Made by a program: the position numbers and the translations under genes
In this document: piece after piece, positions 1 to 64,000 of the stretch
Position numbering within the stretch: the stretch's first letter is position 1
Layout of the letters: each line of letters opens with the position of its first letter
Origin: Artemia franciscana
Taxonomy: Eukaryota; Arthropoda; Branchiopoda; Anostraca; Artemiidae
Direction of reading: 5' to 3'
Assembly (NCBI RefSeq): GCF_032884065.1
Contig: NC_088872.1
Span: 35,994,917 to 36,058,916, forward strand
DNA: 64,000 nt
The notes under the pieces: generated by a model
The model's database searches: none
What the model saw: only the letters and a program-made list of their open reading frames with translations
Told to the model about the DNA's origin: nothing

Positions 1-2815
1 GATTTAAAATTTTCAGTGTCTTAAAAGGAATAAGTTGACGACAATCGTCTAGAAAGGTGTTTCCACCGTCCCCAATCCTACTAACAACTGTTGACAACAA
101 TTCTTTTGTAAACGGTAACGGGGTCTTTTTGCTACAAGACTATTTTTAAAAATAGTATTTCTTGATAATTCACTGAAACACATGATTTAATGTTAAGTTT
201 AAAATGGAAAAATACGTTAGAAGAGATTTAAAACTGAAAAAAAGGAAAAATAAAGGTAAAGTTGTAAAACCCAGAAGCAAAAGAGAATAAGCGCTAAATA
301 AAGAAAGTAAAATGTTTTATTCGTATGGTTCGAATTATTTTGTACATCATGCTGAATTCTTTTAGCAACATCCTCTAACGTTGTTTCATTTTTTGGGAGA
401 AATGGCCAGCAGTTTGTGAGTAACACATTTCTTTAAGTTTGCAGGAATTTCTTTAAGTTAGGAGTTGTTTATAATTTTTTCATTTATAAAATCTGTTGTA
501 ATAGCGTATATAAGAACAGCAAAATTAAAATATAATGTTTAATCCGGGGCTTTCTTGAATAGGATGAAGGCTAACTCTTAATAATGGGTGTTTATGCTCA
601 AATTTAATATATGTATGGGGGTGCATTAATATTACTAATCACACATAAAAAAGTACAACCCTTTTAAGGATGACCATAAAAAAAGAAAATTTTAGGGTTA
701 AAATTATTCTCATCACTTTCAAGTGGAGTTCTTAGAACAATTTTTCTAAGCCTATTCTTCTTCCTTGTAGATAAGCATGTGGATGGGAACTTTTATGTCA
801 CATTTGCAAAATTGCAGCTATAAGATTGGGAGTTGTCACCTAGATGTTCTAATGTTAAGGCCTTTGTCAGAAAGTGTTCTTTGGAATGAAGGAAGGTCGT
901 GAGGCAAATTGTCTCTACCCCTTACTGAGAAGTAACTTTACTTCTCAAGTGTGTACTGGATAATACAAAAGCACCCTCCTTTCTATCTCTATGGTCTTGA
1001 CATCTGATTTTATTGAGCATCACTTTCTTCTAATCGCCAGAATTGTGATGATCAAAAGTTGCTTTTCAAACTGCTGTTGAAAATAAAGCAACTTTCAGAA
1101 TTTGTGAGAACTTATCAATCTGTAAAATTGTGTGCGTCAATTAAGTTTCAATGCTGACAGCAATTTTATACAGACAAATGAATATTGGTGTGATTCCAAT
1201 GGTTTTTTAAGATTCAATAAATTCTCGAATTTATTTCTAACTGAATTTAAAAGGATGTCAATTGCAAAAGTTCATAATGCCCTGTCAAGTCTAATCTTAA
1301 TTTTTATGCTAGCCCAAAATACATGCTAAATTGAATGACTCATGAATTACTCACGGTCAGTGAAAATATATCAATCATGGATCCCGGTAAGGGTGGGGGA
1401 CAAAGGGTAATACTCCCCTGGTAAACAAGAGCATATTAAAAAATGCATAAAACAGGGAAGAGAGAAATATTCCACTTTAAATCTTGGTAAGATCGAACCT
1501 CCTGATATTTCTTGCCCCTCCGTAGGGAACATCCTCGCGGCCCTCTCGATAAGGATGAATCAATATGTATTTAAGTTCTCTATCACCATGTCATAGTTGA
1601 CTGAGACACTATACAATTTTACTTTGATGTGAAGCCTATGCTGTATGGTTTGAGTAAAGATGAAAGATGTTTTAATGCTTCTACTATTTATTTCAGTTTA
1701 TTATTCTACTATTATTCCACTATTTTATTTCACGGCACCTGCTTTTACTTAATTATGGAAGTTTTTGATGATGCATGAATTCTGATCTCTTTGAAATATT
1801 CGAAGACATTTGGAAATATTCGTTGACTTCTAAAATAACAAATTTTTATACAATTCGATTTTCGCTTTTTTTGAAAGAAAAATTCTTCTAAATTTACAGA
1901 ATTGCGTGACAGATGATTGACAATAGATTTTAATTAATTTTACAATTTTAACACAAATAGGAATGTTCACGGACAAATCGAACCAAGGTCTTTACTTTTT
2001 CTGTTGTTTATAACCCACAAATTCACATCAATTAGTTACGCGCGAAATGATGATGCATTGCTTCCAGCTCAATCGAATAGCCGCAGCCCAACCGCAGTTA
2101 TTGTTTTACAAATGTTTCAGCAACTAGAAGTAAGATCAAGGACACACCCACGTAAATGAGCCTCAAATATCAAAATTGTATCTATTGCGTGCCGATAATT
2201 GTTCAGTGATATTGCAAATAATAAGAATTTCAGTCGAGGGTAGTCGCCCTTACGTAATTATCTAAATTTGAAAAGAGGTCGATAAATTCAGCGGCTTTTA
2301 TCATACATACGGCATCTTGCATGCTAAATGCTTAAGTTGTGCTACGTAAGGTGAAACTTTTCATACTTCAGCATGTCCTTTCACACTAACCAAACTTAAG
2401 AATTCCTAAAACCATCATAATCATCGTCTAAAATCATCACAAATATCACAAGTAAACTAATAATAAAATAAAAGCAGAATGAAGGTGGTGGAATGGAGAT
2501 TCAAGCTCTGATCAGACATGAAGGGCTTTTTTAGGAAATGTTTGTTTTTTTTCAAAATTTGTTGATTTTTCATCCAGAAATTTCCCTTTGTTGCCTGAAC
2601 GTCGTAACATAAACTGATGTAACGTAAAATTAAGCATAAAATAACTAAAGACAAAAATTTCGTAAAGAAATAAAATTACGTAAAATAACGTAACCTAGAG
2701 ATTCCACTTGGTAGAACCTACGTTACGGATAAACTTGCTCCATAAGACTACACAACGTAAGATAAAGTCTCAAGTTGTAGAAGTACTAAAGGTTTTACGG
2801 CATTCTGTGAAAAAA
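1..2815. other. AT-rich stretch without recognised gene
   Basis: ORFs here are short (under 70 codons) and resemble no family I know. There is no TIR pair or tandem array that I could see. The right part (about 2250-2770) is unusually rich in the hexamer ACGTAA and its complement. I assign no function. Confidence 0.5.
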
Positions 2816-2824
2816 CCATTGCAC

Positions 2825-2890
2825 TCAGGGACGTATCCACGATTTATTTCGGGGAGGAGGGTTTACAAATAGATTTTTTTCAGGGGAGTT
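2825..2890 (+). mobile_element. Left-end fragment of a hAT-like MITE
   Basis: The stretch begins CACTCAGGGACGTATCC and runs into a G-rich patch. It resembles the left end of the element at 7383-7561. Only this end is present, and it stops where the R1a satellite array starts. Confidence 0.3.
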
Positions 2891-2900
2891 TTACTAAGAT

Positions 2901-4738
2901 ACAAGAGCTAAGAGCTCATATGGAACTTGTAACGAGGTCGGAAGAGCCAAGAGCTCATATGGTATGAGCTCTAGCAAAATTTTAAAAATCAATAGATTGC
3001 TTTAAAAGAAAAATCAGAGGCTTAATGCTGGTCGGAAATTAAAATAAAAGCTCTGAGACACGAGGTCCTTCTAAATATCAAAATTCATTAAGATCTGATC
3101 TCCCACTCGTAAGTTAAAAATACCTCAATTTTCCTAATTTTTCCTCTCCTTTCAACCCCCAGATGGTCAAGTCGGGCAAAACAACATTATCAAGTCAATT
3201 TGTGCAGCTCCCTGACAAGCCTACCAGTTTTCATCGTCCTAGCACGTTCAAAAGCACCAAACTCGCCAAAGCACTGAACCCCACCACCTAACTCCACCGA
3301 AGAGAGCGTATCCAGTCCGGTTACGTCAATCACGTATCTACGACATTTATAAACGTTCTCCAAGATTTCCGGTTTTCCCCTCCAACTCCCTCCAATGTCA
3401 AAAGATCTGGTCAGGATTTGATATAAGAGCTCTGAGACATGAGTTCCTTCTAAATATCAAATTTCATTAAGATCTGGTCACCCGTACTTTAGCTAAAAAT
3501 ACCTCAATTTTTCTGATTTTTCGAAATTAACAATCCCCAGCTCCCTCAAAGAGAACGAATCCGTACCAATTATGTCAATCTCGTATCTATAACTTCTGCT
3601 TATTCTTCCCATCAAGTTTCATATCGATCTCTCTACTCCTAGGGTTTTCCTAGATTTCCCGTTTCCAATAACTTCGAAGATCACACTGCCTTTCCAAGAC
3701 GAAAGTAATACAGTTCAAAATTGGGATGAAACCTTTTAATTGACAGTGAACAGATATAAAAATTTTTAACTGGATATTTCAAACACATATACAGTGTTCA
3801 TCATCAGCAGTAAACTTTTACTGCTGATGATGAACACTGTATATGTGTTCAAAATATCCAGTCAAAAAATTTTATATCTGTTCACTGTCAATTAAAAGGT
3901 TTCATCCTTATTTTGAACTGTTTTACTTTCCCGTTTCCAAGATTTCTGTTTCTCCCCTCCAACCCTCTAGGTCCCCGGATCCGATTTGAATTGAAAATGG
4001 AGTATCTGAGACATAAGATTTTTCTATATATCAAGTTTCATTAAGATCCGATCTCCCACTCGTAAGATACCTCGATTTTCACGTTTTCGAAGAATTCCGG
4101 TTTCCCCCTCCAAATCCCTTCAATGTCACCGAGATTTAAAATGAGAGTTCTAAAGTACAAGATCCTTCTAGATATCAAATTTCATTAAGATCTGATCACC
4201 CGTTCGTAAGTTAAAAATACCTCATTTTTTCTAATTTTTCAGAATTACTCCCCCCCCCAACTCCACCACAGAGAGCGGATCTGGTCCGGTTATGTCAGTC
4301 ACCTATCTTGGGCTTGTGCTTATTCTTTCCACCAAGTTTCATCCTGATCTCCGCTTCAAGCGTTTTCCAATATTTCCGCCCCCTCCCCCTAATGACGCTG
4401 GATCCGGTCGGGATTTAAAATAAGAGATCTGAGTTTCGATGTCCTTCTAAATATGAAATTTCATTAAGATACGATCACTCTTTCGTAAGTCAAAAATACC
4501 TCATTTTGTCTAATTTTTTAGAATCAACCCTCCCCCCTAGCTCCCCAAAAGAGAGCTGATCCGTTCCGGTTATGTCAATCCCGCATCTAGGACTTTATTT
4601 CTCCCACCATGTTTCATCCCGATCCCTCCACTCTAAGCGTTTTCCAATAATTTAGGTTCCAAACCCCCCCCCCCCAACTTCCCATTCACCGGATCCGTTC
4701 GGGATTTAAAATAAGAGCTCTGAGACACCATATCCATA
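2901..4738 (+). repeat. R1a: satellite array, Helentron/DINE-like carrier, right end lost
   Basis: The array opens with the same left end as two other loci in this window (26401 and 38605). That end contains a perfect hairpin at 2950-2972 with 10-bp arms AGAGCTCATA/TATGAGCTCT and a 3-base loop. Degenerate copies of a ~290-bp unit follow, recognisable by GAGCTCTGAGACA, TTTCATTAAGATC and GAGAGCGGATCCG. The array is cut at about 4738, where it joins R2 sequence, so the microsatellite-plus-hairpin right end seen in R1b and R1c is missing. A foldback MITE interrupts it at 3701-3930. That this belongs to the Helentron-derived DINE/HINE type is inference from architecture; no coding capacity is present. 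Confidence 0.7.
3701..3930. mobile_element. Foldback MITE, near-perfect palindrome
   Basis: Two arms of about 110 bp, starting GAAAGTAATACAGTTC and ending in its near complement, meet with almost no loop at about 3818. The middle reads CATCAGCAGTAAA followed by its complement. An 11-bp direct repeat CCCGTTTCCAA lies at 3658-3668 and 3930-3940, with about 32 extra bases on the left side. It sits inside the R1a satellite and is therefore younger than that array. The superfamily is not determinable from the ends. Confidence 0.8.
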
Positions 4739-5515
4739 GACATCTTTCCTTGAGAATGACCCCTGAATCACAAAGGCCGTAGAATAAATAGTTGAAATTA
4801 CTAAAAATACTTTAGCGTAAAGAGTGAGGTATTGAGGAGGGGACGAATCCCATCATATGCGTAATAATTTTTGTTCGTTTTAATGCTGCTCCCTACTTTC
4901 AGATGAAAAAACTTTTTCGTATTTATTTTTTTATTGTTTTTTTTTAAATAGTCCCCTCCCAAAGGGACTATGGGGGGAGTAAGTCGTCCTCAAAGACATA
5001 GTTAAAAGGTTTTTTGACTATGCTGAAAAAATGTCTATCTCAGAATTTTGATCCGATGACTTTGGGAAAATGATTAGCGTGGGAGGGGGCCTAGGTGCCC
5101 TCCGATTTTTTTGGTCACTTAAAAAGGGCACTAGAAGTTTTTATTTGCGTTAGAATGAGCCCTCTTACAACATTCTAGGACCACTGGGTCGATACGATCA
5201 CCCCTGGAAAAAAAACAAAAAAAAAAACAACAAACAAACAAATAAGCAAACAACAAACAACAAACAAACAAAAAATACAAAATTCCACATTCTTGAAGAT
5301 AGGAGCTTGAAACTTCTACAGTATGGTTCTCTGATACGCTGGATCTGATGGTGTGATTCTATGACTTTTAGGGGGGTTTTCCTCCTATTTTCTAAAATAA
5401 GGCAAATTTTCTCAGGCTCGTAACTTTTGATGGGTAAGAATATTAGAGTTTTGGTTACTATTGAGCCGGGTCACTCCTTACTACAGTTCGTTACCACGAT
5501 TTGTTTGACCACACT
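4739..5515 (-). repeat. R2a: partial R2 dispersed repeat, reverse orientation
   Basis: The sequence matches the other R2 copies read in reverse. It carries the segment with CTTTAGCGTAAAGAG, the CCTAGGTGCCCTCC segment, the CACCCCTGG segment and the head ending in CAGTTCGTTACCACGA at about 5505. The central G-rich part and the tail foldback seen in longer copies are missing. An A/C-rich low-complexity run lies inside it at 5208-5278. Confidence 0.75.
5208..5278 (+). repeat. (CAAA)n-type low-complexity run
   Basis: A-rich run of CAAA, CAAACA and AACAAAC units within R2a. Other R2 copies have a T-rich equivalent at the same place, so it expanded in situ. Confidence 0.8.
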
Positions 5516-6004
5516 CAAGTTCTGTCGAGAAGTGAAGTTTGGTTAATGTTAACGAAATGACCGTTTTTTCAGACCATGGGTGAAATTCATTTAGTTTGCC
5601 CTCTGTGTTGATAGAAAATAGTGTATTAACATGGATGCGACAACAACTGAGCTGGAATAAGCAGGTTTCACACATTTGAGTGTGAACCACAAAAAGAATT
5701 TACTCGACCAAGAAACTGGCGCATCTACCCAAAAAGTAGAAAGAATGTGGGGTTCCACAAAGTGGAGGAATAAATGGCACCGAGTTACACCCTACCATCA
5801 TTTGAAATCATATCTAGCAGAGTGCATGTGGAGGGTGGCAGTAACGGCAGAAGGCAGAGCTCGTTTCAATATGATTCTTAGTGACATTTCTACGTTGTGG
5901 GCGCATATTTCTAAGTTGTACTTTTCATAATTTTGTTGATAAAGTATTATATTTTCATCATAGCATTAACCAAACTTCACTTCACGACAGAACTAAGTGT
6001 GCTG
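5510..6004 (+). mobile_element. Merlin (IS1016-like) DNA transposon remnant with TIRs
   Basis: Inverted repeats of about 40 bp bracket the element: the left one at about 5510-5552 contains GTTCTGTCGAGAAGTGAAG, and the right one at about 5960-6004 is its near complement. Between them, on the plus strand, lies the C-terminal part of a Merlin/ISXO2-type transposase (see the pseudogene entry). At about 0.5 kb it is an internally deleted copy, since autonomous Merlin elements are over 1 kb. The 8-9 bp target duplication typical of Merlin is not evident. The left end abuts the head of R2a. Confidence 0.65.
5631..5930 (+). pseudogene. Merlin/ISXO2-like transposase, C-terminal remnant
   Basis: The frame reads AGFTHLSVNHKKN, then LLDQETGASTQKVERMWG, then a stretch ending YLAECMWR. 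This matches the conserved end of ISXO2/Merlin DDE transposases, typically H-x-VNHSKNFVDPxTGAHTQxVExxW ... YLxEFMWR. The glutamate in TQKVE is expected to be the third catalytic acid. The first two catalytic aspartates and the whole N-terminal half are absent. An in-frame stop (TAA at 5658-5660) separates DATTTELE from AGFTH. The fragment lies between the element's inverted repeats. It is a dead DNA transposon copy. Confidence 0.7.
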
Positions 6005-6024
6005 GCTATAAGACACACGTACCA

Positions 6025-6155
6025 AAAAACTTGAAAGAACACATCAAAAATGGTTTATATTCATTTTTGTTGTGTTTTTTAAGAATCGGACAAACATTTA
6101 AGAGGAGAATGGTGTTCGAACCCCCCTAATCCCCTCCCTTAGATACGGGCTTGAT
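6025..6155 (+). mobile_element. Right-half fragment of a hAT-like MITE
   Basis: It is similar over its length to 7440-7550 (CATCAAAAATGGTTTATAT, a long T-run, AACATTTAAGAGGAG, then a C-rich end and TTAGATACGGGC). It ends like the right terminus of the 7383-7561 element, and the left half is missing. Confidence 0.35.
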
Positions 6156-6159
6156 TGCA

Positions 6160-7374
6160 CTGTTCGTTCCATCTGCGCGTGATTATATGTCTTGGGTTCC
6201 ACGTCCATGTTCCAGGCCGCACATCCCATACATACGGTGCGAACTACTGTTCGGCCATTTTTTATTCCTCATACCCACAAAATACATGCCTACCAAAGGA
6301 TTGGTAGTCCATGTCTCTTATAACAGGTGATTTTGTTCGGCGCTAACTCAAAACAGGATAAACAATAATCATCAGTACCATATACGCTGCGGCAGCAATT
6401 ACTACTTCTAATAAAGGTAAAACACATCCAGAGAAATAGTAAGAAAAAACAGTTTGAAAAATAAGCATTCCTTCATAGGAAATTAAAGCTATGTCAAATC
6501 ATCTGGCTAAACCTTAATATAAATGGCCATACTGAACAGTGTGGTATTGCCAAAATACCGCATCATTCCGAATGATGCGGTATTTGTATTTATTTTAAAA
6601 GGTTTCAACTAAAATAAATGTTTGGTATCATAGAATGCCCAGGAGAAGTGCTAAAACTTAGGGCAAAATTTATGGCAACAAATTTAGCTCAAATAATAGC
6701 ATCATTTTAGCCCTACAGAATACTAAAATTTTTGAATGACAATTTTGACACTTATGCCCATCGCCCAACGCATTCAAAGAAATTTTTGTTTGTGGTTGGA
6801 AAAGTACTCTGAGAGAGCTATAATGTCATCAGTTATGTTCTCCATAAATTAGTATAAGTTTCCTACTTCCCTTTCGTGGAGTTGTCGGTTTTTCAGCATA
6901 TGAATTTCAGCTTGAGCGCAAAATATATCGCGTGATGATTTTTCACCAGGCAGTGTCCAGAGGAGGTGAGGGGTTTGAAACCGCACCCCCAACATGTGGA
7001 CAATACAAATACATAATATTATGTCACGTAATAGCTAAAGAGTTATAATGAGACCTTCTACATATCTGAATCCATCTGAAACGGCTTGACTTCACTTCTC
7101 AATCAAAATTTACTGTACCTACCAGATTTCTCTAATCCGAAGATACTTAATTCAAACCACTGATGCTTAACTATTAGTAATTGACTTCCTTGAACTTTTG
7201 ATGATATATTGCCTGAAACGTTCCATATTGGCATTTTATGTTCTGATTATCAGATAATAACGCTAGTGAAATCCTTTTTTCAATTTCATCTGCCAGTTTA
7301 AGACTTAACAACGAATTATCATAACGACAAGAGATATGTCTAACGTTTTAAACATTTTGGAATAAGCTAGGATA
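6160..7374. other. No gene recognised; one perfect hairpin
   Basis: AT-rich sequence with no ORF of note. It contains a 33-bp perfect hairpin at 6553-6585 (separate entry). Confidence 0.5.
6553..6585. repeat. Perfect 15-bp-arm hairpin
   Basis: AAATACCGCATCATT and its exact complement are separated by CCG. It looks like a terminator hairpin but stands alone in an AT-rich eukaryotic context, so it is more likely a MITE remnant. Confidence 0.75.
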
Positions 7375-7382
7375 CCACACTC

Positions 7383-7561
7383 AAGGGCATATCCAAGATT
7401 GATGTTCAGGTGGGGGGGGGGGTATTTTACAAAATACTGTAAAAAACGCATCAAAATTTGTTTATATGCATTTCTGTTACATTTTTAGGAGTCAAACAAA
7501 AATTTCATTGGGGGGGGGAGGGCCAAACCTCATAAGACCTCCTTCCTGGATACGACTAGGA
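7383..7561. mobile_element. Small hAT-like MITE, 179 bp
   Basis: The ends are AAGGGCATATCCAAG and CTGGATACGACTAGGA, which are imperfect inverted repeats sharing a TATCCA core. They are flanked by 8-bp near-identical repeats CCACACTC (7375-7382) and CCCCACTC (7562-7569). An 8-bp target duplication suggests the hAT superfamily. Both ends run into homopolymeric G tracts. There is no coding sequence. Confidence 0.45.
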
Positions 7562-7801
7562 CCCCACTCCACGTGTTCTTGCGTAACTGTCACTACAAAA
7601 AAAAATAAAGAAAAAACATGGTAAAAAGACAAAATATAGCCTCAAAACAATAATTTTAGGTTTTCATACCAAGTCATCAGACAGGTAAAAACTAGTGGTA
7701 TCAGAACAAGCAAAGAAACGAAGAACAAAGAACGAATCTTTTGGCTTTACAGCACCTTCAGCCATTAAAAACTGATCTTACAATAACAGTTTATAATCCT
7801 G

Positions 7802-8143
7802 TCACTCTGCTTCGATAACCCTGCATTTGGACAGAGGAGTCATACTAGTAAGATTTGATTTTGCTTTTAAAATGATCAAGCCATCCTTATAAACTGCCAT
7901 AGCTATAAGAGATGCATTTCCAGAAACACTTAGGAGGGGATGGCATATTTTATGACTCGATTTATATAAATTAAAACAAGGCTTTAACAAGGTTTTATCA
8001 TCATTTCTTGAAGCTAGGATCAGACCATTCGTTTCCTTTTCGGATCCCGTCCTAATGGGAGGCCTAGTTAATTCTGGCAGAAAAATTGTCAGGGGTTTTT
8101 TCCCAAGATTTCTTAGGAAATTTAACTGATTTCTGCTTATTTG
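7802..8143 (-). CDS. Orphan ORF, candidate exon or old pseudogene
   Basis: A stop-free minus-strand frame of about 113 codons ends at the TGA at 7802-7804 and begins after a TAG just beyond 8143. It has no ATG upstream of the alanine/methionine-rich middle, so if it is real it is an internal or terminal exon. It has ordinary amino-acid composition (PLTIFLPELTRPPIRTG ... LLSVSGNASLIAMAVYKDG ... LSKCRVIEAE) and no low-complexity bias, which is unusual for this window. I recognise no family. AG dinucleotides near 8123-8145 could act as acceptors, but the pyrimidine tract is weak. An old R2 head fragment lies immediately upstream (8205-8340). It could also be a chance ORF. Confidence 0.3.
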   Translation of the reverse strand, partial: QISRNQLNFLRNLGKKPLTIFLPELTRPPIRTGSEKETNGLILASRNDDKTLLKPCFNLYKSSHKICHPLLSVSGNASLIAMAVYKDGLIILKAKSNLTSMTPLSKCRVIEAE

Positions 8144-8204
8144 ACACTACAATTTCTTTAGAGAATAGTGTTCAAGAAACTATATTCTTTTGACACTCCT
8201 TGGC

Positions 8205-8340
8205 GTTATCAAACAATTCGTGGTGACGACCTGTTGGTAAAGAGCGAAATATGCCTATAGCAACTGAAATTCTAAAAAGAAATTTGACACTACATCAAAA
8301 GAATCTACTTTTCACGGTTATTCAAAATATATTTAAATGT
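8205..8340 (+). repeat. Old R2 head fragment
   Basis: It starts TCAAACAATTCGTGG and continues with a degraded version of the R2 head (GGTAAAGAGCGA, CAACTGAAATTCTAAAAA, CATCAAAAGAATC), then leaves the family. It lies about 240 bp from the complete copy R2b. Confidence 0.6.
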
Positions 8341-8582
8341 AATTAAATCTGAAGTTAAGAGTACGAAACCTTACCGTAGATTGCGAGATTTTGAACGCTG
8401 TTTATATCTTCAAGGTCCCCTGCAGCCTAAAAAGGCACAGGGTCTAAATGTAAGTAGCAATTTAAAATGAAAATGGTCGAAAGTTAAAATAAAGAAAAAA
8501 TGCATCTAAGGGCAGCAAGATGCGTGCAGCATCAGAGACATCGTGTAGATAATACATCGAACAAAGAGGTGGCTCAGATAGA

Positions 8583-10280
8583 TCAAACAGTTCGTGGTAA
8601 CGAACTGTAGTAAGGAGCGACCCAGCTCAATAGTAACCAACACTCTAAAAAATAGAATTTTGATACCAATAGTTACATAAAAAAAATCGCATTTTAATTC
8701 TGATTTTAAATATACAACTTTTATCAAGATTAGTCTTACTTATCAAAAGTTACGAGCCTGAGAAAATTTGCTTCATTTTAGAAAATAGGGGAAAACATCC
8801 CCTAAAAGTGATACAATCTTAACGAAAATCACACCATCAGATTCAGCGTATCAGAGGACCTATTGTAGAAGTTTCAAGCTCCTATCTCTGAAAATGTGGA
8901 ATTTCACATTTTTTGCCAGAAGGCAAATCATGGATGCGTGTTTTTTTGTTTTTTTTGTTTTTGTTTTTCCCCAGGGGTGATCGTATCGATCCAGTGGTCC
9001 TAGAATGTCGCGTGAGGTCTCATTCTAACTGAAATTAAAAGTTCTAGTGCCCTTTTTAAGTTAAAAAAAAAAATCGAAGGCACCTAGGCCCCCTCCCACG
9101 CTCATTTTCCCCAGAGTCACCGGATCAAAACTCTCAGATAGCCATTTTATTCATCATAGCCGAAAAACATAATAACTATGTCTTTGGGGACGACTTATTC
9201 CCCCGCAGTCCCCGTGGGAAGGGTTGCAAGTTACAAACTTTGACCTGTGTTTATATATAGTAATGGTTACTGGGAAGTGTACGGACGTTTTCAGGGGCAT
9301 TTTTTTGGTTTGGGAGGGAGAGTTGAGGTGGGGGGGGGGGTTAAGCGGGAGGATCTTTCCATGGAAAAACTTCTCATGGGGGAAGAGACTTTCAATGAAG
9401 GGGGCGCAGGAATTTGTTAGCATTATTTAAAAAAACAATGAAAAAATAAATATGAAAAGTTTTTTCTACTGAAAGTGAGGAGCAGCATTAAAACTTAAAA
9501 CGAGCAGAAACTATTGGGCATATGAGGGGTTTACCTCCTCGTAATACCTCGCTCTTCACGCTAAAGTATGTTTAATAATTTCAACTATTTATTCTACGGC
9601 CTTTGTTATTCAAGGGTCATTCTTAAGGAATTGGGACCGAATTTAAGCTTTAGTGTAAAGAGCGAGGTATCGACGAGGGGTGAACTCCCTCATATACGCA
9701 ATAAAACATACGAATATAGAAGTTTGTTACGTAAGTTAATTAGTAAATTAAGTATATTTTCTACTAATGAAAATCTTCGTAAAAAGATTAAAAGTTCTGG
9801 TTGTTTTTTAAGTAATCAAAAAATTGGATGGTAACTAGGCTTCCTCCCTCTATTATTTTTTCTCAAAATCTTCCGATTAAAACTATGAGAAAGCCATTTA
9901 GCCAAAAAAAAAGATTAATATGCAAAATTCATCTTAATTACTTATGTGTGGAGAGCCAATATCAAAACATGCATTAACTAAAAAACATCCAGAAATTAAA
10001 TAAATGAAAGTAAAAAACGACATTAAAACTTAAAAGGAACAGAAATTACTCCGTATATGAAAGGGGCTTTTCCTCCTCAACGTCCTGCTCTTTACGCTAA
10101 AGTATTTTACTGTTTTAAGAAGTAGAGTTAAGAGAAAGAGTCAAACTATAGCGTAAAGAGCGGGGCGTTGAGGAGGAAAAGCTCATTTCATATACGGAGT
10201 AATTTCTGTTCGTTTTAAGTTTTAATGTCGCTTCTTACTTTCATTTAAAAAAAAACTTGTTTTTTTATTTAATTTTACCG
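8583..10280 (+). repeat. R2b: near-complete R2 dispersed repeat, ~1.7 kb
   Basis: The head starts TCAAA followed by the hairpin CAGTTCGTGGTAACGAACTG (8588-8607). The body follows in fixed order: CTCAATAGTAACC; CGAGCCTGAGAAAATTTGC; CAGATTCAGCGTATCAGAG; a T-rich run and CCAGGGGTGATCGTATCG; CACCTAGGCCCCCTCCCACG; a G-tract with TTTCCATGG repeats at 9290-9400; then two inverted modules around CTTTAGCGTAAAGAGCG. The tail is a foldback with arms at about 10016-10105 and 10145-10236. Short ORFs inside (for example 9224-9430) are frame noise shared by all copies, not genes. Class is unresolved: the TC start plus hairpin is Helitron-like, while the tail is foldback-like. Confidence 0.8.
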
Positions 10281-10289
10281 GAAGGATGG

Positions 10290-11685
10290 TCATGCTACCC
10301 CTTGTTGAAACGAGATTGGCACAGAGGTGCTCAGGGTTATAATCGGTGAGTCCCAAGAACATATTAGGAGATAGGAGGTGGCTCCAATTTCCCCAGTCTT
10401 GTGCATACGATATATGCACAATAATATTTTGCACCTCTATCGACTTAGCATCATTGAAGGAACCCCCTCAAACCCTCAAAAGTTTTTTCTATTTAATATT
10501 TATTGCTATGTTGGAAATAAAACATATTGTAAGCAGTTTTTCTTTTTTTATACAACGCTGCTGAAAATGAAAGCTGCTAAATTTTCGCATTTTTTTTTAA
10601 ACATTTTACATTTCCTTTTTTTACATTTCTAACTAAATCAATTGGGCTTTGCTGGTATGATGCAACTCAAATCCTTGATTTATAATCTAATTGTTAATCC
10701 AGTCGTTTCTATAGAAAATAAATTGGCTAAGCAAAACTTTCAATTTAGCCAATCATTTCAGTTTACAGTAAAAGACTGCTACTGCCTTAACCTAAATTCG
10801 TAATGGTTTCTGTTTCTTTAGATTTTGACAACTTGTATAAGATAGTAGTATGCTAAAGAAGGGTCCAGATGGAACTTCCTGATTTGGGCACTAAAGATTG
10901 CCTATACTAAACTAGAACAAATCATAATACAAAAGATGATTCATTGGCATAATCCAGCGGGCTTTTTTCAAATACCTGTCTGAATATGATTAACAAGATA
11001 TAGTGAACCGTTTCTTTTGATTTCAAATTGGACTAATAGAATTTATGATATAGTACTAAACTTTATGACAGCATTATATAACATTGACATAGTGTAACAG
11101 CTTGTATCGTCATATTCATTGTAATGAGTACTTATATCAATACTTCTTTTAGAGAGGACTTATGGTCATCCATGACCCAACTTCCAAGGCCTCAAATGCC
11201 CCTCCCCCTAATTTTTTGCCCATCCCCCTTTTTTACTTATTTATTTAAAGTTTTTCAACTTTATTTTTTTTTACTTAGAATTTTTCCAACTTTTTGTTCA
11301 CGTCTTAAAATGACATAAAATATACTTAAAACAAAAGAAAGTCATTAGTGACATTTTCGAAAAACGAAATGAAGATGATATAGATATGTTAGTCATGATT
11401 TTTCCTTTTAGAAAAATAATGTTTGTAGTAACACTTTTCTTTTTTTTACTTAGAATTTTTTGACTCACAATTTTTAGGCTATTAGCAACTGGTTCTGTCA
11501 AGTGATTTTTTTTAGAAAGGTGTCACATGATAATAAAGTTGTGATACTGATACAAATTTTAGCCAAGTATTTCAAAATCTTAGGTCATATTACAAGTATC
11601 TTGTCTGATATTATCAAACTCTGGCCTGATATAACGAGAAACCTTTATTGCATTATCGAAACCTTGCAAGGTATCATCAAATCCA
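10290..11685. other. No gene recognised
   Basis: AT-rich with T- and A-runs. ORFs are below 75 codons and low in complexity. I see no repeat family from elsewhere in the window. Confidence 0.5.
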
Positions 11686-11689
11686 CACA

Positions 11690-11742
11690 CAAACACAAAA
11701 TGACGGACACAGAGACAAGCAAACAGTCACTGAGACACACAG

Positions 11743-11813
<71 letters not shown>

Positions 11814-12010
11814 AACTCATGCAAACACACAGAATCTGACAAAAACACACAAAGACAGACAGATAGACAAAAAACACCCGCTAAGAAAAAAAGACACAGA
11901 GAGCGAGAGAGAAAGATAGAGAGAGAGAGAAAAACACATGCAAACAAAAAGAGCCAAACATACACACACAAACACAGACACAGATACATGAAACACCCGC
12001 TCAAAGACAC
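11690..12010 (+). repeat. (GA)n microsatellite with CACAGA-type flanks
   Basis: A near-pure GA tract at about 11744-11812 lies in a wider region of ACACA, GACAGA and GAGAGA runs up to about 12010. The long overlapping ORFs on both strands here (for example 11502-12137) are produced by the dinucleotide repeat and are not coding. Confidence 0.9.
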
Positions 12011-12033
12011 AGGCAGAGTGAGATGCCTGTGTA

Positions 12034-12034
<1 letters not shown>

Positions 12035-12067
<33 letters not shown>
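12035..12067. repeat. (TA)n tract
   Basis: About 16 TA units directly left of the Helitron-derived palindrome. Confidence 0.95.
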
Positions 12068-12070
<3 letters not shown>

Positions 12071-12183
12071 CAGGTGGGACACAGGGACACAACTACAATG
12101 CCCCCCCGCGCGCGTAAGTCGTTACGCGCCATATTAGTTACGCGCCATTGTAGTTGTGTCCCTATGTCCCACCTGTGAATATA
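12066..12183. repeat. Palindrome built from a Helitron 3' segment
   Basis: Arms TATTCACAGGTGGGACA (from 12066) and its complement (to about 12181) enclose CGCGCGTAAGTCGTTACGCG. The right part (12105-12183) is almost identical to 12342-12416, which lies in the 3' region of the Helitron next door. The left arm is an inverted extra copy of the outer 35 bp. It is probably a second, broken Helitron end. Confidence 0.7.
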
Positions 12184-12190
12184 GATAGAT

Positions 12191-12192
<2 letters not shown>

Positions 12193-12263
<71 letters not shown>
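12193..12263. repeat. (TA)n tract abutting Helitron 3' end
   Basis: About 35 TA units ending directly at the CTAG of the Helitron terminus. Helitrons insert between A and T, so a TA tract is a natural target. Confidence 0.95.
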
Positions 12264-12264
<1 letters not shown>

Positions 12265-12409
12265 TAGCTGTTGGGGTGGCGCTTCGCGCCACCCCAACAC
12301 CTAGTTGGTGGGGGCGCGTCGCGCCCCCCCCAAGCCCTCCCACGCGCGTAAGTCGTTACGCGCCATATTAGTTACGCGCCATTGTAATTGTGTCCCTATG
12401 TCCCACCTG

Positions 12410-12584
<175 letters not shown>

Positions 12585-12599
12585 CCCACAAACAACTTA

Positions 12600-12874
12600 T
12601 TTTTATATATATTTATTCATATTTTTTTAGTTTTCTTTTTCTCTTTTATTTTTCAGTTTTTTCCTCTTTTTTAGTTTTTTTCTTTTTTAGTTTTTAGTTT
12701 TTTTTTAGTTTTTTACCTTTTTTTAGTTTTTTTTAGTTTTTTTAGTTTTTTAGCTTTTTTAGTTTTTTTTATTAGTTTTTATTTTTTTTTTGTAGTTTTT
12801 GCCTTTTTTTATTTTTTTCAGTTTTTTTTAGTTATTAGATTTTTACCTTTTTTTAGTTTTTTTTAGTTTTTTAG

Positions 12875-12879
<5 letters not shown>
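12600..12879 (+). repeat. T-rich low-complexity run with TTTTTTAGT units
   Basis: Repeated T5-8 AG units on the plus strand, part of the Helitron 3' region. It reads as A-rich ACTAAAAAA on the element's sense strand. Confidence 0.85.

Positions 12880-12964
<85 letters not shown>
12880..12964. repeat. (TA)n tract just after Helitron helicase stop
   Basis: About 42 TA units starting 5 bp beyond the helicase stop codon on the minus strand. Confidence 0.95.
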
Positions 12965-12968
<4 letters not shown>

Positions 12969-12969
12969 T

Positions 12970-13300
12970 TTAACTAAGTAAAACTTGCGAATATACAACA
13001 TTCTTCGTTGTCCCATTGTCTGTGCATATAAATAGATTGTCAGGTTTACCGACTCTTGAACATGCAACATATAATCATCCATGAAAAAAACAATCCGTAT
13101 TCAGATCTATACCGCATTATTCTAATGATTGCCCTTGAGCTTTGTTGATGGTGATTGCTAATCGAACATTCCCTGCGTCCTCGTCGTCATTTATATATCC
13201 CCCTGTGCCCCCCGGCGTCCCCGTTGTAGTCGTGTCCCTGTGTCCCGGTCGTCATTTATATTCCCTGTGTCCCGGTCGTCATTTGTGTCCCGGTGTCCCA
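12970..13300 (-). pseudogene. Helitron helicase C-terminus (superfamily 1 helicase motifs V-VI)
   Basis: The minus strand encodes VRLAITINKAQGQSLE, then after an in-frame stop CGIDLNTDCF, then in a shifted frame YVACSRVGKPDNLFI and NGTTKNVVYSQVLLS before the stop at 12970-12972. This is the standard ending of Pif1-type Helitron helicases (FAMTINKAQGQSL ... LYVACSRVG ... N-V-V-Y). The residues before VRL, normally a hydrophobic/basic RRQFP-like run, are replaced by a Gly/Thr-rich stretch (DTTTTGTPGGTGG) encoded in the same frame by a GGGACAC-type minisatellite. One stop and one frameshift show this copy is dead. The upstream helicase motifs and Rep domain are not present. Confidence 0.8.
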
Positions 13301-13310
13301 GTCTCTACTT
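13195..13310 (+). repeat. GTGTCCCGGTCGTCATT minisatellite
   Basis: Several imperfect copies of a 16-24 bp unit (CCCTGTGTCCCGG, CGTCATTTAT) overlap the helicase reading frame. Part of the unit, TTGTAGTCGTGTCCCTGTG, recurs in the Helitron 3' segment at about 12388 and in the palindrome at about 12148. Confidence 0.75.
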
Positions 13311-13785
13311 TTCTAAACAGTCCCAGTTTCTACTTTTCTCCTCTTTTCTTCGAATCTCTTTTTTAAGTTAGGCTCCCTCTTACTCTTAAGTTCAGTTTCT
13401 ACTTTTCTCCTGTTTTCTTCAAATCCCATTTTTAAGTTAAGCTTCCTCTGACTTTTATATTCAGTCTCTACTTTTCTCCTCTTTTCTTCGAATCCCTTTT
13501 TTTTTAATTCAGTAGAAAAATGAATCTGTTTAAATCAAAATCATATAAAGCTGCACAACTGGGTTTCGCAAATCTCGTCGCATCATCTGACCTCTATATC
13601 CCGCTCCCGCACTGTAGATGGAGCCTTGTTACGCTCCTTTCAAATCATAATTGTTAAGGGATAATTTAGAAGATGAAAATTATTATCATTTATTATTAAT
13701 TAGCAAATAAATTGTGTTCAATAACAATTATTGATTATCTGATCAATTGCAAGATATATCTTAAGGTTCCCATGCAACTGAGCCT
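13310..13785 (+). repeat. Short degenerate tandem repeat, then unassigned DNA
   Basis: Three imperfect units of about 80 bp containing CAGTTTCTACTTTTCTCC, CTTTTCTTCGAATC and TTTTAAGTTA lie at 13305-13510. Nothing is recognised from 13510 to 13785. Confidence 0.55.
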
Positions 13786-14205
13786 CCGTTTAGCTAAATC
13801 CTCATTTAACTCAACCTCAGCCAACTGGACCTCCATTCAACTGAAACCCCTTGCAAATCGGCCGTCATTTAACTATCCCCGAACGCAATTTAGCCTTCTT
13901 TAACTCAACACCGTTTAATTCAACCCCTATTCAACTTAGCACCAATTCAATTCATCCCATACGATAGATTGGGACAGTTGAATGGAGTTGGGGTGAATGG
14001 GGGTTAAGTTAAAAGAGGATTGAGTTGAATGGGGATTGGGTTAATTGGGATTGAGTTCAATGGGGGCTTACTTAAATGGGTTGAGTTGTATTGGGTTAAG
14101 TTAAGTTGGATTTTAGTTCGATTAGGGTTGATTTAAATGGGGTTGAGTTGAATGAGGGTTGAGTTGAACGAAGATTAAATTGAACGAGGGTTGAGTTAAA
14201 CGGGG
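13785..14205. repeat. Strand-switching minisatellite (CAACTC / GAGTTG)
   Basis: 13785-13960 is built of degenerate 16-20 bp units such as CATTTAACTCAACC. From 13975 to 14205 the complementary form takes over (GGGGTTGAGTTGAATG and variants, at least ten units). The switch lies near 13965, so the whole region is a large imperfect inverted repeat. Confidence 0.8.
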
Positions 14206-14584
14206 GTTGTATTATACACACATCATAATCTCATGTCAATTATCCATTTTATCAGTGAATAAACTTAGCCAATAATTATATTACCCAGCATTTCCCCCAG
14301 TCTTATCATTAGCTAAGGCTGTTTGTTCATATATATAGAGGCCTCAATGCGGGGTCCTGGGACCGATTTTTAATGTCAGTTCCCAATTATTAATATATTT
14401 TAGCATCAGTAGTTCAATTAGCTAATTATCACATGATTTAACTAGAATAGTAATTCTTCCCAGCTTCGTCAAGCTGCACATGAAATCAGAATAATGCAAG
14501 CATTTATAATTTACATAAAAGAGGGGCCACAGAAGGATACTGTGCCTTGTTTCCCTGATATAATGCGTGGAGAAATGTTCCCGC

Positions 14585-15485
14585 TATGTCACGCCATTTC
14601 TAACACGATATGCCACGTCACCGAAATGCCGTGTTATACCAGGCCTTTCGATTCTCTGCCACACCATGCCACGTTCCGTCACTCCGCCATTTGCCAAGTA
14701 ATCCATACTCTTTCGAATGTGGGCAGCCCCTGGGATGATTCATTAAAAGAAAAAAATAAGTAAAAAGGATCATAAATGGGTAACTGCTATTTTTGAAAGA
14801 ATTTCACATCATTAATTTTGACAAATTGGAAAACTGTCAAGTGTCTATGTGACACATTGTTGATAATAAAACAAATTTAAAAGTTCCAAATTTCATAAAT
14901 CAAACTAAAAAGCAGTGAAATATTGCTGCTATGTATATTAGCCTACTTTACTTAAATGATATTCTGTAGTAGTCAAGCTTGAATCAAGGCGGCGTTAGAT
15001 TCAAAATGTTGGTATTGGTCCAGCCGGTTGACAAACCTTAGATTAGAATATCCTGCCACTCCGTGCCGTATTCCACGACACCATGCAATCTCCCACTATT
15101 TCGCGCCAACCTCTGTCATGCTAAGCCACTTTCCATCATACCACCTTATCCCACATAGTGTACATCGTTTTTAAAGGCGAACAGCCCCTTCCGTGATCCC
15201 TCAAAAGTAAAATATTGACAAAAAGGATTTTCCGTCAGAACTTACGTTCAACCACTATGTTTCGGAAATTTTACATGGTAGAATTTGATGAATTAAAAAA
15301 TCTGTCAAGTATGTATGACAAATTGTTGATAATAAAAAAATCTCCAAAATTTCATTGATCAAACTTGAAAGGGAATGAAATGTCACTTCTCTGTATACCA
15401 CTTAAAGCCTATTTTGCTTGAATGAAGGCGGCAGTAGATTCAAAATGTTGGACTTGATCCAGCCGGCTGACAAATCGAAGAGTAG
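14585..15485 (+). repeat. Diverged tandem duplication, ~450-bp unit
   Basis: The two halves (about 14585-15045 and 15050-15485) share their order of landmarks: a CCAYGCC-rich stretch, GGCAGCCCC / GAACAGCCCC, AAACTGTCAAG / AATCTGTCAAG, ACATTGTTGATAATAAAA / AAATTGTTGATAATAAAA, and finally AGATTCAAAATGTTGG followed by CCAGCCGG and TGACAAA. They are clearly homologous but well diverged. No coding sequence is seen. Confidence 0.75.
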
Positions 15486-15489
15486 TCTC

Positions 15490-17280
15490 ACCAATCTTTA
15501 GGCCATTTCAGTCAATACATCTTGAAATTTGACAGTATCGGTTCAAGTGACGTCATATATAATTGATGAATTAACTTCTGTTTTTCTATGACCGCCAGGA
15601 GCAGATCCTGTCATTTTCTTTCTTCTTCCTAATTGTAATGTATAGCCTCAAAGAAAAGTATGAAGGAGCATATGTATTGACATACAGTTAAAAATAAATG
15701 TCGACTGTTAACCATAACGAAACTTGTAGACTAACCTTTATCGTTTTCTAGTATGGCACGCCCTAACAGTTAATAAGTTTGACGTACTGCTGCTAAAGAT
15801 CTGACGGGCAAAGATATAATGTTAGTTGATGTCCAGACTAAAACTATTAAATCTTATCTTTTTATGGTAAGCCATGATCTCACAATTATTTAGCTTTTCA
15901 TGTTCCAACGGAAGTTCGAGATAGAATTCGTCATATATTTAACACCAAGGTAGATAAAAATGTGGCGTAAAAACGGCGCTTTGAATATAACTGACATATT
16001 TTATGTCCAAGTTGCTCTCACACCATGAGTGTGACAATTTTAGCAAAACGTCATTAAGGTTTTCTCCATTGGAAGGTTCTGAAGCCATTCCAATGGTGTA
16101 ATGCATTGTAAATGCCCTTAGCTGTTACTCTAGTGACATCATTGGGTTCTAAGCTATAAGTTACAGCTTAGAGAGGCGGCGATTTCGCCCTATTAGCCAC
16201 GGACCTTTATTTAATACATTTTCAGCAAAATACGAGCATAAAGCGTCTTCCAGCTTAAAATTCGCTTTCACTATTTGAAGTATACAAATTTCAAAAAAAA
16301 ATCTCCAGGCTATCAGAAATAAACTACCGAAAATGTAGAAATTACGCGTAAGAGTTGACCTGTTTCCTTGGCTTTGAATTGGTTTTGTATGGTAATCAAT
16401 TTCTGTACGAAGCACCGGCGCATGCAGGACATTGTATGGAGGGAGATGGCGTAATTTTTGTTGGCGAGGGTGGCAATATTAGCAAAATAGTTTTTTTTAA
16501 CATGTCGCTGTTTTATATTTTCGTATTGTTTCTGTTTTGTTTCTTTTTTACCATTAAACCTGCATTAAATTAGCTGAGTGAGGAGGACATGCGAAGTTTC
16601 ACACTCTTCTTTTTTTCAAAAGAAAATTGCACCCATTTGAAATGCACCTATAATTGCACCCATTTATTATCCTGTGTTCATGTATTCGTTGTTCTCTTTG
16701 ACCGAAGGACCTACTAACATTTATGTTTTCCCATCGTGAGTGGTAAAACTAAGTAACTACTAATTTACAAATTTCAAGAAGAAATTTAAAATGGATTAGT
16801 TATATAATGAAACAATTTTAATATAAAACAATTAATTCTCTTCAGATTTCAGGTTGAGAAAATGCCTGGTCTGACCCCACTTCCCCCTCTTCACATCCCA
16901 AATAGTCGTCTCTCATCTGAGAACTTGTATAACCAGAGAGGAGAAACAATATAATAAAAAAAAAAACAGAAGAAAAAGACAAAAAAAGAAAAATTGGTTT
17001 ATAGCCTTTGAAGAAAAAAAAACTGAAAAAAAAACATATCAGAAAGACATCCATCTGGCTTCGTTTTTTTACTCAGTTAACACATTTTACCCGTTGAACG
17101 TAAATTATATTTTCATTTTATTAATAAGTTGAACTCCAGTGGGGATTAAGAACTTTATTACCTGTAACTATTTACCTACATTCATTACTAATTATCCGCT
17201 ATTTTATATTAACTAATGTTTGAAACTGTTTGCTTTGCCCAAATCCAAGACAAGTAGAGAAGGTGTAAAAATTTGCTTTT
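15490..17280. other. No gene recognised
   Basis: AT-rich; ORFs are under 85 codons and of low complexity (for example a Phe-rich frame near 16842-17054 made by A/T runs). No known family is seen. Confidence 0.5.
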
Positions 17281-17282
17281 TA

Positions 17283-18940
17283 TCAAACAGTTCGTGGTAC
17301 GAACTGTAGTAAGGAACGACCCGGCTCAATAGTAACCGAAACTGTAAAAAATGGAATTTTGATACCAATAGTTACATCAAAAGAATTGCACTTTAATGCT
17401 GATTTGAATATATAAGTTTCATCAAGTTTAGTTCCTATCAAAAGTCACGAGCCTGACAAAATTTGCCTTATTTTCGAAAAAGGGAGGAAACATCACCTAA
17501 AAATCATAGAATCTTAACGAAAATCACACCATCGCATTCAGCGTATCAGAGAACCCCACTCTAGAAGTTTCAAACTCCCATCTACAAAAATGTGGATATT
17601 CGTATTTTTTCCCGAAGACCGATGACGGGTGCGTGTTTATTTGTTTGTTTTGTTTGTTTTCTTTCTTTCTCTTTCCCAGGGGCGATGGCATTGACCCAGT
17701 GGTCCTAGAATGTTGTAAGAGGGCTCATTCTAACGGAAATTAAAGGTTCTATTGCCCTTTTTAAGTAACCAAAAAATTAGAGGGCACCTACGTCCCCTCC
17801 CACGCTTATTTTCCCCAAAGTCACCGGATCAAAATTCTGAGATAGCCATTTTATTCACCATAGACGAAAAACCTAATAACCATGTCTTTGGGACGACATA
17901 TTCCCCCACAGTCTCCATGGGAGGGGCTGCAAGTTACAAACTTTGACCAGTGTTTACAAATAGCAATCGTTATTGGGAAGTGTACAGACATTTTCAGGGG
18001 GATTGTTTTGGTTCGGGGGGGGGGGGGGGGTTGGGGGGTTACTTGGGAGGATCTTTCCATGGAGAAATTTGTCATGGGGAAGAAAATTTCGATGAAGGGG
18101 GCGCAGGATTTTCTAGCCTTATTTGAAAAAACAATGAACAAATAAATATGAAGTTTTTTCAACTGAAAGTTTGGAGCAGCATTAAAACTTAAAACAAACA
18201 GAAATTATTACATATTTGAGGGGTTTCACCTCTTCGTAATACCTCACTCTTTACGCTAAAGTATTTTTAGTAATTTTAGCTATTTATTATACGGCTATTG
18301 TGATTTAGGGGTCATTCTTAAAGAGTTGGGACAAAATTCAAGCTTTAGTGTAAAGAGCGAGGTATTGACGAGGGGGTGAGCCCCCTCATATACGTAATAA
18401 GGACATACGAATATAGAAGTTCGTTTCGTAAGTTTATTCATAACCTACGTATATTTTTTACTGACGAAAACGTTCGTAAAAAATTCTAGTTACCTTTTTA
18501 AGTAATCAAAAAATTAGAGGGCAACCAGGCCTCCTCCCCTGCTCCTTTTTTTCTCAAACTCTTCCGATTAAAACTATGACAAAGCCATTTGGCCAAAAAA
18601 ATAAATTAATATGCATATTTCATTTTAATTATTTATGTGCGGAGAGCCAAAATCAAAACATACATTAATTCAAAAACGTTCGGAAATTAAACAAAAAAAA
18701 AACAAGTTTTTTAACTGAAATTAAGGAGCAGCATTAAAACTTAAAGCGAACAGAAATTACTCCGTATATGAAAGGGGCTTTTCCTCCTCAACGCCCCGCT
18801 CTTTACGCTAAAGTTTTTTTCTGTTTTAAAAAGTAAAGTTAAGAGAAAGAGTCAAACTTTAGCGTAATATCTGTTCGTTTTAAATTTTAATGTCGCTCCT
18901 TATTTTCAGTTAAAAAAAAACTTGTTTTTTTGTTCAGTTT
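17283..18940 (+). repeat. R2c: near-complete R2 dispersed repeat
   Basis: It has the same order of modules as R2b, from TCAAACAGTTCGTGGTACG to the tail foldback. The right arm of the foldback is partly deleted (CTTTAGCGTAATATCTGTTC at about 18858). The G tract near 18018-18040 is nearly pure. ORFs of about 100 codons on both strands here (17851-18162) follow the repeat and are not genes. Confidence 0.8.
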
Positions 18941-18944
18941 TGAT

Positions 18945-20762
18945 GAAATATCTACGTTTCCATTTTACTTATGAATCACTCCCAAAAAATCGTATTTTGC
19001 TGCTTATGTCTTTAAGGAATTCCAAAATTAGAATTCATGTTCAGTTTAAAAGAAATCAGTTCTGCCCTTCTAAACCTAAAAGCTGTATCTCGTTGTTATT
19101 TTAATGTTTCGTCACCAACAAAGAAGTTGAAACCGGAGAAGCTTGTGTATTAACCTATCTGGTTGGAACTACAATCGCTAGCATCTCAAGAAGTGTCAAT
19201 CATTTTTGCATATTCTAAGATGTATGTAATTTCATGCATTGCAAAGACGCAACCAAATAATTTTCCCAGTGAAGGGGTGGGGTAATTTTCCTATTAGTCA
19301 ATGAGTAGATGTGATGGTGAGAAGTTAAAGCTCTTTAAATGTGGTAGTAATTTAAAGTGCAGTTAGTAATTCTTCTTCAAAATTACAGTGACCTGGTCTT
19401 AAGTAGACCTATGTCTTAGATTGAAGCTTTTTTCCGTTTCCCAAGGACAGGGGCATTACTTCCTAACCTCTCCGTGACACGCTCGAAGTACTTAGTATCT
19501 CTGTGTGGTGTATATATTTTTGCGTTTTTTTTTGGTTGTTTCTTTTTACTTTGTAGGTTCTTTTTCTCGACTTCATTCACAATATTTCGTCTCACGTATT
19601 TTTTCTAGGGTTCCGTTCTTTGTTTTTTCTATTATATGTGTTATTTTTTGGCTCTTTTCATTGTATGTGTTTATTTTAGCCTATATTGTAAATGTGAATT
19701 CCTGGGTCAGTCACCCGAAAAAGGATTTATCCCTAGGTTCTTAAAGTTTTTCAACTATTTTGAGAATCAAATCAAAGACAGAATTCGCTACAAAGACAAA
19801 GCCCCAACAAAACCAAATTTATGAAAAGTTTCCAAATAGCGTAGGCTTCAAGTAAACATTATTAGCGTTATCTTTAAATAGCATGGTAGAAAAAACGAAG
19901 CTATTGGAAAAAGCAAATTTCAACTCCTTTGCTATATTATATGCCATATACTATGAGGCAAATGCCATAATACGATGTAATAGTATAAAATTACGTAGCA
20001 GAAACCTTTTTATTTAACAAGAATTAAATTACAATTCGATAAAGGTAAATCAAATTCGTGAAAAAAAAAAACACTTTAGACTTCAGAGTAAAAAATTTAA
20101 AAGTGAGATTTTCAAAATACAATTACAATGATTCAGCCTTATCGCCCAACTCAGTTTCAAAACAACGGCAGCGAATTACAATCAACACCCTAGTTCGTGA
20201 ATTGTTTTTGGGAATTCCTGTTTAGTTTTATCCTTTCCGATTTGTTTTGTATATTATCTCTCAAATGCATTTTGTCTTTTCAAATGAAATATTTTTCAAA
20301 ATCCTGCAACTGACTGTGAAGTAAGCACCATGGGATACGACAGTAGCCCAATAAATTACTAACTAAGTACCCGCAAGCATTGTGCATAAAGATAGAATGA
20401 GAAACAGAATATTAAACCATGAGATTAAGAAGAAGGTAGAAGTCTAGAATTGGGGCTATTGAAAAGGAAACATGTTAAGAACATGTTCTTACTTCAAGAT
20501 ACGGAAGAAAATTGTAGTTAACTCATTTTGAAGGCAATTCTACTACAAATTACCCCCCCCCCTAAAATACGAATAGAGCCATATTCATAAAGGTCCCATA
20601 CAGTTTGCAATGCGACCCTCTTGTTTCAACCTATATAGGCTACCCGTAGATCAAATAAACGCTGACAAAATCCTTCTCAATAGCCCCAATTAAAGGCTTG
20701 TAGCCAACTCTCTTCTTATTTCAACACCCAAATCTGTTCATCCAGATCGGAGTTGCCAACAA

Positions 20763-20765
<3 letters not shown>
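18945..20765. other. No gene recognised
   Basis: AT-rich; ORFs are short and hydrophobic by composition. If the exon at 20844-21415 is real, this stretch would be intron or downstream sequence of that gene. Confidence 0.4.

Positions 20766-20767
<2 letters not shown>

Positions 20768-20837
<70 letters not shown>
20768..20837. repeat. (TA)n tract directly after a splice donor
   Basis: About 35 TA units. On the minus strand they start within the splice donor GTAAGTATATA of the exon at 20844-21415. Confidence 0.95.
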
Positions 20838-20839
<2 letters not shown>

Positions 20840-20843
20840 TTAC

Positions 20844-21415
20844 CCTATATACTGGTGTATTTCCTTCTCAAGTTTTGTTACTGTTTCTTCTTTCCGTTTC
20901 AGCTGAAGTCTTAGCTGAACAATTTCACTTTCTAGCTGTCCAACTTTACTGTTTTTATCAGAATCTGCCGATTTAACAACGTCAATTGATGGGCGAACAC
21001 TTGTTGGGATTACTGAAGATTTATTAGCACCAGCAACACTATTCGACACTATGCCAGGTATTTCCGAGTCATTGAAACAAGAAGTTCCATTACCCATTTG
21101 TGGTTTGTACACTGAAGTTGACACTACTAAACTGGGAGAAACAATTTGTGGCGGTGATATTTTCGTTTTACTTAGAATCTGAGATAAACTAACAGGCCCA
21201 GAAGATTTCACTTTATCGGACTTTGGTGATGTTTTGAATTTTTCACGACATTCGTTTGTATATGCTATCATTTTGGCAGCGTTATCCGCTCTTGTTTCCT
21301 GTCCATTTTCAACTAACTTTTTGCCGGGAGAATCGTCACTCTCTTCATTAAGGAGACTCACTTGTGTCACATTTGTGTCAAATGGGGAAGACATCTTCAG
21401 GGCAACGAAATAAAA
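20844..21415 (-). CDS. Candidate host exon with coiled-coil end, protein unidentified
   Basis: A minus-strand frame starts with an ATG at 21394-21392 and encodes 183 complete codons up to a consensus donor, GG|GTAAGT at 20843-20838 (phase 2). Upstream, T9-AG at 21425-21416 is a good acceptor, so the exon would run 21415-20844 with about 21 bases before the ATG. The protein begins [15 protein letters not shown]. It has a Ser/Thr/Lys/Pro-rich, apparently disordered middle (residues about 20-145), and ends in a heptad-like acidic/basic coiled coil ([18 protein letters not shown] ... [10 protein letters not shown], residues about 150-182). Codon use and composition are protein-like and unlike the AT repeats on both sides. 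This suggests the first coding exon of a scaffold or cytoskeletal coiled-coil protein, but I cannot name it. The rest of the gene would lie to the left, across the (TA)n tract. Confidence 0.65.
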
Positions 21416-21422
21416 CTAAAAA

Positions 21423-21740
<318 letters not shown>

Positions 21741-22190
21741 TATAAATAAAAAAAATACTTCCAGGAAATTTTTTGTGGGAGTTGAAACTGCGTTTTAAGC
21801 ATTGCAACGCAGTTGAAGCAAGTCTAGCTTTTGCTTATAGAATTAAGATCCCTTCGGTGATTGGTCTTCTGGGACTTGGACTGTTTAAAAGGATTTCAGA
21901 AACTCCAATCTTGTTGTAAAGTACAGAAAAATCGTAGTTTTGGTTTTTTGAAATTTTTATGAAATCATAATAAAAAAGAGCTATACCGCAGATTTACCAA
22001 TTTTGTCGTGATTATGCTATGATTTTTTTCCCCATTTTACCAAGATACCAATAATTGGTAAAACAGTCAGTTTGATCAATTACAAGAAAGTATACACAGC
22101 ATTTTGCCTGGAAGGGGTCAGGACTGGATAAAAGTACGGCTTCGAGCCAATATTTTCTGTTTGTCACAGAGGAGGGGTTTTTTAGACCAA

Positions 22191-22813
22191 TGAAACAAAC
22201 AAAAATCACTACAAACTTGAGTTTGAGTTTTGCCTCCTTCTCTCACTGTAAAAGTTTAAAACCTACTGTTTCATTGGGGCTTTACTGAAAACGAATTATA
22301 TTACATATATTTTCTTTTGTACTTATTACAACATTGAAAATAGGTATAAACATTACAGTAAAATTAAATTTTGAACAGATGACCTTCCAGCAATTGACAT
22401 CATTATATATCAAATATTCAGTTTAATTTTTTTAGTTCTTTCCAAGACTATTCAAGACAAATCCAAACAAGAGTTTGGATACTGCCCCCTTTCTTAACTG
22501 TAAAACTCTAAAGCCTACTGAGTCATTGGCGCTTCAAAAAACAAATTATATTACAAATATTTCCTTTTCCAGTCTTTTCCAGCATTGAAAATGAAAATAA
22601 GATTACAGTGAAATAAAATCTTAAACGATGACCTTTCAATAGTTATTATCATTATTTCAAATATTCAGTTTGATTTTATTTGTACTTTCCAAGGATGTTC
22701 AAGACACATATAGTTTTCAGTAAAGCGCCAATGACACAGTAGGTTTTAGACTTTACAGTGAGGGAAGGAGGCAAAACCCAAACTCTTTCTTGCAGTGATT
22801 TTTGTTGGTTTCA
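22191..22813. mobile_element. Non-autonomous element with ~100-bp TIRs
   Basis: The left terminal repeat, 22191-22292 (TGAAACAAACAAAAATCAC ... GGCTTTACTGAAAAC), is inverted at 22713-22813. The TIR module also occurs once more in direct orientation at about 22467-22550 (GAGTTTGGATACTGCC ... GGCGCTTC). As a result, the interior is two tandem ~245-bp units. No ORF of note and no clear target duplication are seen. Confidence 0.75.
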
Positions 22814-23145
22814 AGCTTTATTTGCATACTCAGTTTAAGTTTTGCTCGTTTTATGATTTGTTTATTCATTTATATTAGTATCTATTGTTTGTTTGTTTGC
22901 TATGATTGTTTATTTAATTTCTATTTGTTTTGGGTTTCATTTATGCTTCAAAAGCAAAACATTTCTGTTCATTTTAATCTAGATTTGCATATTCAGTTTA
23001 AGCTTTACTCGTTTTAAGATTTATTTTTCATTTATATTAGTACCTGTTGTATGTTTTTTGCTATTATTGCTTATTTAATGTCTGTTCGTTTTGGGTTTTA
23101 TTTATTCTTTAATAGTAATTTCTGTTCGTTTAAGAGTTTGAATTA
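22813..23145 (+). repeat. Tandem duplication, ~165-bp unit
   Basis: 22813-22977 and 22978-23145 share TTTGCATACTCAGTTTAAG / TTTGCATATTCAGTTTAAG, CTCGTTTTATGATTTG / CTCGTTTTAAGATTTA, CATTTATATTAGTA, TGCTTATTTAATGTCTG and GTTTTGGGTTT. It starts where the right TIR of the preceding element ends. Confidence 0.75.
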
Positions 23146-23149
23146 TTGT

Positions 23150-24150
23150 AAGTTTCTATTTCTTCTGATCTCAAATTTAATATGACCTTTACTTCTCTTT
23201 TTTTTTTAACTTCTTTTTCGGAAAGTTTTTAAAATTAATGTAATGAAATAGCTGATAGCAGTGGTGAAAAAGAGACTATTTGGAATAAATACGAGACTAT
23301 AAAGGAATAAATATGATGTTAAATTACAAAAGAAACAGGGATTAAATAGCATGATTTATGGAAAGATTTTAATTAATTTCTCTTTTAAACTTAAGACCTT
23401 TTACTTGGCATATTTCTGACCTCTTTCATCCCTATCATTTCTTTCAAATGATAACAATGAACAACAATTTTTGAATTTTGTAATACCCTTTAGGCAAAAC
23501 TATATGATTCTAGCGGATCTTTTTGGGCTTGATGTAATCGTTTAATGTTCTTTTTTTCGGTGAGTGGGTATGTTTATCATTAAAATGTTTATCCTTACGA
23601 TTTTTATTAAAATCCAGCTTTATATGCCAAATTCAAAATTTCTCAAAAAGTTTAAGAAAAGTTTTTATTTGGAGAAAAAGACAATCCACCGGATTTTTGC
23701 CGAATACAATGTTTGTTGTAACTTTGAACCATATTAAACTTATTTTTATGTGTACATAATTGCTAATTTTGTTCTAGTTGTTTCAGAATATATATTTTTG
23801 TTTGAACTTAACGCACCTACTCAAGACGGGTGTCATTTGTCCTAGACAGATAATGGGCCCTAAAAGACTTTCCCTTGCCAATAGTATTGAATATTTATCA
23901 GGTATATGCGCTGTAGGCATGGTAGATGCCTTCAGACCTACCCCCCCCCCATTTAAAAAGCACAATTTTTTTCAAAATCTGTATTATTTCTTTCCTCCCA
24001 ATTAAATAATCCTTTTTATAAATACGTCCTCTCCTGAAAAAGCTAAGTTAAAACAAATACCTTTAGATACTATATGTCTCTTTGGTATTAATTGAAGTTT
24101 TTGCTTGATACATAAATTTTATTCTAGCAGTTTATCACGCAAGACAGGGT
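23150..24150. other. No gene recognised
   Basis: AT-rich, with short ORFs only. Nothing recurrent was seen. Confidence 0.5.
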
Positions 24151-24163
24151 TTAGGGCTCATTG

Positions 24164-24301
24164 GGAATACTAATACCAAGATTTAACAAGTGCTAATTTG
24201 AACCAATCAGAAATTTCATAGAAATTTTAAGCCAATCAGATTTATTTTTTTTAATCTGATTCGCTCAAATTGACGCTAAATACTGGTATTAGTAAAATTT
24301 C
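24164..24301. mobile_element. Short foldback MITE
   Basis: Arms of about 45 bp (left GGAATACTAATACCAAGATT..., right ending TACTGGTATTAGTAAAATTT) pair imperfectly around a core that contains CCAATCAG twice and CTGATTCG once. No target duplication is obvious. Confidence 0.55.
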
Positions 24302-24892
24302 ATAGTAAATACGTCTTTACTACCATTCATTCCGGTGAACTTGATGTTATTCACCAAAAAAGTCTGCTTGCTATTACAGATGATGGAAAAGAAAAGGAAA
24401 ATCAAGCTCATATACGTATATACAAACCACAACCTTCACTGCTGTACTTGCCATGGTCAATTATATTTTTAATTTATATGCATATGGGACGGAAGTTACC
24501 TTCATTTTTTTAGGAATAGCAAATAATTACTGGCAGTTGGCTTATTTAGCTTTTGGTATCAGCTGGCAATTTCGATTTGTAAAAACTTCGACAGAGTCTA
24601 ATAAAATACGCTTATTATCTTCCAATTGGAATTAGCTTTCGGCTATTGAGGGATTTATATTTAAGTTTAATAAATCATGAATGAGGCTGCTGATACTGCC
24701 ATCTAATAATCCAAATGGAGAGGAATTTATTCAACATACATAAATCAATTTACAACGAGTATCAGTGCTTGCCTTTAGAATAGCAAAGCATGTATACAGC
24801 AGCATCAGATCAACCATGGGCCAGGGGGCTAAATACTGTCTGTCAATGGTGTACAAAACTTTGTATCTTTGAGCAATGAAATAACGTGCAGG

Positions 24893-24965
24893 TAATAACA
24901 GGGTTATGGTAATAACAGTGTTATGGTAAATACAGGTAATGGTAATAACAGGTGCAGGTAATTCT
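24893..24965 (+). repeat. GGTAATAACAG minisatellite
   Basis: Five or six imperfect 11-22 bp units (GGTAATAACAGGGTTAT, GGTAATAACAGTGTTAT, GGTAATAACAGGTGCA). Confidence 0.8.
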
Positions 24966-25768
24966 TATACCACTCGTGAAATATTCTGCGCCGAATATCC
25001 ATGTCCAGTGATATACCTAATGATTTGGCCATTTCTAGGCTAAAATGTCAAGAAATGACCATTTCTAGGATCATTAACGATCAGACTTCTAAGCTAGACG
25101 CGCTGCACTCATTCGAATTTCCATCTCCCACCTATATATTCGTTTATTAGTGCCCCAGCCATAGTTTTTGGGTTTTATTCATTTGATACCCGTGCCTCTT
25201 GTGTACATGAACTGAAATAGTACATAGCTCCTTAAGCAAGCTGTCCATATATAAAGGATCATTATCCGTGGTATAGCCTGGAAGAGGTCACATGAGGATT
25301 GACAACCTAAGAAAATTGATGATGTATTGGTCACTTATCTCCCAGAAAATATGGAGTGGTCCCATGCAAGATAAAATCTTGGATTTAATCCAAAATTAAA
25401 TTAAGCTGAGTCACATGCAACAATACTAAACAAATATAACGTTCTTGTATGCCAATTGCCAAACTTCCGTTTTTAGAGTTTATCTTACTACGGACGAGGG
25501 TCGTTGTCTACCTACTGTCCGTTATTATGACTAGTTGTCTATACCCATCAAAAGCTAGTTTATTATTACCCTTTAATTGAAGCGACGATGTGCATTGTAA
25601 TGTCCCATGATCTTTTTGAAAATGAAATTGGTTGTGCATCCTTCTTCTGAGCTGAACTGAGCTTATTGCAAAATATTTTGTCCAGACTAACAAGTAAGAT
25701 ATTAGACATGCTGCTGCTTGTTACGAGCAACATGAACAGTTACAACGCACTGGAATACCTTTATTCAT

Positions 25769-25890
<122 letters not shown>

Positions 25891-26400
25891 AAGAGTTTTT
25901 GCTGATGCGTTATGTCGAGCGGTTACAAATAACGCGGTGACCTCAGGAAACTTGTATTTGCTTTAACAAATAATAAACATTGTCAAGCAGCACAAATAAT
26001 CAACAAACAATCAACAAATAATCAACAGCAGCAACAAATAATCAAAATTTGGGTTGAAAACTAGGTTCCTTTTATAGCTTCTTTATAGTTTGAATTGGTT
26101 CGACAAAATTTGTTCTAGAATTACTTCTGAGAAATTCGTTTAAATTGACTTGATTACTTAATAGTTTATTTTTGTCGTTGAAGCAGGTTTTGTCAATTTT
26201 CGACAATTATGCCCCAATTAACTTTGATTTTGCAGCTCTGTAAGTTCAATACAAATGCACACACAGATGTTAACCACTTGTTACATGCATCTTTTCATAT
26301 ATAAGCATTTTGAAAATCCACGTTATAGCCCAAGGGGTTGAGGGTGTCAAAGCCTGGCATTCTACAATTTATCTTAAACCCGATAAGATAAGGAATAAAA

Positions 26401-29400
26401 ACAAGAGCTAAGAGCTCGTATGGCACTTGTGACGAGGTCGGAAGAGCCAAGAGCTCATATGGTATGAGCTCTAGCAAAATTCTAAGAATCAATAGATTGC
26501 TTTAAAAGGAGAATCAGAGGGTTAATACCGGTCGGGATTTAAAGTAAGAGCTCTGAGTCACGATGTCAAAAGATCTGGTCGGGATTTGAAATAAGAGCTC
26601 TGAGACTTAAGTTCCTTCTAAATATCGAATTTCTATAAGATCCTTAAGTTAAAAATATCTCAATTTTTCTGATTTTTACAAATTAACTACCCCCAGCTCT
26701 GTCAAAGAGTACGGATCCGTACCAATTATGTCAATCTCGTATCTATAACTTGTGCTTATTCTTCCCATCAAGTTTCATCCCTATCTCTCCGCTATAAGCA
26801 TTTCCCAAGATTTCCGGCTTTCAAGATTTTTTGTTTCCCCCCTCCAACCCTCTATGTCCCCGGATCCGATTTGAACTGAAAATGGAGCATCTGAGACATA
26901 AGATTCTTCTATATATCAAGTTTCATTAAGATCCGATCACCCATTCCTACGATAAAGATACCTCAATTTTCACGTTTTCCAAGAATTCCGGTTTCCCCCT
27001 CCAACTCCCTTCAATGTCACCAGATCTGGTCGAGATTTAAAATGAGAGTTCTAAAGCATAAAATCCTTCTAGATATCAAATTTCATTAATATCTGATCAC
27101 CCGTTCGTAAGTTACTAATACCTAATTTTTTTCTAATCTTTCCGGATTACCCCCCCCCCCCCCCAACTCCAAAGAGAGTGGATCCGGTCCGGTTATTTCA
27201 GTAACCTATCTTGGACTTGTGCTTATCCTTTCCACCAAATTTCATCCTGATCTCTCCGCTTTGAGCGTTTTCCAAGATTTCCGGTCCTCCCCCCCCCTAA
27301 GAACACTGGATCCAGTCGGGATTTAAAATAAGAGATCTGAGTTTTGAGGTCCTTCTAAATAAGAAATTTCACTAAGATACGATCACTCTTTTGTAAGTCA
27401 AAAATACCTGATTTTTTCTATTTCTTTAAAATTAACCCTCCCCCCCCACTCCCCCAAAGAGAGCAGACCCGTTCCGGTTATGTCAATCCCGTATCTAGAA
27501 CTTGTGCTTATTTTTCCCACCAAGTTTCATCCCGATCCCTTCACTCTAAGCGTTTTCCATGATTTTAGGTTCCGCCCCTTAAAAAAAACTTCCTCTTCAC
27601 TGGATCCGGTGGGGATTTTAAATAAATCCTCACCTACGTATCTTAGACAGGTTTTTATTATTCCCATCCAGTTTCATCCTGATCTCTCCGCTTTAAGTAT
27701 TTTCTAAGATTTCTGGTCCCCCCAACGCCCCCCCCCCCAATGAGGCGGGATCCGGTTGAGATTTAAAATAAGAGCTCTGAGACACGATATCCTTCTAAAT
27801 ATGAAGTTTCATGAAGATCCGATCACTCCTTCGTAAGTTAAGAATACGTTATTTTTTCTAATTTTTCATAATTAACCACCGCCCCCCAATAGAGCGGATC
27901 CGTTCCAATTATGTAAATCACTTATCTAAGACTTTTTCTTATTTTTCCCGCAAAGTTTCATCCTGGTCCCTCCAATCTAAGCATTTTCCATGATTTTGGG
28001 TTCCCCCACCTCAAACTCCCCCCAATGTCACCAGATCCGGTCGGAATTTAAAATAAGAGCTTTGAGACACGATATCATTCAAAATATCAAATTTCATTGA
28101 GATCTGATCACCCGTTCGCAAGTTAAAAGTACCTCATTTTTTCTAATTTTTCAGAATTAACCCTCCTCCCCCCCAACTACCCTAAAGAAAGCAGATCCGT
28201 TCCGGTTATGTCAATCATGTATCTAGGACTTGTGCTTATTTTTCCCACCAAGTTTCATCCCGATGCCTCCACTCTAAGTGTTTTCCAAGATTTTAGGTTT
28301 CCCCTCCCAACTCCCCCACCAATGTCACCAGATCCGGTCGGGATTTAAAATAAGAGCTCTGAGACACGATATCCTTCTAAATATCAAATTTCATTGAGAT
28401 CCGATCACCCGTTCGTAAGTTAAAAATGTATCATTTTTTCTAATTTTTTAAATTAACCCCCAACCCTCAACTACCACAAAGAGAGCGGATCCATTCCGGT
28501 TATGTCAATCATGTATCTAGGACTTGTGCTTGTTTTCCCCATCAAGTTTCATCCCGATCCCTCCACTCTAAGTGTTTTCCAAGATTTTAGGTTTCCCCCT
28601 CCCAACTCCCGCCCAATGTCACCAGATCCAGTCAGGATTTAAAATAAGAGCTCTGAGACACGATATCCTTCTAAATATCAAATTTCATTAAGATCCGATC
28701 ACCCGTTCGTAAGTTAAAAATACCTCATTTTTTCTAATTTTTCAGAATTAACCCCCCCCCCCAACTACCCCAAAGAGAGCGGATCTGTTATGGTTATGTC
28801 AATCATGTATCTAGGACTTGTGCTTATTTTTCCCACCAAGTTTCATCCCGATCCCTCCACTCTAAGTGTTTTCCAATATTTTAGGTTTCCCCCTCCCCCC
28901 AATGTTACCAGATACGGTCGGGATTTAAAATAAGAGCTCTGAGACATTATATCCTTCTAAATATCAAATTTCATTGAGATCCGATCACTCGTTCGTAAGA
29001 TAAAAATGCCTCATTTTTCAGAATTACCCCCCCCCCCCAACTACCCCAAAGAGAGCGGATCCGTTTCGGTTATTTCAATCATGTATTTAGGACTTGTGCT
29101 AATTTTTGCCGCCAAGTTTCAACCCGATCCCTCCACTCTAAGTGTTTTCCAAGATTTTAGGTTTCCCCCTCTCAAATCTCCCCCCCCCAATGTCACCAGA
29201 TCCGGTCGGGATTTAAAATAACAGCTCTGAGACACGATATCCTTCCAAACATCAATTTTCATCAAAATCTGATCAACCGTTCGTAAGTTAAAAATACTTC
29301 AATTTTTCTATTTTTTATGAGATGGTCAAATCGGGAAAACGACTGTTTCTAATATAATCTGGTCCGGTCCCTGATACGCCTGCCAAATTTCATCATCCTA

Positions 29401-29514
29401 GCTTACCTGGAAGTGCCTAAAGTAGCAAAACCGGGGCCGACAGACAGACCGACAAACCGACAGACCGACAGAATTCGCGATTGCTATATGTCACTTGGTT
29501 AATACCAAGTGCCG
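26401..29514 (+). repeat. R1b: complete satellite-bearing element, Helentron/DINE-like
   Basis: Left end ACAAGAGCTAAGAGCTC with a perfect 10-bp-arm hairpin at 26450-26472. The interior, 26520-29300, is about ten copies of a ~290-bp unit. The best-preserved units start GAGCTCTGAGACACGATAT at about 28351, 28648, 28938 and 29222. The right end has a unique segment (TTTCATCATCCTAGC), a degenerate GACAGACCGACA microsatellite at about 29436-29470, then GCGATTGCTATATG and the hairpin CACTTGGTTAATACCAAGTG (29492-29511). R2 sequence follows directly. Satellite core, tetranucleotide-type microsatellite and 3' hairpin are the architecture of DINE-1/HINE and bivalve pearl elements; membership is inference. 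There is no coding capacity. Confidence 0.75.
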
Positions 29515-29515
29515 T

Positions 29516-30700
29516 AAAAACGGAATTTCGATACCAATAGATGCATCAAAAGAATCAAATTTTTATGCTGATTGCAAATATATAAGTTTCATCAAGTTCA
29601 GTTCCTATCAAAAGTCACGAGCCTGAGAAAATTTGCCTTATTTTCGAAAAAAGGAGGAAACACCCCCTAAAAGACATAGAATCTTAACGAGAATCCCACG
29701 ATCAGATTCAGCGCATCATCGAACCCCACAGCCCTTGGACATAGGGCCGAAATACTCATTCTAATTTGTTTCCCACTGTCTTAAAAATTTCCCTATTGTT
29801 CTTCTTGTTTTTGGTGTTTGTGATGGAAAGGCAGTGTGGTCTTCGTCGTTATTCACAAATATGGAATTTTTGTACTTTTAGCCAAAAGAAAGATCACGGA
29901 TGCGTGTTTATTTGTATTTCCCCTCAGGGGTGATCGTATCGACCCAGCGGTCCTAAAATTTTTCGAGAGGGCTCAATCGAACGGAAATTAAAAGTTCGAG
30001 TGCCCTTATCAAGTGATCAAAAACATGGAGGGCAACTAGGCCCGTCCACACTCATATTTTCCCAAAGTCACCGGATAAAAAATTTTGAGATAGTTATTTT
30101 GTTCAGCATAATCGAAATATCAAAAACTATGCTTTTGAGGACGACTTTATCCCATACAGTCCCCGGGGAAAGGGCTGAAAGCTATGAACTTCGCCCATTG
30201 ATTACATATAGCCTAGTATTGGTTATTGGGAATTTTACAGACGTTTTCAGGGGGGATTTCGTCTGGTGGGGGATCGGGGGAGAGGGTTATGTGGGAGAAT
30301 CTTTCCATGGAGAAATTTTTCATGGGGAAGAGAAATTACATGAAGGATGCGCTGGATTTCCCAGCGTTATCTAAAAAAATATCAGAAATTAAATTAAAAA
30401 AAAACAATTTTTTCAACTGAAAGTAAGGATTGACATTAGAACTTAAAACAAAAAGAAATTATTGCGTATATGAAAGGGTTCGTTCCCTTGTCAATGCCTC
30501 ACTTTCGGCTTTAAATCATTTTTAGTAATTTCAAAGAGCTATATATTCTAATTAAACGCCTTTGTGATTTAGGGTAAAGACTTAGAAGAAAATTCAACCT
30601 TTAGCGTAAAGAGCGAGGTATTGACGAGGGGGCGAACCCCCACATATGACGTATATGAGGAATTTCTCCCCCTCCTCAATATCTTGCTCTTTACATTAAA
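29516..30700 (+). repeat. R2d: partial R2 repeat with a ~120-bp insertion
   Basis: R2 sequence begins inside the head (GGAATTTCGATACCAATAG) right after R1b, so the hairpin end is missing. A foreign piece (about 29729-29850, CAGCCCTTGGACATAGGGCC...) splits the body. The later modules and the TTTCCATGG segment are present, to about 30700. Confidence 0.7.
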
Positions 30701-30879
30701 GTTCGAATTTTGTTAAATAATGGCCGATATAAGCAGTAATTAGTTTGTGTCGTTTTGCAGCCTATCTTAACATTTAATTTTACCGTAAGCAGCTTCATAA
30801 CTATGATTTTTATGTGACGATAAACCAAAGATATTGTATGCGTTCGGCTTGTGGTTGTTATTAAATAAAAAAGAGGTTA

Positions 30880-31365
30880 TTTCCCAACTGAAACTAAGGA
30901 ATAATATTAAAACATGAAACGAACATAAATTTTTGCGCATATCTTTTAAAGATATTTTCTATCATTCATTTGAGTCATTTGAAAATTGCTCAACCTGTTG
31001 ACTTTCATTTTCATAAAAATACTTTCGACCTCTTTGGTTGTTTTGTTACTATACCTCACAAAAACAGTTTCGCAAATATCGATAATTTAAGTTTGGCTAC
31101 GTGGGAGAATCTTTCCGTAAAGAAATTTCTCGTGGGGTAGGGGAATTTGCCATGGAGGGGGAGCTAATTTTCCCGGCACTATTTAAAAAATGATCAACAA
31201 TTAAATAAAAAACACGTTTTTTCAACTAAAAGTAAGAAGCATCATTAAAACTCAAAACAAACAGAAAAATTACTTAAATGAGGTGGGTTGCCTCTCCTCA
31301 ATAGCTCGCTCTTATGCTAAAGTTTCTTTTTTAACTATTAAAAGAGGTTATTATTATTTAGTTGT
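30880..31365 (+). repeat. R2 tail fragments
   Basis: Two pieces. 30885-30950 resembles the tail (CAACTGAAACTAAGGAATAA). 31095-31330 carries the GGGAGAATCTTTCCG segment, the AAAGTAAGAAGCATCATTAA segment and the CTCGCTCTTATGCTAAAG module. Both are diverged. Confidence 0.6.
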
Positions 31366-32878
31366 ACACATCAAAAGTTACGAGCCCGAGAAAATTTTCC
31401 TTGTTTAAGAAAATAGGGGAAAACGCTCCCTAAAAGTCATAGAATCTTAACGAAGATCATACCATTAGATTCAGCGTATCAGAGAGCCTCAGGTTGAAGT
31501 TTATTAGCTTTATAGACAGACCACGGATGCGTGTTTATTTGTTTTTATTTTGTTTTTTGTTTGTTTTTTTCAGGGGTGATCGTATCGACCCATTGGTCCT
31601 AGAATGCCACGAGAGGGCTCACCAACGGAAATTAAAAGTTCTAGTGCCCTTTCTAAGAGACAAAAAAAAATTGAGGGCACCTAGGCCCCCTCCCATGCTA
31701 ATTTTTCCCCAAAGTCACCAGATCAAAATTTTGAGATAGTCATTTTGTTAAACGTAGTAGGACAACCTAATAACTATATCTTTGGGGACGAATTAACCCC
31801 CACAGTCCCCAGCGGAGGGGCTGCAAGTTACAAACTTTGACCATTGTTTACATATAGTAATGGTTATTGGGAAGTGTACAGACGTTTTCAGAGGGGCTTT
31901 TTCGTGTTAGGTTGAGTCTGGGTTGGGGAAAGGGGTTTAGTTGGTAGGATCTTTCCATGGGGAAATTTATCATGAGGGAAGAGAATCTCCATGAAGGGGG
32001 TGCACGATTTTCCAGGATTATTTAAAAAGAAACAATGAGAAGATAAATAAAAAAGTTTTTTCAACTGGAAGTAAGGAGCAGCATTAAAACAAACAGAAAA
32101 TATTACGCATATAAGGGGGTTTGTGTCCTCTACAATACCTTGCTCTTTACGCTGCAGTGTTTTTAGTAATTTCAACTATTAATTCTACGGCCTTTGTGAT
32201 TCAAGGGTCATTATTAAGGAATTGGGACAAAATCCAAGTCTTAGCGCAAAAAGTGAGGAATTGATGAGGGGGCGAACCCCTCATATACTTAATAAAAATA
32301 TACAAATATAGAAGTTCGTTATGTAAGCTCATTCGTAAGTTACGTATATTTATTACTAATAAAAACGTTCGTTAAAAATTAAAAGTTTTAGTTGCATTTT
32401 TAATTAATTAAAAATGGAGGGGGGGGGGCAACTTGACCTCCTTCCTCACCTCTTTTTTTATCAAAATCGTCCGATCAAAACTATGAGAAAGCCATTTAGC
32501 CAAAAAAAAGTGCAAATTTCGTTTGATTATTCATGGGCGGTGGGCCAAACTCAAAACATGCATTGATTCAAAAACGTTCAGAAATTAAATAAAAAACCTA
32601 ACTGCAAGTAAGGAGCGACATTAAAACTTAAAACGAACAGAAATTATTTTGTATACGAAAGGAGTTGTCCCCTCTTCAACGCCTCGCTCTTTACTCTAAA
32701 GCTTTCTATTGTTTTATAAAGTAGAACCATGACAAAGAGATCAAACTTTAGCGTAAAGAGCGAGGCGTTGAGGAGGTGACACAACCCCTTTCATATATGG
32801 AATAATTTCTGTTCGTTTTAAGTTTCAATGTCGCTCCTTACTTGCAGTTAAAAAAATTGTTTTTTTATTTAATTTATA
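31366..32878 (+). repeat. R2e: long R2 copy lacking the head hairpin
   Basis: It starts at CATCAAAAGTTACGAGCC and runs in normal order to the tail foldback, whose arms are at about 32605-32705 and 32740-32850. Confidence 0.75.
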
Positions 32879-33342
32879 AAAAGTGTGTAAAGATTTTGCC
32901 TCTGCCATATGATTTGTCTCTGTGTTATCTTATGTGACAGAGACATGCCGTACGTTAACATATTGTTAATATAATACATATGAAATGTTTTCTCTCTATT
33001 TTTGCGAGGTAAAAATCATACTAAATTTTTGTTGAAACTATGTATTATGTAGTTTAATTTAATTGTGAAGGTAATTAAATATTTACTATAGGCGAATCTT
33101 GTCACATCATGGTGCAAATCGGCAATGTGTGATGTGTCACTTGTTGTAGGTTGCAAAACACAAATTATTTTTGGAAATATTTTCTAAGCTTAACGTATTT
33201 TATACTTCGCTCATTTGAATTAAATTGGAAAGAAAAAGAGATATATTTCCTGAGGAATTCTTCCAGAATAATTCCTGGAGCATCCTACATAGAAATTGAA
33301 AAAGATGGTGCAGTTACAATCCGTTTTCTTATATGATTTCAA

Positions 33343-33790
33343 TGAATACACTATTCAACATCAAGATTACTTTTAAGCCTTAATAGTTTAAAAATCTAAC
33401 CTTAGTTTTTTCCCTCTCTTAACTGGATAAAGCACCAGTTAACACATTTCCCCCCAGGAGTTTCAACAATAAAGGAAAGAAAAGAAAAAATATCCGGTCC
33501 AAGAAGACACACTCAGGAGAAGCTCTAGACATAGACCTAACTGACGATTCTAACTCTCTCTAGAGCAGGCCTCCTCAGCTCAAGAACGGGAAGGCGTGGC
33601 TCAAACTCATTTCTTCCAGGGATTTCAATAAATGCGCTAGTCAACACCAGGTAAAATTACTTTTAAGGATTAATAGTTTTTTTTTTTAATTCTGACCTTA
33701 ATGCATGTCCTCTATACTGATTGCCGTACCAAATTTAAACATTTTTCCACAACACCCAAGAATAAAGAAATGAGGAAAAAACAAAAAAAT
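33343..33790 (+). repeat. Diverged tandem duplication, ~280-bp unit
   Basis: 33343-33500 and 33622-33790 share TTTCAATGAATACACTA / TTTCAATAAATGCGCTA, GATTACTTTTAAGCCTTAAT / AATTACTTTTAAGGATTAAT and AATAAAGGAAAGAAAAG / AATAAAGAAATGAGG. No gene is seen; the 61-codon ORF just before it (33151-33336) is unassigned. Confidence 0.55.
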
Positions 33791-33959
33791 TTATTGAGTA
33801 GGCTTACTTAATGAAAAAATGGAATACGATAAACACACAAATAAAATAGGAAAATTGGCACGTGCTTATTCCATTTTTTTTTCATTTATGTTCTTGCAAA
33901 GATAATCAATTGTACTTGTAAATAAACGCGCGGCCTGTTGAATTTGTTTCTACCAAATT

Positions 33960-34812
33960 AAATATAAAAAAAACAAGTTTTTTAACTGAAAGTAATGAAC
34001 GACATTAAAACTTAAAACAAACAAAAATTACCCCGTATATGAAAGGGACTTTTCCTCCTCAACGCCCCGCTGTTTACGCTAAAGCTTGACTCTTTCTCTT
34101 AACTCTACTTTTTAAAAATGTAAAAAACTTTAGCGTAAAGAGCAGGGCGTTGAGGAGAAAAAGTCCCTTTCATATACGGTGTAATTTCTGTTCGTATTAA
34201 GTTTTAATGTCGCTCCTTACTTTCAGTTAAAAAAAACTGTTTTTTTTTCATTTAATTTCTGAACGTTTTTGAACTAATACATGTTTTGAATATGGATCTC
34301 CGAACATAAATAATTAAAACGAAACTTACATATTAATTTTTTTTTTCACCAAATGGCTTTCTCATACTTTTAATCGGAAGATTTTGAGAAAAAATCAGCG
34401 GGAGAGGAGGCCTAGTTGCCTCCAATTTTTTGATTACTTAAAAAGGCAACTAGAACTTTCAATTTTTCTGGCAAAGTATACGAATATCCACATTTTTTTG
34501 TAGGTAGGAGCTTGAAACTTCTACAGCATGGTTCTCTGATACGCTGAATGCGATGGTGTGATTTTCGTTAAGATTCAATGACTATTAGGGGGTGTTTCCC
34601 CCTATTTTCTAAAATAAGGCAAATTTTCTCAGGCTCCTAACTTTTGATGGGTAAGACTAAACTTGATAAAACTTATATATTTAAAATCAGTATTAAAATG
34701 CAATTCTTTTGATGTAACTATTGGTATACAAAATTCCATTCTTTAGAGTTTCGGTTGCTATTGAGCCGGGTCACTCCTTACTATAGTTCTTTACCACGAA
34801 CTGTTTTAACAA
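33960..34812 (-). repeat. R2f: internally deleted R2, reverse orientation
   Basis: The tail foldback (arms about 33972-34080 and 34125-34235) is followed in reverse by the CTCCGAACATAAATAATTA module and then, after a large deletion, by the head from TAGGAGCTTGAAACTTCTAC to CACGAACTG at about 34805. Confidence 0.75.
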
Positions 34813-34819
34813 CTAATAC

Positions 34820-35860
34820 AAAATCACAGGCTTTTAAAGTCTTAAGCCTCAGGCTTATATACCCCTAAGTTCAGTTTATTAGATTCGCCTTCCTTACATA
34901 TTTGGAAAGACCCTTAAACTGATTGAAGATCCTGATTTATTGACAACCTTATCAAAATGAATAAAGATCCAAATATTTGGCTGAAAAACAACTCATTTTG
35001 CAATAACACACCCCTAACATCCTCGAAAAAAAGTATTACCATCCATCTTTTTAGCGTCGTCTTATTTCTTGTATAAGATTATATAAATCCGAAACTGTAA
35101 ATTGATTGGCCAGACAAGGGTATTTTTTAAGTTTATATTCGTTGCATTAGTCTTCAGTTTTTGAAGGGAGGGGATGCTTAAAACAAGATAAATGACCGTA
35201 TGGAATTCAGTTGACGATTGTTTGTTTTGTTTTCTTTTTTTTTGTTGCTTATACAGATCCCTTGAGGGAAGTACGCATGCTCCTCAATAAAGGCTTCGGT
35301 ATAGACTCCGGTGGGTCTTTGTCGACATGACGGTTTCCAAGCTTTACGCTTATAATTTTAACAATATATAAATTAATTTTGTCAACTCTAATCTTTTGCT
35401 ATTTGCTTAATTTACGTTTCTGTGTATTTGCAAAATGTTAGATAAGAATACCAGTTATGATTACAAAAACAGTAAAGACATAAGATAGGGCTTTTTTTTC
35501 TATCACACTAGATTTTACTTGAATGAAAATGGTCGGCTCCTCGATAATTTGACACTCAGGAGATAAGACAAAAAACTATTAATTGCCAAGAGTTAAAAAA
35601 AAATAGGATCTCAGATAATTAAGAGGAAGAACAAAGCATTCATGTAAACAAAAGTTTGATTAAAACTGGTGATTTTTCGTTTCACAGCATTTTCAAGATT
35701 ATTCATTCAAAAGTTGCTTATTTTCTTTTAAGTGGGGGAATTTTAAGTGGGGGGAGTTTTATTTAGCACCATCCATCCCAGTAATTTTCGATAGTGGTTA
35801 GAACCTTTTCTACTATCCACGGGAATGTTTGGTCCTTTATACTTTTGAATTCACCAAAGC
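34820..35860. other. No gene recognised
   Basis: AT-rich sequence with no long ORF and no family found elsewhere in the window. Confidence 0.45.
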
Positions 35861-35875
35861 AAGCACTCCTCAAGA

Positions 35876-36742
35876 CACTGGCGGACCCAGGGGGCTGGGG
35901 GGTGACCTGGGCCCAATGAAAATTTTTTGGCGCCATCTTTCTTTGTTTTTTGTCTTTTCTTTGCTTTTTTTCAGAATAAATTTGTCAACTTGGTTAATAA
36001 ATAATTTCTGAGACCACACTGGCTAATCATGATAAAACATAAAATCACGAAGAAAGGAAGAAAACGAGGACAGGTTACTGGAACATAGGCCCTTAATCGA
36101 CAAGGCCATAGGGATTTTTTTTATATTCCACCTTGGCTCAATATTTGTACAACAATCCACGCCATTTCATTTGACAGCACCTCCATTATTACCCCCGTTA
36201 AAGGTCTCATGCAGGTTTTCAGGGAGGCGGTTGAGATAAAAAAAAAAAGAAGGTACATTGACCTAAAGGTAGCTCTCAATAGACACTGGAGAAACTTTTT
36301 CAAGTCCCATTTATGATGAAATTATTAATTCTGATCTTTTTTACATATTTCCCCAAAATTATGTTGTGCAATCAAATCGAATCTATGATAATAATCTAAC
36401 TGGAAAGCGATTAGCCTTTAAGATAATTTACGTAAGATGAAACTGTGAAATGCCATTTAGACTTGTGTTTTTTATTCAGTTATCCTTTCACCGTTACTCG
36501 GGAAGGGGTTATCCTATTTTAGTTTTGTGTTTTGTTTCAAGGTTTGGTTTTTTATATTTTTATCAGTTTTATTCTGCACTAAGGACGGTCAAGCGGAGGT
36601 CTTGACCGAAATATTTGTTCGCGATTTTGTGTTTTAATTTGGTTAATTATTGGCACCTTTATCCCATCCCCCCAAGATGCTGCTCATTAGCGCCCTTGTC
36701 ACATTGGATCTCCACCAAGATTTCGCTTTAGATCCGCCCCTG
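35876..36742. mobile_element. hAT-like non-autonomous element with perfect 8-bp TSD
   Basis: The ends are CACTGGCGGACCC and GATCCGCCCCTG, an imperfect TIR of the CAGGGGCGGATC type common in hAT families. The 8-bp direct repeat CCTCAAGA flanks the element exactly, at 35868-35875 and 36743-36750. It is 867 bp long and contains no transposase-like ORF. The sub-terminal parts (GGCGCCATCTTTCTTTG on the left, TTAGCGCCCTTGTCACATTG on the right) match the 153-bp element at 48927-49079 in reverse, so both belong to one family. Confidence 0.75.
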
Positions 36743-37030
36743 CCTCAAGATGGAAAAATTCAGCCCGATTCGACGTTTCCTACACACACTTCCTGTGACA
36801 CGATCTTCCCTTTCAAAATCCATAAAAAAAATATCGATGTTACAATGCCTAACTGCTCGGCTAATTCTTGTTTAATTGATCACCCTCTAAAGCTTGGCAA
36901 TTTCACATTACTACGATAGCTACCAGGCTACCACGAACATTTAGCTGCATTGTGCTCAGACGGAGAACCAACAGCGCAATGCGCATTCAATCATAATTTC
37001 ATCCTCTTCATTCACGTTGCACGATTGATC

Positions 37031-37290
37031 AGTGGTGGTTCTGGCCTATCTTGCGCCCGGGTAAAATCTTTATTAGTACATCTTCATTCATTAACAAAAT
37101 GATTTTAATTTATTAGATAATTGATAATTTATTAGCTATTTCCATTTATTAACTGTGAACTCTGCTTTATTTCAGTAAATTAAAATTTCAAAAATTAAAA
37201 ATAATTATAACCGTTAGATTATTTATTTGAAATCTTCTGCCCCTAAAATTTCTGCATCCGGGGCAAGTCCCCCCTCTATCCCTGCCCTAA
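37031..37290. mobile_element. Possible further hAT-like remnant
   Basis: CAGTGGTGGTTCTGGCC followed by GCGCCCGGG at the left and GCATCCGGGGCAAGTCCCC with CTATCCCTGCCC at the right resemble the end regions of other non-autonomous hAT elements. I found no matching target duplication. Confidence 0.25.
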
Positions 37291-37773
37291 AGCTGTTCAT
37301 CCACCTTTTAAGGACAACCCAGCAAATGCTTTTCAGTAAATATCTCAAAAATGTGAAAATGTCAGAGACGACCTTATGGGGTCACATCGAAGAAATGATT
37401 AAATGGCCTTAAGTCCCCGTGTCAAAAACTTCCCTGCTGAAATATCATTACTTTCTTATCAAAAGGTAAAACCCGCTGAATTGACAGCAAACAATAGATA
37501 CATTAGCTGTTAAATTCCGACGTCATTTTTATAGGCTATATAAGAAAAGTGTCATTTTTATTATGCATCTAAACCGTGCTGATAAACTTACTAAACTATC
37601 TCAAAAGATGATTTCCAAAGCTATTTCTGAAAATCAGAGTGCAGGAACAACAAAGGACAAGAAAAGTTCCATCCCATATCAATTATTTTGTCTGAGGATT
37701 AATATATAGACAATATTTCGGCTATTATTAAAAACACAAATACGCACTCGTTTAATGAAGAAATATGTTGGAA

Positions 37774-37776
<3 letters not shown>

Positions 37777-37864
<88 letters not shown>
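37777..37864. repeat. (TA)n tract
   Basis: 88 bp of uninterrupted TA units. The flanking 37300-37770 and 37870-38080 stretches hold no recognised gene. Confidence 0.95.
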
Positions 37865-37870
<6 letters not shown>

Positions 37871-38084
37871 CTCTTATGCCTAAAGTTTGTATCCGACATT
37901 TCCGAACTTCTGAAATAATTGCCATAAACCGTTTGATGTGCTATATTCAAAGGGAGAATAATTAGGGCAATGTTTATTCAATCACGCTTTGAACCTTTTC
38001 ATCTACACTATACTGCTGAACCTCCTCCTAGAAATTTTTGTCCAAATCGTAAAAACGTCAAAAAAACTCATGTGAATAAATTGT

Positions 38085-38230
38085 TGATGTGTTTTTCTTG
38101 TATCCCCCCCTACCGAAGAAAAGCCTCCCTCATATACAGAATAATCTCTGTTTGTTTTTAGTTCCAATGCTACTCCATACCTTTCAGTTAAAAAAAAGTT
38201 TTTTTAATTTAGTTTCTGATCGTTTTGCTG
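38085..38230 (-). repeat. R2 tail fragment, reverse orientation
   Basis: CTCATATACAGAATAATCTC, TTTAGTTCCAATGCTACTCC and CTTTCAGTTAAAAAAAAG are a diverged R2 tail arm in reverse. Confidence 0.55.
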
Positions 38231-38354
38231 GGAAATTCCCCCCCATGGAAAGTTTTTGTAGCAAAATCCTTGAGTGGAAGATTCTGTGGGCATTAAAAGT
38301 GCTCTTTTAGGTGTTTAATAGCAAAACCATTTAGATATCGGATCAGGTTGATGC

Positions 38355-38604
38355 AGACAAATAGTTTGTGCAAACGAACTGTAAGTAAGAAGTCACTCAG
38401 CCCAATAGTAACCGAAACTCTAAAAAACGCAATTTGATATCAATAGACATATTAAAAGGATTTGCTTTTTGCGCTGAATCCAAGCATATATGGTTAATTA
38501 AGTAAGTTTGTTGCTACCTATCAAAAGCTACGAGCCTGAGAAAACTTGCCTGATTTTTAAAAAGAGAGGGAAACAAACCTAATAAGTCAAGGAATCTTTA
38601 AAAA
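38355..38604 (+). repeat. R2 head interrupted by R1c
   Basis: A diverged R2 head (AACGAACTGTAAGTAAGAAG, CCCAATAGTAACCGAAACTC, TACGAGCCTGAGAAAACTTG) runs to GGAATCTTTAAAA. The next R2 landmark, CTATCAGATTCAGCGTATC, reappears at about 40507 after R1c, showing that R1c inserted into this R2 copy. Confidence 0.75.
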
Positions 38605-40499
38605 ACAAGAGCTAAGAGCTCATATGGCACTTGTGACGAGGCCAGAAGACCCAAGAGCTCATATGGTATGAGCTCTAGCAAAATACTGAGAACAAATAGA
38701 TTGATTTAAAAGGAAAATCAGAGGCTTAATGCTGGTCGGGATTTAAAATAAAAGCTCTGAGTCACGAGGTCAAATATCAAAATTCATTAAGATCCGATCA
38801 CCCACTCGTAAGTTTAAAACACCTAATTTTTTCTTTAGCATCAACCCCCCCCCCCCACAGATGGTCGAATCGAGGAAAACGACTTTATCAAGTCAATTTG
38901 CGCAGATTCCTTACACGCCTACAAATTTTCATCGTCCTAGCACATCCAGATACACCAAACTCGCCAAAGCACTGAACCCAACCCCCTAACTCCCCCAAAG
39001 AGAGCGAATCCAGTACGGTTACGTCAATCACGTATCTACGACATTTGCTTATTCTACCCACAAAGTTTCATCCCGATTCATCTACTCTAAGCGTTTTCCA
39101 ACATTTCCGGTTTCCCCCTCCAACTCCCCCCAATGTCAACAGATCTGGTTGGTATTTGAAATAAGAGCTCTGAGACATGAGTTCCTTCTAAATATCAAAT
39201 TTTATTAAGATCCGGTCACCCATTCTTAAGTTAAAAAAACATCAGTTTTTCAAATTTTTCCAAATTACCCCCCCCCCCCCCAGCTCATCCAAAAAGAATA
39301 GATCCATTCCAATTATGTCAATCACGTATCTAGAATTAGTGTTTATTCTTCCCATCAAGTTTCATCCCGATCTCTCCACTCTAAGCTTTTTCCAAGATAA
39401 CTGTTTCCCACCCTCCAACCCCCTATGTCCCCAGATCCGATTCGAATTGAAAATAGAGTATCTGAGAGATAAGATACTTCTATATATCAAGTTTCATTAA
39501 GATCCGATCACCCATTCCTAAGATAAAGATACTTCAATTTTCACGTTTTCCAAGAATTCCGGTTTCCCCCTCCAATTCCCCCAATGTCGACGGATCTGGT
39601 CGGAACTCAAAATTAGAGCTTTAAAGCACAAGATCCTTCTAAATATCAAATTTCATTAAGATCTTAACACCCGTTCGTAAGTTACAAAAACCTCATTTTT
39701 TTCTTATTTTTTCGAATTACTCCCCCTCCCAGCTCCACCAAAGAGAGCGGACCCGGTCCGGTTATGTCAGTCACGTATCTTGAACTTGTTTTTATTATTC
39801 CCACCAAGTTTCATCCTGATCTCTCGCTTTAAATGTTTTCCAAGATTTCCAAGTTTTCCAAGCTCTCCTCCAACTCCTCCCCCAATAACGCTGGATTCAA
39901 GAGCTGTCTTAGAACAAGAGCTCTGAGACAGGATATCCTTCTAAATATCAAATGTCATTAAGATACGATCACCTGTTCGTAAGTTAAAAATACCTAATTT
40001 TTTCTAATTTTTAGAATTAAACCCTCCCCTCTCCCAACTCCCCAAAGAGAGCAGATCTATCCCGGTTATGCCAATCACGTATCTAGAACTTGCGCTTATT
40101 TTTCCCACAAATTTTCATCCTAAACCCTCCACTCTAACTCCCCCCAATGTCACCGAATCCCGTCGGGTTTAAAATAATAGCTCTGAGACACATATCCTTC
40201 CAAACATCAAATTTCATTAAGATCTGATCACCCGTTCGTAAGTTAAAAATATATCGTTTTTTTTCTTTTTTTTCGATTTAACCGCCCCCCCCCCCACTCA
40301 CCTCTAGATGGTCAAATCGGGGAAACGACACTTTCTAATTTAATCTGGTCTGGTTTCTGATACGCCTGCCAAATTTCATCGTCCTAGCTTACCTGGAAGT
40401 GCCTAAAGTAGCAAAACCGGGACAGACAGACAGACAGACCGACAGAATTTGCGATCGTTATATGGTCATTTGGTATCTACCAAGTGACATATAGCGAAA
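38605..40499 (+). repeat. R1c: complete satellite-bearing element nested in R2
   Basis: The left end has the 10-bp-arm hairpin (38654-38676). About six ~290-bp units follow. The right end has GATGGTCAAATCGGGG, TTTCATCGTCCTAGC, a GACAGACAGACAGACC microsatellite at about 40422-40445, and the near-palindrome at 40467-40486 followed by GACATATAGCGA. The structure matches R1b at both ends. Confidence 0.75.
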
Positions 40500-40529
40500 G
40501 ACCATGCTATCAGATTCAGCGTATCAGAT

Positions 40530-41325
40530 ATGCAGGCTAAGCAAACAATATCACATTCAACTGTGCAAATGTTTTCATAGCAAGCAATTACAACCATATT
40601 CTCATAAAAAATATTCAAAATTTAACTTTGAATTTTTGACAATGATGTATCTAACTGTTCATGGCATTGAAGTTGTAAATAGAAAGTCACCAATGTCAAT
40701 AGAAACCAAAACCAAAAAAAACTGAATGTTGATAAAAATATATTCATAATTACAATCAGCTTTTTATGTTGATTCTAAATGAGTAAAACTCATTAAGTTT
40801 GAAGTTCAAACATCAAAAGTTTGACATAAATTAAATTTGAGCATAAAACGGTATTAGCATAAGAAGATTTGCATAATTTTAGAAAAATAGAAAAATATCC
40901 TTAAAAAAAGGCAATCTTACTAAAAACTACAGAATCAAATTTGAGTAGGAGATTCGAGAGTAATCTTAAAAACTACCTGTGATAATAGATTAATTATGCT
41001 AGACTAAACAAATAAATCATAAAACAGCTGGACAGTAAATACCCTTCTTACAATATGTATTACGAAAGGTTCAACGACAAGATATTAGCAAAGCAAAAGA
41101 AACCTATCATTCAATTGCGCTCCTTATCACGATTTTTCCCCATTTGATGTTAAAAATACTTCTGTTTTGTAGTTGCATTGAAAATTGCCGTTTTTTGGCT
41201 TTTTCATTGATCAAATCGAAAATAAACAAAATTGTCCCCCACTAAATTTTGAAAAATGCATCCCCCAATATTTTCTTAGATTGGGGCGACTGCTTCAAGG
41301 TATTATTTTTGTTTTGTTTTTATTT
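40530..41325. other. No gene recognised
   Basis: AT-rich; one 73-codon ORF (40504-40725) starts in R2 sequence and has no known match. Confidence 0.4.
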
Positions 41326-41329
41326 TTTG

Positions 41330-41640
41330 TATTTCACCAGGCAACTTCGTACGGAAGGAGTTGTAGTAGAAACTTTAGAGGAACCTCATTCGATTGGAAA
41401 TTGGAAGTTCTAGTGTCATTTTGATAGTCAAAGATCATTGGAGGGCAACTAGCTCCCCCTCGACATTTTCAGTGGCCTCCAACACCCATCAAGATTTGAG
41501 AAAGCCATTTTGTTCAAAATAGTAGCAAAGACCAATAATTATCTCTCTGGGGATGAAATGACACCCTACATCTCCTTTGGTAAGGGTTACAAATTATTCA
41601 AGTTGTTCATTGTTTACTTATAAGATTTACTATAAGGAAA
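41330..41640 (+). repeat. Old, diverged R2 segment
   Basis: GGAAATTGGAAGTTCTAGTG, GGAGGGCAACTAG, GAGAAAGCCATTTTGTTC and TCTCTGGGGATGAAATGA keep the R2 body order but are strongly diverged from the other copies. Confidence 0.55.
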
Positions 41641-41689
41641 GGGATATTATGCTATTATGCTTGGATGCTTGATAATGGGTGCGTCCGAA

Positions 41690-42050
41690 AATGCTAAGAG
41701 TAGTTGTATTTGCTAAGTGTAGCTGTGTTTGCTAAAAGTAGCTCTGTTTACTAAGAGTAGCTGTAGCCTGTATTTGCAACATTTTAGTAATAACTGAGAG
41801 TATTAATTTGAAACTTTTTCAGTAGAAACGGGACGTTGAACTAGATCGAAGACACTGTTTGCGTCCATTTTTCAAAACAGCGTATCTGCAATACCTCAGA
41901 AACAGTTACGGGTATTCAGTTGAAACTTTCTGGGGTTCTGAGTTGGATTACTGAAACTTTCTGGGCTGAATTACTTAAACTTTCTGGGCTGAATTACTGA
42001 AGCTTTCTGTGCTCAATTACTGAAACTTTCTGGGCTGAATTAAATAAACG
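41690..42050 (+). repeat. Two minisatellites
   Basis: 41690-41785 has four ~21-bp units (GCTAAGAGTAGCTGTGTTT and variants). 41940-42045 has four ~24-bp units (ACTGAAACTTTCTGGGCTG and variants), which arose inside the GAAACTTTCTGGG part of the ~130-bp degenerate repeat. Confidence 0.8.
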
Positions 42051-42270
42051 ACCCTTTACCCTATGTGCATCCACGATGTCAAATGGACGTCAATGCAAAA
42101 TCTCGTGAAGGGCCGAGTTCATTAAGTCGGAACTTCCAGGGAATGTTGGGGTAGGCAGGGTTGAACTAAAATAAAAGAAACTACGTGTATCGAGGTTTCC
42201 AAAAGGGTGTATCTGCAATATCTCTGAAACGTCTAAGGGTATTAACTTGAAATTAACAAGGAATGTTGAA
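41870..42270 (+). repeat. ~130-bp degenerate repeat, first cluster
   Basis: Units share GTATCTGCAATA, CTCAGAAAC or CTCTGAAACG, GGGTATT, TTGAAACTTTC and GACACT. The same motif set recurs at 43985-44290 and 45610-45985. No coding frame is conserved. Confidence 0.65.
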
Positions 42271-42275
42271 AGGCA

Positions 42276-43960
42276 TCAAACAGCACATGGTAACAAACTG
42301 TAAGTAAGGAGTAACGCAGCTCAATAGTAACTGAAACTCTAAAAGCAATATTTTGACATCAAATAATACATCAAAAGAATTAGCTTTTTATGATGGTCCA
42401 AAATATATAAGATTAATTAAGTTAGTGTAACCCATCAAAAGCTACGAGCCAGAAAAAAAATTCCCGGTTTTTGAAAAATGGGGGAGACACCCCCACAGGA
42501 ATACTAGTGAAAATTGTACCATCGGTTTCAGCGTATCAGAGATCCGTACTGTAGGAGTTTCAAGCTCCCATCGACAAAAATGTGGAATTTTGTATTTTTG
42601 CCAGAAAAAAGATCACTGATAGGTGTTTATCCCAGAGGTGATTGTATCAAATAGTGATCCTAGATGATCGGGAGAGGGCTCATTTGATCGGAAATCAAAA
42701 GTTATAGTGCCTTTTTTAAGTGAAAAAAAATTCCCCAAAGTGGTCCTATCGAAATTTTGAAATATCAATTTTGTTCAAGATAGTTGAAAGGTCCATTAAA
42801 TATCCTCTGGGGCTTGCATGACCCCCCAACGCCTCTGAGGAAAGGACTAGTTAAAACATTTCCCTTTGTTTACGCATAGTATTTGTTATTTTGAAGTGTA
42901 AAGACATTTTTCGAGGGGAGTTCTCTCCTGGGGCTGGGTTTCCACGGGGAGATTTTCCGTGGAGAGGGATGTTTCCAGAGAAAAAACTTTCCAGGAGAAA
43001 TTTTACACTGAGAGAATTTGACAGAATTACTGTATGAAATTCGTTTTGTTTATCTTACTTTCTCTTTGCCGACTCAATTTTGCATGTGGAGATGTTCCGG
43101 GGGAATTGCCACGGGGAAACTTCCAGCTGGGGTGGTATTGTTTGGAGGGTTTTCCATGGGCAGGGGGATTTTTCGCGGGGAAAATTATCCATGAAGGAAT
43201 TTCCTGTGAGAGAAATTCTCCAATTCTCCATGGGGGATTTTCTGGGGAGAAATTCTCCATGAGGAATTTTCTATAGGAGAAATTCCACAAGGAAATTTTC
43301 TGTTATAGAAATTTTCCGTTTCCGCGGAGCAACTTCTCGCTGGAGGGGGGGGGTTGATTTTCGGGAAGAATTTTCCATGTAAGGGAAAATTCCGTGGAAA
43401 TAATTAGGAATTGAAATCATTTTCAAATGAAAGTATGCTAAGGAGAATTTTTCAGGCGGAATCATCCGCAAAAAATTTTGCTGTGGGAATTTTCAGCGAG
43501 GATATAATTGTCAGCGTGCAATTTTCCAGGGGGGGGGGTGTATTTTATGTGGGAGAAAATTTCCATGGAGGAGTTTTCCGTAAGGGCAGGGAATTTTTCA
43601 TGGAGGGGGAGCCAGATTTCCCTGCATTATTTGAAAAATAATCAGAGATTAAATTAAAATAATAACGAGTTTTAGAAATGATTCCGTAAATGAAGAGGCT
43701 ACCCTCCTCCTCAATGCATCGCTCTTTACGCTAAAGTGTGACCATTTATCCAATTTTTAGGAACAACTCCTAAAAAACAATTTTGACAGAATTAGAATAA
43801 GAATAAGAAAAGGTTTAATTAGAATAAGAAGCTTTTTTTTCAAATACTAAAATACTTTCACGCAAAGAGCGAGGTATTGAGGAGGGGTCAATCCCCTCAT
43901 GTACAAAATGAATTCTGTTTGTTTTAAGTTTTAATGTTGCTCCTTGCTTTTAGTTGAAAA
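42276..43960 (+). repeat. R2g: diverged R2 with expanded TTTTCCATGG region
   Basis: It starts TCAAACAGCACATGGTAACA and follows the R2 order (GCTACGAGCCAG, TTCAGCGTATCAGAG, CAGAGGTGATTGTATC). The segment that in other copies has two or three TTCCATGGAGAAATT units is here expanded to about 700 bp (42920-43640). The normal tail modules follow (CTCTTTACGCTAAAG; CAAAGAGCGAGGTATTGAGG), ending near 43960. Confidence 0.7.
42920..43640 (+). repeat. Expanded quasi-palindromic minisatellite in R2g
   Basis: At least 15 irregular units of the type GGGGAATTTTCCATGGAG / GAGAAATTCTCCATGAGG. Each half-unit is a short inverted repeat (TTTTCC...GGAAAA), so both strands read alike. This explains the overlapping ORFs on both strands here (43027-43290 and 43034-43276). 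They are not genes. Confidence 0.75.
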
Positions 43961-43984
43961 CCCTTTTTTAAATTTAATATTGAA

Positions 43985-44290
43985 TTACATCCAAAGACTT
44001 TAGAAGTTTATCCAGATTGTAAAAATGACATATATGCGATATATAAGGAACGGCTTAGGGTATTAAGTTAAAGTTTCGAAGGAAAGTTGAGGGAGATTTA
44101 AAACTAAGTCAAAAGACACTATCTGTTTCCAGATTGTTAAAAAGGGGTATGTGCAATATATCGATATAGGACGAGCTAAGGGCATTCTGTTGAAGTTGTT
44201 GGTGTATATTGAGGAGGGTTTTAAATTAAATCAAAAGACAGCATTTTCACCTATGCTGTGTCAATATCTCAGGAATAACTAAGGATGATA
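43985..44290 (+). repeat. ~130-bp degenerate repeat, second cluster
   Basis: Two to three units with GGAACGGCTTAGGGTATTAA, TCAAAAGACACTATCTG, TATGTGCAATATATCG and TGTCAATATCTCAGG, then a short (AATAAT)n run. Confidence 0.65.
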
Positions 44291-44380
44291 ATGATAATAA
44301 TAATAATAACTTCTATATCTCTAAAAGCCCCAGGGTCATGACAACATACAATCAAAAGATCAATTCTAAATAAATAATAC

Positions 44381-44910
44381 AAAAAAACTTCGTTTTCTTA
44401 AAGAGTTAAAGAGGCTGCGTCCCAAAGTCGAACCTTAAAACGTACAGGAATTAGGAGAGGCAGTAGGAGGGCTACCGCCCCCCAAACCCTCCACTTTTAA
44501 AGACTCTTTTGTACAGGTTTTTTGTTGTGGGGGGCTGCCGCCCCCCTAACCCCCCGCTCTTGGCTTCGGAATGGCCCTCTTTTAATTAAAAAAAACAAAA
44601 AACCTGTACAAAAGAGTCTTTAAAAGCGGGGGGTTCGGGGGCGGCAGCCCCCCTACTGCCTCTCCTAATTCCTGTACGTTTTAAGGTTCGACTTTGGGAC
44701 TCAGCCTCTTTAACTCTTTAAGAAAACGAAGTTTTTTTCATATTATTTCTGTACGTTTTTCTACAATCCTTGGTGGATGTAATTTAATAATTCCTGTACT
44801 CCTCGTACAGGAATTAGGACTGCCTCTCCTAATTCCTGTACGTTTTAAGGTTCAAGTTTGGGACGCAGCCTCTTTAACTCTTTAAGAAAACGAAGTTTTT
44901 TTTCATATTT
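44381..44910. mobile_element. Foldback element, ~145-bp arms, copy A
   Basis: The left arm, 44381-44525 (ACTTCGTTTTCTTAAAGAG ... CTTTTGTACAGG), is inverted at 44595-44738. The spacer contains a GGGGGGCTGCCGCCCCCC palindrome. A third partial arm in the right-arm orientation, 44813-44905, follows a small hairpin (TTCCTGTAC / GTACAGGAA, about 44788-44816). It is a non-autonomous foldback DNA element. It is repeated with the same extra arm at 46078-46615. Confidence 0.8.
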
Positions 44911-44922
44911 TGTGAAAAAAAT

Positions 44923-44995
44923 CGCCCGATAAGGAGCTTGAACCCTTGACCTTAGGATTAAAAGTCCCACGCTCTACCGACTGAGCTAACCGGGC
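44923..44995 (-). tRNA. tRNA-Lys (UUU)
   Basis: A 73-base minus-strand cloverleaf fits without a gap. The acceptor is GCCCGGT/ATCGGGC (one G-T pair). The D stem GCTC/GAGC lies in a TAGCTCAGTCGG A box. The anticodon arm is TGGGA-CTTTTAA-TCCTA with anticodon TTT. The variable loop is AGGTC, the T arm is AAGGG-TTCAAGC-TCCTT, and the discriminator is G. A T7 run begins one base after the 3' end, a proper RNA polymerase III terminator. There is no intron. It stands directly next to the foldback element, and the pair is duplicated about 1.7 kb away, where the tRNA is broken. It delivers lysine at AAA/AAG codons. Confidence 0.93.
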
Positions 44996-45059
44996 ATGTT
45001 TGCAGTCGAAATACCTGCATGTGTATAAATATAACTTTTAAGAATTTCAAAAATTAACA

Positions 45060-45565
45060 TGGGCTCTCATGGGGAAATGGGTTTTTCTAAGCTAGAAAAT
45101 TGGGGGGTTAAGATTTTCCGACGGAACTTTCCAGGAAAATTACTCAGAGAATTCCGCGTCGAATGAGTCTTCGTACACCCAGATCCGATGTCGGCTGTGA
45201 TCTATAGGCGTGGCGAAAAAAAAAGAACATGAACATAAAGTGGCTATGTGTGGTTTCTGGAAAACAGGGAAGGAGTTATCGGATCGAGCTGAAATTTCGC
45301 GGATGAGATCCCGGGCCCTAGGGGACCTTAACTTGTGAATTTCAGCCCGATCAGACAACGTTAAAGGGGGGTGGGGTTGGGTGGTCGAAATTTTCGGCCA
45401 GATTTTCCCCATGAAGGAAAAGTCAAAGGGGGATGAAATTTGGCAGGTTTCTTAGTTGGAGCTCGGGCTACAAAATGCATCCCTCCCCATCCCTCTGCGA
45501 CCACTGGAACCGAAGATCGCTTAACATTGTCGTGTTTCGACTCTTTAAAGATGCACGAGTGTGCC
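45060..45565. repeat. Repeat block downstream of copy A
   Basis: The block contains GAGTCTTCGTACACCCAGAT, CCGATGTCGGCTGTGA, GGATCGAGCTGAAATTTCGC, CCCGATCAGACAACGTTAAA, GATGAAATTTGGCAGG and CACTGGAACCGAAGATC. It recurs once partly (46785-46940) and once fully (46940-47410) in the second locus. ORFs on both strands (45140-45412, 45440-45706) follow the repeat and resemble no protein family. Confidence 0.75.
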
Positions 45566-45609
45566 TCCTTGACTACACGACATAAACAAAGCCATTACAC
45601 AAATTATAA

Positions 45610-45985
45610 GGATCCATTTCTATGCTTAACTGACATTAAACTGAAATTTTCAGTAAATGCTAAAGGGGACGTTGAACTGAATAAAAAGACAGTATGTGCC
45701 TCCTGATTGTCAAGAATGAGAATCTATAATATCTTAGGATTGGACAAGGGATTTAAGCTGAGCTTTAAGGGAATGTGTGGAGGATTTTCAACTAAATCAA
45801 AACCCACTATGTGCAACCAGGTTTTCAAAAGGGCTTATCTATAATTCGTCCAAGGCACTGAGTTGAAACTTTCAGGGAACCCTGGCAGGATGTCGAATTA
45901 ATCATAAGACACTATAGGCATAGAAGTGGTCAAAGAGACATGTGTGCAACATCTCAGGAACAGCTAAGGATATTTTTGATAAATC
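45610..45985 (+). repeat. ~130-bp degenerate repeat, third cluster
   Basis: Three units with GGGGACGTTGAACTGAATAA, CCACTATGTGCAACC, GTTGAAACTTTCAGGGAA and TGTGCAACATCTCAGG. It lies between the two copies of the foldback-tRNA block. Confidence 0.65.
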
Positions 45986-46077
45986 ATAATATCTTTCCTA
46001 TTATGTCTTGTTTATCGCGAGAGATTTTTAAGCAATTAAAATGACAAAAAGATTAGATTTATCTTCTAATAATATGA

Positions 46078-46615
46078 AAAAAACTTCGTTTTCTTAAAGA
46101 GTTAAAGAGGCTACGTCCCAAAGTCGAACCTTAAAACGTACAGGAATTAGGAGAGGCAGTTGGGGGGCTGCCGCCCCCCAAATCCCCCGCTTTTAAAGAC
46201 TCTTTTGTACAGGTTTTTTTGTTGTGGGGGACTGCCCTGCCGCCCCCTGACCCCCCGCTCTTGGCTTCGGAAAGGCCCTCTTAATTAACAAAACAAAAAA
46301 CCTGTACAAAAGAGTCTTTAAAAGCGGGGGATTTTGGGGGCGGCAGCCCCCCAACTGCCTCTCCTAATTCCTGTACGTTTTAAGGTTCGACTTTGGGACG
46401 CTGCCTCTTTAACTCTTTAAAAAAACGAAGTTTTTTTCATATTATTTCTGTACGTTTTTCTACAATCCATGGTGGATGTAATTTAATAATTCCTGTACTT
46501 CTCGTACAGGAATTAGGATAGCCTCTCCTAGTTCCTGTACGTTTTAAGGTTCGACTTTGGGACGCAGCCTCTTTAACTCTTTAAGAAAACGAAGTTTTTT
46601 CATATTTTGCGAAAA
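46078..46615. mobile_element. Foldback element, copy B
   Basis: It has the same three-arm layout as copy A: left arm from 46080, spacer with the GC palindrome, right arm to about 46435, hairpin at about 46485-46513, and third arm to about 46600. It is nearly identical to copy A apart from small length changes. Confidence 0.8.
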
Positions 46616-46620
46616 AAAAA

Positions 46621-46690
46621 CCGCCCGATAAGGGACTTGAACCCTTGACCCGAGGATAAAATGTCCCACGATCTACCGACTGAGCTAACC
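46621..46690 (-). pseudogene. Broken tRNA-Lys (UUU) copy
   Basis: Minus-strand copy of the tRNA at 44923-44995. The anticodon loop still reads TTT and the T arm and T9 terminator are intact. The 5' strand of the acceptor stem is missing: the copy stops at GGTTAGC and joins downstream sequence with loss of about 21 bp relative to copy A. It also carries several substitutions in the D and anticodon arms. It cannot form an acceptor stem and is a pseudogene made by the block duplication. Confidence 0.85.
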
Positions 46691-46749
46691 ACCTGCATGT
46701 GTGTAAATATAACTTTTAAAATAACTTTTAAAAATTTCAAATTAACATG

Positions 46750-47410
46750 GGCTCTTATGGAGAAATTGGTTAATTAAGTGGATAATGCGTGGTTTCTGGA
46801 AAACAGGGAAGGAGTTATCGGATCGAGCTGAAATTTCGCGGATAGGCTCCTGGGCCGTAGAGGACCTTAACTTGTGAATTTCAGCCCGATCGGACAACGT
46901 TAAAGGGGGGGTGGGGGGTTGGGGGGTCGAAACTTTCGGGGGGTTAAGATTTTCCTACGAAACTTTCAAGGAAACTTACTCGGAGAATTCCGCATCGAAT
47001 GAGTCTTCGTACACCCAGATCCGATGTCGGCTGTGACCTGTAGGCGTCGAGGAAAAAAAAGAGTATGGAGATTAAGTGGCTATGCGTGGTTTCTGGAAAA
47101 CAGGGAAGGATTTATCGGATCGAGCTGAAATTTCGCGGATAAGCTCCTGGGCCCTAGGGGACCTTAACTTGTGAATTTCAGCCCGATCGGACAACGTTAA
47201 AGGGGAGCTGGGGTTGGCGGGTCGAAACTTTCGGCCAGATTTTCCCCATGAAGAAAAAGTCGGAGGGGGGTGAAATTTGGCAGGTTTCTTAGTTGGAGCT
47301 CGGGCTACGAAATGCATCCCTTCCCATCCCTCTGCAACCACTGGAACCGAAGATCTCTTAACATTGTCGTGGTTCGCCTCTTTATAGAGGCATGAGTGTG
47401 CCTCCTTGAT
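46750..47410. repeat. Repeat block downstream of copy B (one and a half units)
   Basis: A partial unit at 46785-46940 and a full one at 46940-47410 are homologous to 45060-45565. The 130-codon minus ORF 47072-47464 runs through the repeat and I do not regard it as a gene. Confidence 0.75.
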
Positions 47411-47923
47411 TTGTTCCCCTAATAATATAAAGCAACCGGTATTTAGTGGGGAAGATTTTAACATATTAGGAAAAACTGAAATTAAAAAAAGACAGGCTTT
47501 GGTGAAAAGGAGAAATGTAGTATAAGAGGAGGAAGGCTCGGGGCTCAGTTTATCTATATATGTGATTTTAGCGAGATAATTGACTATTTACGGGAAAATA
47601 TCATCACAAAACAGTATTCGAATAAATTGTCTGACAACCATGGACCAGAGGTATCAGGCCCTGTCTAAAAAAAAAAAATAAAATAAATAAAACTAAACGT
47701 TTACAAATACAGAATATCAACAAAAGAACATACTAATTCAGCTATGATATAGATTCTTTACAATACCTGAATAACTTCTTTATAGTGAAATTAACACTTC
47801 ATGATGGTTAAAATTAGCGAAGTATTTTTTTTTAACATATCTAGCAACTTTCTCAATATATATGCATCTAAAACACATCTTTTGCGACTTGAACTGGTTT
47901 TACAATTACTTAAAATCTAAATC

Positions 47924-47925
<2 letters not shown>
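47411..47925. other. No gene recognised
   Basis: AT-rich; no repeats or ORFs of interest. Confidence 0.5.
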
Positions 47926-48133
<208 letters not shown>

Positions 48134-48134
48134 A

Positions 48135-48918
48135 TCCCTGGTTTTCGGGATTTTAACAAATTCCAATCTCCGTTGTTCTCCAAAAGATACATCTTTTTTT
48201 GCAAGGATGCTACACTTGAAACGTCAAGTTCCCAAATTTTAAAATAAAGTATGGTAAATCGGCAGATAGTTAAAATTTTGACTGCAAATATTTTTATGAA
48301 TATCAGATAAATTTTAGCCTACTGGTAATCATTGCTAATTTTTAGAATTAAAATTCATAGAGGCCAACGTTTGAAATTTAAAGCTACTCCCCCCCCCCGA
48401 AAAGTGTAGAACAAAAATGACATTTTTTTTGCTTAACGAAGCTTAGTAGTAGTAATCAAAATCAATTTATCTGATTTAAAATGTTGTGTAAAGTTTTTGG
48501 CTTGAAAAGGTTTGTCTTCGTTGAACGTCAGTACTCATAACTTTCAATTGAAGCATTTTTCTTTTTTGGCATTTTTTCACAAAACCCATTTCTTTTTCTT
48601 CGAGGATACCGATTATACTACGTATATACTACGTTATAGTCTATTATACTACGTTAAGTCTTATCCATAGTTTAGCAGATAATAACTCGTCACACTTTTT
48701 TTTAGACAAAGCCAGGCCTCGAGACCCAGGCTTCCTTATATTGGAGGAATTTTCATGATATCTGCAATGACTTTAATATAATTTGTCTGTTATTTGAATT
48801 TGGGCCTCCCCCAAAAATGTGATACCCCGACAAAAAAAAATCATGGAGGTTACCCGTGCCTATAAAAAAACCTGAAAGAAAAACAATTTTATCAGACTTT
48901 TGCATATAGCCTAATGCT
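48135..48918. other. No gene recognised
   Basis: AT-rich; no family recognised. A short ACTACGTATA / TATACTACGTTA repetition occurs at about 48616-48660. Confidence 0.5.
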
Positions 48919-48926
48919 ATACCTGT

Positions 48927-49079
48927 CAAAGGCGGACCTTGAGTAAAATCTTGGAGGGGACGCCTAATGTGACAAGGGCGCTAATACTTGGCTAAATTGA
49001 CAAGTTTATTTCAAAAATTGGAAAAAAAGAAAGAGGGCGCCAGAAAAAATACTGAAGGGACACCCTGGATCTGCCTCTG
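48927..49079 (-). mobile_element. Small hAT-like MITE, 153 bp
   Basis: The ends are CAAAGGCGGACC and GGATCTGCCTCTG. The flanks are 8-bp near-identical repeats ATACCTGT (48919-48926) and ATACCTGG (49080-49087). The interior matches, in reverse, the sub-terminal parts of the 867-bp element at 35876-36742 (GGGCGCTAATACTTGG, AGAAAGAGGGCGCCAG). It is a deletion derivative of that family. Confidence 0.7.
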
Positions 49080-49089
49080 ATACCTGGTT

Positions 49090-50280
49090 CGATTATCGAA
49101 AGGGGAATGGGACACAATTGCGACGGTAGTGATGATTACATTCGTAAGAAGTGGAATGGGGAACTAAACGGTATTCTTCTTTTTTGTCTTTTTTAATGGT
49201 ATTCTTTAGTAGTGTCAATGGAATGATGGTATCATTAAAATGCTTATTACTAAAAGTTAAGGTTTCCTTAGATACACCCTTTCACTTAGAAGTTCAGAAT
49301 TGTTTACGGCGAAACTTTCCTTCGACCTAAATTTTGGCGGTCAGAGCTACGTAATATCGAAACTGCTTACATTATTTCAATAAGTTGCATAACTGCCTCA
49401 TTTATCTTAATCAACATTTCATTCGTCAAGGATTAGGGAACTCGCTTGACGCAAATCTCAAAAAAGCTTATTCATACACACCTTTCAAAGCATTGAAACT
49501 ATCCGCAACGGGAGCAGAATAAAAACTAATTCCAAGTGTTAACTAATAGCCAAGTACTTTCATTGCAGTAAATAAATTTAAAACCCGAGTAGTAACAAGC
49601 ATACTCCCAACAATCAGTGCTTCCGATAGGTTCATCGCAGGAAGAACTTTTAAAATGATCCTTTTTGTTAGTAGCATACAATGTAAAAATGTTCTTAGCA
49701 ATTTCTCTTTTGGATCAATAATTAAGAAACCTTTAAAAGTTGTTGATTTCGAATCAGACACAACTTTCAAGAGACATTGCCAGAACGCTTTATTTATATC
49801 AGGTGTATTTTAGGCAAAAGGAAGACATCAAGAAACAAATGTTTACTTAAATCCTTCATCGCCTTAATTTTTCTTTTTCTTTCAGTAAATGAATAACAGG
49901 AAAGAATTATTCACATTAAAAAAGTACTATTAAAAGATATATAGAAAACTGTAGAAGGCTTAAATAAAGAATTGGTTACTGTCTTTGGCAATACACCTAC
50001 TTAGTATGACGCAATTCCATGTGGTATGAAATAGCTTTAAAGCGACTAATTTAAAATTAAGTATTATTCATAGGCTGTTCCAGTGCCTATCTTATGGTAA
50101 GTTAAGCCATACTGACCAATGGTCTCTCCAAGCCTTTAAAAGTGATAATGGAAAAGCAATGTGGTGTGTAAACAATAATAATTATGTTGTTAGACTGTAA
50201 TATATTAGAGTTATTTTTATGATCCCAAATGTGCATTAATACACACGGCAATACTATAACTGTTTGTTTATATATCCTTT
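49090..50280. other. No gene recognised
   Basis: AT-rich; a 75-codon minus ORF (49543-49770) has ordinary composition but no family I know. Confidence 0.4.
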
Positions 50281-50294
50281 TTAAACTATGGATC

Positions 50295-50548
50295 AACTAC
50301 TACTACTACTAGCGACTTATTGCAGCACCAAGTCTCCTGAGACCAACATAGCCACGTACGCTCCTCCTCCATCCCAAACTAGTCAAAACTTCCCTTTTTA
50401 CACCCTCCAAGAAGTTCCTATTTGCCTTATTTCTTTCCTTGCGACATCCTCCCACCATATTTGGGTGAGATCTGTTTTTTTGTTAGGCCCTAGATGGTTG
50501 GCCAACAGGGACAAACTTTGGCAATCTGTCATCTTTCATCCGTAGAAC
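50295..50548 (-). pseudogene. LINE ORF2 C-terminus, RTE-like, remnant
   Basis: The minus strand encodes RMKDDRLPKFVPVGQPSRA, then in another frame WWEDVARKEIRQIGTSWRV, then back in the first frame EGVKREVLTSLGWRRS and GLRRLGAAISR before a stop at 50309. This order (R-M-x-D-D-R-LPK ... G-R-P-x-x-W-E-D ... W) is the usual end of RTE-like non-LTR polyproteins after the reverse transcriptase. Two frameshifts and one stop (TAA after PSRA) show that it is dead. A short AGT repeat follows at the 3' side (50296-50310). The rest of the element is missing. A second fragment of the same family is at 56600-56795. Confidence 0.6.
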
Positions 50549-50884
50549 GTGTCATAAGAACATCCTTTCTCTCATTATAGCCTAAGAAAGCGGGATTAAA
50601 ATTAACCCCGTAAATTCAGAACTTTCTATAAGTGTGACTAATTTACTATCCCCTCATATTAGTCTTCTTGCTCCCCTTATCATCCTCTTTTCCCGGGCAC
50701 TCAGGATACCCAAGGGTATCTGTGCTTCTCGTTTTTGAAGATGAAATGGAAGAAAGCGTTGAAACAGATTTTTTTTTTAAATACTGAATTTCGACAAACT
50801 CCCTTGTAAAAATAAATATTTATTAATAATAGCAAGAAAACACCCAAACTGTATTTCTCTGTTTTTCTACTTTCATGAAGTAGA

Positions 50885-50960
50885 AGTTTTATCTTGGATT
50901 TACCAACAGGCCCACTAGGGCCAGGCCTAGGGGCGCACAATGTCAGGGGGTGCAATAAAT
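50885..50960 (+). mobile_element. Single end of a hAT-like element
   Basis: GGATTTACCAACAGGCCCAC, TAGGGCCAGGCCTAGGGGCG and CAATGTCAGGGGGTGC resemble the terminal region of non-autonomous hAT elements. No partner end or target duplication was found. Confidence 0.3.
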
Positions 50961-51025
50961 TATCACTGAGTGATAATTTTTTTCACTATCGCTGAAGTAG
51001 CAGGTTTGCACCGCTGCCGCGCTGC

Positions 51026-51412
51026 CTATTCACAGAAAAGTGACTTCAAAACAACACAGGAATTCCCAGGCCACTTATAAGCTTTTTGATGTCTCCCAAG
51101 AATGGCAGCTGTTACTTCGGTATCACCCCTCTCTTTTATTACTATTGACTCATCAGTTGCAATCTGTTCAGTGCTTCCACTAACCCCGAATTTTTGGGGG
51201 ATTCCCCGAAAATCCTGCAAAAAGGGAGCGGCAAAAGTGCTTGGGCCAAGGAGCTTTAAAGCTTTAAATACAGCACTGTTTATCGTGCAAAAAAAAATAT
51301 TTTCTGAATTCCCACCACCAATTTGTTTGTATGCATTAGAAGCACCTTTATTTCCTAAAGAATTGGAAGACAACATACTTGTAAAAGTAATTTTCAGAAA
51401 TTTGACTTGCAC
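51026..51412 (-). CDS. Orphan ORF of 128 codons, function unknown
   Basis: An open minus-strand frame starts at a GTG (51412) and ends with a stop at 51026; an overlapping plus frame of 106 codons exists. The sequence has mixed composition (LSSNSLGNKGASNAYKQIGG ... LLGPSTFAAPFLQDF ... ERGDTEVTAAILGRHQK) and no feature I recognise. There is no ATG near the start and no clear splice acceptor. It adjoins the hAT-like end at 50885-50960 and may be internal sequence of that element. A real gene cannot be excluded. Confidence 0.25.
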   Translation of the reverse strand: MQVKFLKITFTSMLSSNSLGNKGASNAYKQIGGGNSENIFFCTINSAVFKALKLLGPSTFAAPFLQDFRGIPQKFGVSGSTEQIATDESIVIKERGDTEVTAAILGRHQKAYKWPGNSCVVLKSLFCE

Positions 51413-51696
51413 GTGGTTTTAAATCCCTTTATTTCTAGTCCTTGCGCCAAAACGGCAAATGGTAAAACAATACTGTTCTAAAAAAAATACTGTTCACCTA
51501 ACAGAGCCTAAGCCTTTATAGTACTGTTTCTTTCTATCTCTCCTAAGCATACATGACCATTGAATATTGATCTTGAAACATTTTGTGATAAATGGATTAT
51601 ACCAATATTCTTTGTCAAATCTGTAGGCTAAAGCTTACGAAAATAATTATAAACAAACGAACAAAACCGAAGTCTCTTGACTATAGATTAAAACCA

Positions 51697-51930
51697 AATT
51701 AAAAAAACAAGTTTTTTTTAACTGAAAATATTGATCAACATTAAAACACCAAAATAACACAAACTAACTCTTGAAACACAAGGGCCGTTTTATGAGAATA
51801 ATAAGCTTCTTTTAAAAGTTAAATAAAACTTCGCGTAAGGAATGAGGTACTGAGGAGGGGCAAGCCCCACGAAGGTCTTCAATGGGAAGTAAAGAGCGAA
51901 GTTGAAACTTAAAAAGAACGAAAATTATTA
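51697..51930 (+). repeat. R2 tail fragment, diverged
   Basis: AACAAGTTTTTTTTAACTGA, GATCAACATTAAAACACC and TGAGGTACTGAGGAGGGG mark a shortened tail foldback. Confidence 0.6.
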
Positions 51931-52075
51931 CTTGGATGTGTCACTCCACGGACCAGAACATGTTAATGAATCTAGTGCCAATAAATCAACTGTTGATATT
52001 TCCCTGTGTTTCTAGAATTACAGAAAACTAGCGCTTTAGTGAAAACACAAAAGCCAAGTATAAAAAACAAGAATA

Positions 52076-52690
52076 TCAAACAGTCCGTGGACACGAGCTT
52101 AAGTAAGTAGTGACTCAATAGTAGCGGAAACTCTAAAAATCGGAATTTTGATACTAATAGATACATCAAAAGAATCGGATTTTTATACTATTTTCAAATA
52201 TTTAAGTTTCATCGAGTTTTAATTTTACCCATCAAAAGTTGCGAGCCTGAAAAAGTTTGACTTATTTTCCAGAAAGGGGGAAATACCCCTAAAATCTTAA
52301 TGAAAATGAAACCATCAGATTCAGCTCCAGGAATTTCAAATTCAGGAATTTTAAATTTTTTTGCCAGAAGAAAGATTACGAATGCGTGTTTATTTGTTGT
52401 TGTTGTTGTTTTTTGTTTTTTTTTCGGGGGTGATTGCAACTAGTGGCCCTTGAATATCGCAAGAGAGCTCATTCAAACTGAAATTAAAAGTTCTAGTGCC
52501 CTTTTTAAGTGACCGAGAAAATTGGAGGGCTTAGTCCCCTCCTACGTCCATTTTTCCCAAAATCACACGATTAAAATTTTGAGATAGCCATTTTGTTTAC
52601 CATAGTCTAAAAATCTAATAAATATGTCTTCGAAGATGACTTAGTCCCCACACATTCCCCGGGCGTAGGGCTAAAAGTTCAAACGACCGG
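52076..52690 (+). repeat. R2 head half, forward
   Basis: It starts TCAAACAGTCCGTGG and runs through the R2 body to CCCCGGGCGTAGGGCT. It meets the reverse copy at about 52695. Confidence 0.7.
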
Positions 52691-52699
52691 TCAAAGAGG

Positions 52700-53200
52700 A
52701 GGACCTATCTGCCCCCAAATATTTTTGGTCGCTTAAAAAGGGCAGTAGAACTTTTGATTTCTGATAAATGAATCATCTCTAGATCTTCTAGGATATCTGG
52801 TTTGATAGGATTATCCCTGGAAAAAAACATAAAAAAATAAAAATAAAAAACGTGCATCTCTGATCTTTCTTCTGGCAAAAAATGAAAAATGTCATATTTG
52901 TATATATAGGAGCTTGGAACCCCTACGAGATGGTTCTCTGATATGCTGAATCTGATTTTATCATTTTCATTAGGATCATCTGAAAGTCTTGGGAAGTCTT
53001 CTTCCTTTTTCAAAAATTAGGAAAATATTCTCATGCTCGTAACTATTGATGCGTAACATGAAACTTGATGAATTTTATATATTTTGAATAAGCATCAAAA
53101 TTCGATCTATCTATTTTTGACGTATCTATTTTCATCAAGACTCTGTTTCATAAAGATTTTGGTTACTATTGAGCCGCTACCATGAACTATTTGATAGTTA
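52700..53200 (-). repeat. R2 head half, reverse
   Basis: In reverse order, from GGTCGCTTAAAAAGGGCAGT to TGAGCCGCTACCATGAACTA. With the forward half next to it, it forms an imperfect 1.1-kb inverted repeat. A diverged tail piece follows at 53215-53330. Confidence 0.7.
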
Positions 53201-53504
53201 TTAGAACTTTATTTTGATTTAATGAGAAGTAAAGTTTTTTCAATGGAAAGTAAGAAATGTAATGAAACTTAAGTTGAAATTAAATTACTCCAAATATGAA
53301 GGAAGCTGTTAACTCTCTCAATAATATACTATTGATGGAGCGCAAGGCCTTATTCGGGGCTAGAATTAGGTGGGTTTGAACCCCCTACCCGGAAAAGTTG
53401 TTCCGACTTGTAAAAACATAATAAATATCTTCTCTTTTTTTTGGCAATCCTATCCACCTGAAAAAATGACCATTCTCTCTCCCGTCCCTGAACAAAATTA
53501 AATA

Positions 53505-55198
53505 AAATAAAAAAAACAAGTTTTTTTTAACTGAAAACAAGGAGCGACATTAAAACTTAAAACGAACAGAAATTGCTTCGTATGTGAAAGGGGCTGCCTC
53601 CTCATCAACACCCCGCTCTTTATGCTAAAGTTTGACTCTTTCTCTTAACTCTACTTTTTAAAACAGTAAAAAACTTTAGCGTAAAGAGCGGAGCGTTGAT
53701 GAGGAGGCAGCCCCTTTCACATACGAAGTAATTTCTGTTCGTTTTAAGTTTTAATGCCGCTCCTTACTTTCAGTTAAAAAAAACTTTTTTTTATTTGATT
53801 TCTGAACGTTTTTGAATCAACGCATGTTTTGATTTTGGCTCTCCGCAGATGAATAATTAAAACGAAATTTGCATATTTGTTTTTTTGGCTAAATGGCTTT
53901 CTCATAGTTTTGATCGAAAAATTTTAAGAAAAAAGGAGCGAGGAAGGAGGCCTAGTTGCCCTCCGATTTTTTGGTCACTTAAAAAGGCAACTAGAACTTT
54001 TAATTTTTTACGAATGTTTTTATTAGTAAAAGATATACATAACTCACAAATTAGCTTACGTAACGAACTTCTGTATTCTCATGTTTTAATTAAGTATATG
54101 AAGGGTTTCACCCCCTCGTCAGTACCTCGCTCTTTACACTAAAGCTTAAATGTTGTACCTATTTCATAAGAATGACCCCTGAATCATAAAGCCGTAGAAT
54201 AAATAGTTGAAATTACTAAAAATACTTTAGCGTAAAGAGCGAGATATTAGGAGGAGGTGAGCCCCTCATATGCGTAATAATTTCTGTTCGTTTTAAGTTT
54301 TAATGCTGCTCCTTATTTTCAGTTGATAAAACTTTTTCATATTTATTTTTTCATTTTTTTTTAAATAATGCTAGAAAATCCTGCGCTCCCTTCATGGAGA
54401 TTTTCTTCCCCTATGAGAAATTCCTCCATGTAAAGCTCCCCCAACATATCCCCCTCTTCTCAACCCCTCCCCCAACCACAAAATCCCCCTGAAAACGTCG
54501 ATACAATTCACAATCACAATTACTATGTGTAAGCACTGGTCAAAGCTTGTAACTTATAGCCCCTCCCACGGGGACTTTGGGGGAGTATTTCGTCCCCAAA
54601 GACATAGTTATAAAGTTTTTCAGCTACGCAAAATAAGATGACTATCTCAGAATTTTGATCTGGTGACTTTGGGAAAATAATTAGCGTGGGAGGGGGCCTA
54701 GGTGCCCTTCAATTTTTTTGGATACTTGAAAAGGACACTAGAACTTCCAATTTCCGTTAGAATGAGCCCTCTCGCAAGTTTTTAGGACCACTGGGTCGAT
54801 ACGATCACCCCTGGGGAAAAAACAACAAAACAACAAATAAACACGCATCCGTGATCTGCCTACTGGCAAAAATAAAAATTCCACATTTTTGCAGATAGGA
54901 GCTTGAAACTTCTACAGTAGGGTTCTCTGATATGCTGAATCAGATGGTGTGATTTTCGTTAAGATTCTATGAATTTAAGGGGTTGTTTCCTTTTTATTTT
55001 CTAAAATAAGGCAAATTTTCTTAGGCTTGTAACTTTTGATGGGTAAAACTAAACTTAACGAAACTTATATATTTAAAATCAACATTAAAATGCAATTCTT
55101 TTGATATAGCTATTGGTATCAAAATTCCATTTTTTAGAGTTTCGGTTACTATTGAGCCGGGTCGTCCCTTACTACAGTTCTTACCACGAACTGTCTGA
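53505..55198 (-). repeat. R2h: near-complete R2, reverse orientation
   Basis: All modules are present in reverse. The tail foldback is at about 53530-53790, followed by the CTCCGCAGATGAATAATTA module, the CTTTAGCGTAAAGAGCGAG modules, the CATGGAGATTTTCTTCCCC segment, the GGGCCTAGGTGCCC segment, and the head ending in CCACGAACTG at about 55188. It ends ...TCTGA next to TCC. With R2b and R2c it defines the ~1.65-kb family. Confidence 0.8.
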
Positions 55199-55425
55199 TC
55201 CTGGATATAGTCCTGATGGTGTAGTTTAACCTGTACTTTACTTAAATAAAGAAAAAAGAAAAAAAATGCACATTTGATACAATAATATAAGACAGTTTAT
55301 ATCTTAACTTTATCAACTGAACAGAACGAATTGATGAATGCAGAAAAAAAAAATAATTTCCTGAAAAGGATACTTGGTCAGAATTAAAAATGTTTGAAAT
55401 TTCAACATTAAAAGTAAAGATTTTA

Positions 55426-55995
55426 CTTTTTTTTTGTTATTATTATTACAGGCTTTGCGGCTCCTTCACAGGCAATGATATACCACTAGTCCTGGCAATT
55501 ACCTCATTTTCTAATACTGAGGTATTTGTTATACCTTCTCTTGAACGCGTCAAGGGAAGGATTTTCCAGTATTACTTCTGCCGGCAAGCTATTCCATGCT
55601 GTGACCGATTGTCGGACGAAACTCGTTTTCAGATTATTCTTGGCCGGGAGTACCCTGCCCAAGGTGAACTTGACGAGCTGCACTTGGGCAAGTTAGTCGT
55701 AAGGGCTTTGCTCTGTCAAGAACGAGATTTGATAATCGTCTGATAGAGGGTTATACATGTACTTGTAGAAAACCGACATGGACAGCAAGTCGAAGCGTTC
55801 CTGGATCAATTGTTGGGTTTTAACTATTGTGTTGCCAGAGGTTGCTGCACGAACTGCTCGATTTTGAGCCCGTTGGAGTAGAACGATGCAGTTTTTGGTG
55901 CTCCGGTGAAGAGAGGAATGCAGATTCCATGACAGGTCTGATGCACGAAATGAATAGCAGTTGAATAGACTTATCAAGGAGGAGACTTCCATCTT
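55426..55995 (-). mobile_element. 5'-truncated LINE, 3' end with (TAA)n tail
   Basis: It carries the last ~160 codons of a non-LTR reverse transcriptase ORF (see the pseudogene entry), a short 3' UTR of about 55 bp, then GTAATAATAATAAC and an A9 run on the minus strand. A trinucleotide/A tail fits CR1- or Jockey-like LINEs; the clade cannot be fixed from this part. The RT domain is absent, as usual for 5'-truncated copies. Confidence 0.75.
55504..55992 (-). pseudogene. LINE ORF2 C-terminus
   Basis: One minus frame reads SSLHRSTKNCIVLLQRAQNR, AVRAATSGNT, LIQERFDLLSMSVFYKYMYN, LAQVQLVKFTLGRVLP, SFVRQSVTAWNSLPAEV and DAFKRRYNKYLSIRK, with the natural stop at 55504-55506. LQRAQNRAVR, the R-F-D-L-L-S ... 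Y-K-Y-M segment and S-F-x-R-x-x-x-x-W-N-x-L-P are the standard C-terminal signatures of LINE reverse transcriptase proteins. Only one in-frame stop (55693-55695) interrupts it, so it is a fairly young copy compared with the other LINE pieces. Confidence 0.8.
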
Positions 55996-56599
55996 AAGAT
56001 AACATGTAACTTCTTAGAGCAAGAGGATATAATTTTGCTGAGATGTTCAGTCCATGAGATTCAGAGAAAAGTTAACTCCATGTAGGCGTCGTGTATCAAC
56101 TCGTACATTTGCCTTTCCTTTGAAGATGAAATCAGGATGAGCCCTCATATTACACACCTCAGAAATCAGGAGCTCTTTAGTTTGAAGTGACTTTTCATTT
56201 ATAGGAAAAGGCTAATCCAGTGAACTAAAATTTATGTTACTCTGATAACTTCGCCTGAAAAGCTATAACGAAGAAAAGACTTAACTTAGCTACAATTTTA
56301 GTCCGGGATCCTTTCCATCATTTAGATAGTATTGAACTCCGTGCTAAGCGTAAATCAGTATCAGCAAAGTCACGCCTCGTGCCTATTTTTGTGAATAGTG
56401 TTTTGAGTGATTTCTAATGTCTTTTTTTTCTTATTTCTTATGTACTCCACTTCTTTGTTTGTGTTTTTATAGTAGAAAAAAAAAAGAATGAAGACCGAAT
56501 GACGTATAACCCTTTTCAGGCTGTATGTCAAAATTGTTGCTTATGTTTTACGGATTGTTGATGACAGATTGTCATAGATTGTTCCTTTCAGTCATCCAT

Positions 56600-56795
56600 C
56601 TGTGGCCAAACGAGAGAAACGAGAAGGAGGTTGTCCAAGAATGGGACAAGAAGAGATCATTTGCTAGTATTTGAAAGAAAACTTCATGGGAGAGCGTAAA
56701 GAGCAAAGTATTGAACAGGTTGGGTGGAGGCAATGCGCGCAGCATTAAAGCCCTCAGGTGGCTTGATGCGACAGTAAGTGAGTTGTCAGCGGTAG
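56600..56795 (+). pseudogene. LINE ORF2 C-terminus, same family as 50295-50548
   Basis: The plus strand encodes, with frame changes, GGCPRMGQEEII, TSWESVKSKVLNRLGG and ALRWLDATVSEL. This aligns with GTSWRV, VKREVLTSLGWRR and GLRRLGAAISR of the minus-strand fragment at 50.3 kb. The upstream reverse transcriptase is missing. Confidence 0.5.
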
Positions 56796-56899
56796 AATAG
56801 CGAAGATAAAAAAAGAGATTAGTTACCTATGTAACCTATGTAGTTGAGTTGTAAAATGAAACATGCTATAACTTCATTAGATTACACTTGTTTTGTGCT

Positions 56900-57070
56900 T
56901 TCGCAAGCCAATCACATCATTTATTCAATGTATGTCTGAAAGTAAAAGCCAATCAACCCCGGGTTTAAAAATTTGGTGATTCTCCTGTTTAAAATTTCAA
57001 GACAGTAAAAACCTTGAAGAATTAAATTTCGCCTGATTGGCTCTCCTGTACCAAATATTTAAGCCAGTGA
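56900..57070. repeat. CCAAT-motif-bearing imperfect inverted stretch
   Basis: GCCAATCA occurs at about 56909 and 56949 and its complement TGATTGGCT at about 57035. The arms are too imperfect to call a MITE. Confidence 0.25.
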
Positions 57071-57074
57071 GAAG

Positions 57075-58650
57075 AACGCAAAGCTTTTGAGTCACAAGAT
57101 TTTTTACTACAACCTTTACAGCATGGTCACTGAAAAAGTGAGGGTATGAAAAGTCGTAACTGATGTTCAATTATAAGCAGCTTCACAAATCTTTGGAATG
57201 GCGTATTAGAATAATTTTCTAATGCGAATCACTTGAAATAGTAGCACCTGCCCCCTTAGCAACATTCATTCGCCTGCCCAAGATTATAGGTAGGCGTGCC
57301 TTGTTAACATCTCATTCCGGCAATCTAACGGTCCTATGTCAATTTTAATTTCAAAATAATTAAAAACAAAACATTCAGATATGTGTGTTTTTTTTTCTTT
57401 TATATTAAAACCAGAATAGGCAATACAGAAGACAAAGACCTATTCTTTAATTTTTTTTGTGAAGCTACGTCAAAGAACAGCTGTAAACACGTAAACATAA
57501 AACAAATTCAGGAATTGAAGAATATATTTTAATGTTTAAATGGTGGGCAAAACCTTCAGAACCTGTGAAATTTTATGTCCAACAACAGTTTTGAATAAGA
57601 TTTCATTGTAATAGAAAAACTCTCAACTGGTTCTAGTTTTTCTACACACCGTTTATAGCTGCTTTAATTTGGTACATGACCAAAGACAAAGGAAATGAAA
57701 AGATACTGAAGATGTGCAAATTTCAACTTTTTTTAACTAATCAGTTTTAAACGGCCACCCTATAGTTGGCTTCAAAATAGCCTAAAGTTACCTATTGCTG
57801 GCAGAAAACAGTGACTGATTATGTGTGGCTGAATCCTTCCCTTCCCTAAATGGTGCACAAGTTGTTGCTTAATCATCATAAATATTTTCAACTTAATTAC
57901 ATTATTAAGGCCACACAGCCTTTCCGTTTTCGAATTTAAGTAAATGTAAAAATATTGGAAAAACAAGTGCGATATTTAAGCAAGACAGAGGACAACGACA
58001 AAATTTGTCTTACACCCGGAAGGTTTTTCTCAACGGTATAAAATTAAACCAATTGAAATTAGTCTAAAATAAAATTAAAAAAGACAAAGATAATAACACA
58101 GATGATAGAAGAAAAAGATGAAAAACTCATTTTAAAATAAAAATAAATGAAAAAAACGTCACAAGGCCAAGATGTCTACTATTGTAAACGTTAATGTCTC
58201 AATTACTCTTCTGAACTCTTCAAATAAAATTTTAAAATCATGTAAACAAGGCACTGACATTTTGACCTTGTGTTTTCCGTTTCGATCTAACGTCTTTTTC
58301 ATCTTGAAACGAGGAACAGACATCTTGATCTTTTTCGTCATTATTTGGTATAAACAACCGTGTTGTTATCTTACTTGAAAAAATCACATGAAACAAGAGG
58401 ATGTGTTAAGGGACATTCAAATGTTACAGGATATTCACTAAAAAAAACACAAATTCACAAAAAAAAAAATGTAAAAAACTAGTCCAATCTAGGCTAGCCC
58501 ATTGTAATCGCAAAGCTAATCAAAACCTGAATTAGTCACAATTTGTAACTTTTAGTTTGCAGTTTAAGTTTAAGCTTACTTCTAATTGCACTTCCACTTT
58601 GGGATTGCATTAAGGTTTTGTTTACACTTTGATTTTCAAATACTTTCGAT
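57075..58650. other. No gene recognised
   Basis: AT-rich; a weak ~56-bp duplication (GACATTTTGACCTTGTG / GACATCTTGATCTTTTTCG) occurs at 58245-58345. No ORF of interest is seen. Confidence 0.45.
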
Positions 58651-58656
58651 TCGCAT

Positions 58657-59171
58657 TTACAAATTAAACCATAATAATATTATATGGAAGAAATTGAACA
58701 CACAATTTGATTCAACCAAGATAACAACTGTTTCAAACAATCTGCACATGTAGTAAAAGCCGATTATACCTTTATAAATTGATATTGAAGTCCAAAAGTG
58801 AATAAAAAGTGAAATATTTGGAGTATTTGAAAAAACAACTTTATTTCTAAAACTAAGCAATATCAACAATAAAGCTTTTTCGACAGAAATTTGTTGCCTA
58901 AAAATCCATCTCAACAACTCTATGAAAATATTGTTTTCTGACGATCCTTTTAAAAAAAGGTTTCTAATTTACTCAGTGGCTTCAAGGGCTTCAATGGTAG
59001 CTTGTTATTTTCTTCAAATTCAACTGTAAATTTTACATTTTTATCAAAACTATTTAAATGTTGAAGAAAAAGGTATAATGATTCAAACCCGTGTTTCCAA
59101 ATACATACTATGTTATCCATGAATCTGCCCCAGAAACTTTTAAGCGAAATAATAGAAAATAAACACGTCAA
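58657..59171 (-). mobile_element. Penelope-like element, reverse transcriptase part, inverted
   Basis: The minus strand encodes WGRFMDNIVCIWKHGFESL then YLFLQHLNSF and KFTVEFEENNKLPL. It matches the palm region of Penelope-like reverse transcriptases (RYVDDIFxIWxHG ... FLxxLNxxHxxIKFTxExExNxxLPFLD). Further on, SLFIHFWTSIS and YKGIIGFYY fit the following conserved segment (T-D-x-Y-I-H-F-x-S ... K-x-G-I-I). The aspartate-rich catalytic motif reads MDN. The piece is in opposite orientation to the GIY-YIG part of the same type next to it. The copy is broken at several points and fossil. Confidence 0.7.
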
Positions 59172-59175
59172 ACAT

Positions 59176-59865
59176 AATAATAAAATAAATGCAGTTTCAA
59201 AGTCTTCTGAATTGAGTTTGTCTAAAAGTTATATTTCTTTATCATATGTACCGGGTCTAAGAGAAAAATTTCAAAGGATTTTACGCAAATATAACATTGA
59301 TACATGTTATCAGTCAACAAGACCATTAAGCAGTTTCCTAAATTCCGAGAAGGATTTGAGTCATGACAATTTGGGCAGTGGGGTCCACAATAGGTTTTGT
59401 TTGTGTATGAGGTTTTACATTGGCCGTACTAACCAATAGTTTGATGAACGATTTATTGAGCATTGTAACTCGATAGAAAAAGCTCTAAAATTGAATAAGC
59501 CTCCTAAAACCTTTGTTTAGGCTTTGAGAGAACACATTTTCTACCACCCTGATCATTATGCACAATTTGATGATGACAAGGCCATTTCTAATGATAGAGG
59601 GTTTACACAATTGACAAGTGAGGCTATTGAAATAAAAAAAAGCATATTCTTGCTAGTTTATCAGTAAACAGAGATACAGGTAATTTGAATATTGACCCGA
59701 TTTACAACATTCTTCTGAAAAGTGAACCAGTAGTTAAAGGGGTTAATAAGGTTTTACAAAATCACCTGGGGACGATATTAAATATAAGACCTCTGAGAAT
59801 TGCAGCAATAGTAGGACACAATAGGAATATTTCTCAACAGAATAATCAACTTTTATTTATTTGAT
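59176..59865 (+). mobile_element. Penelope-like element, linker and GIY-YIG endonuclease part
   Basis: The plus strand encodes SLSYVPGLREKFQRILRKYN, TCYQSTRPLSSFLNSEKD, FYIGRTNQ followed by FDERFIEHCNSIEKAL, ALREHIFYHPDHY, and near the end NRDTGNLNIDPIYN. This is the typical order of the C-terminal half of Penelope-like proteins: LPYVxGLSEKIxRILRK, the linker, GIY-YIG core (V-Y...F-Y-I-G-x-T), the R-x-x-E-H-x motif and a terminal NRDxGxxxLxPIY-type segment. The GIY-YIG nuclease nicks target DNA for integration. The copy is broken at several points. The RT part lies inverted at 58657-59171. Confidence 0.8.
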
Positions 59866-59869
59866 GAGC

Positions 59870-60505
59870 GAATACTAATTAACTTTTATTTAATTGAATT
59901 GGTCCTGAAATTTCCAACTCAAAACCCTCAGCCGTTCTTACAAATATTGCAGATTTTTTTTTTTAGCATAAAATAACCGTGAGCGTTCTCCAAAGATTCA
60001 CCTCGAACCTTAGCCTTTTTGGAAACACTCATAGTCAAATATTTCCCTTTTCCTAATGATAAATCCAGCAGACCAACAATGGAAAAATTGAATAATTTAC
60101 AATCCTTGTCCTGGGGCTATGGGGACGTGGCATTCCTGGAAGAATAGCTATTAGACCTTTTGACCAGTTTGAACTAATTGACAATACTAAAGTTTCAATC
60201 AGTATTGAGCAAAGCGGTCTGCTAAAACGAGCAGGTGGGGGGCTGACTGCCCTTATATCTCTCTTCAACATTTTCTCAATACACCTTAAAATTTTCGACT
60301 GAATACCCTCAGTTGTTCTTTAAATACTCTAATATTCCCTTTTCACAACCAGCAAGCCTATAGCGTATTTTGATTTATTCAGCATCCCTTCAACATTTTT
60401 TTTAATTTTCACCTTAATATCGTAAGTGTTTTTGGAGACCCAGGATCAAAAATGCCTTCTTTTCTGATAAAAATCCTTACGTGTTAACAATGAGCAACTT
60501 GCATA
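59870..60505. other. No gene recognised
   Basis: Mixed sequence with repeated AACCCTCAG / ATACCCTCAG and ATTTTCGACT motifs about 360 bp apart (59930, 60305), probably an old duplication. No ORF of note. Confidence 0.4.
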
Positions 60506-60509
60506 GCTT

Positions 60510-60790
60510 ATAGCCTTTGCTCCAGGGGCTGGGGGAAGGAGTTCTTAAATTTGGAGTCGAGGTTGCTTAACCTTTGGATTATTTCCATGTGACTATCTCA
60601 AAATTTGATCGGAAACATTTTGGCAAAAAAAGAGTGTAGAGGTGGTTGTCCCTCAATAATTTTTGACTCTTAAAAATTGCGCTAGAACTTCCAATTTCCA
60701 ATCGAATGAGCCCCCTCTGAAATTTATTCGATCAGCCATTCTATGTGAAGTTTCTTCTGGAGAAAAAACAACAACAATAAACATTGAAGC
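60510..60790 (-). repeat. Old, diverged R2 segment, reverse orientation
   Basis: CTATCTCAAAATTTGATCGG, TTTTTGACTCTTAAAAATTG, CTAGAACTTCCAATTTCCAA and GAATGAGCCCCCTCTGA follow the R2 body in reverse, at a divergence like that of 41330-41640. Confidence 0.55.
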
Positions 60791-60794
60791 CTTA

Positions 60795-62283
60795 TGGTTC
60801 TTTACTAAAGGCAACACAATAGCGTTATCTCTGAAAGAGTATGAACTGTGTCTGCAGCAAGCCATGTTAAGGACCTTCATATCCTTTTAGAAATCAAGCG
60901 TTAGGAGAGTGAAAGCGAGTCCAAAAAAGAAAACAATTGATGAGGTAACTAAAGTAGCAACCGAGCCAGGTTTAGACATAACCGTCCTTATGATAACAAA
61001 AACAAACGGATCAGATTAATGTGCTATGAGTTCACGCGAGGGTTACTATAGACGGTTAATTTTATTCCTCTTTGGACACGTTTATTTCGGACTTGGAAAG
61101 CCATTTTTCTGTTTTAACGCCGAACACTTTTAAGCTCAGTATTTCCTTGCCAACACATTGTATAGAAACAAAAGAACGGCAACTTGCTGATAAGATTCAT
61201 GAATTTCTAGCACGATACTGATCAATAATCAGTTTCCCTCCCAGTCTGTTTGTGAATCTCCCTTCACTGGAGAAGCAGCAAAATGGAAAGCTAGGCAAGT
61301 TCGCTGAAAAAAAGCAATGTATGTGCATATAGAATACCTGATACACTAGGGGGAAATTTACAGAAACACTACTGTGATGTAGATATTTTCCAACTATTTC
61401 AGCGCGCTTACATGAAACTCTGTCACTTTGGCGTCTGTTGAACAAAATTTTCCTACCTTGAAAAGATTGAAATGATGGCTAAGAATTAAAATGGTGGGGG
61501 AAAGACTCACTGGGCTTACGGTTCTTCATATTTACCAAGACATTGACATAAGTGTCAATACCATTATTGATAGATTTGCCAATAGTGGAAATAGAGGCTA
61601 GAATTCGCTATTTTCTATTGATAGTGTTTCTACAAATGTGGTTTTGCGGATAGCTTTACCGAACTGACAAGCAGAGGCATACAATTTTCATTATCAACAA
61701 GTATGTTAGGATTAACTAAGAAAGGGAACTTTTTACAATGAGCCGCTCCCTTCCTAAAATCCAAAATCCGCCACTGGTTCAGAGGAAATTTTACGAAGGA
61801 ATTTAACGTGGTAGGAATTTACCATGGTAATCCTTATTTTTGGGTGGGAGAGACTTTCTGGGGGAAATTAAACATACTTACTTATCTTCATTAATATTAA
61901 ATATAAAAAGACTTTGTGTGTCTTTAATATTTTTATGAATTAGCACCATTGAAAACTGTAATTTTTATTTAAAGATATGCACAATATTGGCCATTCACGA
62001 GATTTTGCTAGCGAGTTGGCCAAAAATATTTTTCAAAATATGGAAGGGGGAGGGAGTTATTGTTTTGTCAATGAAAAATACAAAAATAATGATCAGAATC
62101 CTAGATGGTGCCCCAGTAATGTTCAGAGCTCAGCTAGAATACAAAAAATGGTTGGTAATTTGCAAGGGATTTAAAATGGACAACGAAAAATTTCTAAAAG
62201 AAAAAGGATACCTACTGGTTAGACTGCCGCTAGTCACTGATCAGGTTCACTGATCGGAGAGTATAAATCAAAAGCGTTAATTT
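60795..62283. other. No gene recognised; one hAT-like end
   Basis: Unassigned sequence. CCAAAATCCGCCACTGG at about 61768-61784 looks like a lone right end of a hAT-like element. Two overlapping plus ORFs at 61977-62253 have no known match. Confidence 0.4.
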
Positions 62284-62291
62284 GGGAAAAC

Positions 62292-63185
62292 TATTCCCCG
62301 AAGCCGCGACGAAAGTCGGCGGCCTGCCGCCGAAAATAACTCAACTCGCCGCCGCCGAAAACATGTCGGCGCGTCAGCGCGCCGCCGTGAGGTTCGGCGG
62401 CGGCGGTCTGCCAATGAATAAGTGTTGCCGATTTTTATTTAGTCCTATATAGCTTATCCAAGAGAGTACACCTGGAACAACGGACGTTCTATTGTCTGTG
62501 CCATCTGTGGGTGGTTTTCAGCGATTTTACGCTGAATTTAGCGATTAGTCACTGCCAAACGTTCGATGTTAGCTCCACATCGCGTGAACAATCTCATTTA
62601 TATACGTGATAATTACAATGCAGTCAAAGCTTTCAAAAGAATAATTTAAGCTTTTTCCCTCAGCTACAATGGATCTTTTTTTCTTCTTTTCTTTGTTATT
62701 ATTATATACATTCAGTATTAAAGGGTATTTGGTATTTGAACACGGATTCTAAACTCTCAATCTTATGAATAGTCCTACACTCATATTTTTTAGTCTACCG
62801 CTTGCTGAGTTAAGCGTAAATCTCACGATCTAGAAACCTCCGCTAGTTTTTGCAAAGTCATGTCGTAAGGCGAATATTGTAGATCTAAGTAGCCTATGTA
62901 TAAGCACTGCCTAAACACTCGGACAAGATATTATATAACTAGGTAACGATGAAAGAAAGAGAATTCATGGCTTATAAATATTGTGAAAAATGCTAAGAAT
63001 TTCTATAAAGACAGTATCAAAAACTCCAAACAAAACTAAAAAAGTTACTGAAAAATGCCTTAAAAATTGCGAAAACGCCGAAAAATAGGTGGTGCGCCGC
63101 CGATAGTTTTTCGGTGGCGCGCCACCGCCGACATAAATTCTCTCCACCACCGCCGAATTTCGATTCGGAACGTCTTCGGGGACTA
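62292..63185. mobile_element. hAT-like non-autonomous element, GC-rich ends, perfect 8-bp TSD
   Basis: It begins TATTCCCCGAAG and ends CTTCGGGGACTA, so the TIRs are TA(T/G)TCCCCGAAG. They extend more loosely into AAAGTCGGCGG / AAATTCGGCGG. The 8-bp repeat GGGAAAAC flanks it exactly at 62284-62291 and 63186-63193. An 8-bp target duplication with TA-starting TIRs fits hAT. The 100-150 bp at each end are full of CGCCGCCG hairpins (for example TCGGCGCGTCAGCGCGCCG), and the 650-bp middle is AT-rich. The minus ORF 62965-63294 crosses the end and is not a gene. Confidence 0.75.
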
Positions 63186-63194
63186 GGGAAAACA

Positions 63195-64000
63195 CAAGGT
63201 GTTTGATAATTACTTTTTCTAATGTAATTATAAACGAAAAAGGAACTTTTCGTAATCCATAGTGATTATTGCTTAAAAAAACCGAAATACACATTTTTGA
63301 AAATCTAATAGAGAGGAATTTTACCCCCTTCCCCTATTGGTGTCTCTGTGTTACACGTGATAAAACAATTAATCATACTGATCAAAGCCTAAAGTGTAAC
63401 AAAAATCACCGATTTCAAACGACAAAAGCATGTTCTCTATTGAAGCAGCTAATTTACAGCTTTAGGTTTTTTATGTATCTAGTGTTTTTGTTTAAGAGAA
63501 AAAAAGTATACGATGCTTATATTTATGAACTTCATCTTATAATGCCAAAAACTGCGCAAGCACCAAATTGATTGACATCTTCAAAATCTATAGACATTTT
63601 GCTGATTTTGTGATGTAATAATATCTGTTAACAATCCTGTTCATACACTGTAAAATTTAAAAACGTAAAATGCTTGATTTCTTAGTTCCATCTTAAAATT
63701 GGGAAAATTCTTGTTCTCATTCTATGTTAATAATATCTAGTGGCTTTCCCTTCAAGTAGCTTCCTCAATCAACAAAACTATTTCATTTCAATATATAAAC
63801 TAGGCTCATGTGGACTAAGGGCATCATTTTAATTTTTACTATTTGGGTTTTGTTCACTGTGTGCCCCTCTTTACAGCTTAATGACAGAGATTTTCAGAAG
63901 CGGTTAAGCAATTTAAGGTAGGTTATTTTGTTTACTTAATGCTTTGCCTAGGCCTTTGAAATTTCTAAGGTTGGATAGAAAATAGGCTAGCAAAAGTTCC
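63195..64000. other. No gene recognised
   Basis: AT-rich; a 100-codon plus ORF (63269-63571) starts at the border of the hAT-like element and has no known match. Confidence 0.4.

Follow-up and report, generated by a model that had tools for sequence, protein, structure and literature searches.

The window analysed here, a stretch of 64,000 nucleotides of Artemia franciscana DNA, contains three satellite-like arrays (at positions 2901, 26401 and 38605) that are copies of one non-coding element, R1. We conclude, with a probability of roughly 0.85, that R1 is a high-copy non-autonomous Helentron, or HINE-type element, in which a satellite-like array lies between fixed ends, and we infer that it spreads by the rolling-circle route. 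The R1 family appears to be undescribed; the HINE kind itself is already known, as in oysters and flies, and a limited literature search found by title no HINE-like element from a crustacean. Rolling-circle DNA accounts for 8.81% of the A. franciscana genome according to the available part of a published account (PMC11492255).

Organization of R1

The features of the three copies are given below in window positions, with "left" and "right" as on the forward strand. Counts out of 32 refer to left ends of the top-ranked copies described in the next section.

2901..4744, minus strand: R1 copy 2, without right end; another repeat starts at about 4746
3701..3930, no strand assigned: foldback insertion (arms of 114 nt) within the copy 2 array
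26401..29520, minus strand: R1 copy 1, complete, 3120 bp; both ends match the ends of genome copies
5' end 29520, 3' end 26401, minus strand: termini of R1 copy 1 in HINE orientation
26405..26417, minus strand: small palindrome GAGCT-AAG-AGCTC, in 29/32 left ends; 4 nt separate it from the HINE 3' terminus
26419..26429, minus strand: 3' subterminal inverted repeat TATGGCACTTG, exact in 23/32 left ends
26450..26472, no strand assigned: 10-bp-arm hairpin near the HINE 3' end
26528..29319, no strand assigned: A and B units in tandem, repeating as a dimer of about 294 bp
29320..29435, no strand assigned: C segment, which precedes the right end in complete copies
29439..29472, no strand assigned: GACCGACA microsatellite (TGTCGGTC on the HINE strand)
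29486..29520, minus strand: HINE 5' end with AAAAA (TTTTT on the minus strand), subterminal repeat CAAGTGCCGTA and inverted partner TATGTCACTTG
38605..40501, minus strand: R1 copy 3, inserted in the interspersed repeat R2, outer boundary at about 40495-40501; its right end is atypical, with ACATATAG in place of CCATAAAAA

The original prediction had assigned R1 the plan of DINE-1 and HINE elements while reading it in the opposite direction. The plan runs on the minus strand, and once this strand is taken the layout agrees with the element descriptions in the available parts of PMC7492417 and PMC4067079. Read in this orientation, the 5' part consists of TTTTT, the subterminal repeat TATGGCACTTG, an 8-nt spacer, its inverted partner and a TGTCGGTC/CTGTC microsatellite. 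The 3' part follows with the C segment, the array, the hairpin, the repeat CAAGTGCCATA, the palindrome GAGCT-CTT-AGCTC and a final 4 nt, after which most copies are followed by a T. Subterminal inverted repeats of 11 bp are thus present at both ends (TATGGCACTTG at the left, CAAGTGCCAT at the right), with the inverted partner adjoining the 5' one, and a palindrome is present near the 3' end. Copy 1 extends to 29520 when the five terminal A are included.

The only frames of at least 90 aa in the window copies, of 114 aa in copy 1 and 102 aa in copy 3, are both located inside array DNA. A Pfam search with 10 of the 48 listed window frames gave four weak family matches in two frames, none above the cut-off. 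The sole find of the tRNA and Rfam scans of the window is a tRNA-Lys gene (44922-44996, minus strand).

The left end is shared by all three window copies, at 87.5-90.4% identity over 167-206 bp, and is thus common to them without being identical, as had been claimed. The 10-bp-arm hairpin (AGAGCTCATA/TATGAGCTCT) described in these ends is indeed found in each of them, at 2950, 26450 and 38654; hairpins of this type gave 12 matches in the window, some of them overlapping, versus 0-3 per shuffle in 20 shuffles. The small palindrome GAGCT-AAG-AGCTC folds in copies 1 and 3 and is absent from the best fold of copy 2. The two complete copies also have in common the right segment, the microsatellite and the terminal near-palindrome (29320-29511 vs 40306-40486), with an identity of 85% over 193 aligned positions rather than sameness. 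The right segment is not unique, in disagreement with the earlier description, as a diverged copy of it is located near the left end of copies 2901 and 38605.

The motif ATATGKCACTTG had been placed at both ends in direct orientation, and the shuffle counts fit an inverted relation better. The direct relation was reached by 70/300 shuffles for copy 38605, which is chance-like, and by 16/300 for copy 26401, which is weak, compared with 0/300 and 2/300, respectively, for the inverted relation; the direct orientation was therefore rejected. At the right end ATATGKCACTTG is one arm of a palindrome and hence present in both orientations, which accounts for the apparent direct motif.

Conservation of the ends across the genome

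The ends of R1 were searched for in 1,270,528,402 bases on 6468 contigs. First-look candidates numbered 1079 (left end) and 1662 (right end), figures that are not copy numbers. The best 40 for each end were scored and all matched, with identities of 93-100% (left) and 89-100% (right). The matches listed comprise 40 left-end and 61 right-end matches, 21 of the latter being short palindrome matches on the opposite strand. A separate pattern search of genome contigs with the left-end and R2 patterns gave 0 matches, as did the left-end, right-end and R2 patterns in viral contigs.

Left ends were compared in a sample of 32, consisting of the 30 best-scoring loci (copy 26401 included) and two window copies. 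Among these top-ranked copies, 29/32 start with ACAAGAGC and 21/32 contain the exact 10-bp-arm hairpin. The flank preceding the left end finishes in A in 31/32, in AA in 24/32 and in AAA in 17/32, the corresponding window frequencies being 0.323, 0.125 and 0.054. The 30 best-scoring right ends contain an exact CAAGTGCCAT in 22 cases and are closed by a run of at least five A in 26 and of exactly five A in 20. Since the copies read were the best-scoring ones, these figures overstate how well the ends are conserved in R1 copies at large, and older copies are expected to be less regular.

The DNA outside the left end and outside the right-end AAAAA varies between loci, with the exception of two pairs of loci, L043/L047 and L045/L058, that have common right flanks. 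At one locus (L049:1690) the right end of one R1 is immediately followed by the left end of another R1, and the left end of this second element is without the 3' subterminal repeat.

The tandem array

The 294-bp array was reported by TRF in copy 26401 only, and BLAST shows it in all three window copies. In the dimer of about 294 bp, one unit of about 154 bp is paired with a related one of about 137 bp. The A and B halves are related (0/300 shuffles), with the best local match in a T- and C-rich part. When an HMM search was started from a single A unit, B units were picked up as well, and the model for B strayed into A. Two further relationships were considered and are unsupported: the C segment as a diverged A/B unit (30/300 shuffles; 165/300 for the internal copy) and the A unit as a relative of R2 (score reached by 53/300 shuffles).

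A tree of 37 units was built from 40 A-model matches, with three short pieces left out. Its clades join units from the same position in different window copies, for example 26873/3988/39443 and 26578/3410/39148, and clustering by locus label was no better than with shuffled labels. Units of the three window copies thus sort by position, which shows that the array has moved as a block. Units 28213, 28507, 28801 and 29077, all from copy 26401, make up a locus-specific group, and we infer that about 27755-29201 of this array is later local growth.

Unit order was compared in 16 complete copies of 468 to 3120 bp; these were picked for having both ends, and the end modules are therefore present by construction. 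The last module ahead of the right end is C in 16/16. The order A0 Ci B0 A1 B1 A' A2 B2 is kept over several units in 13/16, with losses of whole units, and the other 3/16 (L023, L054 and L055) are too short for the order to be judged. Loci picked by the array unit alone (four read among 40 scored candidates) likewise carry R1 end modules in 4/4 cases, in keeping with the predicted fixed ends, rather than starting and stopping at random points. Three of these (L088, L089 and L090) run from the left-end module through to C and the right end, the left module of L090 being partial. The fourth (L091) is an array with its right end; on the left, in the place of its own left end, a further R1 starts in the opposite orientation.

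The foldback insertion at 3701-3930, in the array of copy 2, has arms that are 94% complementary with 2 nt between them, and an apparent direct repeat, TTTCCCGTTTCCAA, was seen by eye on each side. A different tandem repeat, with a 112-bp unit in 12 copies and with AGCT sites, is found at one of the other loci (L084:1924-3259). It has an 11-mer in common with the R1 left end, which may be chance (E 0.41), and the repeat is reminiscent of the Artemia AluI satellite.

Insertion sites

Target-site duplications were looked for in complete copies, for which 17 rows with both ends were available from the loci and the window; two L039 rows were dropped and 15 were tested. In line with the original prediction, a direct junction repeat of at least 4 bp is present in 0/15 copies, the mean for re-paired flanks being 0.29 copies. 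When the terminal AAAAA is counted as target, 7/15 have at least 4 A on both sides, which equals the re-paired mean of 7. A duplication consisting only of A is possible at these junctions, because of this equality and because the A-run varies in length among the relatives of the L044 site. The five A at the HINE 5' end may belong to R1, or they may belong to the target. The target is A/T-rich, with T on both flanks on the HINE strand, where the T at the 5' end may belong to the element.

Paralogous empty sites, which the original prediction had proposed to look for, were read for two insertions, one clean (L044) and one blurred (38605). The joined flanks of L044 match eight uninterrupted places at 79-90% identity, five in the window and three at other loci; in the seven aligned in detail, the break is located at an A-run of variable length. 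Copy 38605 lies inside R2, for which nine spanning matches were found (five in the window and four at other loci), and its boundary is blurred because of extra A on one side and the atypical right end. Copy 26401 has R2 on its right side, from an A-run, and its left flank does not continue R2 (score reached by 278/300 shuffles).

The left flanks of copies 1 (26376-26400) and 3 (38575-38604) are alike over about 25 bp (3/300 shuffles), and only that of copy 3 is recognisable as R2. The blurred boundary of copy 38605, the flanks of copy 26401 and the possible A-only duplication weigh against the HINE reading. R2 is interspersed in the window, at 8625, 17324, 34766, 38400, 55157 and other positions, and several of its copies contain a palindrome, ACAGTTCGT-GGTA-ACGAACTGT, near the 5' border.

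Alternative origins of R1

Three other kinds of element or repeat were weighed against the HINE reading, and all three were rejected on junction, end and array evidence. R1 could be taken for an A-tailed, SINE-like retroposon with the terminal AAAAA as its poly(A) tail, given that a run of at least five A closes 26/30 right ends and that the opposite flank is A-rich. This origin is highly improbable: the run is exactly five in 20/30, where a tail would vary in length, each end is well defined and the two are inversely related, no complete copy (0/15) shows a target-site duplication of at least 4 bp, and the tRNA and Rfam scans of the window find nothing in R1. The 11-bp inverted repeat near both ends would also suit a cut-and-paste MITE, which is how pearl elements were originally described, and so would the short A-only duplication that is possible at the junctions. 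Against it, the left-side repeat sits 18 nt inside the end and a duplication of mixed sequence is found in 0/15 copies, and we regard a MITE as very unlikely.

R1 might instead be a plain satellite that ectopic recombination or circular DNA has spread, with its apparent ends being flanking repeats copied along by chance. Array length does differ between copies, and copy 26401 grew locally. We give this explanation the slimmest chance of the three, as the ends are constant while the DNA outside them is locus-specific apart from the two pairs of shared right flanks, units cluster by position and not by locus, the common unit order is kept in 13/16 complete copies, and R1 ends accompany the array at each of the 4/4 loci picked by unit alone. 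The HINE reading is retained in what follows.

Search for a coding partner

Against the HINE reading, a Helentron coding partner with R1 ends was not found in a limited search of the best-scored Rep candidates. The search with profile PF14214 gave 7435 first-look candidates, of which the best 150 were scored and 20 loci were read, with flanks of about 1.5 kb to either side of the Rep domain. An L follows RG in 20/20 of these loci (19 RGLPH and 1 RGLSH), which is the Helitron form of Rep according to the available part of PMC4067079. None of the 20 loci has an R1 end within 1.5 kb of Rep; only microsatellite matches were found, in seven. A Helentron coding element could be present below the scored ranks. 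Two domains were also used as Helentron markers: REPA_OB_2 gave 3 loci, without an R1 end, whose frames look like RPA1 and RPA-like copies, and OTU gave 2 loci with no Helentron partner found.

The genome also carries a canonical Helitron (Helitron_like_N). Its 150 scored Rep candidates score almost alike and long open frames are present in many of them, and it therefore looks recently active. A microsatellite-rich block in the window (12035-13303) resembles the DNA around several of its Rep loci and probably consists of pieces of this Helitron. The canonical Helitron belongs to the rolling-circle class, to which R1 probably belongs too, and its 5' region also contains GTCTGTC runs; it differs in the L after RG in its Rep motif and in a TATATATAAAAATAAGTTGT-type upstream region where this is in view.

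Derivation of R1 from this abundant Helitron is disfavoured, with no R1 end in the 1.5-kb flanks of the 20 Rep loci. Canonical Helitrons have 5' TC and 3' CTRR ends, as given in the available part of PMC4067079, and R1 ends in ACAAGAGC and CCATAAAAA, or their complements. R1 could also be an orphan HINE whose own Helentron is gone and which is spread by the Rep/helicase of the canonical Helitron despite the different ends; we consider this unlikely. If true, it would imply cross-mobilisation between two rolling-circle groups.

Comparison with known elements

One of the closest descriptions is that of Cg_HINE from the Pacific oyster, in the available part of PMC7492417. Its plan consists of a 5' subTIR of 11-12 bp, an inverted repeat after 1-12 bp, a microsatellite (GTCY/GTCK in several), an array, a 3' subTIR and a palindrome. 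R1 resembles it in the 5' subTIR of this length with an inverted partner after a short spacer, in the GTCY/GTCK microsatellite, in a satellite-like array of constant orientation, in the 3' subTIR followed by a palindrome, and in the T-rich target without TSD. The two differ in the monomers, with consensus lengths of 138-181 bp in Cg_HINE and a dimer of about 294 bp in R1, a comparison made by description only, and R1 has in addition the 10-bp-arm hairpin and the C segment.

Bivalve pearl elements, now viewed as non-autonomous Helentrons, also carry arrays of short satellite-like units between fixed flanks; as compared by description only, their units are about 160 bp and number up to six (PMC7492417, available part). 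DINE-1 and the mite HINE-Mo, as described in the available part of PMC4067079, have in common with R1 the subTIRs, the 3' palindrome and T-rich insertion with no target modification, and some of their copies contain microsatellites or tandem repeats, as R1 does. The same source places the palindrome 8-35 bp from the 3' end in mite HINEs, whereas it is 4 nt from the end in R1, and the mite families have identified Helentron partners, unlike R1, for which the limited search found none.

Proposed mechanism and implications

A Helentron-type Rep/helicase would nick at the T-rich 5' end of R1. One strand would then be peeled off and inserted at a further T-rich site, and the palindrome next to the 3' end would act as the terminator. 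Every transposition would in this way plant a ready-made tandem array that could grow or shrink by recombination.

Satellite cargo of a similar kind in fixed-ended elements has been reported in oysters and flies. In Artemia, R1 shows that dispersed short satellite arrays can be the cargo of a fixed-ended mobile element. That its units are specific to their position is direct evidence of an array travelling as a block, with shortening or expansion coming later, so that growth of the array could be dated apart from transposition.
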